64,000 nucleotides of DNA from an uncultured Gammaproteobacteria bacterium (GTDB lineage Bacteria > Pseudomonadota > Gammaproteobacteria > Pseudomonadales > Porticoccaceae): positions 1 through 64,000 of the forward strand of contig CAJXQR010000009.1 in assembly GCA_913058345.1 (NCBI GenBank), in the 5' to 3' direction. Positions 1 to 64,000 of this stretch are shown piece after piece; the first letter of the stretch is position 1, and each line of letters opens with the position of its first letter. The position numbers were made by a program, and so were the translations under genes. The notes under the pieces were generated by a model. It was not told the origin of the DNA. It did no database searches and worked only from the letters and a program-made list of their open reading frames with translations.

Positions 1-80
1 GTTTGACAGTTGGCTTTGACACGGAAGATGCCTATGACAAGTATCTGACTATTCAGGCTATTCGTCGGCTTGGTAGCTGA
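1..80 (+). CDS. 3' end of an unidentified gene (partial)
   Basis: The reading frame whose codons begin at position 3 is open from the window edge to a TGA at 78-80. It encodes 25 residues ending in AIRRLGS. The tail is hydrophilic and shows no recognisable motif, so the product cannot be named. It lies just upstream of, and in the same orientation as, a YCF48-like gene and a DUF1302 gene, with about 25 bases to the next start. It could belong to the same transcription unit. Confidence 0.5.
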   Translation, partial: LTVGFDTEDAYDKYLTIQAIRRLGS

Positions 81-105
81 TCAACCCAACTAGACTGGAG
101 TGCGT

Positions 106-1083
106 GTGTTTAATTTCAAGTTATTACGACAAGCAATACTATGCGCGGCTCTGTGCACTGGTTGTTTAGCAACGGGTGCACAGGCTAGTGGGCAAGATTC
201 TAATGGCATACTTGAGGTAGTGCATCAGGGCATCGTTCATGATGCCCTTTACGATGTTTGTTTGTATGGCCAGTCTGGATTTGCTGTCGGTCTCGCTGGC
301 ACTGTGCTGACTACTGATGACGCTGGTTTGACCTGGGAAAATTCCTCACCGACTGTTGATGATGCTCTGCTGGGTGTTAGTTGTGGTGATTCTGTCTCGC
401 TAGTCGTCGGTCAGGGAGGGCTGATTATGCGCAAAGTGGGAGAGGACGAATGGTCAAGTATCGATTCGGGCACCGATCAGCGTTTATTGTCGGTGAGTGC
501 CAATGAATCTGGTTTGGCGGTAGCCGTTGGTGGTTTCGGTACTGTGCTCCAATCGAAAGACGCAGGCCTTACCTGGGTGCCACTGAGCTTTGACTGGGAG
601 GCCATCCTCAATGACTTTCTCGAGCCTCATATCTACGATGTCCGTGTATCGACAGACGGTATTATTACGCTGGTCGGTGAGTTTGACCTTGTGTTGCGTT
701 CCGCTGACGAAGGAGAAACCTGGGATACGGTCAACAAGGGTGATACTTCACTTTTCGCGGTTGATTTTCGTGACGATACTAGCGGTTTTGCCGTTGGTCA
801 AAAGGGCAAGGTCATCAAGACTCTCGACGGTGGTCTGACCTGGACTACTATGTCTGTGCCTACTGAAGAGAACCTGCTCGATGTTTGGTCCTCAGATAAT
901 CAGGTGTTGGTAACGGGTATCAGAACTCTGCTGCGCAGCCGTGATGACGGTCTGAATTGGGAAGTGATTTCTGAGGGTGATGTTAGCGTTCAGTGGTATC
1001 AGGCAATTAAAGGTACTACTAGCGACGGCATAGAGAACGCGGTTATGGTCGGTCACTCGGGTCGTATTCTTCGTATTAAATAG
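106..1083 (+). CDS. YCF48/HCF136-like beta-propeller protein, exported
   Basis: About 325 residues. An N-terminal signal peptide (hydrophobic stretch AILCAALCTGCLATGAQA) probably ends at an A-Q-A site, so the protein should be periplasmic or surface-attached. The mature part repeats a blade pattern of the form GFAVGxxGTVLxTxDxGxTW. I count about seven copies (for example GFAVGLAGTVLTTDDAGLTW, GFAVGQKGKVIKTLDGGLTW, and a last short one AVMVGHSGRIL), consistent with a seven-bladed BNR/YCF48 propeller. In photosynthetic organisms this family assists photosystem II assembly. In heterotrophic proteobacteria its role is unknown, and it is often found beside DUF1302 and DUF1329 genes, as here. A GTG at 106 has a TGGAG ribosome site at 96-100; an in-frame GTG at 100 is the alternative start. 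Confidence 0.8.
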   Translation: MFNFKLLRQAILCAALCTGCLATGAQASGQDSNGILEVVHQGIVHDALYDVCLYGQSGFAVGLAGTVLTTDDAGLTWENSSPTVDDALLGVSCGDSVSLVVGQGGLIMRKVGEDEWSSIDSGTDQRLLSVSANESGLAVAVGGFGTVLQSKDAGLTWVPLSFDWEAILNDFLEPHIYDVRVSTDGIITLVGEFDLVLRSADEGETWDTVNKGDTSLFAVDFRDDTSGFAVGQKGKVIKTLDGGLTWTTMSVPTEENLLDVWSSDNQVLVTGIRTLLRSRDDGLNWEVISEGDVSVQWYQAIKGTTSDGIENAVMVGHSGRILRIK

Positions 1084-1114
1084 TGTTTGCCTTTCTATAA
1101 AATTCTAATGAGGC

Positions 1115-1143
1115 GCTTAGCATGGCGTTATTCCATGCTAAGC
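1115..1143. repeat. Perfect 11-bp inverted repeat (hairpin)
   Basis: GCTTAGCATGG at 1115-1125 and CCATGCTAAGC at 1133-1143 form a perfect 11-bp stem with a 7-base loop, in the gap between the YCF48 gene and the DUF1302 gene. No T-run follows on either strand, so it is not a standard intrinsic terminator. It may be an mRNA-stabilising or processing hairpin between the two genes. Confidence 0.7.
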
Positions 1144-1274
1144 CCAACCGGTAGTTAATTCTAACGCCATATTCTCGGTTCCATTGGAGCTGTCACGAGG
1201 TATTTGGGCACGTATTCTTGTGCCTGCTCGTTTATTACAGATCAATTATAAGCATCGTCTAGGAGGTTGGGTAT

Positions 1275-3086
1275 ATGAGGTTTTCTTTGAAGGGTGCTGG
1301 CGCGCTGGCATTGGCCGTAACGCCGGTAGTATCGCCCGTTGTGTCGGCATTGGATGTTTCAGTGTCGGGTTTTATTCGCCAGGAAATGGCCTACAGTATT
1401 AGCAATGATCAGAATCCGTTTCTCCGTGGTAGTGCGCTAGTCGATGGAGAGATCCCTAATACCACGGGAGGGCCGGCATTCTATAAAAAAGATTTCGATT
1501 ATGATAATGACTGGAATCTGATGGCTACTCGCGCAGAGATCGACTTTGAAATACAGATTTCAAATAATTGGTCGGCTTTTGTTAAGCTCCGTGGCTATTA
1601 TTCGGCAGATGTTTTTGACAATGTGAGTGTTATTGAAGGGACAAATGAGCCTAATCACTTTAAGGTAGACAATCATGGTCAATGTGCCACGGTTCTTGAA
1701 ATCTGTGACGATGATTATATGGTCGACCTGCCTTCTTTTTATCTTGATTACAGCAAGGGTCCTCTGTGGGTAAGGATTGGTAATCAGCAAATAGCCTGGG
1801 GTGAATCCATTTTTTTCCGCGTGATGGATGTGCCCAACGGTTTGGATTTGCGCCGTCATAGCTTTTTAGATTTTGCCTCTGAAGAATATGCAGATGAGCG
1901 CGTTTCTTCGCCAGCAATTCGCGTCAGCTATAATATTAATAGTGAATGGGAGATTGAGGCATTTGCTCAAATGTTCCAGCCCACTATATTGCCGCAAACA
2001 GGCACACCTTATGCCCTTGTCAATTCCCCTTTTCATATTAGAAATGATGTCGGCTTTGATAAGGTCGATGATAATATTAATGTCGGCATTCGTTTGAGAG
2101 GCCAACTGGGTGATCTTGGCGTGCAATTTATGGCGATGAGTCGTCACAATCCCGAACCCGCTTTTAAATGGGGGGTTGGTGGTCAGACAGGGTTTATGCC
2201 TGGCTTTGAAACGCAACCCTTCAGGGTGACTAATTTCCCTGGCGCTAGTGGTGCTCCAAATTCGGGAACCTATGGCGCCCAAGACTGGCTTTCAGTGGCA
2301 GGCCTGTCAGGGCTCGATGGTGTCGAGGCTCTTAATGTGTTGGGTCATGACTTTGCTTGGGTCGGCGGCACACTCTCTGCACCTGTTTCTGCCGGGGGTT
2401 TTGGGTTGACCGGTCCTGATTTTGTCAGCTCAGTGGACGATGCTAAGCTCACTCTTGATGGGTTTTTCACTTTGTTAGAGGATATCGAGGCAGACCTCGT
2501 GCCAACCTATAGCGAAGAGAATGTTTTTGGTTTTGGTGTCAATTATATTTTCTATGCTGAGCCAGATACCTTTATGGATCAGCTGGTTGTTCGTTTTGAA
2601 GCCACCTATACACCTGATAAGCGCTGGACCAATAACTTGTCTCGCGACCTGATTGAAGAGGATGAGTGGGTTACTGGTCTTGCCATTGAAAAATACCAGA
2701 AATTTTCACGGCGCTTTCCTGCGACATTTATGGTTTTTCAGTGGATGCATAAATCTCAAAGTGACATGCTTGGACGCCATCTTCGCAACTTGGGTGCCCA
2801 GGGCGTACAGCGTAAAGCCACCGGTGGTGAAGAGAATCATGGCTGGGACGCCATTGCCTTTGCTGTACAGCAGCCATTCCCCAACCTAATTTGGCGTGCT
2901 GATCTTTCGATACTCTATGACTTTAATGGTAGTTATCTTATTCAGCCTGGCGTGAGGTATAAGCCGAGTGGCGAGTGGACGGTTGAGGTGTTTGCTAACT
3001 TCCTGGATAGCAAAGACAATGCTGGAACAATGGCGCCACTTGACTGGGGCGACGAAGTGACTGCAAGGTTGACTTATCAGTTCTAG
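1275..3086 (+). CDS. DUF1302 family outer-membrane protein
   Basis: 603 residues, close to the usual length of DUF1302 proteins. It begins with a signal peptide (MRFSLKGAGALALAVTP, with small residues before a cut near SALDV). The mature sequence is rich in aromatic residues and alternating beta-strand patterns and ends in RLTYQF, with the C-terminal phenylalanine typical of outer-membrane barrels. Segments such as PSFYLDYSKGPLWVRIGNQQ and QIAWGESIFFRVMD match the early part of the family. DUF1302 proteins often occur with DUF1329 lipoproteins, YCF48 proteins and RND/MMPL transporters. A role in hydrophobic-substrate uptake or export is suspected, not proven. The start is set by a strong AGGAGG at 1261-1266, 8 bases before ATG. 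A clear terminator lies downstream. Confidence 0.88.
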   Translation: MRFSLKGAGALALAVTPVVSPVVSALDVSVSGFIRQEMAYSISNDQNPFLRGSALVDGEIPNTTGGPAFYKKDFDYDNDWNLMATRAEIDFEIQISNNWSAFVKLRGYYSADVFDNVSVIEGTNEPNHFKVDNHGQCATVLEICDDDYMVDLPSFYLDYSKGPLWVRIGNQQIAWGESIFFRVMDVPNGLDLRRHSFLDFASEEYADERVSSPAIRVSYNINSEWEIEAFAQMFQPTILPQTGTPYALVNSPFHIRNDVGFDKVDDNINVGIRLRGQLGDLGVQFMAMSRHNPEPAFKWGVGGQTGFMPGFETQPFRVTNFPGASGAPNSGTYGAQDWLSVAGLSGLDGVEALNVLGHDFAWVGGTLSAPVSAGGFGLTGPDFVSSVDDAKLTLDGFFTLLEDIEADLVPTYSEENVFGFGVNYIFYAEPDTFMDQLVVRFEATYTPDKRWTNNLSRDLIEEDEWVTGLAIEKYQKFSRRFPATFMVFQWMHKSQSDMLGRHLRNLGAQGVQRKATGGEENHGWDAIAFAVQQPFPNLIWRADLSILYDFNGSYLIQPGVRYKPSGEWTVEVFANFLDSKDNAGTMAPLDWGDEVTARLTYQF

Positions 3087-3137
3087 TTGATCGGATAAGT
3101 CACTGAGACTTTCTTCTATTTCTTAAAGTCACTCAGT

Positions 3138-3173
3138 AAAAAATGCCCGCGTCGAAAGACTCGGGCATTTTTT
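3138..3173 (+). terminator. Intrinsic terminator after the DUF1302 gene
   Basis: The stem AAAAATGCCCG / CGGGCATTTTT with loop CGTCGAAAGACT is followed by a T-run on the plus strand. Because the stem itself is A-rich on one side and T-rich on the other, it could also stop transcription of the convergent minus-strand yhbY gene. Confidence 0.85.
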
Positions 3174-3231
3174 ATATATAAGGTTGGGAATTCTTCAGAG
3201 TGTGGTCATTGCTGCAGGGGTCTATTGAACA

Positions 3232-3543
3232 CTAGTCAATGTTGCGCAAGAGGTTTGATAGCTTTGGGTTGGGTTTCTCCGCCTTGCGGTAGAGTACAAT
3301 GACATGGCCAATGGTGTGTACCAGCTCGGCTCTCAACTGGCTGCAGGCCTGCTGAATAATCGTTTTTTTTATATCACGATTGCTAGCGTTAATTTTAACC
3401 TTGATCAATTCGTGGTCGCGGAGTGCGCGATCCAGTTCTGCGATAACGTTATCGGCCAAACCTTTGTTGGCAATGGTAACCACCGGCTTGAGCTTGTGAG
3501 CGATGCCGCGCAAGTGTTTTTTGTCGTCGTTGCAAAGTGTCAT
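3232..3543 (-). CDS. yhbY: Ribosome assembly RNA-binding protein YhbY
   Basis: 103 residues covering one CRS1-YhbY (CRM) domain. The family core is visible: LRGIAHKLKPVVTIANKGL near the N-terminus, then ALRDHELIKVKI and a GHVIVLYRK strand near the C-terminus. The family binds pre-50S ribosomal particles. It sits back to back with rlmE, another large-subunit maturation gene, which is the classic gammaproteobacterial arrangement. The two start codons are about 55 bases apart, so promoters for both must lie in that short space. ATG start. Confidence 0.95.
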   Translation of the reverse strand: MTLCNDDKKHLRGIAHKLKPVVTIANKGLADNVIAELDRALRDHELIKVKINASNRDIKKTIIQQACSQLRAELVHTIGHVIVLYRKAEKPNPKLSNLLRNID

Positions 3544-3597
3544 AGAATGGGTCTTTTCTTCGGCAGTGAATTGTAACGGAATTCAGTGATCTTCCCT

Positions 3598-4218
3598 ATG
3601 TCTAAATCCAAAACCAGTAAGGCGTGGCTTAAAGAGCATGAGAGCGATGAATATGTACAGCGTTCGCGTAAAGATGGTTATCGTTCCCGTGCGAGTTATA
3701 AATTAATTGAGATTGACCAAAGTGTAAATTTGTTAAAGTCAGGCATGACAGTGGTTGATCTTGGCGCCTCCCCAGGAGGCTGGTCGCAAATAGCCGCCGA
3801 AAAAGTTGGTGGCAGCGGGCGAGTTCTCGCTTCAGATATTCTTGCTATGGATGCTATTGCCGGCGTTGATTTTGTGCAGGGCGATTTTACTGATGATGGG
3901 GTTTTTGATGCTATTCTGGAAGCCTTAGCTGCTCGCCCGGTCGACCTTGTAATTTCCGATATGGCACCCAATATGAGTGGTATGAAAGCGGTTGATCAAC
4001 CTCGTGCTATGCATTTGGTGGAGTTGGCTGTTGATTTTGCGCAACAGGTGCTATCGCCTGGTGGTACGTTCCTTGCCAAGGTTTTTCAGGGTGAAGGTTT
4101 CGATGCCTTTGTGCGGAATCTGCGATCAGATTTTAAAAATGTCGCAATTAAGAAGCCGGATGCTTCGCGGGCACGCTCTAGAGAGGTATATTGCTTGGCT
4201 CGTGGCTATCGCGGCTAG
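3598..4218 (+). CDS. rlmE: 23S rRNA 2'-O-ribose U2552 methyltransferase RlmE
   Basis: 206 residues from ATG 3598. It methylates U2552 of 23S rRNA in the assembled 50S subunit using S-adenosylmethionine. The FtsJ/RrmJ fold is clear: SAM-binding motif [13 protein letters not shown], then [19 protein letters not shown] and [10 protein letters not shown]. The last segments carry the Asp, Lys and Glu of the K-D-K-E catalytic set; the first Lys is in RASYKL. An upstream in-frame GTG at 3586 would add four residues not seen in the family, so the ATG is preferred. It precedes ftsH, as in E. coli. Confidence 0.95.
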
Positions 4219-4332
4219 GTCTGAGTGATTTCTGCGCATTGTTGTAAAGCGGGTTATACTCAGCAGAAGTAAAATTTGTTATGCAATTAATCAGTACTAA
4301 AGTCAGCATTGAGTCGATGTGAGGATATTTTC

Positions 4333-6255
4333 TTGAACGAGATGGCTAAAAATCTTATTTTGTGGGTGATTATTGCGGCGATACTGCTCTCGATTTTCCA
4401 AAATTTTAAAGAAGGCCCTACGCCGAATACGATTAGTTATACCAACTTTGTCGATGAGGTGCAGACAGACCGTGTGCGCAGCGTGGTCATCGAAGGGTTG
4501 ATTATCGAGGGTGAGCACCACGACGGAACGCGTTTTCGCACTGTACGTCCGGATGTTTACGATAGCGGGCTGATGAATGACCTGCTCAACCACAATGTGA
4601 ATGTTGAGGGTCGCGAGCCTCATAAGCAGAGTGTATGGATGCAACTGTTAGTGGCAGCCTTCCCTATTTTGCTGATCGTGCTTATCTTTATGTTTTTTAT
4701 GCGACAAATGCAAGGCGGTGCAGGCGCGGGTGGTCGCGGTGGACCTATGTCTTTTGGCAAGAGCAAAGCTAAGCTGTTGAGTGAAGATCAGATTAAAACG
4801 ACATTTTCCGATGTGGCGGGTGTTGATGAGGCTAAAGAAGAAGTGGGGGAGTTGGTGGAGTTTCTTCGCGATCCTTCCAAATTTCAAAGCCTGGGGGGCC
4901 GCATTCCTCGTGGTGTGTTGATGTCGGGTCCGCCCGGTACGGGTAAGACCTTGCTCGCCAAGGCAATTGCCGGTGAAGCCAAAGTGCCTTTCTTTTCTAT
5001 CTCAGGCTCCGACTTTGTCGAAATGTTTGTCGGTGTTGGTGCTTCTCGTGTGCGTGATATGTTTGAACAAGCCAAGAAACAGGCACCCTGCATTATTTTT
5101 ATTGATGAGATTGATGCCGTAGGCCGGACACGTGGCGGGGGTGTTGGTGGCGGTAATGATGAGCGTGAGCAAACGCTCAATCAACTGTTGGTTGAAATGG
5201 ATGGTTTTGAAGCGAATGATGGCGTTATTGTTATCGCTGCTTCAAATCGTCCTGACGTGCTTGATAAAGCCTTGTTGCGCCCAGGGCGGTTTGATCGTCA
5301 GATCTATGTTGGTTTGCCCGACATTCGTGGTCGAGAGCAAATACTCAAAGTCCATTCGCGTAAAGTGCCTCTGGACGACAAAATTGACCTGGGTATTATC
5401 GCTCGGGGTACACCCGGGTTTTCTGGTGCAGATTTGGCTAATTTGATTAATGAGGCCGCTCTCTTTGCGGCGCGTGCCAACCGTCGCTTGTTGACAATGG
5501 AAGAATTTGAGCACGCCCGCGATAAGATTCTCATGGGTGCTGAGCGTCGCTCGATGGTGATGTCGGAAGAAGAGAAAGCGAACACCGCTTATCACGAGGC
5601 GGGTCACGCCATTGTCGGACGGCTAGTGCCGGAGCACGACCCCGTGCATAAAGTTAGCATTATTCCTCGAGGCCGGGCGCTAGGCGTCACACAGTTTTTG
5701 CCTCAGGAAGACCAGTACAGTTATAGCAAGCGTAAGCTTGAAGGGCAGTTGTGTAGTCTTTATGGTGGTCGCATAGCTGAGGAGCTGATTCACGGCCCTG
5801 ATGGCGTTACGACAGGTGCCTCAAATGATATAGAGCGCGCGAGCCAGTTGGCGCGTAGCATGGTGACACGCTGGGGATTGACTGAGAAGTTGGGCCCCAT
5901 TCTCTATGGTGATGAAGAATCGGCGATACCGGGGCAGGCGGGTAAAAACTTTTCTGGCTCAGTCTCTCAGCAAATAGACGAAGAGGTGCGAAATATTGTC
6001 GATTCGACATATGGCCGTGCGGAGACCTTGCTGAAAGAGAATATAGATATTCTTCATGCCATGAAAGCAGCATTGATGGAGTACGAAACCCTCGACTCAG
6101 AACAGGTTGATGATTTAATGGCGCGTCGAAAGGTTCGTCCACCCCGCGACTGGCATGATTTTGATCACCCCCCAGGCGATGCTGAGACGAGTGGAGAGGC
6201 TGGCGCCACAGGAAAGTCTGATGCAGGTATCGGCGGCCCTGTAGAAGATAGTTAA
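4333..6255 (+). CDS. ftsH: ATP-dependent zinc metalloprotease FtsH
   Basis: 640 residues. It is a membrane-anchored AAA+ protease that degrades misfolded membrane proteins and regulators such as LpxC and sigma-32 in E. coli. There are two N-terminal membrane segments ([18 protein letters not shown] and [18 protein letters not shown]) around a periplasmic domain. Walker A GPPGTGKT is near residue 200, Walker [10 protein letters not shown] near 255, the second region of homology at [15 protein letters not shown], and the zinc site HEAGH near 421. The start is uncertain: TTG at 4333 has GAGG about 8 bases upstream and gives MNEMAKN, matching the Pseudomonas form (MNDMAKN). ATG 4342 gives the E. 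coli-like start MAKNLILW but is 17 bases from that site. Confidence 0.97.
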
Positions 6256-6275
6256 TAGTATTTTGCTGACGACGG

Positions 6276-6308
6276 GCCACCGGATAGAACATGTCCGGTG
6301 GCTTTTTT
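6276..6308 (+). terminator. Intrinsic terminator after ftsH
   Basis: GCCACCGGA at 6276-6284 pairs perfectly with TCCGGTGGC at 6294-6302, followed by TTTTTT. It separates ftsH from folP only 24 bases before the folP start, so folP needs read-through or a promoter very close by. Confidence 0.92.
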
Positions 6309-6331
6309 AATGGTCTGGGTTGTGTAACTTT

Positions 6332-7171
6332 ATGGCGCGTTTGATAAAAGACATGCTGCGGCGAGGTCGGCCCTTGGTCATGGGGATTCTCAATCTGACC
6401 CCGGATTCTTTTTCGGATGGCGGTGTTTTTTATCGTGAGGGTAGGGTTAATATTGATACGGTCTTGTATCGTGTTCAGGGCTTAATTGATGGGGGTGCCG
6501 ACTTGCTGGATATTGGTGGTGAGTCAACCCGCCCGGGGGCAAGTAAAGTAACTCTCAATGAGGAGGTGGACAGGGTACTACCGGCTTTAGAGGCCCTTCG
6601 CAACCGTTTTGATATTCCGTTGTCTGTCGACACCAGTAGCCCCGCGTTGATGATTGAGGCGGCAAAAAGCGGTGCTGTAATGATCAACGATGTGCGTGCA
6701 TTGGGTCGTGCTGGGGCACTAGAGGCGGCGGCGGCGATGTCACTGCCGATTTGTTTGATGCATAGTCGCGGTGAGCCGCAGGTAATGCAGGATAACCCGC
6801 AGTATCGCGATGTGGTTGCAGAGGTTCTGGCCTTTTTACAGTCGCGAATTGATGAGTGCGAAAAAAGGGGTATCAGTCGTACGCGTTTAATACTTGACCC
6901 TGGTTTTGGCTTTGGCAAAACCCTTGAGCAGAATTTATCTTTATTTAGAGCGTTGCCAGCTTTCGTGGCGGAAGGTTTTCCCGTCATGGTAGGTGTTTCA
7001 CGTAAATCAATGATCGGTAAGTTGTTGGAAAAGCCAGTTGAGCAGCGTGTGTATGGTAGTGCTGCCTTGGCTGTTCTGGCCGCTCAGGCGGGCGCTGCGA
7101 TTATTCGGGTACACGACGTCGTGGCTACGGTGGATAGTTTGAAAATGTTGGAAGCTGTACGGCCAATGTGA
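6332..7171 (+). CDS. folP: Dihydropteroate synthase
   Basis: 279 residues. It condenses p-aminobenzoate with dihydropterin pyrophosphate in folate synthesis and is the sulfonamide target. Signature segments are GILNLTPDSFSDGG near the N-terminus, GADLLDIGGESTRPGA, then SVDTSS, INDVRAL, LDPGFGFGK and VGVSRKSM (the Lys and Arg contact substrate). ATG 6332 is chosen. A TTG at 6320 is in frame but lies next to the ftsH terminator and adds residues not typical of the family. No strong ribosome site is visible. The gene lies between ftsH and glmM as in most gammaproteobacteria. Confidence 0.95.
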   Translation: MARLIKDMLRRGRPLVMGILNLTPDSFSDGGVFYREGRVNIDTVLYRVQGLIDGGADLLDIGGESTRPGASKVTLNEEVDRVLPALEALRNRFDIPLSVDTSSPALMIEAAKSGAVMINDVRALGRAGALEAAAAMSLPICLMHSRGEPQVMQDNPQYRDVVAEVLAFLQSRIDECEKRGISRTRLILDPGFGFGKTLEQNLSLFRALPAFVAEGFPVMVGVSRKSMIGKLLEKPVEQRVYGSAALAVLAAQAGAAIIRVHDVVATVDSLKMLEAVRPM

Positions 7172-7224
7172 CGAACGGGTGTTTATAATCTCAGTCACAG
7201 GCTGCAAATGGAGACGTCAATTTT

Positions 7225-8568
7225 ATGAAAAAGCAATTTTTTGGCACCGATGGTATTCGCGGTTGTGTCGGTGAACACCCAATTACGGTCGATTTCGTCC
7301 TCAAGCTGGGCTGGGCTGCAGGTAAGGTATTTGCCAAGGCGGGGAAGGGGCGCAATTTAATTCTTGTGGGTAAGGATACCCGTGTCTCGGGTTATATGTT
7401 TGAGTCGGCGCTGGAGGCGGGTATTATTGCTGCCGGCGTTGATGTTGGATTATTGGGGCCGATGCCAACACCGGCCATTGCTTACTTAAGTCGTACCTTT
7501 CGCGCTCAGGCGGGTATTGTTATCAGTGCGTCTCATAACGCGTATCAGGATAACGGTATAAAGTTTTTTGGCAGTGATGGCTATAAGTTGCCGGATGAGC
7601 TTGAACTGGAAATTGAAAGTTACCTACAGCAGGGTATTGTGACTTCAGGTTCAAATGAACTGGGTCGCGCCTCTCGTATTAGAGATGCTGCAGGTCGTTA
7701 CATTGAATTTTGTAAAGGCACCTTACCCACGGGCTTTAGTTTTTCTGGGCTGAAGGTGGTTATCGACTGCGCGCACGGTGCAACTTATCACGTGGCACCC
7801 GATGTGTTTCGAGAGCTTGGTGCCGAAGTTGTTGAAATTGGCACTGAGCCCGACGGTTTAAATATCAACTTTCAGTGTGGTTCGACGAACCCTGAGCTAC
7901 TATGCCAGAAGGTATTAGAGGCGGGTGCTGACATCGGTATTGCTCTCGATGGTGATGGCGACAGGGTGTTATTTGTCGATGCCGAGGGTGGCGTCGTCGA
8001 TGGGGATGAGTTGCTTTATATTATTGCCAGCTTTCGTCGCGCAAAGGGTCTTCCGTGTGCAGGTGTAGCTGGCACATTAATGAGTAATTTTGGTCTTGAA
8101 AAAGCCCTGGCTGATCTGAATATTCCCTTTGCTCGAGCTAAGGTCGGTGACCGTTATGTCATCGAAACAATGAAAAAGAAACAATGGGAGCTGGGTGGCG
8201 AAAATTCGGGGCATATTGTTTGCGGCGATATTACCTCGACGGGTGATGGTGTTGTTGCAGCTTTGCAGGTGGTCCGAGCCATGGTCGAGGGCGGAAAGTC
8301 TTTGGCTGAATTATGCAGTGGCTACCATAAGCTGCCGCAGACAATGATTAATGTAGCGGTTAAGGGCAAAGTTGACCTCGAGGCCAATACCACTGTGCAG
8401 AAAGTTATTGCAAGTGCTGAGAAGAGGTTGGCAGGCAACGGGCGCGTATTATTGCGCCCCTCGGGGACCGAGCCAGTGATAAGAGTAATGGTTGAGGGCG
8501 ATGATGCTAGCCTGGTTGGCGAGCTGGTTCAGCAAATTGCTGGCTCAGTGAAGGAGCAAGTTGGTTAA
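7225..8568 (+). CDS. glmM: Phosphoglucosamine mutase
   Basis: 447 residues. It interconverts glucosamine-6-phosphate and glucosamine-1-phosphate for UDP-GlcNAc, and so for peptidoglycan and LPS. The phosphorylated serine is in the SASHN motif near residue 103. The metal loop is DGDGDR (about 245), and the sugar loop GGENSGH and the C-terminal phosphate loop RPSGTEP are present. The N-terminus [12 protein letters not shown] is diagnostic. GGAGA at 7210-7214 supports the ATG. It follows folP by 53 bases. Confidence 0.96.
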
Positions 8569-8677
8569 ATCTTTGCGCTACAATGGTTCAAGAAATCTTG
8601 TATATATACCGTAACTTGGTTACCATGGCCGCCGTTTTCAGAGGGACGCAATCGATGAGCGAGGTGTGCGGAGAGTG

Positions 8678-9424
8678 ATGCGTAGGCCTTTGGTTATTGG
8701 TAACTGGAAGATGAATGGTTCGCGCCATAGCTCAGTTGAGCTGGCAAAGGGTGTTGCTAGTCGTTTTGATGCCATAGCCCAAGAAGTTGAAGCTGTTGTC
8801 TGCCCCCCAGATGTCTTTCTCGCCGATGTTGCGTTGGCTCTTGGTGGTAGTGCTGTTGGGCTTGGAGCACAGAACGTTAGCCAGTTTGAGTCGGGTGCTT
8901 ACACGGGTGATGTCTCAGCCAGTATGCTTGCTGAACTGGGTTGTTCCTATGCTATTGTGGGTCATTCTGAGCGTCGCGCTTGTTATGGTGAGACGTCAAG
9001 CCAAGTGGCTGCGAAATTTGCTACAGCACAGCGCAAAGGGCTTGCTCCAATTTTATGTGTCGGTGAGACGCTTGCTGATAGAGAAGCAAATAAAACCCTT
9101 GCGGTGATAAGAGAGCAGATAAGTGCGGTGGTTGAGACGGTGGGTTTAGGTGCGCTGTCTTCAGCGATTGTTGCCTACGAACCCGTTTGGGCGATTGGGA
9201 CGGGAGAGGTGGCTAGTCCCGATCAAGCCCAGGAAGTCTTAGCTTTTATTCGGACTCTCTTGGGCGAAAAAGCTGACGAGACCCGTTTGATTTATGGTGG
9301 CAGTGTTAGTGCGGAAAATGCGGCTCAATTATTTGAGCAGGAAGATATTGATGGGGCTTTGGTAGGCGGCGCTTCGCTGCACGCTGAGCAGTTTATGGCA
9401 ATTTGTCAAATGGCAGAGATGTAA
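8678..9424 (+). CDS. tpiA: Triosephosphate isomerase
   Basis: 248 residues. It interconverts dihydroxyacetone phosphate and glyceraldehyde-3-phosphate in glycolysis and gluconeogenesis. The family landmarks are IGNWKMNGS (catalytic Lys), AIVGHSERR (catalytic His), AYEPVWAIGTG (catalytic Glu) and YGGSVS plus GALVGGASL (phosphate binding). ATG 8678 follows GGAG at 8670-8673. An in-frame GTG at 8666 would add four residues. Its stop overlaps the secG start by one base (TAATG), indicating translational coupling. Confidence 0.96.
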   Translation: MRRPLVIGNWKMNGSRHSSVELAKGVASRFDAIAQEVEAVVCPPDVFLADVALALGGSAVGLGAQNVSQFESGAYTGDVSASMLAELGCSYAIVGHSERRACYGETSSQVAAKFATAQRKGLAPILCVGETLADREANKTLAVIREQISAVVETVGLGALSSAIVAYEPVWAIGTGEVASPDQAQEVLAFIRTLLGEKADETRLIYGGSVSAENAAQLFEQEDIDGALVGGASLHAEQFMAICQMAEM

Positions 9425-9834
9425 TGGAAAAAGTGATACTTGTTATCCACTTGTTGATAGCTTTTGCCATTATAGGCATGATTTTATTGCAGCAAGGTAA
9501 GGGGGCTGATGCTGGGGCCTCTTTTGGTGCGGGTGCATCGCAAACTTTATTTGGTAGTGGTGGTACCTGGAACTTTTTTAGTAAAACAACAGCTATCCTT
9601 GCAACTTTATTCTTTGCAACCAGTTTTGGCTTGGCTGTAATTGCAAAAAATTCGGCCGGTATTGGTGAAGAAGTGTTGCCGGCCATTGAGCTATTAGAGG
9701 CGCAGGTGCCGGTTATCGAGGACGACGCCATACCCGTTCTTGAAGATCAGTCTGCCGAGACTGTAAGTGAGTTGCCTGTTCTTCAGGAGTCGCTAAAAGA
9801 GAAAGAATCACCGGCTGATGTAGTCGCGGAGTAG
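9424..9834 (+). CDS. secG: Protein translocase subunit SecG
   Basis: 136 residues. It is the auxiliary subunit of the SecYEG inner-membrane channel. There are two membrane segments: VILVIHLLIAFAIIGMILL and, after the conserved Gly-rich loop (GKGADAGASFGAGASQTLFG), TTAILATLFFATSFGLAVIA. The C-terminal tail (about residues 80-136) is long and acidic/proline-containing, beyond the minimal E. coli length of 110. It overlaps tpiA by one base and is followed by tRNA-Leu(GAG), an arrangement shared with E. coli (secG-leuU). Confidence 0.93.
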   Translation: MEKVILVIHLLIAFAIIGMILLQQGKGADAGASFGAGASQTLFGSGGTWNFFSKTTAILATLFFATSFGLAVIAKNSAGIGEEVLPAIELLEAQVPVIEDDAIPVLEDQSAETVSELPVLQESLKEKESPADVVAE

Positions 9835-9887
9835 TAGATATCCTCATCTGCTGTTTCGATATTGTTTGACGTTTTAATAGAGTTTTT

Positions 9888-9972
9888 GCCCAAGTGGTGG
9901 AATTGGTAGACACGCTATCTTGAGGGGGTAGTGGCGTAAGCCGTGCCGGTTCAAGTCCGGCCTTGGGCACCA
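9888..9972 (+). tRNA. tRNA-Leu (anticodon GAG)
   Basis: An 85-base cloverleaf with acceptor GCCCAAG / CTTGGGC, discriminator A and an encoded CCA end. The anticodon loop TTGAGGG is on stem CTATC/GGTAG, with GAG at 9922-9924. A long variable arm, as expected for class II tRNAs, precedes the T arm (GGTTCAAGTCC). It lies 53 bases after secG with no convincing promoter in between, so it is probably co-transcribed with secG. Confidence 0.97.
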
Positions 9973-10050
9973 TTTATGCCCTTGATGCAACTAATGTGTC
10001 GAGGGGTTTTGTGTTTGATGTTTTATCGTTGTCTCTGGCCTGAAAAAGCC

Positions 10051-10079
10051 TTGACGCTTATATAATAGGCTTATATAAT
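10051..10079 (+). promoter_or_regulatory. Strong sigma-70-type promoter for metY-rimP-nusA-infB
   Basis: TTGACG at 10051-10056, a 17-base spacer, then a perfect TATAAT at 10074-10079. The bases after the -10 box are GC-rich (CGCGGCCC), a discriminator type linked to stringent control of stable-RNA promoters. Transcription would begin near 10086, leaving a leader of about 85 bases before the initiator tRNA. Confidence 0.8.
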
Positions 10080-10170
10080 TCGCGGCCCTTGAAACGAACG
10101 ATTTTACCAGGATCGCAAGTTGGGGCATCGAAGGGGCTAGCAGAGTTAGTGCTGATGTAAAAGTTTTTGT

Positions 10171-10247
<77 letters not shown>

Positions 10248-10275
10248 AATTCTACGCCTTAATGGTGTAGCGCGA

Positions 10276-10299
10276 AGCCCCTGTTTACAGGGGCTTTTT
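10276..10299 (+). terminator. Intrinsic terminator/attenuator between metY and rimP
   Basis: AGCCCCTG at 10276-10283 and CAGGGGCT at 10288-10295 with a TTTA loop and a T-run. It would release most transcripts after the initiator tRNA. Read-through would give rimP-nusA-infB expression, since no second promoter is obvious before rimP. Confidence 0.9.
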
Positions 10300-10359
10300 G
10301 TTATTGGAGTTGTCGTATGACAACGTAGGTTGCTCGGTTCACTAGTAAAGGTGAGGTAG

Positions 10360-10815
10360 ATGGCTCTCGGACAGGACGCTTTGCAAGCGCTAATTGAGCC
10401 CGTTGTACAGGCGTTAGACTGCGAGCTTTGGGGTGTTGAGTACTTTCAAGCAGGTCAGCGCAGCGTGTTGCGCATCTATATAGATAAGACTGACGGCATT
10501 GATATTGAAGACTGTCAGCGTGTTAGTCGTCAGCTCGGTAGCGTTCTTGATGTCGAAGATCCTATAGGTGGCGAATATACACTCGAGGTATCTTCTCCTG
10601 GCCTTGACCGCCCTTTGTATCGGTTGACCCAGTATGAACAATTGGCCGGTGAGCATATTGATTTGAAGTTGCGCTTTCCCTTTGAAGGGCAGCGTAAATT
10701 TAAAGGCTTGTTAAAAGGTGTGGAAGCTGAGGATGTGGTTCTTGTGGTTGATGAGCAAGAATACTTGTTTCCGTTTGAAAGTATCGAGAAAGCGAAGGTT
10801 GTGCCGCAATTCTAA
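10360..10815 (+). CDS. rimP: Ribosome maturation factor RimP
   Basis: 151 residues, the normal family length. RimP is needed for 30S subunit maturation. The N-terminal domain includes CELWGVEYFQAGQRSVLRIY and DGIDIEDCQRVSRQL, then GEYTLEVSSPGLDRPLY, the strongest family signature. The C-terminal SH3-like domain contains KFKGLLKGVEAEDVVL. ATG 10360 is preceded by GAGGT. It is first of the rimP-nusA-infB-rbfA-truB run and ends 24 bases before nusA. Confidence 0.95.
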   Translation: MALGQDALQALIEPVVQALDCELWGVEYFQAGQRSVLRIYIDKTDGIDIEDCQRVSRQLGSVLDVEDPIGGEYTLEVSSPGLDRPLYRLTQYEQLAGEHIDLKLRFPFEGQRKFKGLLKGVEAEDVVLVVDEQEYLFPFESIEKAKVVPQF

Positions 10816-10839
10816 AACCGGGGCAGGAGAGGCTTGCAG

Positions 10840-12333
10840 ATGAACAAAGAAATATTTCTAGTCGCTGAAGCGGTATCAAATGAAAAGGGCGTGTCGAAAG
10901 AAGTTATCTTTGAAGCGATGGAAGAAGCTTTGGCGATGGCAACCAAAAAGCGTTACGAGGAGGAGTCCCATATTAGAGTGGTAATTGATCGCGAAAGTGG
11001 CGATTACGAGACTTTTCGCTGGTGGGATGTGGTCGATGATGACACCTTAGCAGAACTCGGTACTCAGTTTACTTTGGAAGAAGCTCACGAAAAAGATCCC
11101 AGTCTTGTCGCTGGTGATACCTTTGAAGAACAGGTCGAGAATGTTAGGTTTGGGCGCATAGCGGCTCAGGCTGCAAAGCAAGTGATTGTGCAGAAAGTAC
11201 GTGATGCTGAACGCGAGTTAGTCGCTGCACGCTACCAGGGGCGGGTTGGAGAGCTGGTGAGCGGTACGGTAAAGAAAGTCACTCGCGAACATATTATTGT
11301 CGATCTGGGCAACAATGCGGAGGGCTTGTTGTCCCGTGAAGAGTTGGTAGGTCGTGAGGTGTTTCGCATTAATGACAGGGTGCGTGCCATTCTGTTTGCG
11401 ATTCGTTCTGAGGGCCGGGGTCCCCAGTTGTTGCTCAGTCGTTCGTGTACTGAAATGCTGGTTAAACTCTTTCAGATTGAAGTGCCAGAGATCGCTGAAC
11501 AGGTCATCGAGATTCGTGCGGCTTCTCGGGACACAAATGGTGCTCGAGCCAAAATAGCAGTGAAAACCAACGATGGGCGCATGGATCCAATTGGGGCTTG
11601 TGTCGGTATGCGTGGAGCCCGGGTGCAAGCCGTTTCCAATGAGCTGGGTGGGGAGAGAGTCGATATTGTCCTGTGGGATGATAACCCGGCTCAATTAGTC
11701 ATCAACGCCATGGCTCCGGCTGAGGTGGCCTCCATTATCGTCTACGAAGAAACAAACACCATGGACGTAGCTGTCGCTGAAGATAACCTGGCACAGGCCA
11801 TCGGTCGCGGTGGTCAAAATGTGCGACTTGCCTCTGACCTGACGGGTTGGGATATCAATGTCATGACCACGGAAGAGCTTGAAACTAAGCAGCATGATGA
11901 GGCGGGTGGCATCATTGAAAGTCTTATGGCGAAGCTGGATGTCGAAGAAGATGTGGCTGTCATCCTGGTTGAAGAGGGCTTCACCTCTGTTGAAGAGGTG
12001 GCCTATGTGCCTTTAGAAGAACTGCTGGCAATTGATGGTTTTGATGAAGAAATTGCCGAAGAATTGAGAGCCCGAGCCAAAGATGCATTACTGACAAGCG
12101 CTCTGGTTCATGAAGAAGAGTTGTCGACGGCTGCGCCAGCAGAAGACCTGCTGACAATGGAAGGTATGGATCAAACGCTTGCTTGTACTTTAGCGGCAAA
12201 CGGTATTGTTACCATGGAAGATCTAGCCGAACAGGCTGTCGATGAGTTGCTCGATTTAGGCGTTGATGCCGAACGAGCTGCAGCGTTGATTATGGCGGCC
12301 CGGGCGCCGTGGTTTGAGGAAGATGCGGGTTGA
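10840..12333 (+). CDS. nusA: Transcription elongation/termination factor NusA
   Basis: 497 residues. It binds RNA polymerase and modulates pausing, termination and antitermination. Order of domains: N-terminal polymerase-binding domain (starts MNKEIFLVAEAVSNEKGV), S1 domain from about residue 135 (GELVSGTVKKVTREHIIVDL), KH1 and KH2 (DPIGACVGMRGARVQAVS and AIGRGGQNVRLAS), then two acidic helix-hairpin-helix repeats from about residue 365, the form found in gammaproteobacteria. AGGAGAGG at 10825-10832 supports ATG 10840. A TTG six bases earlier is in frame but not needed. Confidence 0.97.
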   Translation: MNKEIFLVAEAVSNEKGVSKEVIFEAMEEALAMATKKRYEEESHIRVVIDRESGDYETFRWWDVVDDDTLAELGTQFTLEEAHEKDPSLVAGDTFEEQVENVRFGRIAAQAAKQVIVQKVRDAERELVAARYQGRVGELVSGTVKKVTREHIIVDLGNNAEGLLSREELVGREVFRINDRVRAILFAIRSEGRGPQLLLSRSCTEMLVKLFQIEVPEIAEQVIEIRAASRDTNGARAKIAVKTNDGRMDPIGACVGMRGARVQAVSNELGGERVDIVLWDDNPAQLVINAMAPAEVASIIVYEETNTMDVAVAEDNLAQAIGRGGQNVRLASDLTGWDINVMTTEELETKQHDEAGGIIESLMAKLDVEEDVAVILVEEGFTSVEEVAYVPLEELLAIDGFDEEIAEELRARAKDALLTSALVHEEELSTAAPAEDLLTMEGMDQTLACTLAANGIVTMEDLAEQAVDELLDLGVDAERAAALIMAARAPWFEEDAG

Positions 12334-12378
12334 TTAAACGGCTAACAACGGGTCAAGACAAAATACTGAGGAAGAGCA

Positions 12379-15159
12379 ATGGCTGAAGTTACTGTAAGTG
12401 AACTCGCCGGTGTAGTAGGCGCATCAGTTGAACGTTTGTTGGCACAGATGAAAGAGGCGGGGCTGCCGCAAACATCGTCTGATGCCACGGTTTCGGATGA
12501 AGAAAAGCAGACCTTGCTGGTATATTTGAAAAGTCTTCATGGCGAACAGGGCAGTGCCCCGAAAAAGATTACTTTGCGCCGAAAGACCCTCGGTACTCTT
12601 AAAGCGGGTGCTGGGCGTAAATCTGTGAATGTCGAAGTGCGTAAAAAGCGCACTTACATTAAGAAAGAAACGGAAGAGGTTGTAGCAGAACCTGAAGTTG
12701 TGGTTGAAGAGCCTGTTGCGCCAGAGCTCGAGATAGAAGCAGAAATGGCTGAGGCTCCGGCTGTTGAAGTTGTTTCAGAGCTTGAGGTTGAGCCAGAGAC
12801 TGAAATTGAACCAGAGACTGAAGCCGAACCTGAGGTTGAAGAAGAGTCCGACGTAGAAGCTGAACCCACAGCAGTGGAGGAACCTGAGGTGGCCGCTGAG
12901 AAGGAGCCGCCAGCGGATGCCGTTACTCAGCCTGAAGACAAGCCTCCCGCTCGACCTCTGCACACACCTTCGCGTTTGGTGGATGATGTTGAAGCTAAAC
13001 GTATTGCCTCGATATTGGCCCGTAAAGAACGCGAAAAAATAGCCAAAGAAGAACTTGAGCAACGCAAGCTGGAGCGAGCCAGGGAGGAAGAAGCAGCAAA
13101 GGCTCGCCAAGTTGCAGAGCGTGAGGCAAAAGCCAAAAGCAAAACAGATAGCAAGCCTGATGGCAAAACAGAAAGTCCTCTGGCTCGCCTCGGCCGCGTA
13201 CGTGAAAAACCTGCAGCTGAAGAAGAGCAAAAGACACGGCGTAAAAAGACGATTAAAGGATCGCGTAAGCAGCGTCCCGAAGACCTGATTAGAGAAGCAG
13301 ATCTCGAGCGAGCAGAGAACCGTAAAAAAGGTCCTCTACGCTCGGGCGGACCCGTCGTTAAAGTTAAAAATGTCCACGTTTTCCAGAAGCCAACCGATAA
13401 GGTTGTCCATGAAGTGGAGATTGGCGATTCGATTGTCATTTCTGAACTGGCTTCAAAAATGGCGCTCAAGGCTAATGTCGTCATCAAAGCGCTGATGAAA
13501 ATGGGCACCATGGCCACTATCAATGACAGTATTGACCATGATACGGCGAGTCTGATTGTAGAAGAACTGGGTCATAAACCGGTCGCTATGTCCGATGGCA
13601 TAGAAGACGAGCTGCGTGACATGATGCGGGCTGTAGAGGCCTCGGGCGAAGAGGCACGTGCGCCAGTTGTGACGGTGATGGGCCATGTTGATCACGGTAA
13701 GACATCCTTACTTGATTACATTCGCGAGTCGCGTGTTGCCTCTGGTGAAGCGGGGGGCATTACGCAGCATATTGGTGCTTACCACGTTGATACGCCTCAC
13801 GGTATGATCACATTCCTTGATACGCCTGGTCATGCGGCGTTTACTGCGATGCGCGCGCGCGGCGCTAAATCTACCGATGTGGTGATTTTAATCGTCGCTG
13901 CTGATGACGGCGTCATGCCGCAAACAGAAGAGGCGATACTGCATGCGAAAGCGGCTGGTGTGCCGATTATCGTTGCAATTAACAAAATTGATAAAGAAGG
14001 TGCCGACCCCGAACGAGTTACTAGCGAGCTGGCGGCCAAAGATGTCATTCCCGAAGAGTGGGGAGGTGATACACAGTTTGTTAAAATCTCTGCCCATACC
14101 GGTGAAGGTATTGAGACCCTGCTCGAAGCCGTTTTGTTACAGGCAGAACTTCTTGAATTGAGTGCGCCGACCGATGGCGTTGCTCAAGGTGTGATTGTTG
14201 AGGCGCGTGTCGAAAAAGGCCGTGGAGTGGTTGCAACAGCACTCGTTCAGGCGGGTACCTTGCGCAAGGGTGATTACTTGTTAGCTGGTGGTAGTGTCGG
14301 AAAAATTCGCGGCATGAGTGATGAAGCTGGTAAGGCTATTCTTGAAGCCGGCCCCTCGATCCCCGTTGAAATTCTCGGCCTTGATACCCCCCCTGATGCA
14401 GGTGACGACTTCGCTGTCGTGAGTGACGAACGCAAGGCAAAAGAAGTCGCTCAGGCGCGGCAGCAGAAAGAACGGGATGACCGTGTTGCACGTCAAAAAA
14501 CCAATAAGCTGGAAAACATGTTCGCTGGTTTTGAAGGCACGGAAAAGAAAATTCTCTCCGTACTGGTCAAGGCTGATGTCCGAGGGTCTCTTGAGGCCAT
14601 CCTGGCGACACTGGCCGATATTGGTAACGAAGAAGTGGCGGTCAATGTGGTCAGTTCTGGTGTTGGTGGCTTGACCGAATCGGATATCAACCTGGCGGCT
14701 ACCTCGAATGCTGTGGTCGTTGGTTTTAATGTTCGAGCCGAAGTGTCTGGACGGCGTTTGGCCGAAAAAGAAGGGATTGATATTCGCTATTACAGCGTAA
14801 TCTATAATCTGCTCGATGATATTAAAGACGCACTGTCAGGCATGCTTGCCCCCGAAATTCGTGAAGAGATTGTCGGTATTGCCGAAGTGAAAGAGGTCTT
14901 TAGTTCGCCGAAGTTTGGCCAAATTGCCGGCTCTATTGTCACCGAAGGTACGGTTTACCGTAACAAACCGATTCGCGTGTTACGTGAGAACGTAGTTATC
15001 TACGAAGGCGAGCTCGAATCTCTGCGCCGTTTTAAAGACGATGTTAATGAAGTCCGCAGTGGGACTGAATGTGGCATCGGCGTTAAGGATTACACCGATG
15101 TAAAACCGGGCGATCAAATTGAAGTTTTCGATGTCAAGGAGATTGAACGCAGTCTTTAA
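12379..15159 (+). CDS. infB: Translation initiation factor IF-2
   Basis: 926 residues, a long form. IF-2 is the GTPase that places initiator tRNA on the 30S subunit and promotes subunit joining. An N-terminal IF2-N subdomain ([20 protein letters not shown]) is followed by a long low-complexity linker. This is first Glu/Pro/Val-rich (about residues 95-185), then Lys/Arg/Glu-rich (about 210-330). A second IF2-N-like helical segment precedes the G domain. G motifs are GHVDHGKT near residue 435, DTPGHAAF and NKID, followed by domains II, III and IV. GAGGAAG upstream supports the ATG. It sits 45 bases after nusA. Confidence 0.97.
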
Positions 15160-15210
15160 TTGATGCGTCTGTTAATCGATAGTTTTGTTAAGAAGAGAGG
15201 CCGCTAAGTA

Positions 15211-15600
15211 GTGCCGAGAGAATTTACCCGCGCTGAGCGCGTTGCCGATGCCCTGCAGCGTGAGTTAGCCCTATTAATTCGCGAAGAGATGGGTGACCCT
15301 CGTGTCAATTTTGTCAATATTACTGCTGTTGATGTCAGCCGTGACTTGTCAGCCGCGAAAGTGCATGTCAACTATGTTGACGCGCGGGAGACAGCAGAGC
15401 GAGCAGCGGGCGTGAAAGTACTGAATGGTGCTTCCGGCTTTTTACGCACGAAGCTTGCCAAACGCATGCAGCTGCGCATTGTGCCCAGTTTGACATTTAT
15501 TTACGACGACAGCGGGCGCCGTGGCCAGGAATTGTCAGCTTTGATCGATACGGCACTGGCAGCAGACAAGCACAATGAAAATCTGTCGGGGGATAAATAG
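15211..15600 (+). CDS. rbfA: Ribosome-binding factor A
   Basis: 129 residues. A KH-type 30S maturation factor also linked to cold adaptation. It starts with the conserved PREFTRAERVADALQRELA, then MGDPRVNFVNITAVDVSRDL and RIVPSLTFIYDDSGRRGQEL. GTG start preceded by a purine-rich AGAAGAGAGG. The TAG stop overlaps the GTG start of truB by one base, so the two genes are translationally coupled. Confidence 0.95.
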   Translation: MPREFTRAERVADALQRELALLIREEMGDPRVNFVNITAVDVSRDLSAAKVHVNYVDARETAERAAGVKVLNGASGFLRTKLAKRMQLRIVPSLTFIYDDSGRRGQELSALIDTALAADKHNENLSGDK

Positions 15601-16550
15601 TGGCCCGACGTCGCCAGAGGCCTCGTGGTAGACCCGTCGATGGCATCTTGATACTCAATAAACCCCAGGGTATTACTTCTAATGATGCCTTGCAGCAGGT
15701 TAAGTACCTGTTTTATGCCGCCAAAGCGGGACATACCGGTAGCCTCGACCCATTGGCTACCGGTGTCTTACCCATTTGTTTGGGCGAGGCAACTAAATTT
15801 ACCCAGTTCCTGCTCGAGGCTGATAAAACATACCAAAGTACGTTCTGCCTGGGTGTGGCGACTGAAACCGGTGATTCTGACGGTGAAACGGTCAGTACAA
15901 CCGATGCTTCCGCCTTAACACAAACACAGTTAGAACAGGCCATAGAGGCCTTTCGTGGCGAGATACAACAGATTCCTTCAATGTACTCGGCCCTTAAGCA
16001 CAACGGTCAACCACTGTATAAGTTGGCGCGACAGGGTATTACTGTTGAGCGAGAAGCGCGTGATGCGACTATCTATCGTTATGAGATATTGGCTTTCCGC
16101 CCTGGTAAACAAGCCGAACTCGATGTTGAAATCAGTTGCAGTAAAGGTACGTATATTCGCACCCTTGCCGAAGATCTCGGTAAGGCGGTGGGTTGCGGCG
16201 CCCATGTGACGCGACTGCATCGCACAGTGGCAGGCCCCTTTCTTGAAGAGGAGTCCATCAGTTTGGCGCAATTAGAGGCTTTGCGCGAAGGTAAGCGCGG
16301 TGAAGACCTCGATTTTCTTCTCAAGCCGCTGGATGCGGCAGTCAGTGATGCCCTTAAGGTGGAGTTGAGCGAAAGTATGGCATGGTATTTCCGTCAGGGC
16401 CAGGCAGTGATGAGTCCCGAGGTCTATCGCCAGTCAGAAGAAGGCGATATAGTGCGGATCTTTCATACCGACGGTGTTTTTATGGGCGTCGGGGAAGTAT
16501 TGGACGACGGGCGTGTGAAGCCGCGTCGTTTAGTGGCAAGCGCGCAATAG
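15600..16550 (+). CDS. truB: tRNA pseudouridine(55) synthase TruB
   Basis: 316 residues. It makes pseudouridine at position 55 of the T loop in tRNAs. The catalytic aspartate is in GHTGSLDPLATGVLP, near residue 50. Other landmarks are the N-terminal VDGILILNKPQGITSNDA, YSALKHNGQPLYKLAR and CSKGTYIRTLAEDLG. A C-terminal PUA-like region follows (about 240-310). GTG start overlaps the rbfA stop by one base. The 138-base gap to rpsO probably holds the rpsO promoter and leader. Confidence 0.95.
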   Translation: MARRRQRPRGRPVDGILILNKPQGITSNDALQQVKYLFYAAKAGHTGSLDPLATGVLPICLGEATKFTQFLLEADKTYQSTFCLGVATETGDSDGETVSTTDASALTQTQLEQAIEAFRGEIQQIPSMYSALKHNGQPLYKLARQGITVEREARDATIYRYEILAFRPGKQAELDVEISCSKGTYIRTLAEDLGKAVGCGAHVTRLHRTVAGPFLEEESISLAQLEALREGKRGEDLDFLLKPLDAAVSDALKVELSESMAWYFRQGQAVMSPEVYRQSEEGDIVRIFHTDGVFMGVGEVLDDGRVKPRRLVASAQ

Positions 16551-16688
16551 ATCTCTTCAGTCGTTTAACGACAGCAGTAGTTGCTATTAATGCGTTTGTA
16601 ATTGGTAGCTGGAATCATCCAGCGTAATTAGGCTATCTATAAATATGCGTGGGTAGGCCTGAATAATGAGCATATTGGAGAAAGTAAA

Positions 16689-16958
16689 ATGGCATTAAGT
16701 GCAGAAGAGAAAGCAGCAATTGTTAAAGATAATGCGCAGTCGGAAGGGGACACTGGTTCTCCCGAAGTACAAGTGGCATTGCTGACCGCGAATATTAACA
16801 AACTACAGAGCCACTTTACCGGTAACAAAAAGGATCATCACTCACGTCGTGGTTTGATCCGCATGGTTAACCAACGTCGTAAATTGTTGGATTACCTGAA
16901 AAGTAAAAATGCTGAGCGTTACAGCCAGCTCATCGCGAAGCTTGGATTACGCCGATAA
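16689..16958 (+). CDS. rpsO: 30S ribosomal protein S15
   Basis: 89 residues, exactly the usual length. S15 binds 16S rRNA early in 30S assembly and regulates its own mRNA in many bacteria. Conserved segments: [40 protein letters not shown] and the C-terminal [19 protein letters not shown] before ATG gives a good ribosome site. It is followed by a hairpin and then pnp, as in E. coli. Confidence 0.97.
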
Positions 16959-16970
16959 AACTCATTCCAC

Positions 16971-16993
16971 TAACGGCCCCAATGGGGCCGTTA
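16971..16993 (+). terminator. Hairpin between rpsO and pnp
   Basis: TAACGGCCCC at 16971-16980 pairs perfectly with GGGGCCGTTA at 16984-16993 around a 3-base loop. The following sequence (GTATTTATAAAT) is only weakly T-rich, so termination may be partial. In E. coli the corresponding gap holds a terminator and RNase III processing sites that control pnp. Confidence 0.75.
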
Positions 16994-17016
16994 GTATTTA
17001 TAAATAGGTGAAAATA

Positions 17017-19152
17017 GTGAATCCCGTAAGTAAATCATTTCAATATGGCAAGCACACCATAACATTGGAAACTGGTCGTATCGCCCGCCAGGCCTCTGGT
17101 GCTGTGTTATGCAGCATGGACGACACCATGGTGTTGTGTACCGTTGTCGCCCGCAAAGAAGCCAAACCTGGTCAGGATTTTTTTCCGCTGACCGTTAATT
17201 ACCAAGAAAAAGCCTATGCAGCAGGTAAGATCCCAGGTGGATTTTTCAAACGCGAAGGTCGGCCCAATGAGAAAGAAACCCTCACCTGCCGTTTAATTGA
17301 CAGGCCTATTCGCCCTTTATTTCCAGCGGGTTTTAAAAACGAAGTTCAGGTTGTACTGACCGTCATGTCGGCTAACAAAGATGTTGATCCTGACATTGCC
17401 TCTTTGATCGGTGCCTCTGCGGCACTGGCTATTTCCGGTGTGCCCTTCAATGGACCAATCGGTGCAGCCCGTGTTGGTTACAGTGATGACGCGGGTTACA
17501 TTCTTAACCCAACGTACTCTGATCTCACCACTTCAGATCTCGATATGGTCGTTGCCGGCACTAAAGACGCCGTCTTGATGGTTGAATCCGAAGCGAAAGA
17601 GTTATCAGAAGATTTGATGCTGGGTGGCGTACTGTATGCCCACCAGGAAATGCAGGCGGTTATTCAAGCCATTGAAGAGCTGGTGCGCGAAGCTGGTAAG
17701 CCTGCCTGGGATTGGCAGGCAGCCCCTGAAAACGTTGATCTAAGTACCGCGCTTAATGCTGCGGTTGGTGCTGAGGTTGAAGCTGCCTACCAAATTACTG
17801 ACAAGCAAGAGCGCAGCGCGCGTCTTGACGAAATCCGTGACAGCGCTATCGCTCAGTTAGTGAGTGAAGAGAATGGGGTCGCTGAAGAAGATGTACGGGA
17901 AACGTTTAAAAAGTGTGAAAAGAATATCGTTCGTGGCCGCATTATCCGTGGCGAAGCGCGTATCGATGGTCGTAATAGCACTACCGTCCGTCCCATTGCT
18001 GTTGATGTTGGCATTCTGCCGAAAGTGCACGGCTCTTCTTTGTTTACTCGTGGTGAAACGCAGGCCATCGTTACGGCGACCTTAGGTTCTCTACGTGACG
18101 CACAGACGATTGATGCCCTCGAAGGCATGAAGCGTGATGCCTTTATGTTGCACTACAACTTCCCTCCCTACTCGGTGGGTGAAGCGGGCCGTATGGGTGG
18201 CACCAGCCGCCGAGAGACAGGTCACGGCCGTCTGGCGCGACGAGGCATAGCTGCCGTTTTACCCAATGAAGAAGATTTCCCCTACACCATTCGTGTGGTT
18301 TCAGAGATTACTGAATCCAACGGTTCAAGCTCCATGGCTTCGGTTTGTGGTTCTAGCCTTGCGCTGATGGATGCAGGTGTCCCCATCAAGGCCCCAGTTG
18401 CCGGTATTGCGATGGGTTTAGTAAAAGAAGACGAAGGCTTTGCCGTATTGACCGATATTCTCGGTGATGAAGACCATCTCGGCGACATGGATTTTAAAGT
18501 AGCGGGTAGTGCTGCCGGTATAACCGCTCTGCAAATGGATATCAAGATCGAAGGTATCACCGAAGAAATTATGCAGGAGGCACTGACTCAAGCATTGGCA
18601 GCGCGTTTGCATATTCTCGGTGAAATGAACAAAACGCTTGAAGTTAGCCGTGACGATGTGGCCGAATCAGCGCCACGCTATCACACCCTGAAGATTGATC
18701 CCGACAAAATCCGCGATGTTATCGGTAAGGGCGGCGCAACTATTCGTATGCTCACCGAGGAAACGGGTGCGACGATCGATATTGAAGACGATGGCAGCAT
18801 TCGGATCTACAGTGATGATCGTGAGGGATTGAAGGATGCTATTTTCCGCATCGAAGAAATCACCGCTGAAGCGGAGGTGGGTCGTATCTATGATGGTACC
18901 GTTGCCCGCGTCGTCGACTTCGGAGCCTTTGTAACTATTATGCCCGGTACTGATGGTTTGGTGCATATCTCGCAAATTGCTCAGGAGCGGGTTGAAAAGG
19001 TCACGGACTATTTGTCAGAAGGTCAGCAAGTCAAGGTTAAGGTCCTCGATGTAGATGCCCGAGGCCGCATTAAACTGTCGATGAAAGAAGTGTCGGAAGC
19101 TGAGGGTGGTTTGCCATCAAAAGCTGAGGACACAGCACCAGTAGCAGAGTAG
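17017..19152 (+). CDS. pnp: Polyribonucleotide nucleotidyltransferase (PNPase)
   Basis: 711 residues, identical in length to the E. coli enzyme. It is a 3'-5' phosphorolytic exoribonuclease of the RNA degradosome. Two RNase PH-like domains (first from residue 1, with [20 protein letters not shown]; second from about residue 310, with [20 protein letters not shown]) flank an alpha-helical domain. A KH domain ([20 protein letters not shown]) and an S1 domain ([18 protein letters not shown]) follow. GTG 17017 lies 5 bases after AGGTGA and aligns with the E. coli start. An in-frame GTG at 17008 overlaps that ribosome site. Confidence 0.97.
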
Positions 19153-19172
19153 TCTGCTGAAGCAATACAGCT

Positions 19173-19202
19173 AAAAACGGGGCCTTGTGCCTCGTTTTTT
19201 TT
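19173..19202 (+). terminator. Intrinsic terminator after pnp
   Basis: AAAAACGGGGC pairs with GCCTCGTTTTT (one G-T pair) and is followed by a run of T. It ends the metY-to-pnp block. Confidence 0.9.
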
Positions 19203-19270
19203 ACCAAACAAATCGTCGGGGTGAGCATTAACACAAACTGCTGGTCATAACTCAAGGGATGAAAACGGCT

Positions 19271-19924
19271 ATGAAAATTCAGGGGCTCTATAGCGGAAAG
19301 TCGCAACAGCTTCGGCCATCGGGTGAATACACGGGTATTTATAAAGCGTCACGGAATCACGTGTCGGTTGATGAGCTTGGCATTCAGGGTGATGTGCAGG
19401 TTGACAAGCGCTATCACGGTGGCCCCGATAAGGCCCTGCATCAATACTCTCTACCCAGCTATCGGCGTATCGTTGAAGTCTATAGCAAACTAAAACATGT
19501 TGCGGTGCCGGGTGCTATTGGTGAAAATATTACGATTGCAGAGATGGCAGAGGCCAGCGTGTGCATCGGTGATATATACCGTTTTGGCAGCGTAGTTGCC
19601 CAGGTTTCAGAGCCTAGGCGGCCCTGCTGGAAAATCAATGCCAAATTCAAGCAGACCGACTTAACTGAATTTATTGAGAAAGAAGGCATTACCGGTTGGT
19701 ATTACCGAGTTCTTGAGGCCGGTGAAATCAGTCTGGGTGACAAGGCCACGTTGTTGGAGCGACCCAATCCCGAGGTTAATATTTCTTACTTTAATCAAGT
19801 GTTAAATAGGCCGCAGCCTCGCCGTGACGCACTGAATTTTTTAATTGAAAGCGTTGGTTTGGCTACTTCTTTAAGAGCTTATCTTGAAAAAAAAAGTGCG
19901 GGACTTGACTCGAAAAACGGCTAA
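19271..19924 (+). CDS. MOSC domain protein, YiiM family
   Basis: About 217 residues. MOSC domains act with molybdenum cofactor in sulfur carriage or in reduction of N-hydroxylated compounds (YiiM/YcbX group). Seen here: GIQGDVQVDKRYHGGPDKAL, the family's GDxQxDxxxHGGxDKA core, then GAIGENIT and CIGDIYRFGSVVAQVSEPR followed by RPCWK, where the cysteine is the expected cofactor ligand. A C-terminal helical tail (about 165-215) matches the YiiM-type extension. ATG 19271 is favoured because AAGGG at 19254-19258 is correctly spaced; the in-frame ATG 19259 touches that site. The gene is monocistronic or paired with the next one, 52 bases on. Confidence 0.85.
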   Translation: MKIQGLYSGKSQQLRPSGEYTGIYKASRNHVSVDELGIQGDVQVDKRYHGGPDKALHQYSLPSYRRIVEVYSKLKHVAVPGAIGENITIAEMAEASVCIGDIYRFGSVVAQVSEPRRPCWKINAKFKQTDLTEFIEKEGITGWYYRVLEAGEISLGDKATLLERPNPEVNISYFNQVLNRPQPRRDALNFLIESVGLATSLRAYLEKKSAGLDSKNG

Positions 19925-19976
19925 TGACTGGGGTGTCAGTACAGGCCCGATATGAAGACCACAATTGAGATGATGT

Positions 19977-20693
19977 ATGACGGATAAGCAACACTTTTTC
20001 GTAGGGGATAAGGTTCCTCAGCCAATGACAATTAATGACTACCTCCGCCCTGGTGTCTTTATTGACTCGGATCACCCCTCGGTTAAAGCCTTTGCTCACA
20101 GTGCTTTGAAGGGAGCAGGCATAGCGCCGGTAGAACGTGCAGTGGCCCTGTACTACGCGGTACGTGATGGCCTGCGTTACGACCCCTACTCCATGGACAT
20201 GGAAGGGGCCAATTTCACCGCCAGCCATATTGCCACCCAAACATCCGCTTTTTGTATCCCTAAAGCCATTTTGCTCACGGCTTGCGCTCGAGCTTCAGGC
20301 ATTCCGTCCCGTATTGGCTATGCCGATGTGAGGAATCACCTCTGCTCGCCAAAGCTGAAAGCAGCGATGGCCGGTAATGATCTATTTATGTATCACGGCT
20401 ATGTCGAGATGTATTTAGAAGGCAAGTGGGTGAAATCCACTCCCGCGTTTAACCGTGAGCTATGCGAGAAAGTGGGTATTGAAGCACTGGGTTTTAATGG
20501 TCGTGATGATTCGATGATGCATCCATTTGACAAGGCGGGGCGTCAGCATATGGAATATGTTCAGGATCACGGGCACTTTTTTGATCACCCTCACGAGCGT
20601 ATTCAGTCAACCTTCAAAGAGGCTTACGGTGACCTGGAACGTGTTCTGAGTGATGTGAAGGGGGATTTCACCGCCGAAGTGAGTGTGAACTAG
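19977..20693 (+). CDS. Transglutaminase-like cysteine peptidase-fold protein
   Basis: 238 residues. The transglutaminase-like core contains the nucleophile region TSAFCIPKAILLTACARASG and the histidine region MYHGYVEMYLEGKWVKSTPA. In the generic fold a third residue, Asp, follows Trp-Val in a DPT motif. Here the segment reads STPAFN, so that Asp is missing; my memory is that this variant is shared by a subgroup of COG1305-type proteins. No signal peptide is seen, so it is predicted cytoplasmic. The substrate is unknown. The C-terminal part (DHGHFFDHPHERI) is His-rich and could bind metal. Confidence 0.75.
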   Translation: MTDKQHFFVGDKVPQPMTINDYLRPGVFIDSDHPSVKAFAHSALKGAGIAPVERAVALYYAVRDGLRYDPYSMDMEGANFTASHIATQTSAFCIPKAILLTACARASGIPSRIGYADVRNHLCSPKLKAAMAGNDLFMYHGYVEMYLEGKWVKSTPAFNRELCEKVGIEALGFNGRDDSMMHPFDKAGRQHMEYVQDHGHFFDHPHERIQSTFKEAYGDLERVLSDVKGDFTAEVSVN

Positions 20694-20745
20694 TAACTTC
20701 ATTGACCAGTGAAAAGCATATGGTTTGCGTGATATTTGAACTAAG

Positions 20746-20788
20746 AAAAACCTGATAATCACAACCTTGCAGGATGCTGATTATCAGG
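20746..20788 (-). terminator. Intrinsic terminator for the RTX protein gene
   Basis: CCTGATAATCA (20751-20761) and TGATTATCAGG (20778-20788) form a perfect 11-bp stem with a 16-base loop. Read on the minus strand, the stem is followed directly by TTTTTC (20750 down to 20745), as expected for a terminator about 140 bases beyond the minus-strand RTX gene stop. Confidence 0.8.
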
Positions 20789-20930
20789 TGAGAATTGTTC
20801 GCCTTGAATACCCAAGGCGCCTCTAAACGAGTCATGAGAGTGCTTCTGACGATTAAAGCCTATAGCCTCCTTGCAGAAGAAAGAGCTTTGCAATACCTCG
20901 TCATTTACGTCATCCAGAGACTCCTAATAA

Positions 20931-23543
20931 TTAGATAAGATATAAATCATCAACACCCGTGCCGTTAGTAAGAACAAGAGAATCCGCTTGAACACCGGTT
21001 AATTTAACTAAGGTATCAAGAGCGTTATCCGTGCCAGCATCTGATCCCTGTGTGTACACATAAGTATCACTCACAACATCAATGGCAAAAGAGGTACCAG
21101 CATTACCGAGATCGTTAGCTTGTAAATACTGAATGACTGCTGCGAGTTTACTGTCAGTATCAATGGTTAATGCGGCGGCAAAAGTATCGGCATCATCAAA
21201 GGTCACAACGCCATTGGTGACACTGTGTGAAGCAATAGTGCTAGCTGCAATTGTCAAGGTACTGTTAGCGCCATCGATTGCGCCATTGGCTGCGATACTG
21301 GCTGTACCTTGAACGTCGAGTATGTCGCTAAAGATTGAACCATCGGCATCATGAAAATTCGTTACAATATCAAACCCGGAAATTGTACCGCCGTCATCTG
21401 CACCGCCAATAGTGAGTACAGTATCTCCAGCGGCAACAATAACGGTGTCAATATCACCAGGTGCAGCACCTACACTTATTTGGTCGGCACCGAGACCGCC
21501 AGTAATGCTATCCGCCCCTGTGTTGCCTTCAATGGTATCGTCACCGGCGCCACCGATTAGCGTGTCTGCAGTGCTGCCGCCGGTCAGCGTGTCAATAGCA
21601 TCGCCCCCCGTAGCATTAACAGCAACGGTTGATAAGGCTCCGTTAACAACTAACGCTCCGGGTATTACAGAGTTGATAATGGCAATACCCGTCGTGAATG
21701 CCGCATTTGTATTGGTTCCCAATGTGACAGTCGCAGTGTTAGCAGCATCAATTATGAGGGCCTCCATATTACTTACGGTGGCGAAGTCAGCATCAGTAAA
21801 TGTAAGGCTTCCACCAACATGACCAGACCATGCATGGATCGTATCCAAGTTATTACCGCCATCGACAGATGTGTCGTCAGAAAAAGTAATACCCGCTCCG
21901 GCATCAAATATAAAGAGGTCGTTACCACTTCCTCCGCTCAATGAGTCGCTTCCAGCACCGCCTGTCAGAGAGTCATCTCCCGCGCCCCCGGTTATCGTAT
22001 CTACACCACTGTTACCGTTGTAGATCAGTGCACCGGTTGTGCTATTGGCCGATATATCCAAGGTCACATCTTGAGCTGCTAAAGCGTTGACAGTCAGTGT
22101 CGAGCCAGTGGTAATTAAAGTGTTTCCAGAAAGCGTGTAAACCGATGCATTGGTGTTTGTAATATTAATTGTTTCTACATTAAAAATATTATCTAAGTCT
22201 GTTGCGGCATTATCATCTGTGAGATTTAAAATATCTGCGCCTGCGCCGCCATCAAAGGTTGTTGTTGAGACCAGGGAGGCCCCCGCATTAAATGTATCAA
22301 TGCCACCAAACCCAAAAATCATTTCAGTTGGTGCTGTTGACGAATAAGCATCAGCTGAGCTGGTGCCCAGTGAGACAAGGTTGGATAGGGTTTTATTGCC
22401 TCGGTCGTCAACGACTACGATAGTACCGGTGAGCGAAGTAGGGTTCTGTTCGGCAATGGTAATGTTGGAGGCATTGGTGCCATCTAGTGCGACAGTGGCT
22501 CCAATTAACCCGCCGAGGGTAGCAGGTGTTTGATAAATACCGGCAGTAGATGTTTCGTTGGTGGTGAGTGATATTGTTGTGTCTGAGCTTCTTACCGGTG
22601 CTACAGTAATCATTGGTGCTGTGGCGTCTGTATCGTTAACGTCGTTGATATTTAGAGTTACTGCCTTTTCACTGTTATTACCGGCTGCGTCCGTTGCGAC
22701 AATGGTAAAGTTATAACTTGATTTAGACTCGAAGTTTGGGTTTGAATTTAGTGTTACTGCCCCTGTTGACGGGTCAATAGTAAACTTATAGCCGTCATTT
22801 AAATCTTTAATACTATAGCTGATACTGTTTTCATCCGTGGCCTTTGCAGTATAAATAACTTGCCCAGAGCCACTATTTTCGTCGATAGCATTTGCGTTAG
22901 TGCTTGATGTGAAAGTAGGTGCGACGGTATCAGCATCAATGACAATAATGTCGCCCGAGAGACTAAGTCTTGCTGATGCAGTGGCAATTGATGCTTCTGT
23001 TTCATTTATACCAAATAGGGCTGCGATGGAGGCGAGGTAAGCAGGGTCACTTTCTAAATTGCCTGGATTGCTGATATTTGTTGAATCACCATAATTTTCT
23101 ACAAAGGCGAGGGCGGCATTTGTTTTATTCAACAGAGTGTCCTGCCGGTTCTGAGCAATCGTTTTTTCTTCTATCGTAAGGCTATCCCATTTAGCATCAT
23201 TAAGATTATTGTTAAGAGCGCTGAAAACAAATTCATAAACCATCTGAGCTCGATCTGTACCATTGGTGATGGCGTTAGTCCAAAATTCTATGCCGTGTGT
23301 ATCCCCTTCAAAACCAAGAACGTTCGAATAGATAGTTTCAACAAACTGCTCATTATCTAAGTGGTTATACAGCGTTGAAAACTTTGGATGAGCGGCAAAA
23401 CCGGAGGCTATTTCGTTGAATATATCTTCGCTATTTGATTTGCTGGCTCTGTTATCCCAATAGGTAAGCCCGGCTTTATCCGGTGCCCTATTGTAAAAAG
23501 CGACATATAAGCCAGCGATTAGTTGTTGGTTTGTGACGGGCAT
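20931..23543 (-). CDS. Secreted RTX protein with DUF4214 and cadherin-like domain
   Basis: 870 residues. An N-terminal DUF4214 region (about 1-115: LIAGLYVAFYNRAPDKAGLT, then YWDNRA) is followed by a cadherin-like repeat (about 208-305: AIDENSGSGQVIYTAKATD, FTIDPSTGAVTLNSNPNFE). Then come Gly/Asp-rich calcium-binding nonapeptides, seen in two blocks: GGAGDDSLTGGAGSDSLSGG near 520 and GGAGDDTIEGNTGADSITGG near 665. The NVETINITN-type strands around 460 resemble S-layer/RsaA-like proteins. There is no Sec signal. The short hydrophobic C-terminus DDLYLI fits a type I secretion signal, but no ABC/HlyD/TolC exporter gene is adjacent. Likely a cell-surface or released adhesin. AAGGA lies 8 bases before the ATG. 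Confidence 0.85.
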   Translation of the reverse strand: MPVTNQQLIAGLYVAFYNRAPDKAGLTYWDNRASKSNSEDIFNEIASGFAAHPKFSTLYNHLDNEQFVETIYSNVLGFEGDTHGIEFWTNAITNGTDRAQMVYEFVFSALNNNLNDAKWDSLTIEEKTIAQNRQDTLLNKTNAALAFVENYGDSTNISNPGNLESDPAYLASIAALFGINETEASIATASARLSLSGDIIVIDADTVAPTFTSSTNANAIDENSGSGQVIYTAKATDENSISYSIKDLNDGYKFTIDPSTGAVTLNSNPNFESKSSYNFTIVATDAAGNNSEKAVTLNINDVNDTDATAPMITVAPVRSSDTTISLTTNETSTAGIYQTPATLGGLIGATVALDGTNASNITIAEQNPTSLTGTIVVVDDRGNKTLSNLVSLGTSSADAYSSTAPTEMIFGFGGIDTFNAGASLVSTTTFDGGAGADILNLTDDNAATDLDNIFNVETINITNTNASVYTLSGNTLITTGSTLTVNALAAQDVTLDISANSTTGALIYNGNSGVDTITGGAGDDSLTGGAGSDSLSGGSGNDLFIFDAGAGITFSDDTSVDGGNNLDTIHAWSGHVGGSLTFTDADFATVSNMEALIIDAANTATVTLGTNTNAAFTTGIAIINSVIPGALVVNGALSTVAVNATGGDAIDTLTGGSTADTLIGGAGDDTIEGNTGADSITGGLGADQISVGAAPGDIDTVIVAAGDTVLTIGGADDGGTISGFDIVTNFHDADGSIFSDILDVQGTASIAANGAIDGANSTLTIAASTIASHSVTNGVVTFDDADTFAAALTIDTDSKLAAVIQYLQANDLGNAGTSFAIDVVSDTYVYTQGSDAGTDNALDTLVKLTGVQADSLVLTNGTGVDDLYLI

Positions 23544-23987
23544 AAGTTGTGTCCTTATTGATAAGTACTGCTGTAAGAAACGAGTGCAAATAATGCCCTC
23601 TAGAGGGCCTTCGACTCCTTGGTTTTGAAACGCCAGTGACTGATGAGTGCCAGCGCTGAACGTTATACATCCCCAAAGGGCTCTGGCCTGATAAATATAA
23701 TAAGCTTCTATACCTTTTCTTATAGTGAACTGTTCTCAAATTTTCGGATTAGAATTATTAAAATAGCGTTGAACTTTCAGTTGAATTTGTATTGTGGTTT
23801 AAGTGTTCTGAATAATTTAATTGAGCTTAAGCATTCTGTTTGTTGTTGCGTATAGTCTTAAAGAAGGGGGCGTCACATTGATACTATTGTCAATTCGGGC
23901 TCATGGTTCCAGTCTTCCCCGAATAAATTATTGGCTTAAGTGCGTTACCTTTGGTGTGGCTTGTGGTTGACTTTTTGGAGGTGTGTG
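23544..23987. other. Divergent intergenic region between the RTX gene and ald
   Basis: 444 bases, AT-rich in the middle, containing no gene I can support. It must hold promoters for both neighbours. No convincing -35/-10 pair was found. A perfect 14-bp palindrome near the RTX end is listed separately. Confidence 0.6.
23595..23608. promoter_or_regulatory. 14-bp palindrome upstream of the RTX gene (possible operator)
   Basis: GCCCTCTAGAGGGC is a perfect palindrome 52 bases upstream of the RTX start codon. Its symmetry and position fit a dimeric regulator site, but the regulator is unknown. Confidence 0.4.
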
Positions 23988-25082
23988 TTGCAAATTGGCG
24001 TAGTTAAAGAGATTAAAGCACGTGAGAATCGCGTGGCTTTAACGCCACAGGGTGCGGCAGCTTTGCTGGCACGACAGCATGAGGTGCGGGTTGAGCGGGG
24101 CGCAGGTCTTGGTGCCGGTTTTAACGATCAGGACTATCGTCAGGCGGGGGCATTCATTGTTTCAACAGCCGAGGCCTGGGACTGTGACTTAATCGTCAAG
24201 GTGAAAGAGCCCCAGTCATCTGAGTATGTTTATCTCAAGCAGCAAATAGTGTTCACTTACTTTCATCTTGCCGGTGTGGATCCTGCGTTAACTCGGGCAT
24301 TGCTCGCGACCTCTACTACTGCCATTGCCTATGAAACGGTTGAAGATGCTCATGGTGGACTCCCCCTGCTTGCCCCCATGAGTGCCGTGGCCGGCAGTAT
24401 GGCGGTGACTATCGGCAACTATTATCTTGCCCGATATAACGGTGGCAAGGGCGTACTTCTTTCTAAACTGTTTGATGCGCGTTTTGGTAAGGTGGTGATA
24501 GTGGGTGATGGCGTAGTGGGTTTACATGCGGCACGGGTGGCAGATGGTCTTGGTGCCCGTGTTTACTTGTGTGGGCTCGACCCCAGGCGGAAGGCCGAGC
24601 TAGCGGATTTTGTTTCCAAAGATCTCAATTATGTGGTGTCGAACGCTGACAATATTGCCGCAGAACTAGGTGATGCAGATCTTTTAATTGGTGCCGTACT
24701 ACAGCGTGGTGCCCGCGCTCCTCGTCTTGTCAGTGAGGCTATGGTCAAGAAAATGCAGCCGGGTTCAGTGATCGTCGATGTTAGTATTGATCAAGGTGGT
24801 TGTATCGAGACTATGCAGCCCACTACGCACGATGATCCGGTTTATGTAAAACACGGTGTTATCCACTACGGAGTGAGCAACATGCCGGGTGCCTATCCGC
24901 GACTATCAACGTTGGCGTTGACGCAGGCGACTTTACCCTATGTGCTGAAATTGGCTGACAAAGGGCTTGCCGCTTTAGATGATGACCCCGGTTTTGCTCT
25001 GGGTATGAATATCTATCAAGGAGAAATCACCTGTGAGGCTGTGGCGCAAGCCCTTGGCCTAACAGGAGCTGATGCTAGCTGA
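23988..25082 (+). CDS. ald: Alanine dehydrogenase
   Basis: 364 residues. It catalyses NAD-dependent interconversion of L-alanine and pyruvate plus ammonia. N-terminal MQIGVVKEIKARENRVALTP matches the family start. Substrate and catalytic residues are visible: Arg in ENRVALTP, Lys in VKVKEPQ, His in FTYFHLAGV, and Asp in VDVSIDQGG. The NAD-binding Rossmann loop is VVIVGDGVVGLHAARVADGL. TTG 23988 is chosen because GGAGG at 23977-23981 lies 6 bases upstream and the protein then aligns with known alanine dehydrogenases. Upstream in-frame starts (GTG 23985, GTG 23940) fit less well. Its stop overlaps the end of the convergent minus-strand gene by 8 bases. Confidence 0.92.
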   Translation: MQIGVVKEIKARENRVALTPQGAAALLARQHEVRVERGAGLGAGFNDQDYRQAGAFIVSTAEAWDCDLIVKVKEPQSSEYVYLKQQIVFTYFHLAGVDPALTRALLATSTTAIAYETVEDAHGGLPLLAPMSAVAGSMAVTIGNYYLARYNGGKGVLLSKLFDARFGKVVIVGDGVVGLHAARVADGLGARVYLCGLDPRRKAELADFVSKDLNYVVSNADNIAAELGDADLLIGAVLQRGARAPRLVSEAMVKKMQPGSVIVDVSIDQGGCIETMQPTTHDDPVYVKHGVIHYGVSNMPGAYPRLSTLALTQATLPYVLKLADKGLAALDDDPGFALGMNIYQGEITCEAVAQALGLTGADAS

Positions 25083-25632
25083 CGAGTTCGTCAGCGGGTG
25101 TGCCGTTGGCAGGTTTTGAGTCCGCAGTCAGATCCTCACGGATGGTTTCTACGCCGCGCTGAACGAGTTCTTCTGTGGCATCGATATTCGCGCGAACTTC
25201 ATCCACGCGAGCGCTGATAGTGGACAGTAAATCTCGGGCTTCAGTAAAACCTTTGCTGACCCCCTGCGCGGCCTCGTTCAAAAAATTGACTTGTTCTTCG
25301 TTGCCCGTCGTGTCGCTAATATTCGCCAGACCACGTTGAATGGTGCTTAGGGTTTGGCCGGCAACTTGGACGGGAGAACCACTGTTGGTATCGAGAGTAT
25401 TGAGTGGTGAAGGGTTTGCTGTTTCTTGAACTTTGCTCAGCGCAGACTGCAGCTGCTGGTTGAGGATTCTTTGTGCATCCCCGGGGCTGGTGGTGCTCAG
25501 TGTGACCTGGCTGTCACGAGCGGATGAGTGGTCTGCTGTAACCGTCTGGTCCGCACTAATGGTGCCGGCTACGCTAGTGGCCCCTTGTTGGACGCCTCTA
25601 TTTACGGCGCCGCCAATATTCTGCACGTCCAA
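25075..25632 (-). CDS. Small Gln/Ser-rich protein, weakly DUF5610-like
   Basis: 185 residues from a TTG at 25632 (GGGAG 8 bases upstream), or 203 from a GTG at 25686 that has no ribosome site. No signal peptide or membrane segment. The first half is Thr/Ser/Gln-rich with little structure. The second half is amphipathic helical: FLNEAAQGVSKGFTEARDLL, then ISARVDEVRANIDATEELVQ. From memory this resembles the C-terminal part of DUF5610 proteins, which are of unknown function and often encoded near motility genes. The N-terminus MDVQNIGGAVNRGV recalls small flagellum-associated proteins, but no flagellar genes are nearby. It is tail-to-tail with ald, overlapping by 8 bases. Confidence 0.55.
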   Translation of the reverse strand: MDVQNIGGAVNRGVQQGATSVAGTISADQTVTADHSSARDSQVTLSTTSPGDAQRILNQQLQSALSKVQETANPSPLNTLDTNSGSPVQVAGQTLSTIQRGLANISDTTGNEEQVNFLNEAAQGVSKGFTEARDLLSTISARVDEVRANIDATEELVQRGVETIREDLTADSKPANGTPADELVS

Positions 25633-25875
25633 AGTTTGTACTCCCGGCCAGTCATTGGCCTGTATCTGTCGATGCGGATAAAACACCGCACGTTGTCGTT
25701 AAGTGGAACAGCTTGAATAGTACAATTTAATAGTATAACTGTAGTCCAGTTGTAGACGCGGGGCAATTTTCTAGGCGCTGCAAACCGTGCTTCTGTGCGT
25801 TGGATCTCAGCAAAAAAACGCTTTACCGCTGGTCTTAGTAACAAAACCAGGGGTGATCGAAGCAATGGATAACCG

Positions 25876-26643
25876 TTAGCTCAGTAAACCTGAAAAGAAG
25901 GCTCGCAAATTGTCTTCGCCGCCCATTTCCCAGGCTTTTAAGGCAGCGGTGCCAATAATTGCAATGTCGGCTTTGCCGCGCAGGAAGTCGATATCGGCCT
26001 TTTGGCTGACGCCAAAACCCACGGCAATGGGCAGATTAGTGTGCTTTTTACAGTCGCCGATAAACGCTTTTAAGTCATCGCCCATTTCAGTTTGCCCACC
26101 GGTAACACCTTTGCGTGCCACGGCATAAATAAAACCCTCTGCGGCTGCACCGAGAATTTTAAGACGATCATCAGTGTTGGTGGGCGTCATTAGTACGATC
26201 GGGGAGAGCTCTTTTGATTGAGAGAGTTGGTGTAATTCGCCGGCTTCTTCAACAGGTAAGTCAGGCAGGATATAACCACAACCCCCTGCGGCGCTCAGTT
26301 GGTTGATAAAAGAATTATGGCCCATTTTAAAGGCGGTGTTGTAGTAGCCCATCATCAAAACTTTAAAGGGGAAGTGATCACTCACTTTGCGCATAAATTC
26401 AAAGCAATCGCTCGGGCGTACGCCATTGCTCACGGCTTCCTGATTGGCTTTAACAAATAGCGGGCCATCGGCGGAAGGCTCTGAAAAAGGAAACTGCAAT
26501 TCCACCATGTCGACACCAAATTCGGCCATGATTTCGAGTTCGCGCCAATTGTCGTCGAAAGAGGGATAACCACAGACGACATGGGTCATCAGCAGTAAAT
26601 CTTTTTGCTGCAGGCGTTCGCGTAGATATTGTTCAAGCACCAT
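25876..26643 (-). CDS. trpA: Tryptophan synthase alpha chain
   Basis: 255 residues, slightly short for the family (about 268). It cleaves indole-3-glycerol phosphate to indole. Catalytic residues are present: Glu in VDMVELQFPF and Asp in SADGPLF. The phosphate loop GVTGGQTE and the GFGVSQKADI strand are also there. Its loop FPFSEPSADGP departs from the usual IPFSDPLADGP, marking a divergent lineage. It starts inside the end of trpB (11-base overlap), so translation is coupled. No other trp genes are in the window. Confidence 0.92.
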   Translation of the reverse strand: MVLEQYLRERLQQKDLLLMTHVVCGYPSFDDNWRELEIMAEFGVDMVELQFPFSEPSADGPLFVKANQEAVSNGVRPSDCFEFMRKVSDHFPFKVLMMGYYNTAFKMGHNSFINQLSAAGGCGYILPDLPVEEAGELHQLSQSKELSPIVLMTPTNTDDRLKILGAAAEGFIYAVARKGVTGGQTEMGDDLKAFIGDCKKHTNLPIAVGFGVSQKADIDFLRGKADIAIIGTAALKAWEMGGEDNLRAFFSGLLS

Positions 26644-27880
26644 ATTCTACCGCCTTGTTTCTTATAAATTCCTTCCAGTGATCATCTTCTATGGTATCGG
26701 CGACAGTGAAAATATCTTTGTCACCGCGACCCGATTGATTGATAAGAATGACCTCGTCCTTACCCATTTTTGGTGCTTCAGCAACGGCCAAAGCGAAAGC
26801 GTGGGTACTCTCCAGGGCCGGAATCAGCCCTTCGGTGCGCATCACCAATTTTAGCGTATCGCGCACCATTTCATCGGTCGCTGCTTCAAAGCGCACGCGG
26901 TCTTTTTCCCACAAATCACTGAGAATGGGGTTAATGCCGATATAGTCCAGGCCAGCGGCGATGGAATGAGTTTCGAGCATATTACCGTCACTGTTTTGCA
27001 GGAAGTAGGTTTTAAAGCCCTGGGCTACGCCGACTGATGCGTCACTGTAGGCCAGCCGCGCGGCGTGTAAGCCTGATCCAGGGCCCTGGCCACCGGCTTC
27101 AACGCCAACTAACTCGACTTTGTCATCCATAAAGCCTTGAAAAATACCGATGGCATTGGAACCGCCGCCGACACAGGCGAACACGCGATCGGGTAATTTA
27201 CCCGCTTCCTGAATAATCTGTTGGCGCGCTTCTTTGCCGATAATGGCCTGGAAGAAGCTGACCATCTCAGGAAAGGGGTGGGGACCACAGGCGGTGCCCA
27301 GTACATAGTGGGTGTCGGCCATATTGGTGACCCAGTCACGCAGACACTCGTTGATGGCGTCCTTTAGCGTGCGTTGCCCGTCCTGCACGGCCATGACTTC
27401 GGCGCCGAGGTTTTCCATCCAGAAAACGTTGGGCCGCTGTCGAGCCACGTCAACGGCACCCATATAAATCTTGCAGTCAAAGCCAAAACGCGCGGCCATT
27501 GTCGCGGTGGCAAAACCGTGTTGGCCCGCGCCAGTTTCGGCGATCACGCGTTTTTTCCCCAAACGTTTGCAGATTAAGCCCTGGCCCATAACATTGTTGA
27601 TTTTGTGTGAGCCCGTGTGGTTGAGGTCTTCGCGCTTGACGTAAATGCGCGCACCACCCAGTTTGTTTGACAGGTTCTCTAGATAGGAGACCGGCGTGGG
27701 GCGGCCTGAATAGGTGCGCATTAATTCGACAAACTCTGCCCAGAATGTAGGGTCTTCTTTGCAGCTACGGAAGCAGAGGCGTAGCTCCTCAACTGTGGTG
27801 GCAAGGATTTCCGGTAAAAAAGTACCGCCGTAATCGCCATAATAACCTTCACGGCCATCGGCAAAATCAAATAGAGACAT
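26633..27880 (-). CDS. trpB: Tryptophan synthase beta chain
   Basis: 415 residues. It condenses indole with serine using PLP. PLP lysine in HTGSHKINN (near residue 88), catalytic Glu in AETGAGQHG, glycine loop CVGGGSNAIG, and INQSGRGDKD near the end. Several positions differ from the common Pseudomonas or E. coli type: HTGSHKINNVMGQGLI in place of HTGAHKxNNxLGQxLL, EAGGQGPGSGLHAARL, and AAGLDYIGINPIL. To my eye these resemble the chlamydial-type TrpB branch. It leads trpA by an 11-base overlap. A promoter with an unusual C-tract start lies just upstream. Confidence 0.93.
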   Translation of the reverse strand: MSLFDFADGREGYYGDYGGTFLPEILATTVEELRLCFRSCKEDPTFWAEFVELMRTYSGRPTPVSYLENLSNKLGGARIYVKREDLNHTGSHKINNVMGQGLICKRLGKKRVIAETGAGQHGFATATMAARFGFDCKIYMGAVDVARQRPNVFWMENLGAEVMAVQDGQRTLKDAINECLRDWVTNMADTHYVLGTACGPHPFPEMVSFFQAIIGKEARQQIIQEAGKLPDRVFACVGGGSNAIGIFQGFMDDKVELVGVEAGGQGPGSGLHAARLAYSDASVGVAQGFKTYFLQNSDGNMLETHSIAAGLDYIGINPILSDLWEKDRVRFEAATDEMVRDTLKLVMRTEGLIPALESTHAFALAVAEAPKMGKDEVILINQSGRGDKDIFTVADTIEDDHWKEFIRNKAVEYGA

Positions 27881-27906
27881 ATAGCTACCAGACTGGATAG
27901 TAGACA

Positions 27907-27944
27907 GGGGGGGGTATAGTAGCCATGTCGCTGAATATCAACAA
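27907..27944 (-). promoter_or_regulatory. Predicted trpBA promoter with a C8 tract at the start point
   Basis: On the minus strand TTGTTG (27944-27939), a 17-base spacer and TACTAT (27921-27916) are followed by A and eight consecutive C (27914-27907). The predicted start point, about 7 bases past the -10 box, falls within the C run, some 30 bases before the trpB ATG. Confidence 0.5.
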
Positions 27945-28279
27945 GTAAAGCAAGCAATATTCATTTTCGAAAGGTGTGTGAGTTGTGTATTTAATCAAAC
28001 GCAATAAGGCGTGTTGCCAATTGGAATAGCTATTGCACTGTAATTTTGGCTGATTAAGGGCGCTATTCTGAATGAGGCTGGCTTACAATGCGTTTTTTCG
28101 TGTAATCAGTGCTGCTGACTATCGGATGCTTGACTGCCAGACGCAAAAGTGAAAGAAGCCAGCAGCTCGCTAATACAACTGACATCGCTATCAAAGGGCC
28201 TCACCCATAAGGCGTAACAGGGATGACAGGGTTGCCTTTGTAGTGAGACTCGCTTACGGACATTATAGGGAACCCCGCA
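27945..28279. other. Divergent intergenic region between trpB and the antiporter gene
   Basis: 335 bases without a supported gene. It separates the divergent trpB (minus) and antiporter (plus) genes. I see no leader peptide with clustered Trp codons and no T-box on the trpB side. Confidence 0.5.
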
Positions 28280-30130
28280 GTGGAGCATTCTATCGGTATT
28301 ATTCTGGCATTAATTTTGGTGCTGGGCATTAGCGCGCAATGGCTGGCCTGGTGGCTGAAACTACCTTCCATTTTATTTTTATTGGGTTTGGGCATCCTTT
28401 TGGGCCCTATCTTCAACGTGATCAATCCCGATCAGTTGTTTGGGGATTTACTTTTCCCGTTTGTCTCGCTAGGTGTTGCGATAGTCCTTTTTGAGGGCGC
28501 ATTAACACTGCGTTTTTCAGATATTCGTGAACATGGTCGGGTCGTTAGCGGACTGGTGAGCTGGGGGGCGATTTTAAATTGGGGGCTAATTAGCCTGGGC
28601 TGTTGGTGGGTGATCGACATATCGCCAGTGTTCGCTTGCTTGTTTGGGGCTTTGGTTGTGGTTACTGGGCCTACTGTCGTCACACCGTTATTGAGAATTG
28701 TCAGGCCGCGGCCAGCGGTGTCAAATATCCTGACCTGGGAAGGCATTCTTATTGACCCTATAGGCGCGCTTCTTGTGGTGTTGGTTTACGAATTTATTCT
28801 CTCTAATGCGCAGGGGCATTCACTTTTATTGTTTGGTCGGGACATTCTTACCGGACTGTCTTTTGGAGCGATCGGTGCGTTGTTAATGGCGGCTGCGTTA
28901 AAACGTTTCTGGGTGCCTGACTATTTACAAAACGTAGTGACCCTGGGTGCTGTCGTGGCAGTGTTTGCGATGAGTAACCACTTTGCTGAGGAATCGGGCC
29001 TGCTGGCAGTAACTGTGATGGGTATCTGGCTGGCTAATACCCGTGGCATAGACATTCATGAAATTCTTAGCTTTAAGGAAAGCCTGTCTATTTTAATTAT
29101 AGCGGTTTTGTTTATCGTGCTTGCGGCACGGCTCGATATTGCTCAGATTATAGCCCTGGGCTGGAGTGGCGTGGCTGTGGTCGGCGTGGTATTGCTGGCA
29201 AGACCCATTGTCGTTTGGTGCGTTTGTGCTTTTTCAGGGCTTAATTGGCGTGAAAAACTGGTGATTAGCTGGATTGCACCTCGCGGCATTGTGGCTGCTG
29301 CGGTTTCTTCCTTGTTTGCGATTCGTCTTGGCGAACTCGGTTTTGGCAATGCCGATATTATTTCAGCGCTGACATTTTTGGTGATTATTACCACGGTATT
29401 GTTGCAAAGTATTTCTGCTCGACCCATCGCTCGTGCCTTAGGTGTGGCGGAAGAGTCAGCTAAAGGAATACTTATCATTGGCTCCAATGCTTTTTCTCGT
29501 GCCGTCGGTAACGCGCTGAAGGAGCTCGACTATCGGGTCAAAATTGTCGACTCCAATTGGTCTGCGATTCAGACCGCCAGAATGGAAGGGCTGGATACGT
29601 ACTACGGCAATCCAGTATCTGCTCATGCTGATCGTTACCTTGGCCTGGTAGGCATTGGCTCCGTATTTGCCATGTCTCACCGTCCCGCCTTGAATACGCT
29701 CGCCTGTTTAAAATTTGCGGGAGAGCTCAGTAAACAGCAAGTGTTTACTTTGCGTAATGCCGAAGAGAATGATGATTCTGGTTTGAGTCGATTAACACAT
29801 ACCTATCGTACTAGCCGTCTTTTTGGTGCCGACATTACCTGGCAAAAATTAAACAGCCTGATTGGCCAGGGAGGAGAAATCAAAGTGACTCCTTTGACGC
29901 AGTCTTTTGGTTTAGATGACTATGAAGCGCTCTACGGCAATGAACCGGTCTTGTTACTGGGTATTGATCCAAAAAAACAGTTGCACGCTTTTACAGCCGA
30001 CAGTGACTATGAGATCTCAGCGGGCTGGACGTTGGTCGCGCTGATACCAAAAGCGACACTGGAAAAAATAGCTACAGCGAACGGAAAGAACAAAGAGGAT
30101 GATACCGCGGTGGTCGAAGCCGCCTCTTAA
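28280..30130 (+). CDS. CPA1-type cation/proton antiporter with C-terminal TrkA-N-like domain
   Basis: 616 residues. The N-terminal about 395 residues contain around 12 hydrophobic segments typical of Na+(K+)/H+ exchangers. Family motifs are VLFEGALTLRF, VVTGPTVVTPLLR and WEGILIDPIGALL (the conserved Asp of the transport site). From about residue 393 a soluble nucleotide-binding-like domain follows (GILIIGSNAFSRAVGNALKE, a degenerate GxGxxG), as in NhaP2-like or YbaL-like antiporters where NAD(H) or nucleotides may gate transport. GTG start with a weak ribosome site. It stands alone, divergent from trpB. Likely role: pH and monovalent cation homeostasis. Confidence 0.85.
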   Translation: MEHSIGIILALILVLGISAQWLAWWLKLPSILFLLGLGILLGPIFNVINPDQLFGDLLFPFVSLGVAIVLFEGALTLRFSDIREHGRVVSGLVSWGAILNWGLISLGCWWVIDISPVFACLFGALVVVTGPTVVTPLLRIVRPRPAVSNILTWEGILIDPIGALLVVLVYEFILSNAQGHSLLLFGRDILTGLSFGAIGALLMAAALKRFWVPDYLQNVVTLGAVVAVFAMSNHFAEESGLLAVTVMGIWLANTRGIDIHEILSFKESLSILIIAVLFIVLAARLDIAQIIALGWSGVAVVGVVLLARPIVVWCVCAFSGLNWREKLVISWIAPRGIVAAAVSSLFAIRLGELGFGNADIISALTFLVIITTVLLQSISARPIARALGVAEESAKGILIIGSNAFSRAVGNALKELDYRVKIVDSNWSAIQTARMEGLDTYYGNPVSAHADRYLGLVGIGSVFAMSHRPALNTLACLKFAGELSKQQVFTLRNAEENDDSGLSRLTHTYRTSRLFGADITWQKLNSLIGQGGEIKVTPLTQSFGLDDYEALYGNEPVLLLGIDPKKQLHAFTADSDYEISAGWTLVALIPKATLEKIATANGKNKEDDTAVVEAAS

Positions 30131-30218
30131 CGACTGCATATGCTAATACGTAAGAAACGTCTTCGGGGTTTTTAGCGTTTGCTGGCTACCTGGGGGTTAT
30201 GGCGGTCCACGTCAAATG

Positions 30219-31610
30219 CTAGTGTAAACAGCATTTCTTATATTTCTTACCGCTGCCACAGGGGCAGGGGTCATTTCTGCCCGCTTTAGGGGTGGCTCTG
30301 ATAACGGGCTGATTGTCCTGAGTACGGCGCTCAAAAAAGTGCTGAAACAGTTTGCGCACAGCCGGTTCAATGGCCTGCTGACGCCGCTCAACCTCGTCGT
30401 CATTGAGTTCTGACAGTTGGCCTAAACCGCGCTCGGTTGAAAATTGTCGAATTGGCTCGAGGGCCATCTCCAGTACCAGAGTATCGGCCGGTGAAATTGG
30501 CCCCCAAAGGTTGATACCACGTAAAAAACCAGCGCACCAGTCGTCGACGAGGGTGTAAACCCGTTCGTTAACCACGCCCTGCATATACAGGGCTTCGTAG
30601 CTATCATCATTCATGTCGGCCATGACAATGTTATAGAAGCTCATGACATATTGGGTGAACGCATCGGCCTCTTCAAGGCTGTCCCAGGCGGGGCTGTGTT
30701 CTTCGCCGCCCCACAATGCGGGCAGCCATATAGACGGCATGATGGTTTGCGGCGCGCAGGCGATGGCGGCGAAAAAACCATCCAGCTCGGAGACATCGAA
30801 AATTGACGTTTCGCTGGCATGGTGGTCGAGGTAGTAATCGAGCCACTCAATAATATCGTCCCCATCTGGGCGTGGCAGAGGAGATGTGTCAAGCTCGCCA
30901 AGGTTCAGGTCATTTGGGTCGAACGTAGCGGGGTCGTAATCCTGCGCGGGCATGACTTTGGGTGTGGAGCGTTCGAGGCGCAAACCCAGGGCCATTTCAA
31001 CATCCTCGATATCGCCGGCACAGGTGATGTCGACACATTGGCGGGTAAATAAATCACGCACATCGTCAATCAGTTCTTTGCCGTCAATGTCGAGCAGGTA
31101 GGAGACCAGCAAACCGTTGGTGATTGGTGTGGTGTTGTCAGCCTGTTGAAGATAGTGTCGGTAGTGCTCGATTATTTTGCTGCGCAGGGCGGGGTGTTGC
31201 TTGGCGATTTCACTGAGCCCGGCCATCGCTGTTGCTCGGGCGAATTCATCGCGATCCTGTTGCTTGATGTAGTGCCCTAAGGGCTCAATAGCAGCACTGC
31301 CAATCATGCCCATAACCGTCGGCAGCTCGTGCAGCGCCCAGTCATCTTCAACCAGTTCTTCAAAGAGCTCGATAAGAGGTTTGATCGCACGTTCACTGCG
31401 CAGTTGCCCCAAGGTGCGCCAGGCGTGGAGTGGCACCCAGACCTCAAAGCTATCGCCCGCTGCCCCGTGCAGAGATTTGTCGCCCACCAATTCAATCAGT
31501 GCCGCTTCGTCACTGGCCTCAAAACCATATTGTAAATAGTCGGGCCAGTCGCGGCTGCCTTGCTGTGCCTCACCCAGCGTGAAGAGAATGTTTGTTTTTG
31601 CTGTGCTCAT
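30219..31610 (-). CDS. HEAT-like / UPF0149 / SEC-C zinc-motif protein
   Basis: 463 residues in three parts. Residues 1-170 are helical repeats of DUF1186/HEAT-like type ([37 protein letters not shown]). Residues about 250-420 are a YecA/UPF0149-type region ([20 protein letters not shown]). A C-terminal SEC-C zinc motif ([17 protein letters not shown]) follows. SEC-C motifs bind zinc and are found in SecA and in poorly characterised cytosolic proteins, some linked to ribosomes or proteostasis. AAAGGAC before the ATG supports the start. Together with ychJ, 120 bases downstream of its start side, it makes two SEC-C genes side by side on the same strand. Confidence 0.8.
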
Positions 31611-31730
31611 AATGTCCTTTGTGGGTTGATTACCGGCTATCAGTCATGCCCTAGTGTAAACCGAAGGAGTGCATTAATGGGCGTGGCGATAAAGCTTGGC
31701 GAGAATCGCGTTCAAGAAGAATAGACCTTA

Positions 31731-32150
31731 TCATGCGCGAGATGACACAGGGTTTTTAACGGTGCCGTCGAGATAACGCCACTGTTGACCTTCACGCTCG
31801 AAGCGACTGCGTTCGTGCAGGCGTTCGGCGCGCCCGTTCACTTTATAAATGGCGACAAATTCCACTTCACCACTGACATCACCGGTCTGTCCGGCAACGG
31901 TATCAATAATTTTCAAACGCTGCCAATTTTGCTGATGACTGCTCAGGTCAATGTCCGTGGGACGAGTTGAGCTGTGCCATGTACGCAGCAGATACTCTTT
32001 ATTGCCCAAGGCATAGGCACTGTAGCGGCTGCGCATCAGGGTCACGGCGCTTGCGGCTGGCTGGTCATTGTTGAGCAGCGGCTGACAACACCGGTTAAAT
32101 GCTTGGCCGGTACCGCAGGGGCAGAGCAGAATTTTCTTTCGTTGGGTCAT
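31731..32150 (-). CDS. ychJ: YchJ-family SEC-C motif protein
   Basis: 139 residues. The N-terminal SEC-C zinc motif (LCPCGTGQAFNRCCQPLL) is followed by the YchJ/NTF2-like domain with LMRSRYSAYALGNKEYLLRT and a C-terminal RYLDGTVKN. E. coli YchJ has an additional C-terminal SEC-C motif that is absent here. Function is unknown. It is upstream of the larger SEC-C gene on the same strand. Confidence 0.88.
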   Translation of the reverse strand: MTQRKKILLCPCGTGQAFNRCCQPLLNNDQPAASAVTLMRSRYSAYALGNKEYLLRTWHSSTRPTDIDLSSHQQNWQRLKIIDTVAGQTGDVSGEVEFVAIYKVNGRAERLHERSRFEREGQQWRYLDGTVKNPVSSRA

Positions 32151-32319
32151 TCTATAACCGGGGTCTCTGGGTCATTGATGTTATATTGGCGAAACCTAAA
32201 AAAGGATGGGGGCATACAGGTTGCGGCTATCTGTCGCTTGCTTTCATCGTGCGAGCTCGCTATGTTGCGGGATTTGCTCTAATTTTTGGTTTTGATGTTT
32301 AGTCTCGAGGAGTTCGGCG

Positions 32320-33765
32320 ATTTTACCCCTTGTCCGTCTTATTGTCCTGCTCGTTACCTTCGTGCAAGTGTCCTGTACCCTGGGGCCGGATTATCAGCGC
32401 CCGCTGACATTAGCAAAGAGTGATTCAGACACGGTTAGTGCCCATTATCGCGGCCCGGCTAGCGAGAATCAGAGCGAGCAGAGCCTGGGTAAGGTGCCAT
32501 CGGAGCAGCTCGACTGGTGGCGTGCCTACAGTGATCCTTTACTTGATCAATGGGTCGACGATTTACTGGCAGACAACCTCGATTTGCGCAGTGCCGCTGA
32601 GCGTATCATTCAGGCTCACGAGCGGGTGGTTATTGCTGGGGGGGAGCGCTGGCCATTAGCGGCTTTCAATGTGGATGGTACTCGTGGTTTTTCCCCAGAT
32701 CTTTTAAAGCCTAGCGAGCGCAGTTATCGAAGCGACGTGAATGTCGGGCTTGGTATTTCCTGGCAGGCTGATCTATTTGGCAAAATCAGACGCTCTGTCG
32801 AAGCGGCACAGTACCAGAGCTTGGCCAACGAAGCCGATTATTTAGCGTTGCAACATACTTTGGTAGCCGAATTAGTGAGGCTGCGGGCATCAGTGGCCGT
32901 TTCCCAGCGCGAGCTCGCAGTGCAGGCGGATATTGTCGACAGCCGTCAGCGTACGCTTGACACGGTGGGACGGCGCTATCGACTGGGGGTGAAAGACACT
33001 TCGGCACTCAGTGTTTATACCGCTGAGGAGAATGTTGCCTCGGCGCAGGCCCAGCTGGTGGTCTTGAATCAGCAGCTAGCAGAAAATCTGCTGGTGCTCG
33101 ATACCCTACTCAATCAGCGGCCGGGCACATTACAAGAGATAGCGACAGACTTCCCCCTTTTACCGCTTTCGGCTGGCGTGACTGTCGGTGTCCCCGCCGC
33201 CCTGCTCGATCAACGACCTGATATTCGTGGCAATGAATTTCGTTTAATGGCCACCAATGCCCAGGTGGGCGTGGCGATGGCTGACTTATTTCCCGATTTG
33301 ACGCTATCTGTTAACGGCGGTTTTACCAGTGACCAATGGGGTGGATTGTTCGACAATAACAACGCTCTCGGCTCGTTGACCGGGCAAATTACAACGCGTT
33401 TATTTGAAGGGGGGCGTTTGCAGGCACAGATTCGACTGCGCGAATCGGAGCTGCGTGAACAAGCCGCGCAATACGCCAAATTAGTACTCAATGCGCTGGC
33501 TGAAGTCGAAACTGCGCTGCTGCAGGAACATTATCTCGCCGAACAAGTTGCTCTCTTGCAGCGCAGTACAAGTGCAGCGCGCAAAGCGGAGGCTCTGGCG
33601 GAGCGCCGTTACCAGCAGGGTATAAGTTCATTGTTAGAGTTGCTGGAAGCTCAGCGGCGGCGACAAAATAGCGAGCGTTCACTGCTCGCGGCACAGCGGG
33701 CGAGCTGGCGCGCACGCATTGATCTCCATCTGGCTCTGGGTGGTGACTGGGTGAACAAATCGTAA
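32320..33765 (+). CDS. Outer-membrane efflux lipoprotein (NodT/OprM type), ATT start
   Basis: 481 residues if it starts at ATT 32320. It is the TolC-like exit duct of a tripartite pump. The N-terminus after the signal, CTLGPDYQRP, is the classic NodT/OprM start with an acylated Cys. Family segments include LDWWRAYSDPLLDQWVDDLL, GISWQADLFGKIRRS and ALLDQRPDIRGNEFRLMATN. The first in-frame ATG/GTG/TTG is GTG 32362, which leaves only four residues before the Cys and no signal peptide. In frame upstream, ATT at 32320 has GAGGAG at 32307-32312 with 7-base spacing and encodes a proper signal (LPLVRLIVLLVTFVQVS). The lipobox is imperfect (Gln at -3). Next: MFP and RND genes. Confidence 0.85.
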   Translation: MLPLVRLIVLLVTFVQVSCTLGPDYQRPLTLAKSDSDTVSAHYRGPASENQSEQSLGKVPSEQLDWWRAYSDPLLDQWVDDLLADNLDLRSAAERIIQAHERVVIAGGERWPLAAFNVDGTRGFSPDLLKPSERSYRSDVNVGLGISWQADLFGKIRRSVEAAQYQSLANEADYLALQHTLVAELVRLRASVAVSQRELAVQADIVDSRQRTLDTVGRRYRLGVKDTSALSVYTAEENVASAQAQLVVLNQQLAENLLVLDTLLNQRPGTLQEIATDFPLLPLSAGVTVGVPAALLDQRPDIRGNEFRLMATNAQVGVAMADLFPDLTLSVNGGFTSDQWGGLFDNNNALGSLTGQITTRLFEGGRLQAQIRLRESELREQAAQYAKLVLNALAEVETALLQEHYLAEQVALLQRSTSAARKAEALAERRYQQGISSLLELLEAQRRRQNSERSLLAAQRASWRARIDLHLALGGDWVNKS

Positions 33766-33834
33766 ATAGTGTTGTGAAAGGTCTTCTTGATCTACAGACG
33801 CCGAATCTCAAGAAGCAAGCGAAAGGAAAGCTGA

Positions 33835-35043
33835 GTGAATCGAATTATAAAATGTCTGAAATCAGAAAACCGACAGCTTTTAGTGGTGGTGTTTATTATC
33901 GTTGCTGCGGTGATGTTGTCGCAGGCTTTCAGTAATAGTCGACAGGTTCTGCACATCAGCGAAGAAGAGTCGCGCTTGCCCGTTAGCGTGGTTGCGGTGC
34001 AAACGGGCGCACATGCCGTCGCTATTACCACGACTGGCCGAGTCGCACCGCGCAACACCGTTGGATTGACGCCTCAGGTGTCCGGGCGCGTGGTGTGGGT
34101 TGACGATAGCCTTTACTCGGGCGGGTATTTTAAAGCCGATGCCGTGTTGTTTCGCATTGAACAGAGTGATTACCTCAATGAACGGGCGAAAGAGCAGGCG
34201 GCGGTGGCAAAAGCGGAAACTAGCCTGGCGCTGGAACAGGCCGAGGCCGATGCGGCCCTCGCCGAATGGCAAGGCCTGAATGGCGAGCTACTCGCGTCAC
34301 CTTTGGTGAGCCGTGAGCCTCAAATTGCCCAGGTGCGGGCCGAATTGGCGGCGGCTCGGGCACGACTGGCACAGGCTGAGCTCAATCTGGCGAGAACAGA
34401 GTTTCGCCTGCCCTTCGATGGCCGGGTGATCAGTAGCTCTCTAGAGTTAGGTGGCTATGTGCAGTCTGGGCAACGTTACGGCGAACTTTACAGTCAGGAG
34501 GCTTTGGAAATTGTTCTCTCGCTACCCAAAAATGATTTGCCGTGGATCAGTCAACCCGGACAGGTTGATATTGCGATTACCTTTGACGCGCTCAAGACCA
34601 ATCGTCAGCATAGTCTTAAGGGCAAAATTTTGCGTATTGGTGCTAGTCTCGATGAAGCTACACGCTTTCAACAGGTGGTGATAAAGCCCATTGACGATGG
34701 TCAATTATTGCCAGGCATGTTGACCCAGTTGGTGTTGAAAAGTGCTCCCGTGCCTGGGACATGGGCTTTACCACTGGCCGCCCTGCAGGCGGAGGGGGCT
34801 ATCTGGTTAGTGGATGAAGACAGCCGTCTGCGTCGCATTGAGCCAGAGATTGTTGCCACTATGGCCGAGAGAGTGATTGTGCTTGCGCCGATGGACCAGG
34901 CCCGCGTGGTTGACAGTAATCTGGGCGGAGCCATTGAGGGAGCTAAAGTGATGGTGGTTGAGGATACGGCCAATAACGGTGCGCTAGGTGGCTTTACAGA
35001 CAGTGCTATCAGCGCCGAGACAGCGGCCGATAGCCATGACTGA
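33835..35043 (+). CDS. RND efflux periplasmic adaptor (membrane fusion protein)
   Basis: 402 residues. A signal-anchor near residues 15-32 (LLVVVFIIVAAVMLSQAF) is followed by the HlyD/MFP barrel-sandwich halves: GRVAPRNTVGLTPQVSGRVV, and LARTEFRLPFDGRVISSSLE after an Ala/Glu-rich coiled-coil hairpin (about 120-180). The beta-barrel and membrane-proximal domains follow. It bridges the inner-membrane RND pump to the outer-membrane lipoprotein. AAAGGAAAG precedes the GTG start. Its stop overlaps the RND start by 8 bases (ATGACTGA). The acidic C-terminal tail (after about 370) is longer than usual. Confidence 0.92.
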   Translation: MNRIIKCLKSENRQLLVVVFIIVAAVMLSQAFSNSRQVLHISEEESRLPVSVVAVQTGAHAVAITTTGRVAPRNTVGLTPQVSGRVVWVDDSLYSGGYFKADAVLFRIEQSDYLNERAKEQAAVAKAETSLALEQAEADAALAEWQGLNGELLASPLVSREPQIAQVRAELAAARARLAQAELNLARTEFRLPFDGRVISSSLELGGYVQSGQRYGELYSQEALEIVLSLPKNDLPWISQPGQVDIAITFDALKTNRQHSLKGKILRIGASLDEATRFQQVVIKPIDDGQLLPGMLTQLVLKSAPVPGTWALPLAALQAEGAIWLVDEDSRLRRIEPEIVATMAERVIVLAPMDQARVVDSNLGGAIEGAKVMVVEDTANNGALGGFTDSAISAETAADSHD

Positions 35044-38000
35044 CCCGAAAGCCGATAAAGGGCCCGATTCGGCTGCTGAGCCGCCAACACAATCGCCGCT
35101 CTCAGGGCATGTGGATGTGCCTTCCGATTCAACGTTGGTGGGTTGGTTTGCCTCCAATCCGGTGGCGGCCAACATTGTGATGCTATTTTTGATCATTGCA
35201 GGGTTTTTAGCTGCTCGGGGCATGATTACCGAAACCTTTCCCTCCATCGATCCGAAAACCATCACCATTGTGACGCCGTATCCTGGCGCGACGCCCTACG
35301 ATATCGAAGACAGCATTACCCGTCGTGTTGAGGAGGGCATGATCGGTATTGAAGGGGTGAAACGGGTGAGCTCTAGCGCCACCGAGGGCGTCGGCAGAGT
35401 AACGGTGGAAATGGAACATTTCGCCAACCCCGCCCAGGTGCTCGACGATGTTGAGACCGAGGTCGATAGCCTCAGCGATTTTCCGCCTCAAGAGGCGGAG
35501 CAAACCTCTATTGTTAAAACCAAGCTGACATCGAGCATGATGTCGTTAGCTGTGTTCGGATCGGTTGACGAGAAAACGCTGCACTACTGGGCAGAGCGCA
35601 TTGAAAATGAGTTATTGCAATTGCCCCAGGTCAGCCTGGTGGAGGTGGCTGGTGGGCGTCGCTATGAAATTGCCATTGAGGTCAGTGAGGCGACTTTACG
35701 CGATTACGGCTTGACTCTGGACGATGTGGCAAGGCGCGTGGCTGAGTTTTCCATCGATATTCCCGGCGGTAATCTGCGCACTGATGCCGGCGATATCTTG
35801 ATTCGCGTTAAGGGTAAGCGCTACACCGGTTTGGCGTTTGAAAATATTACCATCCGCAGCCGTAGTGATGGTGCCCAGCTGCGATTGGGTGATATTGCGA
35901 CTATCCGTGATGGCTTTGAAGATACCCGGCTCATCAACCGCTACAACGGTAAATCGGCGCTATTTGTACAGGTATCGCGCAGTGACAGTCAGGACACACT
36001 GCAAATGGAAGAGGCCATCAAGAGCTACCTGACAAGTCTTAGCTTGCCTCAGGGGCTGTCGATTGAAATCTGGCGTAATAACACTGACATTCTCCGTGAC
36101 AGGATCAGCCTGATGCTGCGCAACGCCATTCTCGGCTATCTGCTGGTGTTTATGTGTCTGTTGTTATTTCTCGATTTAAAACTGGCGTTCTGGACGAGTC
36201 TCGGTATTCCCATTTCTTTTCTCGGTGGCTTATTGCTGGTGTCTTTTACCGGGATTACCATGAATATGATTACCCTTTTTGCCTTGATTGTGGTGATTGG
36301 TATTGTGGTGGATGATGCCATCGTCACCGGCGAAAGTATTTTTCACGAGCAGCAAATGCACCCGGGCGACCCTGCAGCCGTACTGCGCGGCGTGCATTTG
36401 GTTAAAGCGCCGGTCACCATCGGCGTACTCACCACCATTGCCGCCTTTGCTCCGCTGTTAATGTCCACCGGCACGCTGGCTCAGGTGATGCGACCGGTAC
36501 CTTTGGTGGTGATTGGTATTCTCGGTATTTCTTTGATCGAGGCTTTCTACATACTGCCCGCTCATTTGGCCAATACCACAAGCTGGAGTAGAGGCCTGCT
36601 GGCGAAGGTGCGCGATCGTACGCAGGCGGGATTAGAGGGCTTTGTGGAGCGGCGAATTATTCCCGCTATCAAACTAGGGCTGGTCTATCGCTATGCCACC
36701 TTCGCCCTGGCCTGTGCCTCCATCATTATTAGTGTGGGTATCTTCCAGGGTGGTTTTGTACGCTTTGTCTTCTTCCCGCAAATCGATAGTGACCATATTA
36801 CCGTCAGTCTTCAAATGCCCACCGGTACCCCTTTTGAAACGACCTACCACTACGCCGAGCAAATACTTAATGCCGGTGAGGCCATTGCCGCAGAGGTTGA
36901 TGCCAAATATGCCCAGGACGACAAATCGCCACCGCTGATTGAAGCGATCTCTTTTACCGTGGGCAGTCTGGCAGCTGACAGCAACGGGCCGAATTCATCC
37001 AGTGCCGCTGTTAATACAGAAAACCTGGCGCAAATCCGCATGGAGCTGGTGCCGGGTGATCAGCGGCCTATTTCATCGAGCGAATTGGGGCGGCGTTGGC
37101 GCGAGAGAGCACCTTCGATTCCAGGCGTTGAAAGCCTGGTGTTTCGCAGCAACCTGGTACACATGGGGGATGACATTGGCCTGGAGTTGATTCATCGCGA
37201 TGAAAAAACCCTGGCCGCTGCGGCGGGTCAGTTAAAACGGGGATTGGCTACCATTGAGGGCGTGAGTGAAATTGAGGACAGCTTCGAGCTGGGCAAGCGC
37301 GAATATGTGTTCGAACTGACCCCAGCTGGCCTCGCCGCCGGACTGACCCCGAACGATATTGGTCGGCAATTGCGTCGTACCTTTTACGGTGCCGAAATAC
37401 ATCGCATACAGCGTGCTCGCAACGAACTGAAAGTCATGGTGCGTTACCCCCACGCCGAGCGGCGCAACTTGAACGACCTCTATAACGTTCGTCTACGTCT
37501 GCCCAATGGTGAAGAAATGGATTTACGCACCGCCGTGGTGATTCGTGAAGAGCGCGGTTATTCGCGTATCGAGCGGGTTGATGGGCGGCGCATCGTTACC
37601 GTTACTGCCAATGTTGAAGAAAAAACCACCACCCCGGACGATGTTATGGCGGCTTTACAGAAAGATGTATTGCCCCAATTGATGAACGTTTTTCCCGAGT
37701 TGAGTTACGACTTCTCCGGCGCAAGCCGCGACCAGCGCGATGACATGGCCTCGCTAAAAAGCAATTTGTTTATCGCTTTGATGGTGATGTTCGTAATGCT
37801 CGCCTCCCTGCTACGCAGTTATGTACAGCCGCTAATTATTCTTAGCGCCATCCCCTTTGGCTTTGTGGGTTCTCTGCTCGGGCATCTATTACTGGGTTAT
37901 GATATTTCATTTATCTCCCTGTTCGGCATGGTCGCTCTGTCGGGGGTGGTGATCAATGATTCAGTGGTCTTGGTCGACTACTACAATCACCTACGTAAAA

Positions 38001-38290
38001 ACGGACAGAGTAATATTCCAGAAGCGCTGGTCGAAGCAGTGGCAAGGCGTTTTCGCCCCATTTTGTTAACCACCATGACCACCAGCTTTGGCTTACTGCC
38101 TATGCTGATGGAGACCAGCCTGCAAGCACGTTTTTTAATTCCCATGGCAGTGAGCATCGCCTTTGGTATTCTCTACGCCAGTATTGTGATTATCTTTTTA
38201 GTACCGGCGCTTATTGTTATTGTCGATGACTTTAAGCGACTGGGGCGGGGTGTGAGGCAGAGCGTAAAGGTACGCGCTGAAGCTTTGTGA
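35036..38290 (+). CDS. RND efflux transporter permease
   Basis: 1084 residues. It is a proton-driven inner-membrane pump of the AcrB/HAE superfamily. There are twelve membrane segments in the expected 1+5+1+5 pattern with two large periplasmic loops. Evidence includes FPSIDPKTITIVTPYPGATP near the N-terminus, the proton-relay segment LIVVIGIVVDDAIVTGES in TM4 (two adjacent Asp) and a second-half copy FGMVALSGVVINDSVVLVDY. The sequence is closer to the ACR_tran forms that export metals, lipids or unknown small molecules than to AcrB itself, so the substrate is not assignable. The N-terminus has about 50 extra hydrophilic residues (Pro/Ser/Asp-rich). It overlaps the adaptor by 8 bases. Confidence 0.93.
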   Translation: MTDPKADKGPDSAAEPPTQSPLSGHVDVPSDSTLVGWFASNPVAANIVMLFLIIAGFLAARGMITETFPSIDPKTITIVTPYPGATPYDIEDSITRRVEEGMIGIEGVKRVSSSATEGVGRVTVEMEHFANPAQVLDDVETEVDSLSDFPPQEAEQTSIVKTKLTSSMMSLAVFGSVDEKTLHYWAERIENELLQLPQVSLVEVAGGRRYEIAIEVSEATLRDYGLTLDDVARRVAEFSIDIPGGNLRTDAGDILIRVKGKRYTGLAFENITIRSRSDGAQLRLGDIATIRDGFEDTRLINRYNGKSALFVQVSRSDSQDTLQMEEAIKSYLTSLSLPQGLSIEIWRNNTDILRDRISLMLRNAILGYLLVFMCLLLFLDLKLAFWTSLGIPISFLGGLLLVSFTGITMNMITLFALIVVIGIVVDDAIVTGESIFHEQQMHPGDPAAVLRGVHLVKAPVTIGVLTTIAAFAPLLMSTGTLAQVMRPVPLVVIGILGISLIEAFYILPAHLANTTSWSRGLLAKVRDRTQAGLEGFVERRIIPAIKLGLVYRYATFALACASIIISVGIFQGGFVRFVFFPQIDSDHITVSLQMPTGTPFETTYHYAEQILNAGEAIAAEVDAKYAQDDKSPPLIEAISFTVGSLAADSNGPNSSSAAVNTENLAQIRMELVPGDQRPISSSELGRRWRERAPSIPGVESLVFRSNLVHMGDDIGLELIHRDEKTLAAAAGQLKRGLATIEGVSEIEDSFELGKREYVFELTPAGLAAGLTPNDIGRQLRRTFYGAEIHRIQRARNELKVMVRYPHAERRNLNDLYNVRLRLPNGEEMDLRTAVVIREERGYSRIERVDGRRIVTVTANVEEKTTTPDDVMAALQKDVLPQLMNVFPELSYDFSGASRDQRDDMASLKSNLFIALMVMFVMLASLLRSYVQPLIILSAIPFGFVGSLLGHLLLGYDISFISLFGMVALSGVVINDSVVLVDYYNHLRKNGQSNIPEALVEAVARRFRPILLTTMTTSFGLLPMLMETSLQARFLIPMAVSIAFGILYASIVIIFLVPALIVIVDDFKRLGRGVRQSVKVRAEAL

Positions 38291-38642
38291 TGCGCCGAAT
38301 AAAAAGAATAATGATTGTTCGAAGGAAAAAACAGACTTCAACGTTGGGAGAATTTAAGCGATAAAATACGAGTCCTGAAGCTGGAAGAAATAATCTCCTT
38401 ATGCTTGTTTCACTGGATTAATCCATTAATTTTTACCACCCTCGAGCATGCAAGAGGCCAAAAGGAAACATAAAATGCGTCAAAGGCTTGCATCGTATGT
38501 CTGATCGTCAAGCGCCAAAACCTCATCAGGTGCTTGTTTTGAAGAGTAAATACTTGAATGCGTCACTAAGTGAACGGGGATACGAGGCGAAAGAGATATA
38601 GTGCCTTTAGCGTTAATAATGCTTTCTTATGTTTAATCAAAT
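38291..38642. other. Intergenic region after the RND pump
   Basis: 352 AT-rich bases. I see no gene, RNA gene or clear terminator. It marks the transition from the efflux operon to a loose accessory stretch. Confidence 0.6.
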
Positions 38643-39047
38643 ATGAGCGAAAACACCTTAGTAACGGTAGCAAGGTACTCGTTTCCACATGAGGCGGAAA
38701 TCGCTCGGTCTAGTTTAAAGTCGGAGGGAATTGCTGCATTTATCGCAGATGCTCACACAATTAATATGGGCCTGTATTCACCAGCTATAGGTGGGGTTAG
38801 AGTCCAGGTGCATAAGAAAAACCTAGTAGCTGCGAAGAAAATATTGAATACTGATTATTCATCCTTTGTGGAATCTGAAGTCGGTTGTGACGAGCAATTT
38901 AAGTGTTCAAAATGCGGAGCTAGATTGGAGCTCTATACAAAAGGCAAGAGGTCCGTATTCTTTGTTGTCCTGCTACTGGGCCTCCCCTTGTTATTCTACA
39001 AACGAGGGTTGCGGTGTACTCATTGTGGCTATTTCAAAAAAAAATAA
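38643..39047 (+). CDS. DUF2007-type protein with a split zinc ribbon around a membrane segment
   Basis: 134 residues. The N-terminal 65 residues match the DUF2007 pattern (VARYSFPHEAEIARSSLKSE, then GIAAFIAD and GGVRVQVHKKNLVAAKKIL), a small alpha/beta domain of unknown role. The rest is unusual: a CSKCG pair near residue 81, a basic stretch, one hydrophobic segment (VFFVVLLLGLPLLFY) and a second CTHCG pair near 127, then a Lys-rich tail. The two Cys pairs look like halves of a zinc ribbon whose loop has become a membrane segment or hairpin. Stand-alone, no operon partner. Confidence 0.65.
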   Translation: MSENTLVTVARYSFPHEAEIARSSLKSEGIAAFIADAHTINMGLYSPAIGGVRVQVHKKNLVAAKKILNTDYSSFVESEVGCDEQFKCSKCGARLELYTKGKRSVFFVVLLLGLPLLFYKRGLRCTHCGYFKKK

Positions 39048-39245
39048 CAAATTACTGACACATCGTTCCGGCGCAAAAAGCATGCCTCTATTAGACTGCC
39101 TACGCAATACCGATATGGCTTATCTACCGATACGCGGTGGCCACATTCAGCTCAGGGTCTTCAGTATTAGTCTTCTGATGATATTCTAGTAATGAAGTAA
39201 ACGAATCATTCTTTGCAAGACTTAACGTCGAGGACGTCTTTTTAC

Positions 39246-39264
39246 AGTGTACAGTGTACAGTCT
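39246..39264. repeat. 7-bp tandem repeat (ACAGTGT x 2.7)
   Basis: ACAGTGT at 39246-39252 and again at 39253-39259, then ACAGT to 39264. The TGTACA centres are palindromic, so the unit could be a protein-binding site, but it may be chance. Confidence 0.6.
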
Positions 39265-39386
39265 TGCGAAAATCCAGGGGAGGCCTGTTCTTGTGGATTT
39301 GAATATATTAAATTGTTTTACAATCGACTGGAGAGCATTCGCTAAATGATTGTTCGAGTCTGCTGAGTATGAGAGGTGTTTTTATA

Positions 39387-39416
39387 AAGAGTGCGCTTAA
39401 TAAGAGTACGCCTAAT
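39387..39416. repeat. 15-bp direct tandem repeat
   Basis: AAGAGTGCGCTTAAT at 39387-39401 is followed immediately by AAGAGTACGCCTAAT at 39402-39416, 13 of 15 matching. It lies about 100 bases upstream of the PEBP-like gene. Confidence 0.65.
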
Positions 39417-39519
39417 ATAGACTGTCTACTTTATTATGGCTAAGATCACTTCGCGATTACCTAAGGCAGAAAAATATATCCTAGCCCCTTTCCATACAAT
39501 AACCAGAGTAAATATCACT

Positions 39520-40020
39520 ATGAAATATAAATTGGTCAACACTTTAGCAATGACGTTTTTAGTCAGCACTAACGCATTCGCTTTTGATGCTAAATTTGCT
39601 GACGAAGCATGGAATGGTAATAAAGTTCCTATAGGGCAACAATGTCAGAAGTTTGGCGGTAATAATCCGGCAACGCCGAGGTTGATTGTTAGCGGAATTC
39701 CTCCAGAATCTAATGCGCTCATTCTGGAATACAGCGATCGCTCTCATGAGCAGATGGATAAAGGAGGGCATGGAAAAATGAAATTCATGTTTGATTCACA
39801 GAAAAGTGAAGTGGAAGTGCCACCTGTGTTGGGTCATACATTCGATATCCCGAAGGAATTTAAGTTAATTGAAGCACATCTTGGTGCCGGTTGGGATAAA
39901 GCAGGAGCTTATATGCCACCGTGCTCTGGCGGCAGGGGTAATGAGTACTACGTAACGATCAAAGCAGTTAAGGACGACAAGGTGACTGCGACTACCATTT
40001 TGGAGATGGGTAAGTACTAA
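39520..40020 (+). CDS. Exported PEBP-like protein
   Basis: 166 residues from ATG 39520. A signal peptide is clear (MKYKLVNTLAMTFLVSTNAF, with cleavage expected after AFA). The mature domain contains LIVSGIPPESNALILEYSD and the C-terminal AYMPPCSGGRGNEYYVTIKA, reminiscent of phosphatidylethanolamine-binding (YbhB-like) proteins, where a GP-C-P segment is followed by a long beta strand. The His residue expected in the PEBP ligand pocket cannot be placed with confidence, so the family call is tentative. An upstream in-frame ATG at 39436 would bury the signal peptide and is rejected. No strong ribosome site is visible. Confidence 0.55.
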   Translation: MKYKLVNTLAMTFLVSTNAFAFDAKFADEAWNGNKVPIGQQCQKFGGNNPATPRLIVSGIPPESNALILEYSDRSHEQMDKGGHGKMKFMFDSQKSEVEVPPVLGHTFDIPKEFKLIEAHLGAGWDKAGAYMPPCSGGRGNEYYVTIKAVKDDKVTATTILEMGKY

Positions 40021-40122
40021 TTTGACCATTTGGTATTTAGCCAGTGACAGCTGACAAGCTCATTAATTCGAGGCGTTACGCTCTCGGATTATGTTGGCTG
40101 TTATGCACCAAAGGAGGTGTAG

Positions 40123-40593
40123 GTGTATCAAAATAAACAAGCCTTGGCGTTAGGCTCAGTAGTGTTTTTATTTTTCGCTTTTATTGTTTTAATCTTTATT
40201 TCTCTTTGGGCATGGCCTAAATACAACGTCTATAAGCAAGAGCTAAATGGCCGTGCCTCATTAAAAGAAGCTGAGTGGTCAAAGCAGATTTTAATAGAGG
40301 AAGCTAAAGCAAGAGAGCAGGCCGCATTAATGCAGGCGAAGGCCAAAATTACTTTAGCGGAAGCGGAAGGTAAGGCAAAAATAGTACGGGCAAAAGCGGA
40401 AGGCCAGGCAGATATAGAGCGGGCAAAGGCGGCAGCCGAAGCAAATCGTATTATTGGAGCATCGCTGAAAGATAATGAAGAGTACCTTCGCTACGTTTGG
40501 ATTAAAGGGCTTCAAGAGGGTAAGGGCGAGCGTATATATATCCCGACTGAAGCTGGTCTGCCAATTCTAGAAGCTGGGAAAGCGGGCAGGTAA
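40123..40593 (+). CDS. Membrane-anchored stomatin/prohibitin-like tail protein lacking the SPFH domain
   Basis: 156 residues. One membrane segment (SVVFLFFAFIVLIFISLWAW, residues about 13-32) is followed by a long charged coiled coil rich in Ala/Glu/Lys: ILIEEAKAREQAALMQAKAK, then ITLAEAEGKAKIVRAKAEGQ and ADIERAKAAAEANRIIGASL. The C-terminus YLRYVWIKGLQEGKGERIYI is what normally follows the SPFH/band-7 domain in prohibitin-type proteins. The SPFH domain itself is absent. It probably oligomerises at the inner membrane facing the cytoplasm; its function is unknown. An unusually strong AAAGGAGGTG at 40111-40120 precedes the GTG start by two bases, a short spacing. Confidence 0.65.
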   Translation: MYQNKQALALGSVVFLFFAFIVLIFISLWAWPKYNVYKQELNGRASLKEAEWSKQILIEEAKAREQAALMQAKAKITLAEAEGKAKIVRAKAEGQADIERAKAAAEANRIIGASLKDNEEYLRYVWIKGLQEGKGERIYIPTEAGLPILEAGKAGR

Positions 40594-40895
40594 TGCCTAT
40601 CAAAAGGCTGTATCGGACACATATTGCTACGCTCGTTTGTGGACGTCGTGCTACGTCATTGTAAATAAACTCTCTACAATAGGTGGCGTTGGCTCGGCGC
40701 GTAGAAAATGAACAATCTTATTTGCGAAGCGAGAAGCTATTACGGTAAAACAATGAGCCGTGGAACCGGGTTTTTCGTTGCTGAGCGTAAGATTCACTTA
40801 CTGTCTATACTCATAGGCGAGCTTCTTCGTGAAGGGCTAGCCATCCTGTCTAAATTATCAGGTACATACAACAAAAATAATGCCGGAGAAACAGA
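40594..40895. other. Intergenic region before the methyltransferase gene
   Basis: 302 bases with only a 64-codon open frame (40708-40902) that has no ribosome site and no recognisable features and runs into the next gene. I see no RNA gene and no recombination site. Confidence 0.5.
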
Positions 40896-41639
40896 ATGTT
40901 AAAAACAATTGGAGTCCTGATTTTAGTTCTATTTGGCCTGGCGACAAGTGGCCTTGTTTATGCCGCACCTGCTGATGCTGTCAATAATCCTGCCCGTAGT
41001 CAGGCTGATCGTGAACGGGATAAAACCAGTCAACCTAGTGCAATATTAAACTTTGTTGGGCTCAAACCTGGTATGAGGGTACTCGATTTATTCGCTGGGG
41101 GTGGCTATTACACGGAATTGCTGTCTTACGCAGTAGGCCCAGATGGGCAGGTGATTTCACACACCAATGCGGTTTACGAAAGTACTACGGGCGAAGAGGC
41201 CGCTAATCGCTTTAAAGATAATCGTTTGCCGAATGTGCGACGTGTGATGACAGAAATTAATCAACTTGGGCTTGAAGAGGCATCTCATGATGTGGTCTTC
41301 ATGGCTTTGGTTTACCATGATGTTTATTTCACTGCCGATTATTGGCCGGCCGTCGATAGGGATCATTTCTTCCGACAAATTCATGACAGCTTAAAGCCAG
41401 GCGGCATATTACTTGTTATCGATCATTCTGCCATGGCCGATACAGGCATGAGCGCTGCGCAGAACCTGCATCGCATCGACGAGGTTTTTGCCAGGCAGGA
41501 TATTGAAAGCGCAGGCTTTGTTTTTGATGAGGCATCAGAGGTGCTGCGAAACCCCGATGACACACGAACGCTGAGTGTCTTTGATGAAGGTATTCGTAAA
41601 AAAACGGATCGCTTTGTGTATCGTTTTACGAAGCCCTGA
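40896..41639 (+). CDS. Exported class I SAM methyltransferase-like protein (COG4798 type)
   Basis: 247 residues. A typical signal peptide is present (MLKTIGVLILVLFGLATSGL, cleavage expected near VYA). The mature protein has a methyltransferase core: motif I VLDLFAGGGYYTELL, then VMTEINQLGLEEASHDVVFM, and PGGILLVIDHSA at strand 5. Proteins of this type (predicted methyltransferase, COG4798) carry signal peptides, yet SAM is not known in the periplasm, so the real activity is unclear. GGAG at 40882-40885 supports the ATG. No adjacent partner gene. Confidence 0.75.
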   Translation: MLKTIGVLILVLFGLATSGLVYAAPADAVNNPARSQADRERDKTSQPSAILNFVGLKPGMRVLDLFAGGGYYTELLSYAVGPDGQVISHTNAVYESTTGEEAANRFKDNRLPNVRRVMTEINQLGLEEASHDVVFMALVYHDVYFTADYWPAVDRDHFFRQIHDSLKPGGILLVIDHSAMADTGMSAAQNLHRIDEVFARQDIESAGFVFDEASEVLRNPDDTRTLSVFDEGIRKKTDRFVYRFTKP

Positions 41640-41810
41640 ATTCACCAGCCGAAAATAGCGCTTATACAAATAAGCAGCATCTGTTTTGTGTTAAGAGCTG
41701 GTCGCTTTTTCTAAATTGCCAAGTACATTCTGCAAGAATAATGGTCAACCGCTGCGCTAGTCTCGGTTGGCTCTGGTCACCGATGGCACTGTCGGAAGGG
41801 TTATAAGGTT

Positions 41811-41938
41811 ATGAGTATGGTTAACCCATTGTTTGTCACTGGCCTATGTAGCTGGACCACAAAGGCGCAAAAGTGGTGTTCGCGGATAGAGATACAACAA
41901 CAGGTAAGGCAGTGATACAAGATTGTGAATTGTTTTAA
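41811..41938 (+). pseudogene. Remnant of a short-chain dehydrogenase N-terminus
   Basis: Two short frames together read like the start of an SDR enzyme. Frame one from ATG 41811 gives NPLFVTG, resembling the LVTG strand before the glycine loop. A second frame (41852-41938) gives GAKVVFADRDTTTGKAVIQ, the typical second Rossmann strand (GAKVVxADRxxxxG). The TGxxxGIG loop between them is missing and the frame changes, then a stop follows at 41936-41938. No further SDR sequence is seen. This is inferred from pattern recognition in a short stretch. Confidence 0.45.
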
Positions 41939-41961
41939 AAAGCATAGTGCGACTGTAAGCC

Positions 41962-42882
41962 TTAAGTTTTTACTACCACACAGTTAGAGCCTTTTTTCTT
42001 CAGTTGCTCACACAAAGTCTTGGCGTCTCTTCGCTCAGAAAATCCCCCTGCTTGTAGTCTGAACAGTGTGCTTTCAGGTGAGTCGGGCGAGGTAAGTTCT
42101 ATTTTCAATTTCAATTCGCCCAGTAGATCTGGCATTCGATTTTGGAGTTTTAGGAAGGTTTCTTTTGCGGTTTCTTCCAATCGATAGGCGCCAAGTTGAA
42201 CGCGGTATTGCAGAGGCGCTTTTGACGTTGGCGTGGTGGTTTCACGCGCCGGTGTTTTGAGCTCATCAGTTTTAGGTGTGCTCCTGAGCTTGTCGACTAA
42301 ACGTTGAGCGTTCTGCTTTTGTAGCGCGGTAAGCTCCTGCTCGAGCTGGTTTTTATTGGCCATGGCTTGTTGGTTTTTTTCACTAGCCAGGGTTAGCCAC
42401 GCAAAGGATTGAACGATATCTTTTTTTACACCGTCTCCATTATAAAGCATTGCTCCGATCATCCTTTGTGCCTGCGTATTGTGTTGCTGTGCGGCAGGTA
42501 GTAACCATTTGTAGGCCTCGCTATAGTCTGGTTCCCCCAGTTTGCCGTGATAATAGAGTGTCCCCAAATTCCCCTGTGCTTGTGGATGACCTTGTTTGGC
42601 CGCTGCCATATACCAGGTTTTCGCTTGCTGATAATCAATCGTGACACCTTGCCCCATGCGATACATCTGGCCAAGATTATATTGTGCAGATGCACTATTT
42701 GCATTGGCGGCTTTGGTCCAGATTTTTTTAGCAGCTTCGTAGTCGCCGCGGTTGTAAGCGTTAATGCCAGTATTTATTTCTTCCTTGAGAGTGTTTCCCC
42801 CTGCGGCAATTATTATTGGAGAAAACAAAATCAGCAGAATGAGAAGGCATTTGGAGTAGAGGTGTAGACTCTTGCTTTGCAT
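41962..42882 (-). CDS. Sel1-repeat and SPOR-domain envelope protein
   Basis: 306 residues from ATG 42882. An alternative ATG at 42909 adds nine residues; neither start has a strong ribosome site, and the shorter form has the more typical signal peptide (LHLYSKCLLILLILFSPIII). Three to four Sel1-type TPR repeats follow: ASAQYNLGQMYRMGQGVTID, PQAQGNLGTLYYHGKLGEPD, TQAQRMIGAMLYNGDGVKKD. The C-terminal about 80 residues form a SPOR domain (YRVQLGAYRLEETAKETFLK, FRLQAGGFSERRDAKTLCEQ), which binds denuded peptidoglycan at division sites. Likely a periplasmic protein of the cell wall or septum. Confidence 0.82.
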   Translation of the reverse strand: MQSKSLHLYSKCLLILLILFSPIIIAAGGNTLKEEINTGINAYNRGDYEAAKKIWTKAANANSASAQYNLGQMYRMGQGVTIDYQQAKTWYMAAAKQGHPQAQGNLGTLYYHGKLGEPDYSEAYKWLLPAAQQHNTQAQRMIGAMLYNGDGVKKDIVQSFAWLTLASEKNQQAMANKNQLEQELTALQKQNAQRLVDKLRSTPKTDELKTPARETTTPTSKAPLQYRVQLGAYRLEETAKETFLKLQNRMPDLLGELKLKIELTSPDSPESTLFRLQAGGFSERRDAKTLCEQLKKKGSNCVVVKT

Positions 42883-42959
42883 GTCATGGCTCAATCGCAA
42901 ATAGGCCATCTTAAATCACTGTCTATTGAATGCATACTGCGATAAATAGAACGTAGGTC

Positions 42960-42996
42960 GGGTCAAGTCCTGGAACGTGCGCTGGGTCAAATCTTG
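42960..42996. repeat. Two 13-bp direct repeats near the transposase remnant
   Basis: GGGTCAAGTCCTG at 42960-42972 and GGGTCAAATCTTG at 42984-42996 match at 11 of 13 positions. They straddle the end of the RAYT-like remnant, in a setting where REP-type palindromic units would be expected. Confidence 0.5.
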
Positions 42997-43142
42997 CTTT
43001 CGTGGTCCTCTGTTTTTCTAATGGTTTTAATAACGGTTGAATAGTGCACATTAAATTTAACGGCAATTTCTTCCATGGTCTCATCACTCGAAAAATAGGC
43101 TTGTATAATTGCATCGCCTCGAAATTTTTCTGTTCTTGCCAA
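42987..43142 (-). pseudogene. C-terminal remnant of a REP-associated (RAYT/IS200-like) transposase
   Basis: A 51-codon frame on the minus strand, open from a stop at 43145-43143 to TGA at 42989-42987. It encodes FRGDAIIQAYFSSDETMEEI followed by AVKFNVHYSTVIKTIRK. This is the helix-turn-helix tail (xxMxEIAxxFxVHYSTVxRxIR) found at the C-terminus of many RAYT proteins and related ORFs. The catalytic TnpA-like domain with its HUH motif and tyrosine is absent, so it is a dead fragment. Confidence 0.65.
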
Positions 43143-43310
43143 TCAAGGTGGGTTGCGAAAATCCAGTGAGCGTATGTGTCGAGTGACAAAAGTCAATATA
43201 GAGTAAGTGTGCGTCTGTTTATGTCGTTAATTTAAAGGCGGGTAAAGAAATTGGAGGATTATTTGTACCACTTTAGATCTGCTAGGTAGTATTTTTTTGA
43301 AGACTTGTTT
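43143..43310. other. Intergenic region between the remnant and the glycosyltransferase-like gene
   Basis: 168 bases. Further transposase sequence would be expected upstream of the remnant, but I cannot recognise any in the three minus-strand frames here. Confidence 0.4.
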
Positions 43311-44138
43311 TTAAAGATGACCTTGAGACAGTAGCTGGGCAATGACTTTTTCTAATGCAGACTCAGGCAGATCTTTACTGTCTGATAAAGAACTGCATAA
43401 ATTGGCGCCAGCCAATGGCTGCGGGGATGTGCCGAGGAATAGACTCAAAGCGGGTCCACCACCGGAAATGATGTCATTGATTGTCCAGGGGCTGAGCATA
43501 CCTGCGATTTCCAGTACTGGACACTGCACCACATTGTGCAGGGCGGTGAGGAGTTTGGGGCCGATAAATTGGGGAGGGATAGGTCCGTTCACCTTTTCCA
43601 GTAAACGTTCTGCATGGGCGGTGTAAAAATCGAGGAAGTTATTGCGCCGGCCATATTGGGTGTCAAATAATAAAAATGCGTTGTGTACTTTTTTGTAGGC
43701 TTTAAATTTTATCGTTTTGTTTTTTGTGGGTTCTTGATCAATTTTTTTGGGTTGCACCCATACTTCCCTGCCCAATGCGTACTTTTCTGCGAGTTGACGA
43801 GATTCAGGTAAATGAAAGCTCTCGGGTGCAAAAATAAGAAAGTCGGCATCGAGCCAAACAACACGCTGGTAACCGGCGGCCAAAAAATGCTGCAGGCTTT
43901 TTAAGCGGGCGAGATCGGTGGCAATCATTTTCTGTGTTGATGTTTTTGCTAATACCCATTGAGGCAGCGTGTCGAAAAGAGCATCGTCGATAAATTGATA
44001 ATCATAGTTTTCATTTTTTGCCCAATTTTGTACGGAGACCACGCAGGGCGCTAACCAATCATAGGGTAGTGGTTCGCGATGGGACTGAATGATCAGCGTG
44101 TGGGCGCGGGAAGCACTGGTTGAGGCTTTAAAGGTCAA
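43311..44138 (-). CDS. Glycosyltransferase-like protein with a DxD motif
   Basis: About 275 residues from a TTG at 44138, with GGGGAAGG just upstream at 44149-44142. A longer frame from TTG 44174 overlaps the previous gene by 47 bases and lacks a ribosome site. The sequence shows a GT-A-like start (THTLIIQSHR region, SVQNWAKNENYDYQFIDDAL), then KSLQHFLAAGYQRVVWLDAD with the DxD-type WLDADFLIF that normally binds nucleotide-sugar and metal. The family and sugar cannot be specified. No signal peptide or membrane segment. Next to the FAD-oxidase gene, with which it overlaps by about 11 bases. Confidence 0.6.
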   Translation of the reverse strand: MTFKASTSASRAHTLIIQSHREPLPYDWLAPCVVSVQNWAKNENYDYQFIDDALFDTLPQWVLAKTSTQKMIATDLARLKSLQHFLAAGYQRVVWLDADFLIFAPESFHLPESRQLAEKYALGREVWVQPKKIDQEPTKNKTIKFKAYKKVHNAFLLFDTQYGRRNNFLDFYTAHAERLLEKVNGPIPPQFIGPKLLTALHNVVQCPVLEIAGMLSPWTINDIISGGGPALSLFLGTSPQPLAGANLCSSLSDSKDLPESALEKVIAQLLSQGHL

Positions 44139-45504
44139 CAACCTTCCCCGGGTTGAGAATATTGTGGGGATCAAAGGTTTTTTTCAATAGACGCATAGTG
44201 GCTATTTCCTCAGCGTTGCGGCTGTAGTGTAAATAGCGTTTTTTCTCCAGACCAATACCATGCTCCGCTGAAATACTGCCGCTCAGGGCTTGCAGGGGGG
44301 CATAGAGTATTTCTTCAACGCGGTGATAAACCGTGATGTCTTTAGTCTCAGTGCCGACTACAATGTGTAAATTGCTATCGCCGAGGTGACCGAATACCGC
44401 GAGTTGGGTCAAGTCTAGTTGGCTCTTTAAGTCAGCCTGAATCTGCTCGAGGTAGGACTCCATTGCTCCGATGGGCAAGCCGACATCAAAAATAATGACC
44501 GGAGCGATGGCGGCGAGAGAGTCGATGTTGTCGCGTATCGCCCATAGCGACTCTTGCTCTTTTTCTGATTTTGCGAGTACAGCATCGTTAATCAAGCCTG
44601 CACTCAGGGCGTTTTCAAGCGCGGCGAGAAAGATATCGGCCTCAGTCTCGGTATCGCTGCCGGTTGATTCAATTAATGCGTAATAGGGGTGACGTTGCTC
44701 AAAGGGGGGCGTACTGAGGTGGGGACCTTGAAGGGCGAGTTGAAAGTAGTTGTCCCAAATCGCTTCAAAGGCACTGAGTTTGCCGCCGAGTGCTCTTTCA
44801 ATGTGGCTGAGCAGGCGTGGCAGTTTGTCGAATTGGTTGGTAGCGACCAGCGCGGTGTTGCGTGCGGGCATTGCCGGGCGCAGGCGCAGTACCGCTTTGG
44901 TGACAATGCCCAGGGTACCTTCTGAACCGATAAATAATTGTTTTAAGTCGTATCCCGCATTGTTTTTTAATAGGTGGTTCATTGATGACAAAATGGTGCC
45001 ATCGGCCAGTACTACTTCTAAGCCGAGTACCTGCTCGCGGGTCATGCCGTAGCGAATCACCTGATTGCCACCCGCGTTAGTAGCGATGTTTCCGCCGATC
45101 GTGGCTGAGCCTCGAGCACCGAGATCGAGTGCAAAAAATAGATTTTCTGCAAGCGCTGCCTCTTGCACTGCTTGCAAGCGTGCGCCGCTTTCCACGGTTA
45201 TTGTTCGCCCCAGTGTGTCGATGCCTTCAATCTTTTGCAGGCGCTCGAGACTGAGACAAATCTCATCCCTGGCGCTGCTGGTGCCCCCGACCATGCCACT
45301 GAGACCACCGTGAATGACCAGTGCTTGCTGGTGTTGGTTGCAAAGGCGTAACACAGCGGCAACCTGTTCGGTACTTGTCGGACGCAATAGCAAGGGACTG
45401 TTGTAGGGGTGGCCGCGCCAATTGCCGACAGCGGCAATAGTTGGCGTCTCGACTACACCCCTGGGGCCGAGAAGAGCTTTAAGCTGTTGGCGAATAGTAT
45501 CCAT
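44128..45504 (-). CDS. FAD-linked D-2-hydroxyacid dehydrogenase (GlcD/D2HGDH type)
   Basis: 458 residues. The N-terminal FAD_binding_4 (PCMH) domain shows VIHGGLSGMVGGTS, GARGSATIGGNIATNAGGNQ and IGSEGTLGIVTKAVLRLRP. The C-terminal FAD-oxidase C domain has VFGHLGDSNLHIVV with the metal-binding His pair, and SISAEHGIGLEKK near the end. This is the VAO-type flavoprotein group containing D-lactate dehydrogenase, GlcD and D-2-hydroxyglutarate dehydrogenase. I favour the D-2-hydroxyglutarate-like branch, but the substrate is not certain. ATG start. It lies 21 bases after the enoyl-CoA hydratase gene on the same strand. Confidence 0.88.
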   Translation of the reverse strand: MDTIRQQLKALLGPRGVVETPTIAAVGNWRGHPYNSPLLLRPTSTEQVAAVLRLCNQHQQALVIHGGLSGMVGGTSSARDEICLSLERLQKIEGIDTLGRTITVESGARLQAVQEAALAENLFFALDLGARGSATIGGNIATNAGGNQVIRYGMTREQVLGLEVVLADGTILSSMNHLLKNNAGYDLKQLFIGSEGTLGIVTKAVLRLRPAMPARNTALVATNQFDKLPRLLSHIERALGGKLSAFEAIWDNYFQLALQGPHLSTPPFEQRHPYYALIESTGSDTETEADIFLAALENALSAGLINDAVLAKSEKEQESLWAIRDNIDSLAAIAPVIIFDVGLPIGAMESYLEQIQADLKSQLDLTQLAVFGHLGDSNLHIVVGTETKDITVYHRVEEILYAPLQALSGSISAEHGIGLEKKRYLHYSRNAEEIATMRLLKKTFDPHNILNPGKVVDL

Positions 45505-45525
45505 TGTTTGGTAAGAGCTTGTTCT

Positions 45526-46299
45526 TCAGTCAATCTTATCGGGGTCGATGTCACGTTTTTCGACGAAGGCTCCCATGATTTCCCGTGGTGCTTCGGTTTT
45601 TAGCAGGCGGGAAAAAATATTCAGCTCGGCATAGATTCGCTCTCCTATGGGTTCGCCGGGTCGTTTCATTAAGGCTTTGGTGTGGCGCAAAGCGGTACGT
45701 GATTTGGTGGTGAGTCGCTCGGCTGTCATCATCGCCTGTTTCAGGGCTTCGCCGGGAGCGCAAACTTTATTGACCAGGCCCATGGCCTCTGCGTTGGCGG
45801 CATCGAAAGCTTCGCCTAGCATCAACAGTTCAGCAGCTTTATGGTAACCGGCCATTTGCACCAGGGTTTGTGATGAACCGGCCTCGGGCACCAGCGCAAG
45901 ATTAATAAAGGGCAGGCTAAACACAGCGGCGGGATCGGCGTAGACAAAATCGCAGTGGGCGAGGAGGGTGGTGCCGACGCCAATAGCCAGTCCGTCGACA
46001 GCGGCAACAATGGGTACGGTGGTTTCGGCTAACGTTAACAGGAAGTCGGCGGTGGCCGAATCGCTACCAGTATCGGGGTTGTCGAGAAAGTCGTTAAGGT
46101 CGTTGCCCGCTGTGAAATCTCCCCCAGCGCCGGTAATCACGAGTACGCGCAACTCGGGGTCGGTATCAGCCTGACGGATAAGCTCGCTGATGGCACCGTA
46201 CATGTTGCGTGTCAGGGCATTTTTTTTATCGGGCCGGTTTAAGGTAATGGTGCCGATACCTCGCTTGAGGCTGACCAGTGTTTCGCTGTTGGTGTTCAT
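45526..46299 (-). CDS. Enoyl-CoA hydratase/isomerase family protein
   Basis: 257 residues. Crotonase fold: IGTITLNRPDKKNALTRNMY near the N-terminus, the oxyanion hole segments TAGNDLNDF and AAVDGLAIGVGTTLLAHCDF, and a LALVPEAGSS segment carrying one acidic residue. The PEAGSS form with a single Glu resembles isomerase-like members (PaaG/ECI) more than the two-glutamate hydratases. It may act in beta-oxidation or aromatic degradation. It lies upstream of the FAD-oxidase and may share its transcript. Confidence 0.88.
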   Translation of the reverse strand: MNTNSETLVSLKRGIGTITLNRPDKKNALTRNMYGAISELIRQADTDPELRVLVITGAGGDFTAGNDLNDFLDNPDTGSDSATADFLLTLAETTVPIVAAVDGLAIGVGTTLLAHCDFVYADPAAVFSLPFINLALVPEAGSSQTLVQMAGYHKAAELLMLGEAFDAANAEAMGLVNKVCAPGEALKQAMMTAERLTTKSRTALRHTKALMKRPGEPIGERIYAELNIFSRLLKTEAPREIMGAFVEKRDIDPDKID

Positions 46300-46410
46300 A
46301 GGGGCTATCCGTTTACTTATTGTTAGAGGGCGTAAGTTAGAAAGTTATTGTCTAGAGCCCTTATGTAAAAGGCTGTTGTCACCGGAGATGATGCGTAGAG
46401 GCTCTCACCG

Positions 46411-46974
46411 CTATTGGTCGAGAATGGTTAAGCGCAAATATTTAAAGAGTTTACGGCTCGCTGCCGAGCCTTTATTTTGCTCTCGCTCTTTGGTGGCCTG
46501 GCGAATCAGTTGGCGCAAATGCTGGCGCTCAAGCTCGGGGTGTTTCTGGAGAAGGTGAGTGAGGGCTTCGCTATTGCCGTCAATCAGCTCATCGCGAAGT
46601 TTTTCAAGACGCTGAAACTGCAGGCGGAAAGTGCGGCTATTTTCGTCGAAAGAAGCTAATACTTCAGCAATTTTTTCGTGGTCTTCGCTACGCATCAGCT
46701 TGCCGACATATTGCATTTGTCGCCGTCTGCCCTCGCGATTCTTAAGGGTGGCGGCCAGCTCCAGAGCTTCCCGTAGCAGGTCGCTAATGGGCACTTTGGC
46801 AAACTGTTTGGCGGGTAGGGCGAGAAGGGCCTCTCCGGTTTTTTGCAGGGCTGTCATCTCCCGCTTGCGGGCCGATTTACTGATAAATTCTGGCTCATCG
46901 TCCAAGGTGTTGGTCTCGGCGCTAGCGGCTTCGAGCTCGCTTGGGCGTGGGCCTTTGTGAAATTTCTTTGCCAT
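46411..46974 (-). CDS. darP: Dual-action ribosomal maturation protein DarP (DUF615/YjgA)
   Basis: 187 residues. Conserved DUF615 segments are EFISKSARKREMTALQKTGE, LLREALELAATLKNREGRRR, QMQYVGKLMRS and the C-terminal SRKLFKYLRLTI. The protein is basic and helical and associates with 50S precursors. In many gammaproteobacteria it is beside pmbA; here it lies between the enoyl-CoA hydratase and mgtE genes. ATG start. Confidence 0.93.
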   Translation of the reverse strand: MAKKFHKGPRPSELEAASAETNTLDDEPEFISKSARKREMTALQKTGEALLALPAKQFAKVPISDLLREALELAATLKNREGRRRQMQYVGKLMRSEDHEKIAEVLASFDENSRTFRLQFQRLEKLRDELIDGNSEALTHLLQKHPELERQHLRQLIRQATKEREQNKGSAASRKLFKYLRLTILDQ

Positions 46975-47012
46975 AGTAGAACTGCTTACAGGTTTTGTTG
47001 ACGAGGATTTTA

Positions 47013-48374
47013 TTAAAGGTAGAACAGTGTCGCTAGGCCGAGAAAAGAGAAAAAGCCGATCACATCGGTAACGGTAGTCAGCATAACACTGCCGGCGAGG
47101 GCGGGGTCGATGCGAATGGATTTTAACAATACGGGTAACAGGGCACCTGCCAGTGCAGCAGTGAGCAAATTGATCACCATGGCGGCACCAATAATCAGCC
47201 CTATCATCGGTGCTTCAAACCACCAAGCCGCAAATGCACCGATAATCACAGCCCAAAGCATAGCGTTGAGGGCGCCAGTGAGTACTTCCTTACTAACCAG
47301 CCAGCGTAAATTGTTGCGGTTGATTTGCCCGAGGGCCATGCCGCGAATCACCACTGTCAATGTTTGGCTACCGGCAACACCTCCCATACTGGCGACGATG
47401 GGCATTAAGATGGCCAGTGCAACGACTTGCTCAATAGTGCCCTGAAAGAGATTGATCACCGCCGAGGCGAGCACAGCGGTAAACAAGTTAATGCCCAGCC
47501 ACACGGCCCGTCGAGGGGCGGAGCGGCGCACTGAAGAAAAGGTTTCCTCTTCATCGCTGAGACCCGCCATACCGAGCAGTGAGTGTTCGGCGTCGTCAAT
47601 AATCACATCGACCACATCATCGATAGTGATACGACCGAGCAAGTGTCCTTCTTCATCGACCACCGGGGCCGACACCCAGTTGTGGCGTTCAAACAAATGG
47701 GTGACCTGAGAAGCACCCATCGTCGCGGGGATACCTTGAATATTCGTGTTCATAATCTCCCGCACAGTGGTGTTGGGGCCAGCGGTGAGTAATTTGCTGA
47801 GGGGCAGTGTGCCGAGAAACATATCGCGACGATTGACGACAAAAATACTATCGGTGATTTCAGGCAGCTCGTCGTGGCGGCGCAAGTAGCGCAATACGGC
47901 GTCAATGGTCAAATCGGGTCGCACGGTAATGGTGTCGGTGTTCATTAATCCACCGGCACTGTTCTCATCGAAGGTGAGGACGGTCTCAACCCGCTGGCGA
48001 TCCTGCTCGCCCATAGTTTGCAGTACGATGGGTATCAAGTGCTCCGGCAGTTGTTGCAGAATATCCGCAACATCATCGGGGTCGAGCCCGGCAACCAATG
48101 CTGCCATTTGTTCGCTATTCATACGCAGCAAAAGTTCTTGCTGTAAGTCTTCGCTGAGCTCGCCTAGTACTTCGCCCTCAACATCGTCATCGACTAACTC
48201 CCAGAGCAGGCGACGCACTCGGCTGGGTGCCGATTCGATGTAGTGGGCAATATCCGCTGGCGTCATATTATTGAGGATATGACGCATCTGGTGGAGGCTA
48301 GTGGGGTCGACAATGTCCTCGGACAGTAGAGCGACGAGCAGGGAGAGCCGCTCAGTATTGTGGTTGGCCTGCAT
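47013..48374 (-). CDS. mgtE: Magnesium transporter MgtE
   Basis: 453 residues. N-terminal MgtE_N superhelical domain (LLRMNSEQMAALVAGLDPDD, VADILQQLPEHLIPIVL), a CBS pair (about 135-255: MNTDTITVRPDLTIDAVLRY, and NTNIQGIPATMGASQVTHLF), and five C-terminal membrane segments with the family pore motif (LAILMPIVASMGGVAGSQTL) and LTTVTDVIGFFSFLGLATLF. It is an inner-membrane Mg2+ channel gated by cytoplasmic Mg2+. It follows the ptsO gene on the same strand with 140 bases between, so it could be separately promoted. Confidence 0.95.
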   Translation of the reverse strand: MQANHNTERLSLLVALLSEDIVDPTSLHQMRHILNNMTPADIAHYIESAPSRVRRLLWELVDDDVEGEVLGELSEDLQQELLLRMNSEQMAALVAGLDPDDVADILQQLPEHLIPIVLQTMGEQDRQRVETVLTFDENSAGGLMNTDTITVRPDLTIDAVLRYLRRHDELPEITDSIFVVNRRDMFLGTLPLSKLLTAGPNTTVREIMNTNIQGIPATMGASQVTHLFERHNWVSAPVVDEEGHLLGRITIDDVVDVIIDDAEHSLLGMAGLSDEEETFSSVRRSAPRRAVWLGINLFTAVLASAVINLFQGTIEQVVALAILMPIVASMGGVAGSQTLTVVIRGMALGQINRNNLRWLVSKEVLTGALNAMLWAVIIGAFAAWWFEAPMIGLIIGAAMVINLLTAALAGALLPVLLKSIRIDPALAGSVMLTTVTDVIGFFSFLGLATLFYL

Positions 48375-48514
48375 GCGGGGCTGAGCTCCTGTGGAGGGGC
48401 GGGCTAAAGGTTTGATTAACCGTCGTTAGTGTACGCAGGGGTCGACGCGATTTACAGGGAAGGTGCTCGTTTTGTGTGAGTTAGCCGCAAGGGAATGAGG
48501 CTTAAATGCGTCTA

Positions 48515-48784
48515 CTATTGACCTTCACCAAAATAATCAGCCAGTAAGTCTTTGACCTGGCTGTGAGCTTTCATTTCATCGTCGCCATCAAATTCAAAAT
48601 TTAACACCGTACCTTGACCCGCGGCCAATAACATTAATGACATGACGCTCTTCGAATCGACCAGTTTTCCATTGTGACCTGTTTTGATGGTGCAGGCAAA
48701 ACGATTGCAGGTGGTGGCCAGCTTGGCGGCGGCTCGGGCGTGCAGGCCGAGTCGATTGATGATTTCAAGCTCGTCTTTAATCAT
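48515..48784 (-). CDS. ptsO: HPr-like phosphocarrier NPr of the nitrogen PTS
   Basis: 89 residues. The active-site histidine is His15 in NRLGLHARAAAKL, and the regulatory-serine position is Ser46 in VDSKSVMSLMLLAAGQGT. Together with PtsN (EIIA-Ntr) and RapZ upstream on the same strand, it forms the regulatory PTS that links carbon/nitrogen state to K+ transport and cell-envelope control. The first enzyme, PtsP, is not in the window. ATG start, 74 bases after rapZ. Confidence 0.95.
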   Translation of the reverse strand: MIKDELEIINRLGLHARAAAKLATTCNRFACTIKTGHNGKLVDSKSVMSLMLLAAGQGTVLNFEFDGDDEMKAHSQVKDLLADYFGEGQ

Positions 48785-48858
48785 GTCGTGAAAAATGCCA
48801 TGGGCTTGCCCAGCCTGTCAAATGTGGTGGTGTTTGAGGGTGGCGTAAAGCCATTGCA

Positions 48859-49758
48859 TTAACTCTCCTGCTCGCGGTGTAGGACGTGAATATTGTCAAA
48901 CTGGGGTCGGAATTGGTCGGCGAGCTGGTTGCAGATGTAGACAGAGCGGTGCTGGCCGCCAGTGCAACCTATGGCAATGGTTAGGTAGCTGCGATTGGTG
49001 GCGAGGAAGCGCGGTATCCAGCGGGTGAGAAAACCATTGAGGTCGGCGAGCATGGCGGCGACATCGGTTTGGGAATCGAGAAATTCGATCACCGGTTGAT
49101 CCCCTCCATTGAAAGGTCGCAGCTCGGTTTTCCAATAGGGGTTGGGCAGGCAGCGCACATCGAAGACGAAATCGGCATCGCTGGGTACGCCGCGTTTAAA
49201 ACCAAAGGACTGAAAGACCACGGCCATTGCATCGCCTTTTTCTGGCGCAATCTGTTTTTTGATTAAATCCCGCAACTGGTGCAGAGTCATGTTGCTGGTA
49301 TCGATATGGCGACTGGCGATGGAGGCGATGGGGTCGAGGAGTTCTCGTTCCAGAGCAATGGCCTCTTTGAGGTCAACCGTGTCCGAGCTGAGGGGGTGGC
49401 GACGACGGGTCTCGCTGAAACGGCGGATCAAACTAGGGGTGCGAGCATCGAGGAATAGCACTTCGCTATTGATGCCGGACTCGCTGAGTTTGTCGAGGAT
49501 GTCAGGTAATTGTTCGAGCTTGCCAAGCAAATTCCGGGCGTCGATGCCGACGGCAATTTTCAAGGCCTCTTGCTCGCGGTGTTCGCGTATTTGTTCCAGT
49601 AAATTAACCAGCATGCTGGCCGGCAAATTGTCGATACAGGTATAGCCGACGTCCTCGAGAACGTGTAACGCCGTACTCTTACCCGAGCCTGAGCGACCGC
49701 TGATAACGATTAATCGGGTGTTGTCAGCGCTCGGCCTTGGCTCTGATGAAGGACTCAT
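48859..49758 (-). CDS. rapZ: RNase adapter protein RapZ
   Basis: 299 residues. N-terminal P-loop GRSGSGKST (about 21-29) and the C-terminal signature GCTGGQHRSVY followed by ICNQLADQF. RapZ binds small RNA GlmZ in E. coli and targets it to RNase E, adjusting glmS expression. The N-terminus has a 13-residue extension before RLIVISGRSGSGKS relative to the E. coli start. It lies one base after ptsN and upstream of ptsO. Confidence 0.95.
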   Translation of the reverse strand: MSPSSEPRPSADNTRLIVISGRSGSGKSTALHVLEDVGYTCIDNLPASMLVNLLEQIREHREQEALKIAVGIDARNLLGKLEQLPDILDKLSESGINSEVLFLDARTPSLIRRFSETRRRHPLSSDTVDLKEAIALERELLDPIASIASRHIDTSNMTLHQLRDLIKKQIAPEKGDAMAVVFQSFGFKRGVPSDADFVFDVRCLPNPYWKTELRPFNGGDQPVIEFLDSQTDVAAMLADLNGFLTRWIPRFLATNRSYLTIAIGCTGGQHRSVYICNQLADQFRPQFDNIHVLHREQES

Positions 49759-49759
49759 T

Positions 49760-50212
49760 TTAGTGGGCGCTGGTTGCTATCTGGTAGAGATTGCTACTGC
49801 TGGAGCAGTTGCGCAGTTGTTGGCGCAACTCACTGGACTGGAGTAATTCGGCGATAGCAGACAGCGTTTGCAAATGCTCATCATTTTGCTCGTCAGGTAC
49901 CACCAGAGCAAAAATCAAATCGACAGGTTGGCCGTCAATAGCATCGAAATCAATTGAGTTGTCGAGTTTTAGCAGTATACCTGTGATACGTGGACAGCCG
50001 TTGAGTCGGCAGTGGGGTACGGCGATACCCTCGCCGATACCCGTGCTGCCGAGCCGTTCACGGCTTATCAGCTGATGATAGAGTTCGTTGGCATCGATAA
50101 AATCTGTGTGTTCGGAGAAAAAATCGGCAATAAACTCGAGCACCCGTTTCTTGCTGACGCCGGGCGCGTCACAGCAGGTTCTGTCCACGGAGAGAACGTC
50201 TGTAATATTCAT
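49760..50212 (-). CDS. ptsN: PTS IIA-like nitrogen regulatory protein PtsN
   Basis: 150 residues. A phosphorylation-dependent regulator (EIIA-Ntr) linked to sigma-54 loci. The phosphorylated histidine is His67 in GEGIAVPHCR. Other family features: VSKKRVLEFIADFF at the start and VDLIFALVVPDEQNDEHLQT. One base separates it from rapZ, and it is downstream of hpf and rpoN on the same strand. Confidence 0.95.
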   Translation of the reverse strand: MNITDVLSVDRTCCDAPGVSKKRVLEFIADFFSEHTDFIDANELYHQLISRERLGSTGIGEGIAVPHCRLNGCPRITGILLKLDNSIDFDAIDGQPVDLIFALVVPDEQNDEHLQTLSAIAELLQSSELRQQLRNCSSSSNLYQIATSAH

Positions 50213-50263
50213 GAAAAACAGCTCATAGGTCGTAATTTACCGAAGGTTGTGGGTGAGGTGTGA

Positions 50264-50551
50264 TTAACGGCCTCTGAGTTTTTCTTTACGCTTGATCAGC
50301 TGGCGGTCCAGCTTGTCGGTAAGGCCATCGATGGCAGCGTAAAGATCTTCGTCTTCACAATGAGCGAAGAGTTCTCCGCCATTAGCGTGAATGGTAGCCT
50401 CGGCTTTTTGCACTAATTTCTCAACGGACAGAATGACGGAAACACTGGTGATTTTATCGTTGTGATGCTCAAGCTTGGTGAGCTTGTTAGTGACATAGTT
50501 GTGAATCGCATCGGTGATGTCGAGGTGGTGTCCGCTAATGTTGAGTTGCAT
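50264..50551 (-). CDS. hpf: Ribosome hibernation promoting factor (short form)
   Basis: 95 residues from ATG 50551. A longer in-frame start at 50662 would overlap the end of rpoN and is not needed; AAGGAGC precedes the chosen ATG. MQLNISGHHLDITDAIHNYV is the standard opening, followed by KITSVSVILSVEKLVQKAEA and ELFAHCEDEDLYAAIDGLTD. The short form, as in E. coli HPF, works with RMF to make inactive 100S ribosomes in stationary phase. It lies just after rpoN, the conserved position. Confidence 0.95.
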   Translation of the reverse strand: MQLNISGHHLDITDAIHNYVTNKLTKLEHHNDKITSVSVILSVEKLVQKAEATIHANGGELFAHCEDEDLYAAIDGLTDKLDRQLIKRKEKLRGR

Positions 50552-50591
50552 ACGGTGCTCCTTTTGCTGGGTTGGGATGAGTGACAGCCTG

Positions 50592-52121
50592 TTAACGGCT
50601 TTGCTTAAAGCGCTTGCGGTCACTGGATGAGGGAATGTTAAGGCTTTCCCTGTATTTGGCAACGGTACGACGTGCTACTTGAATGCCTTCGCCCTGCAGC
50701 AGGGTGGCCAGTTTACTGTCGCTTAACGGTTTGTTGGTGGGCTCGTCGGCTATCATGCGTTTGAGCATAGCGCGAATCGCCGTGGATGAGCACTCCCCGC
50801 CGGCCGCCGTGTTGACATGGCTGGAAAAGAAGTATTTCAGCTCGAAAATACCCCGTGGTGTATCGAGGTATTTTTGCGTGGTGACACGGGAAATAGTCGA
50901 TTCGTGCAATTCGAGTTGTTCTGCCACATCGGCTAGTACCAGGGGTTTCATCGCCTCCGGACCTCTTTCGAGAAATTCTTGTTGCATCTCGACAATACAG
51001 CGGCTGACACGCAACAATGTATCGTTACGGCTTTCCAGGCTGCGCAGAAACCAGCGGGCTTCCTGTAAATTATCACGGAGAAAGGTGTTGTCTTTGCTGT
51101 TGTTGGCACGTTGCACCATCGCGGCGTACTCTTTGTTAATGCATAAGCGCGGTGCGATGTCACCATTTAGCGTGACTAACCATTGGCCGTGAATTTTTTG
51201 CACGCTGGCATCGGGCACTACGTAATCGGCATCGCCGCTGTCAATGCTCTCTCCGGGGCGCGGTGATAGGCTTTGGATGAGTGTGATGGCAGTCTCTAGG
51301 GCTTTTTCGTCGAGCCCGGTCTTGCGGCACAGTAGCGGGAGGTTGCGCTCGGCCACCAGGTCGAGATATTGGGCGCAGAGGAGTTTGGCATCCTCGAGTG
51401 AAGGCGTTTGTGGACTTAATTGATTAAGCTGGATTAGCAGGCAGTCGCTGAGGTCGATAGCGGCAACACCGGGGGGGTCGAATTGCTGGATGCGGTGCAG
51501 CACAGCGAGCACTTCGTCAAGCGCCAGGTCTGAGTCATCGGCGCTCCCATTGAGTGCTAACGAGGCGCTGGTATCACCTGTTTCTTTAAGAGATAAGGCG
51601 AGGGGTTGCCAGATATCTTCCACTGGGGCTTCGAGAAAGCCATTGTTGTCAATATTGTCGATCAGTGTGGTGGCAATCAGGTGGTCGAGATCTGACATCG
51701 GGGTGAGATTTAGCTGCCAGAGCAGATGATCCTGCAATGATTCGGTAACGCTGTGGTAGCTCTCAAAATCACGATTGTCGCTGTTCGACGATGTGGTGCT
51801 AGCGCTAGCGCTGGCGGTGGGTGCCGCCGGGTAAATGTCATCCCACTGGGCATCGACGGGGAGTTCGTTGGGAATTTCTTTACTCCACTCGCCGGGGGTA
51901 TCGCCGTTATCGGCTACCTCGTTGGCGAGTTGCTCATTGGAGACTTCTTCAGGCTCGGACTCAATGTCTTCGGCCAGCTCCAGAAGAGGGTTGGAGTACA
52001 GAGTTTGTTGAATTTCAAGTTGCAAGTCGAGTGATGAAAGCTGGAGTAACTTGATAGCCTGCTGAAGTTGTGGGGTCATCGATAGCTGTTGACCCATTCG
52101 TAGTTGCAAGCTTTGCTTCAT
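50592..52121 (-). CDS. rpoN: RNA polymerase sigma-54 factor
   Basis: 509 residues. Region I is a glutamine/leucine-rich activator-responsive N-terminus (LRMGQQLSMTPQLQQAIKLL), then an acidic region II (about 55-125). Core-binding region: LSPRPGESIDSGDADYVVPD and a helix-turn-helix (ELHESTISRVTTQKYLDTPR). The C-terminal RpoN box ARRTVAKYRESL reads -24 promoter elements. It sits between lptB and hpf, the usual context. ATG start. Confidence 0.96.
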   Translation of the reverse strand: MKQSLQLRMGQQLSMTPQLQQAIKLLQLSSLDLQLEIQQTLYSNPLLELAEDIESEPEEVSNEQLANEVADNGDTPGEWSKEIPNELPVDAQWDDIYPAAPTASASASTTSSNSDNRDFESYHSVTESLQDHLLWQLNLTPMSDLDHLIATTLIDNIDNNGFLEAPVEDIWQPLALSLKETGDTSASLALNGSADDSDLALDEVLAVLHRIQQFDPPGVAAIDLSDCLLIQLNQLSPQTPSLEDAKLLCAQYLDLVAERNLPLLCRKTGLDEKALETAITLIQSLSPRPGESIDSGDADYVVPDASVQKIHGQWLVTLNGDIAPRLCINKEYAAMVQRANNSKDNTFLRDNLQEARWFLRSLESRNDTLLRVSRCIVEMQQEFLERGPEAMKPLVLADVAEQLELHESTISRVTTQKYLDTPRGIFELKYFFSSHVNTAAGGECSSTAIRAMLKRMIADEPTNKPLSDSKLATLLQGEGIQVARRTVAKYRESLNIPSSSDRKRFKQSR

Positions 52122-52294
52122 ATAATCGTTTTGCCCTTGGTGGTGAGTGTTGGTTAGAGTGTAGACTGAGTTTGAATGCGGATCAATTGTCTAGCAAGTA
52201 ATGTGCCGCTGGTTTGACGAATGTCGCTTGTCGCCCGGATTGCTGCGTATAACAGTTGGGCGTATGAAAGAGAAATAGGGTTCTCCATAACGAC

Positions 52295-53020
52295 CTAAAG
52301 GGTAAAGTTTTCACCGAGATAGACCCGTAAGACATCCGGGTTGGAAAGAATTTCTTCGGCATTGCCCTGAGCCAGCACATGGCCATCATTGACAATGTAA
52401 GCATGTTCGCAGATATCGAGGGTTTCCCTGACGTTGTGGTCTGTGATAAGAACGCCTATGCCTCGATCTTTCAGATGGCAAATAATATTTTTAATATCGT
52501 TTACCGAAATAGGATCGACGCCAGCAAAGGGCTCGTCGAGAAGTACAAACGCAGGTTCCATCGCCAGTGCTCGAGCGATTTCGACACGCCGCCGCTCACC
52601 GCCCGACAAGCTCATACCCTGGCTGGTGCGAATATGGGTAATATGGAATTCCTGTAGCAGCTCCTCCAGTTTTTTCTGGCGCTGTTTAGCGCTGAGCTGA
52701 GGGCGAGTTTCTAGAATGGCCATAATGTTTTTTTCCACCGTCAGCCGGCGAAAAACTGAGGCTTCCTGCGGCAGGTAGCCAATGCCCTGGCGCGCTCGTT
52801 GATGCATGGGCAGGTGGGTGATATCTTCATCTTCAATCAAAATTCGCCCGGCATCCTGCTTAACCAGGCCTACTATCATGTAAAAACAGGTGGTTTTTCC
52901 TGCGCCATTGGGGCCGAGTAGACCGACAATCTGACCACTGGTCACCTGCATTGAAACATCGCTAACGACGGTACGTTTTTTGTAACTCTTGGCCAGATTT
53001 AAAGCCTGTAGCTGGGCCAT
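52295..53020 (-). CDS. lptB: LPS export ABC transporter ATPase LptB
   Basis: 241 residues. ABC ATPase: Walker [19 protein letters not shown], signature [17 protein letters not shown] and Walker [13 protein letters not shown]. It powers LPS extraction with LptF and LptG (not in this window). The start ATG overlaps the lptA stop by one base, indicating coupled translation in the lptC-lptA-lptB order. The next gene downstream is rpoN, after 173 bases. Confidence 0.96.
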
Positions 53021-53610
53021 TAATCGCCGTCCTTTTGCTCGTTTGTCACAGATTCCCCAACGGTTTTCTTGTTTGCAGGTTGTTCCGCTGTTGTTTGTCC
53101 GCCTGTCGATGGCTTACTGGGCGGGATAACCATATGCACTCGCTGCTGACTATTATCACTGCCTCGAGCTTCGACAAGTTTTGCTTTGAGGTCGTAATTA
53201 ATATGATCACCTTCGAGGGTGGAGCCCTGTAACGCCAGGCTGGCATTTTTAATGAGTGTGATGGTTTCGGTGTCGATATAATATTCTATGGTACTGGCCC
53301 GAGCATTGACCAGACCATCTTCTGGGTTTGGCTGCTGCTGATAGTGTGCGGGTTTGCCGATGCAGATAATTTTATTGGCCTCGCCATTGGTGGAATAGAT
53401 GGTGACTTGATCCGCTTCAATAAGAAGGCTGCCCTGCTTAATAACAACCGCGCCCTGATACTCAGTAACCCCAGTTTTTTCATTGAGTTGCGCGCGGTCG
53501 GATTCGATAGCAATAGTGGCCTGTCGATCTGAGGGCAGAGCGTGGGCGGTGGTGACGAGAAATACACTGAACAGGTAAAACAGTGGTGGAAAAAGCTTAT
53601 TGGTTGGCAT
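53020..53610 (-). CDS. lptA: LPS periplasmic bridge protein LptA
   Basis: 196 residues from ATG 53610. A longer frame to 53685 adds residues before the signal peptide and is rejected; AAAGGT lies 8 bases before the chosen ATG. Signal peptide [20 protein letters not shown] ends near HALPSD. The OstA-type beta-jellyroll repeats are visible ([20 protein letters not shown] and [20 protein letters not shown]). The C-terminal tail (about 165-196) is polar. It starts inside the end of lptC (14-base overlap). Confidence 0.93.
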
Positions 53611-54187
53611 TGTGTAGACCTTTGGCCCGAGAGAGTATTTGATACGTTTGTGCCGCAAAATCACCTTTGAAACCAGTGCCTTCAATCTGGTGCCCTGGCG
53701 TCTTGAGGGAGACAGGCTTGTCGGTATCGGCTAGCTGATCATCTGGATAATAACTGAGAAAGGGCGTGGCAATTTCAGTTTTTTTGTCTGATGCTGAGAG
53801 ATTTACCTGTTGCCAGGCGTAGACCTCTCCCTGCATGTCTATGCGCTGGCCATTATTGAGGATAACGCTCTGTTTCGCACTCAGGTGCCAGGGCTGTTCG
53901 CCTTCGATACTGGCGTGAGCGAGCATCTGAGGTGTTGCCATCACAAAACGGTTTTGTGCCTGAAAGTACTCCCCCTCTGTTGCGGTGAGTAAGAAGACAG
54001 ACTGGCCCTGGTCATTGAATTTATGGGTTACGGTGTTTTTCATATAGCTGTCGGCACTGGATAGCGCGGAAACAGGAGGCTGCTTTTTACCCATGAAAAT
54101 TTCGGGCTTGGCATCCCAGAAAATAACAAAGGCCCCCAGTGCAACGACGAGCAGACCCGCCAGGATGGAATTCTTTATGGATAGCAC
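53597..54187 (-). CDS. lptC: LPS export protein LptC
   Basis: 196 residues. One N-terminal membrane anchor (NSILAGLLVVALGAFVIFWD) and a periplasmic jellyroll (VTHKFNDQGQSVFLLTATEG, QRIDMQGEVYAWQQVNLSAS). LptC links the LptBFG pump to LptA. GTG start with a weak ribosome site. It overlaps the lptA start by 14 bases and follows kdsC on the same strand. Confidence 0.9.
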   Translation of the reverse strand: MLSIKNSILAGLLVVALGAFVIFWDAKPEIFMGKKQPPVSALSSADSYMKNTVTHKFNDQGQSVFLLTATEGEYFQAQNRFVMATPQMLAHASIEGEQPWHLSAKQSVILNNGQRIDMQGEVYAWQQVNLSASDKKTEIATPFLSYYPDDQLADTDKPVSLKTPGHQIEGTGFKGDFAAQTYQILSRAKGLHNANQ

Positions 54188-54228
54188 GGTTTAAACGCTC
54201 AACATCTGAAGGTGAGAGATGGGTACAT

Positions 54229-54756
54229 TTAAAGAAAGGGTTCGATAGCTTTTGCAAGCTTGCCCTGGGCTTTAAGTATAAATTCTGCGGCTTCGCGCAC
54301 CGCGCCATGGCCTCCAGCTCGTTTCGACTGCCAACGGGCATGCTCCGCAACAGAGGGACTGGCGTTGGCCACTGTCATGCCGAGGCCGACGCGGCGAATG
54401 ACCGCCAAATCGGGTAGATCATCACCCATATAGGCGATTTCATCAAGTTTGTAGGCCTTGTCTGTCAGCAATTCGTTAAGGGCTGTGAGTTTGTCTTCTC
54501 GGCCCTGGATCACCCTGTCGATGCCGAGTTCATCGGTGCGTCGTGATAAAAGTCTGGAGCTGCGCCCGGTAATGATGGCGACCTCAATGCCCGCCCCTTG
54601 CAGTAGCTTGATACCCAGGCCATCTTGAATATTAAACGCCTTGAGTTCTTCGCCACTGTTGCCATAGTAAATACTGCCGTCGGTGAGTACGCCGTCAACA
54701 TCGAGCACCAACAGGCGGATTTCTTTGGCGGCGATTTGGCTGCAGGCAAGGTTCAT
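54229..54756 (-). CDS. kdsC: 3-deoxy-manno-octulosonate-8-phosphatase KdsC
   Basis: 175 residues. HAD-type phosphatase. The nucleophile loop LVLDVDGVLTDG has Asp19 and Asp21. Also the Thr of IITGRSSRLL and the metal loop YMGDDLPDLAVI. It releases Kdo from Kdo-8-phosphate for LPS core synthesis. It follows kdsD by 28 bases and precedes lptC, an arrangement tying Kdo synthesis to LPS transport. Confidence 0.95.
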   Translation of the reverse strand: MNLACSQIAAKEIRLLVLDVDGVLTDGSIYYGNSGEELKAFNIQDGLGIKLLQGAGIEVAIITGRSSRLLSRRTDELGIDRVIQGREDKLTALNELLTDKAYKLDEIAYMGDDLPDLAVIRRVGLGMTVANASPSVAEHARWQSKRAGGHGAVREAAEFILKAQGKLAKAIEPFL

Positions 54757-54784
54757 TGTTGATTTCCATAGTAGCTGTTTTTCA

Positions 54785-55756
54785 TTAGATGACGCCTGCC
54801 CGTAGTATGTCGTGCATATGTAGTACGCCGAGGGGGCGGTGGGCTTCGTCTTCGACGACCAGCGCAGTTATTTTCTTATTCTCCATGATATTCAGCGCCT
54901 GGGCGGCGAGAATGTTGGCGTCAATGGCATTGCCGCCTCGGGTCATTACCTCACCGGTGGTGGCGCTGTTAATGTCAATTTGATTGTCGACCACACGGCG
55001 CAAATCACCATCGGTAAAGACGCCGATTAGCGTGTTTTGCGCATCGACAACAGTAGTCAGACCAAAACCTTTGGCGGTCATTTCCAGCAGAGCATCTTTT
55101 AACAGAGTGCTTTCTTGAACGCGGGGTACTTCATCTCCGCTGTGCATAATGTCGCATACGCGCAACAAAAGCTTGCGACCCAGAGCGCCACCTGGGTGGG
55201 AAAAGGCAAAATCTTCGGCCGTAAAACCACGGGCTTCCAGTAAAGCTATAGCGAGAGCGTCGCCCATGACCAGAGTGACTGTGGTGCTGGTGGTCGGGGC
55301 GAGGTTGAGAGGGCAGGCCTCCTCCTCGACACTGACATCGAGGTTGATGTTGGCGGCTTCGGCTAATAGCGACTCTCGATCACCTGTCATGCTGATCAAA
55401 GGGATGTCGAGGCGTTTAATAAGGGGTAGCAAGGTGACGATTTCTGCGGTGTTGCCCGAGTTGGAAATAGCGATCACGACATCGTCGCGCGTGATCATAC
55501 CGAGATCACCGTGGCTGGCCTCTCCCGGGTGGACAAAAAATGCGGGGGAGCCGGTGCTGGCCAGTGTTGCGGCAATCTTATTGCCAATATGCCCCGATTT
55601 GCCCATGCCGGTCACAATAATGCGGCCCTTGCACTGCATGACTAACTGGCAGGCCTGTGTGAAACCCTCATCGATACGCCCAGCAATGGCGGCAACGGCC
55701 TCAGTTTCGAGCGCAATGGTGCGTAGGGCTGAGGTGTTAAAGTCGAAGTCGCTCAT
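54785..55756 (-). CDS. kdsD: Arabinose-5-phosphate isomerase KdsD
   Basis: 323 residues from ATG 55756; a longer frame to 55843 is not supported by the family. AGGAAAC precedes the ATG. SIS domain with GMGKSGHIGNKIAATLASTG and HPGEASHGDLGMI, then DVVIAISNSGNTAEIVTLLP. Two C-terminal CBS domains (from about 205). It makes arabinose-5-phosphate, the first committed Kdo precursor. Downstream of the CaCA antiporter gene on the same strand. Confidence 0.94.
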   Translation of the reverse strand: MSDFDFNTSALRTIALETEAVAAIAGRIDEGFTQACQLVMQCKGRIIVTGMGKSGHIGNKIAATLASTGSPAFFVHPGEASHGDLGMITRDDVVIAISNSGNTAEIVTLLPLIKRLDIPLISMTGDRESLLAEAANINLDVSVEEEACPLNLAPTTSTTVTLVMGDALAIALLEARGFTAEDFAFSHPGGALGRKLLLRVCDIMHSGDEVPRVQESTLLKDALLEMTAKGFGLTTVVDAQNTLIGVFTDGDLRRVVDNQIDINSATTGEVMTRGGNAIDANILAAQALNIMENKKITALVVEDEAHRPLGVLHMHDILRAGVI

Positions 55757-55817
55757 TGACGGCAGTTTCCTGATTGAATCCTGAGGTATAGAAGTATAAC
55801 GGTGGAGTAGGCTAAGA

Positions 55818-56810
55818 TCAGCTGGTCGGTAGCAGAACGACAAAATACAGGGCGTAGAGCACTAACATAAGGCCGCCAAATTTCCTGGAGAGGTGAATGG
55901 TCGTGGCTTTATCCTCGGTGTTTCTTTGTTTGCAATAGCGTAGAGCAATGGCCCCGAGCAACAAGAGGGTCAGGGCCGTCACAGCCAGATAGTCGCGATA
56001 AAACACCGCGCTGTCCAGTTGCAAGGGGGAAATGACACCGGCAATGGGCATTACCGCCAGGAAGTTGAAAAGGTTGGAGCCAAAGACGTTGCCGATAGCG
56101 ATATCGTGATGGCCACGCAGGGCGCTGGTCACGGAGGCGGCGAGTTCAGGCAAGCTGGTGCCGATGGCAACCACCGTTAAGCCGATGACCAGTTCGCTAA
56201 CGCCCATCCCGGCGGCTGTCGTGGTCGCTCCCCAAACGAGGATTTTTGAACTCAGCAGCAAGACTAACAGTCCGATGATAAACCACGTCGCCGCAGCGGC
56301 ATTGGAGGTGGTGGCCAGGTTTTCTACCTCGGCAACTTCTTCGGGGGCGGGGTGTTGCGCCTTGTATTTTACTGTGACCCAAAGTAGCAAGGGGACTAAA
56401 GTCAGCATTATCAGGCTTTCGGTGCGCCCCAGTATTTGATCAAAGAGGCAGTAGCCCACCAGGGCCGTTACGAAGAGTAATACCGGCCCCTCCTGAAAAA
56501 CCAGATGACGCTGGGCAGGCAGAGGGGCTATCAATGCGGTGATACCGAGTACCAGTCCGATGTTGGCCAAATTACTGCCCAGAGCATTACCGATAGCAAG
56601 TGCACCAGAACCTTCCAGTGCCGCGTTGATGGAGACGATAATTTCCGGTGCTGAAGTGCCGATGGAAACGATGGTAAGGCCAATCACCATGGGTGAAATG
56701 CCAAAGTTTTTTGCGGCACTCGCGGCTCCAATCACAAAACGGTCGGCACCCCATACCAGGCCAACAAGGCCTGCAATGATTGCTATGTAGGCGGGCAGTA
56801 GCTCATTCAT
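55818..56810 (-). CDS. Calcium/sodium antiporter (CaCA family, YrbG-like)
   Basis: 330 residues, the usual length. Ten hydrophobic segments in two halves, each with the alpha-repeat ion site: ISPMVIGLTIVSIGTSAPEI near residue 45 and VSELVIGLTVVAIGTSLPEL near residue 205. The inserted polar loop at 150-170 is long. It is first gene of the minus-strand yrbG-kdsD-kdsC-lpt block, as in E. coli, and is divergent from mlaC. Confidence 0.93.
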   Translation of the reverse strand: MNELLPAYIAIIAGLVGLVWGADRFVIGAASAAKNFGISPMVIGLTIVSIGTSAPEIIVSINAALEGSGALAIGNALGSNLANIGLVLGITALIAPLPAQRHLVFQEGPVLLFVTALVGYCLFDQILGRTESLIMLTLVPLLLWVTVKYKAQHPAPEEVAEVENLATTSNAAAATWFIIGLLVLLLSSKILVWGATTTAAGMGVSELVIGLTVVAIGTSLPELAASVTSALRGHHDIAIGNVFGSNLFNFLAVMPIAGVISPLQLDSAVFYRDYLAVTALTLLLLGAIALRYCKQRNTEDKATTIHLSRKFGGLMLVLYALYFVVLLPTS

Positions 56811-56922
56811 TGCTGTTGCGGTTCCTTTTTTTAGGGTGTTTTAATGAGGGTTTACGATGATCAAACCCGTGGTGTGTGCCGTTGTTTTAGCGCTGATGCA
56901 AGTCGCAAAAGCAGGTCGGGGA

Positions 56923-56931
56923 TGGTATAGT
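56923..56931 (+). promoter_or_regulatory. Predicted extended -10 promoter for mlaC-ibaG-murA
   Basis: TGGTATAGT at 56923-56931 is an extended -10 element (TGN plus TATAGT), followed by GC-rich GCGCGGCC. No good -35 is seen, as is common for extended -10 promoters. The predicted start point is near 56938. Confidence 0.5.
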
Positions 56932-56936
56932 GCGCG

Positions 56937-56971
56937 GCCCAAAAAGTCAGTCAGTTTGCGACTTTTTGGGC
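56937..56971 (+). repeat. Perfect 12-bp hairpin at the predicted mlaC mRNA 5' end
   Basis: GCCCAAAAAGTC at 56937-56948 and GACTTTTTGGGC at 56960-56971 pair perfectly around an 11-base loop. The stem starts almost at the predicted transcription start. It has no trailing T-run, so a simple terminator is unlikely. Confidence 0.75.
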
Positions 56972-57133
56972 GTAAAAGTGTGGCACTTGTGTCGATAAAA
57001 GTGGTCTTTTGGTAGAGATTGTTCTTGCAATAGTAGGCTCTGTTCTGTCCGTATTCATCTTTAAATCTGAGTAAAAGGCAGGGTTGGCTAAGCAAGGGCT
57101 CGATAGGTAAGCGTGCAGAAAAAGGAAGATGAG

Positions 57134-57823
57134 ATGATGTTAGCGAAATTATTACAGACAAAATTAACCGTGTTGGCGCTTTGTTGGATCGGTTTTATCT
57201 TCGCCGCACAGGCGCAGGCTAATTGTATAGTCTCTGAAACGACAGATGAGAAAGCTACTCTTTCCCCTTATGAACTAATTGATACGGTGACTCAAAAAGT
57301 ACTGTCTGAGATTGATCGCCACCGTGCGGAAATCGATGCCAGCGCTGAAGAAGCGGTAAAGCAACAGCAGTTTGAGTGCTTTGTTGGTGAAGTTGACAGA
57401 ATTCTTGGCCAGATTGTCGATTTTGACTGGATTGCTCTTAAAGTGATGGGTAGTGATGGCAGAGTTGCTAGCGCTGAACAAAAAGCCCTGTTTGCAGAAA
57501 CTTTTCGCACTGGGCTGGTGGAAACGTATGGACGTGGATTGTTGAATTATAGCAGTCAGAAAATTGTTCTTTTGCCGGCAGAAGATATCGAGGATAAACG
57601 CAAAGTCACGGTGCATCAGCAGATTGTCGGTGCTGATGCGACGTATCCTCTCGACTACACGATGGGCCTGAAAGAGGGTCAGTGGAAAGTAATTAACGTC
57701 ATTATCAATGGTATTAATTTGGGTAAAACCTTCCGAGGGCAATTCGCTCAGTCATCACAAAAGCACAACGGTGATATTGATAAAGTCATTGCTAGCTGGG
57801 ACAGTGGAATAACAAACGGGTAA
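57134..57823 (+). CDS. mlaC: MlaC-type phospholipid-binding protein (Ttg2D)
   Basis: 229 residues. A signal peptide (TKLTVLALCWIGFIFAAQAQ) precedes a mature MlaC fold: LIDTVTQKVLSEIDRHRAEI, FDWIALKVMG and ETFRTGLVETYGRGLLNYSS, then GQWKVINVIINGINLGKTFR at the C-terminus. MlaC shuttles phospholipids between the MlaA outer-membrane and MlaFEDB inner-membrane complexes. ATG 57134 follows AAAGGAAG at 57121-57128; an in-frame GTG at 57113 is upstream of that site. Three bases separate it from ibaG. Its usual partners are not in this window. Confidence 0.9.
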   Translation: MMLAKLLQTKLTVLALCWIGFIFAAQAQANCIVSETTDEKATLSPYELIDTVTQKVLSEIDRHRAEIDASAEEAVKQQQFECFVGEVDRILGQIVDFDWIALKVMGSDGRVASAEQKALFAETFRTGLVETYGRGLLNYSSQKIVLLPAEDIEDKRKVTVHQQIVGADATYPLDYTMGLKEGQWKVINVIINGINLGKTFRGQFAQSSQKHNGDIDKVIASWDSGITNG

Positions 57824-57826
57824 AAC

Positions 57827-58063
57827 ATGGATATTGAAGAGATAAAGCGTTTATTGCAGGCTGCTTTGGTCGATTGCGACATTAGCGTAGAGAGTGAAGG
57901 TTCGCATCTGAATGTCACCGCTGTGGGTGAAGTGTTTGAAGGGAAGCGCGCGGTGCAGCGCCAGCAGCTGGTTTATGGCGCTTTGAACGAGCAAATTGCC
58001 TCTGGAGCCGTGCACGCGGTGAATATGAAGCTCTGTACCCCTGCTGAATGGCAGGCCGTCTAA
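57827..58063 (+). CDS. ibaG: BolA-family protein IbaG
   Basis: 78 residues. BolA/IbaG fold with IKRLLQAALVDCDISVESEG, GSHLNVTAVGEVFEGKRAVQ and QQLVYGALNEQI. IbaG partners monothiol glutaredoxins in iron-sulfur handling and acid stress. It sits between mlaC and murA, as in E. coli. Confidence 0.93.
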   Translation: MDIEEIKRLLQAALVDCDISVESEGSHLNVTAVGEVFEGKRAVQRQQLVYGALNEQIASGAVHAVNMKLCTPAEWQAV

Positions 58064-59452
<1,389 letters not shown>

Positions 59453-59498
59453 CACCGCGTTGTCCCGGCTTTGAACGTATTATTGAAGTGATCGAATT

Positions 59499-60161
59499 AT
59501 GAGTCAGTTGACAATTGCGCTCACTAAGGGGCGCATTCTTAAAGAGACCCTGCCACTGCTGGCCGAGGTTGGCATTGTGCCTGGTGAAGATATTGCCAGT
59601 AGTCGCAAACTGATGTTTACGACCAACCGAGATGATATTCGCCTGCTGGTCCTGCGCGGTACTGATGTGCCGACCTACGTGCAGTTTGGTGCGGCAGACC
59701 TCGGCATTGCTGGCAAAGATACCTTGCTGGAAAATGGCGACGATGGTTACTACGAACCTATTGATTTAGGTATTTCCCGTTGCCGTTTAATGACCGCGGG
59801 GATGGTGGGCGCTGCTCCCGTGACGGGCCGTATTCGTGTCGCCACCAAATACATTAACGTGGCGCGGCGCTACTACGCTGAAAAAGGCTTACAGGCAGAC
59901 ATTATTAAGCTCTATGGCGCGATGGAACTGGCGCCACTTATCGAGCTTTGCGATGAAATTGTCGATATCGTTGATACGGGCAATACCTTGAAAGCGAATG
60001 GTCTTGAACCGCGAGAGTTGATTGATATTGTTAGTTCGCGCTTGATCGTCAATAAGGGCGCGCTGAAAACCAAGCACAAATTGATTCAGCCCTTACTTGA
60101 AGGTTTTTCATCCCAGGTTGCAGCTCGGGCGCAACGTGAAAACGAGGCCTCCAGCGCGTGA
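59499..60161 (+). CDS. hisG: ATP phosphoribosyltransferase, short form
   Basis: 220 residues, the short form of HisG, which normally requires a HisZ partner. First step of histidine synthesis. Signature: [40 protein letters not shown], and the PRPP-binding loop [16 protein letters not shown]. hisZ is not in this window. Its stop overlaps the hisD start (GTGA). Confidence 0.93.
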
Positions 60162-61459
60162 ATGAACTTCAGCCACCAGTCTTAGATGCCGCCGCTGACA
60201 CGTTCGATGCGCGTCTTGATGAGTTGCTTGCCTGGCAACCAGCGCTTGAGGATGATGTTGTCGCCGTCGTCGGTGAGATAATCGCCGCCGTGCGTAGCGA
60301 AGGCGACAAGGCTGTGCTCGATTACACGCGCCGCTTCGACCGACGTCAGATTGGCTCTATTACCGAAGTGGAAGTTGGCAAGGATGCGTTACAGCAAGCC
60401 TTGCTGAGTTTGCCTGCCGAACAGCGCGAGGCTTTAGAAACTGCGGCCCAGCGCATTCGCAGTTACCACCAGCACCAGGCGCAGGAATCCTGGCAATACA
60501 CTGAGGCTGACGGCACCGTGCTCGGGCAGAAAATTACAGCTCTGCAGCGAGTCGGTATCTATGTGCCTGGTGGTAAGGCGAGCTATCCTTCCTCTGTGTT
60601 GATGAATGCCTTGCCGGCGAAGGTGGCTGGCGTCGATGAAATTATAATGGTGGTGCCGGCCCCCGATGGTAACTTGAACCCCGCTGTACTGGCCGCTGCC
60701 GCCATTGCTGGTGTCGATCGTGTCTTTACAGTAGGTGGTGCCCAGGCTGTTGCGGCACTGGCCTACGGCACTGCAACTATTCCTAAAGTCGATAAAGTCG
60801 TTGGCCCTGGCAATATTTATGTCGCTACAGCAAAGAAGGCTGTATTTGGCGAAGTGGGCCTGGATATGGTCGCCGGGCCGTCTGAAATTTTGGTGGTCTG
60901 TGATGGACAAACATCGCCCGACTGGATCGCTATGGACTTGTTCTCTCAGGCCGAACACGATGAGCAGGCCCAGTCGATTTTAATCAGCCCCGATGCCGAA
61001 TTTTTGCAGGCCGTGTTGGCGAGTATGGAGAAATTGCTGGCCGAGATGCCCCGGCGTGAGATTATTAAAGCGTCTATTAACGGCCGCGGCGCTTTAATTA
61101 AAGTTGCCGATCTCGATGAGGCAGTACGCATTGCCAATCGCATTGCGCCGGAACACCTGGAACTCTCGGTGGATGATCCTGAGGCTTTGTTGAGTGATAT
61201 TCGTCATGCTGGCGCGGTGTTTCTGGGCCGCCACACCCCCGAGGCATTGGGTGATTACTGTGCGGGTCCCAACCATGTGTTGCCGACCTCCACCACGGCG
61301 CGTTTTTCATCGCCGCTGGGTGTGTACGATTTTCAGAAGCGCACATCAATTATTGGCTGCTCGCCCCAGGGCGCAGCAAAGCTGGCCGACACGGCCGGCG
61401 TGTTGGCTCGCAGTGAATCCCTGGAAGCGCACGCACGCTCCGCTGACTATCGGCGCTAA
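60158..61459 (+). CDS. hisD: Histidinol dehydrogenase
   Basis: 433 residues. Oxidises L-histidinol to histidine with NAD and zinc. Landmarks: [34 protein letters not shown], the zinc ligands in [14 protein letters not shown], and the catalytic base region [12 protein letters not shown] 60158 overlaps the hisG stop by 4 bases. Confidence 0.96.
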
Positions 61460-61522
61460 CTGCCATGATTAATGACTAAGATCTTGTATTTAATCGAGAA
61501 TGGGTAGATAAGTGGTGAAACG

Positions 61523-62584
61523 ATGACGCAGCGTCTGTGGAGTGATTTTGTCAGTGAGCTCGAGCCCTATGTGCCGGGTGAGCAACCGCGTATCGATAAT
61601 TTGGTGAAACTCAACACCAATGAAAACCCCTACGGACCCTCGCCTCAGGTTGCCGAGGCTATTAAGGCCGCGCTAGGGGACGAGTTGCGGCTCTATCCGC
61701 CACCCAATGCTGACCGTTTAAAGCAGGCAATTGCCGACTATCATCAGGTTGCTGTTAACCAGGTCTTTGTTGGCAACGGCTCAGATGAAGTGCTGGCCCA
61801 CACCTTTAACGGCTTGTTTCGCCACGGTAAACCTTTATTGTTCCCCGATATTACTTATAGTTTTTATCCGGTTTATTGTGGCTTATACGAGATAGAAGGG
61901 TGTGAAATCCCTCTCACTGACAATTTTGAAATTGCGGTGGATGATTATCTCGTGCCCAATGGCGGAATCATTTTTCCTAATCCCAATGCGCCAACTGGCC
62001 GCTTATTATCTCTCGATAGCATCGCCTCGCTGCTGCGCCGTAACTCTGATTCTGTTGTCTGTGTGGACGAAGCCTATATTGATTTTGGTGGCGAAAGTGC
62101 CATTAGCCTGGTTGATGCGTTTGATAACTTGTTAGTGATTCAAACCTTGTCGAAGTCACGCTCGCTGGCGGGCCTGAGGCTGGGTTTTGCCATTGGTCAC
62201 CCGACGTTAATCGAAGCGCTCGAGCGTATTAAGAATAGCTTTAACTCCTACCCTGTGAGTCGTCTGGCTATTGCCGGTGGGGTTGCCGCGTTTGCCGATG
62301 AGGATTATTTCCAGAAGACCTGTACGGCGGTCATTGCCAGTCGTGTGACGCTGGTTGACGCGTTTGAAAAACTGGGTTTTGAAGTGATTCCTTCGGCCGC
62401 GAATTTTGTCCTGGCACGTCACCCCGACTACAAGGGTGAGTATTTAATGTCGGCTCTGAGAGAACGCAATATTATTGTGCGCCACTTTGGCGCTGAGCGT
62501 ATCGAGCAATTTTTACGTATCACTGTCGGCACGCCGCAACAAAATACTTTGCTGCTTGCGGCCCTGAAAGACATTATTGTCTGA
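61523..62584 (+). CDS. hisC: Histidinol-phosphate aminotransferase
   Basis: 353 residues. PLP aminotransferase fold type I. It opens with [16 protein letters not shown], then [44 protein letters not shown] and the PLP lysine in [16 protein letters not shown]. Last gene of the murA-hisGDC run and convergent with algW, with only 21 bases between stops. Confidence 0.95.
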
Positions 62585-62605
62585 GCTTAGTTTTGGATCG
62601 GGCTT

Positions 62606-63742
62606 TCAGCTCTCTGGGCGAATCCCCGCGATAGCTTTAATCGTCAACCAGATATCTTTGCGAATAATCCGTAGCTCTATGGGGTCGCCTGGTGCCATAT
62701 CGGCAATCAGGTTGATTTCACTGGAGCCGTCACTGACCGCCTGACCGTTGATATGAGTAATGATGTCACCGGGTTGTAGGCCGCTATTGTAGGCTGGCCC
62801 ATAGATCGGCACGGCGGTGATAATGAGGGCCGAAGGTGGAGAGAGTTCAAGCTGGGAGGCGATGGAGGGCGATAACTGCTGCACTTCAACACCCAGCCAG
62901 CCGCGAATAACACGGCCGTGGGTGATGATGTCATCGAGCACCTTAATGGCCATTTCTGTGGGGATGGCAAAGCCGATACCGACAAAAGATGTTTCATTCA
63001 AGGTTGCTGAATTAATGCCGACCAGATTGCCGTAGGCGTCGATCAGTGCGCCACCAGAGTTACCGGGGTTAATTGCAGCGTCAGTTTGAAGATAATTTTC
63101 GTAGCGATTTAAACTCAGGCCGCTGCGCCCGGTGGCGCTGATAATGCCCTGAGAAACCGACTGACCGATGCCAAAGGGATTGCCTATTGCCAATACAATA
63201 TCGCCGACCTCTGGCTTGGCCTGGCTCTCTTCGCTGGCTCGAGGGATGGCTTTGAGTTGGTCGAGATCTATTTTCAATACCGCGAGGTCGGAATCTCTGT
63301 CTGTGCCGACAATATTCGCTTTCGCTTCGCGGCCATCGTAAAGCAGGGCAACGATTTCTTCGGCCTCTGAGACCACATGATTGTTGGTGAGAATAAAGCC
63401 TCGCTCATCGACAATTACGCCGGAACCGAGAGAGGATTCCATCCGTTGTCGCTGGGGCATGTTACTGCCGCCAATAAAGCGTTGGAAAACGGGGTCGTTT
63501 GCGAGAGGGTGGCTGACGCGAGAGCGGGTGTAGATATTCACCACTGACGGGGCCGCTCTGTGTACGGCGGGGGCGTAAGAGGTGACCACGCCGGGACTGT
63601 GGCTCTGAGTCACCGTGGCAACGATGGGGTTTTGCGTTGATGTCGCACCGTTGCGGATAACCTGCGGGAATAGCACCGTGACGATAGCCGCAATGATAAG
63701 GCCAAGTAGGGTTGGCCAGCCGAAATATCGTAATAGTTGCAA
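62606..63742 (-). CDS. algW: Membrane-anchored serine protease of the DegS/AlgW type
   Basis: 378 residues. One N-terminal membrane segment (PTLLGLIIAAIVTVLFPQVI) anchors a periplasmic trypsin-like domain with His in TNNHVVSEAEE, Asp in DRDSDLAVLKI and Ser in INPGNSGGALIDAYG. A single C-terminal PDZ domain follows (from about 270: GWLGVEVQQLSPSIASQLEL). One PDZ and a membrane anchor distinguish DegS/AlgW from DegP. It senses misfolded outer-membrane proteins and starts the anti-sigma-E cascade. The gene order hisC-algW matches Pseudomonas. TTG start with a weak ribosome site. Confidence 0.9.
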   Translation of the reverse strand: MQLLRYFGWPTLLGLIIAAIVTVLFPQVIRNGATSTQNPIVATVTQSHSPGVVTSYAPAVHRAAPSVVNIYTRSRVSHPLANDPVFQRFIGGSNMPQRQRMESSLGSGVIVDERGFILTNNHVVSEAEEIVALLYDGREAKANIVGTDRDSDLAVLKIDLDQLKAIPRASEESQAKPEVGDIVLAIGNPFGIGQSVSQGIISATGRSGLSLNRYENYLQTDAAINPGNSGGALIDAYGNLVGINSATLNETSFVGIGFAIPTEMAIKVLDDIITHGRVIRGWLGVEVQQLSPSIASQLELSPPSALIITAVPIYGPAYNSGLQPGDIITHINGQAVSDGSSEINLIADMAPGDPIELRIIRKDIWLTIKAIAGIRPES

Positions 63743-63900
63743 GGTCTAAGATCCGCTGCTAGTTTCTTATGCGTTGGTGCTATTATGCCACACTCTGGAA
63801 CGACTCTGCCTGCGATGACTGGAGGCGGGCGTGAAACAGCTTCCAGGCCGCAGCGTGATATGTTGAAGCGGCAGTAATTAGCAACTAATGGAGTGAAAAT

Positions 63901-64000
63901 ATGAGTGGTCTTGTAAATCCCCACGGCAGTGATGTTCTACTACCTTTGTTATTGGAAGGTGAGGCGCTGGCAACGGCGAAGGCTCGGGCAGAAAGCCTGC
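63901..64000 (+). CDS. sat: Sulfate adenylyltransferase, 5' end (partial)
   Basis: The first 33 codons run to the window edge. The N-terminus MSGLVNPHGSDVLLPLLLEG and the following EALATAKARAESL match the start of ATP sulfurylase of the homohexameric/dissimilatory-type family (SLVxPHGGxxLKPLLLEG). It activates sulfate to APS. GGAG at 63890-63893 is 7 bases before the ATG. Pseudomonas has cysD/cysN at about this point after algW, so a different sulfurylase type may be used here. Confidence 0.78.
   Translation, partial: MSGLVNPHGSDVLLPLLLEGEALATAKARAESL

Follow-up and report, generated by a model that had tools for sequence, protein, structure and literature searches.

A probable AUU start codon, retained within one genus, on the outer membrane channel gene of an RND efflux operon

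The first gene of an RND efflux operon in the window (the whole 64,000-nucleotide stretch of DNA that was analysed) encodes an outer membrane channel of the NodT/OprM type, and its translation appears to begin at an AUU codon. We give a probability of about 0.75 to the reading that this is a genuine start codon, retained in the genus, which would keep channel synthesis low and open to discrimination by IF3. AUU serves as a start codon only very rarely, infC being the best-known case. Comparison of sequences gives the place of the start, its conservation, the operon and the ATT start of infC in the same genus; repression by IF3, the low yield and a dosage purpose are what we infer beyond them.

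The channel gene and its operon

The window belongs to a draft genome of 3.53 Mb in 22 contigs, whose host is described as a marine-type bacterium. The operon begins with the channel gene and continues with the genes for a periplasmic adaptor and an RND permease (Table 1). The first-pass annotation had taken the channel for an efflux outer-membrane protein of the NodT type, and this identity is borne out by a score of 319.7 bits against TIGR01845 over residues 13-475, where the curated cut-off is 210.05. The open frame from 32296 to 33765 that holds the channel protein also matches Pfam OEP. Four paralogous channel genes in the window's genome all have ATG candidates.

Orthologues of the channel gene are found in six of the seven genus genomes, the window's genome included; only G003, a genome 82% complete, gave no match. 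The six are 78.2-91.9% identical in protein and 74.5-88.1% in DNA. Among the named records the nearest orthologue is in a Porticoccaceae MAG (85% identity), and the remaining four named records of the genus are labelled Cellvibrionales or Gammaproteobacteria. The adaptor gene has a GTG start with AAGGA in all six. The gap between the channel and adaptor genes is 213 bases in G004 (locus L038) and 56 to 85 bases in the other five, the larger gap corresponding to an insertion of about 130-160 bases.

Table 1. Features of the channel gene, its start region and its neighbours (positions in the window)
Feature	Position	Strand	Remarks
YchJ-like gene	31731-32150	opposite	upstream neighbour of the channel gene
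Promoter-like element, TTGCTT, 17 bases, TATGTT	32238..32266	+	putative; weak consensus match, conserved core
In-frame TGA opening the reading frame	32293..32295	+	present in 5/6 genus orthologues
Shine-Dalgarno GAGGAG	32307..32312	+	AGGAG invariant; AAGGAG in 4/6 orthologues
ATT (AUU) start codon	32320..32322	+	probable start; identical in 6/6 genus orthologues
Lipoprotein signal peptide, 18 codons, (M)LPLVRLIVLLVTFVQVS	32320..32373	+	predicted; hydrophobic in 6/6; Arg6 in 3/6
GTG, earliest in-frame standard start	32362..32364	+	too late for a signal peptide
Predicted acyl-acceptor Cys, TGT, Cys19 counted from ATT	32374..32376	+	aligned to Cys1 of mature OprM
Efflux outer membrane factor, NodT/OprM type, 481 aa	32320..33765	+	TIGR01845 and Pfam OEP
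Periplasmic adaptor, same operon	33835..35043	+	GTG start with AAGGA; TIGR01730 above its cut-off
RND permease (ACR_tran)	35036..38290 (start about)	+	likely ATG start, overlaps the adaptor's end

The start codon

The reading frame is opened by a TGA and holds no ATG, GTG or TTG between that codon and the GTG at 32362, four codons ahead of the Cys codon; both points agree with the first-pass annotation. Gene callers restricted to ATG, GTG and TTG would place the start at this GTG. In a phmmer comparison Cys19 aligns with residue 1, a Cys, of mature OprM, and by coordinates the mature start of the OprN and CusC chains coincides with Cys19 too. Since Cys19 is the counterpart of the first residue of the mature OprM chain, the sequence ahead of 32374 should code for a signal peptide, as had been argued from the position of the Cys, and for the same reason the GTG could not begin a functional lipoprotein. 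The start codon is very probably the AUU at 32320, which indeed follows GAGGAG at a spacing of 7 bases. The leader that results had been called hydrophobic and Arg-containing; the hydrophobic character holds in all six orthologues, and the Arg does not extend beyond three of them. Among 53 largely non-overlapping open frames of at least 120 codons each in the window, this is the only one with a near-cognate codon and a 5-base Shine-Dalgarno match ahead of the first standard start.

All six orthologues found in the seven genus genomes have ATT at the same codon, with AGGAG and the same 7-base spacing. The proposal of an ATT start gains from this, and to the question whether relatives carry ATG here the answer is that none of the genus orthologues does. 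The AGGAGTTYNNCGATTYTACC block occurs once in each of six genus genomes and is absent from G003, and the idea that it is a repeated operator was dropped on this distribution. Of the near-cognate codons (ATT, ATC, ATA and CTG) upstream of the lipobox, none but this ATT is common to the six. Invariance of the codon alone is weak evidence, because two of the eight columns with Ile throughout the orthologues, the start column included, have ATT in every one of them. Around the codon, at 32304-32327, 18 of 24 positions are invariant, whereas the preceding segment, 32269-32303, has 9 invariant positions out of 35. Leader codons 2, 3, 10 and 11 show synonymous changes only, the other leader codons vary while staying mostly hydrophobic, and Cys19 is invariant. 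Upstream of the ATT there are residue-changing substitutions at codon -2 (Ser, Leu or Phe) and at codons -5 to -8, and in five of the six the TGA stands at codon -9. Two features of the leaders are unusual, namely a Gln at lipobox position -3 and a lack of positive charge, each in three of the six.

A sequencing or assembly error that masks a standard start would be favoured by the nature of the records, since every assembly is a draft, the MAG label is carried by three of the five named records, and the other two (L037 and L038) come from one sample. However, the same codon is present in six genomes from several sources, at DNA identities between the genes of 74.5-88.1%, and a base-call error is practically excluded.

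Standard starts do lie ahead of the lipobox in individual genomes, none of them common to the six orthologues. G001 and G006 have a TTG two codons upstream of the ATT, 1 base past AGGAG, and G002 has one five codons upstream, just upstream of AGGAG. In G005 the TGA is absent and the frame is open further upstream, with ATG 19 and 32 codons and TTG 18 and 27 codons ahead of the ATT; these ATG codons are far from the Shine-Dalgarno. Such codons, and the lack of a positive charge in three leaders when they are counted from the ATT, are what would recommend another start, be it an upstream codon that adds an AGG-encoded Arg to the leader, the CTG at 32347 or the GTG at 32362. We consider this improbable. 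The GTG leaves four residues ahead of the Cys and is itself unconserved (codon 15 is GTG, CTA, CTG or GTT), and three of the six have TTA or CTA in place of the CTG. The TTG codons stand 1 base past AGGAG in two genomes and upstream of it in one. In five of six the frame is shut by TGA at codon -9, and no upstream codon is common to all. As in natural AUU-start genes, a standard start compatible with the N-terminus of the protein is absent, and only G005 has a distant upstream ATG or TTG.

Upstream region

The promoter-like element ends 54 bases ahead of the ATT; four of the six orthologues have TTGCAT as its first hexamer. The run GCTNGCTATGTTGC, at 32255-32268 and 52-65 bases upstream of the ATT, is nearly unbroken in the six, with 13 of its 14 positions invariant. 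By its sequence the run looks promoter-like and is possibly also an operator; a transcription start at about 32272 is our guess. A promoter scan did not report 32238-32266, and the single site that it reported is on the opposite strand.

Two further ATG codons were rejected as starts. The one at 32295-32297, in another frame, is absent from the other five orthologues. The conserved one in TATGTTG (32262-32264) lies inside the promoter-like block; it is out of frame in G000 and G001, in frame and closed by TGA in G002, G004 and G006, and within the open frame only in G005. Folding of five 5' leaders gave no structure conserved across them (that of G006, which holds an N, was omitted). A hairpin TTGAGG...CCTCAA ahead of the Shine-Dalgarno was set aside, the local stem being predicted in G001 and G004 and absent from the predictions for G000, G005 and G002.

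Orthologues in sister genera

A survey of 112 family genomes at a threshold of E <= 1e-70 gives 13 with a match, which are the six genus orthologues and seven from two other genera. Near the ATT position, five of these seven have TTG (L013, L014, L047, L048 and L049), although the call for L048 is uncertain (TTG or GTG) and the L049 sequence is truncated by the end of its contig. L013 has its TTG at the aligned position, 7 bases past GGAG. L012 has GTG, with an ATT at the aligned place two codons later and no AGGAG, and L011 has an ambiguous start, ATG or TTG. In six of the seven the 30 codons ahead of the lipobox contain no ATG, and one sister genus, that of the five TTG loci, apparently uses TTG starts. 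Judged from these sequences, a weak start on the channel gene may be present across the family.

The tree comprises the 13 orthologues and three distant rows, with start labels assigned by hand; L011 is unlabelled as ambiguous, and the labels of L048 and L012 are uncertain. The six ATT rows cluster together (support 99/98) and require one change, a value that 0 of 500 shuffles reach. The TTG/GTG group has a support of only 68/32, and a direction of change from TTG to ATT is tentative.

One change on the tree would also suffice if the AUU start were real and served no regulatory use, the codon having drifted to ATT in the genus ancestor and the yield being set elsewhere, by transcription or by the good Shine-Dalgarno. 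Little strength may have been lost in such a drift, since the orthologues of the sister genera also offer weak TTG or GTG codons. This is possible and we hold it less probable than a start retained for its regulatory effect: the ATT has been kept in six orthologues while its surroundings vary (18/24 versus 9/35 invariant positions, as above). Only at the first or third position would a single base change yield ATG, GTG or TTG, and none of the six has such a change.

infC and pcnB in the same genomes

infC scores above its cut-off in six of the seven genus genomes (L050-L054 and L056). In all six it has an ATT 7 bases past GGAG, and the frame holds no ATG, GTG or TTG between the stop ahead of the gene and the conserved N-terminus. 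Callers restricted to standard starts will overlook this gene in the genus or truncate it. Residues 9-178 of the G000 IF3 match a solved IF-3 chain at 3e-67, and with the infC profile this identifies the host's IF3 as a conventional one. By their sequences, cells of this genus appear to use AUU at the classical infC place together with a conventional IF3.

An AUU start in pcnB of the genus was considered as well and is ruled out by an ATG candidate in seven of seven genomes. A second, weaker pcnB-like match (L064, L066 and others) contains stops in G000, G003 and G004 and is free of them in G001, G002, G005 and G006.

Discussion

The channel gene would join, on sequence grounds, a small set of natural AUU-started genes that includes infC, pcnB and S. 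aureus cvfC1. Among the open-licence papers listed, judged by titles and the openings of abstracts, no AUU start on an efflux or outer-membrane gene was recognised. infC of E. coli and other bacteria shares with the channel gene an AUU behind a GGAG-type Shine-Dalgarno, and infC of this genus also has the 7-base spacing. However, infC is an autoregulatory gene of the translation machinery, whereas the gene described here encodes an efflux outer-membrane lipoprotein without autoregulation. The ATT start of Xanthomonas infC is reported to be supported by peptides (PMC5559785).

pcnB of E. coli is described as having an AUU start outside infC, held to limit yield (PMC9410913), but the proteins are unrelated and pcnB of this genus has its ATG candidates. 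sigR of Streptomyces is described as repressed via IF3 from its GTC, as infC is from its ATT (PMC5472188). Like the channel gene it has a non-canonical start with a strong Shine-Dalgarno, stands first in an operon, and has a start conserved within one genus only, and the sigR/rsrA pair is an earlier example of a weak start with an effect on the relative amounts of operon partners (PMC5472188). It differs in starting with GTC rather than ATT, in encoding a sigma factor and in having been demonstrated by experiment (PMC5472188). cvfC1 of S. aureus resembles the channel gene in a conserved AUU within an operon, there with an extended Shine-Dalgarno and a reduced yield, but it is a 61-residue protein with a possible zinc finger, from another phylum (PMC13009471). 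Its AUU start was established by ribosome profiling and reporters (PMC13009471). A strong or extended Shine-Dalgarno seems to aid weak start codons (PMC5472188, PMC13009471). OprM, OprN and CusC are of the same family as the channel, with a pump context and a mature chain that starts where Cys19 lies (the Cys at the mature start being seen in the OprM alignment), and differ in their start codon; here the channel gene opens the operon.

The following mechanism is proposed. Translation of the channel gene would initiate at the AUU at 32320, where the good Shine-Dalgarno at 7 bases would retain the 30S subunit despite the poor pairing of this codon with initiator tRNA. Such complexes are destabilised by IF3, and because of this the channel would be made at a low rate set by the amount of active IF3 per ribosome, like infC. 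By analogy with infC, pcnB, sigR and cvfC1, the ATT codon probably keeps translation low, as the first-pass annotation had suggested. Sensitivity of the start to IF3 is likely on general grounds. The product would carry an 18-residue type II signal peptide and be acylated at Cys19.

The likely use of a weak start would be one of dosage, preventing an excess of the channel over the adaptor and permease. The RND pump has three channels to six adaptors, so fewer channels are needed, and a channel surplus may harm the barrier. This purpose is a guess with a precedent, to which we would give even odds. L002, another channel gene in the window's genome, has an ATG and lies ahead of what appears by eye to be an adaptor gene. 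It is an apparent counterexample to the dosage idea, and it also weakens the notion that weak starts generally follow from placing the channel gene first.

The number of documented natural AUU starts is small, and gene callers that accept ATG, GTG and TTG alone disallow them; here such a caller would cut the signal peptide off a membrane channel. AUU starts are recognisable from comparison alone, and the channel gene offers a case outside the translation machinery for testing IF3 control beside infC of the same genome. A speculative and rather unlikely extension is that the AUU couples the RND pump to IF3, such that channel synthesis would rise together with that of IF3 when IF3 is limiting or disturbed. 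If so, the pump would follow how translation initiation is faring with no sensor dedicated to the task, and ribosome-directed inhibitors may disturb the action of IF3 on the 30S subunit and thereby raise channel synthesis.
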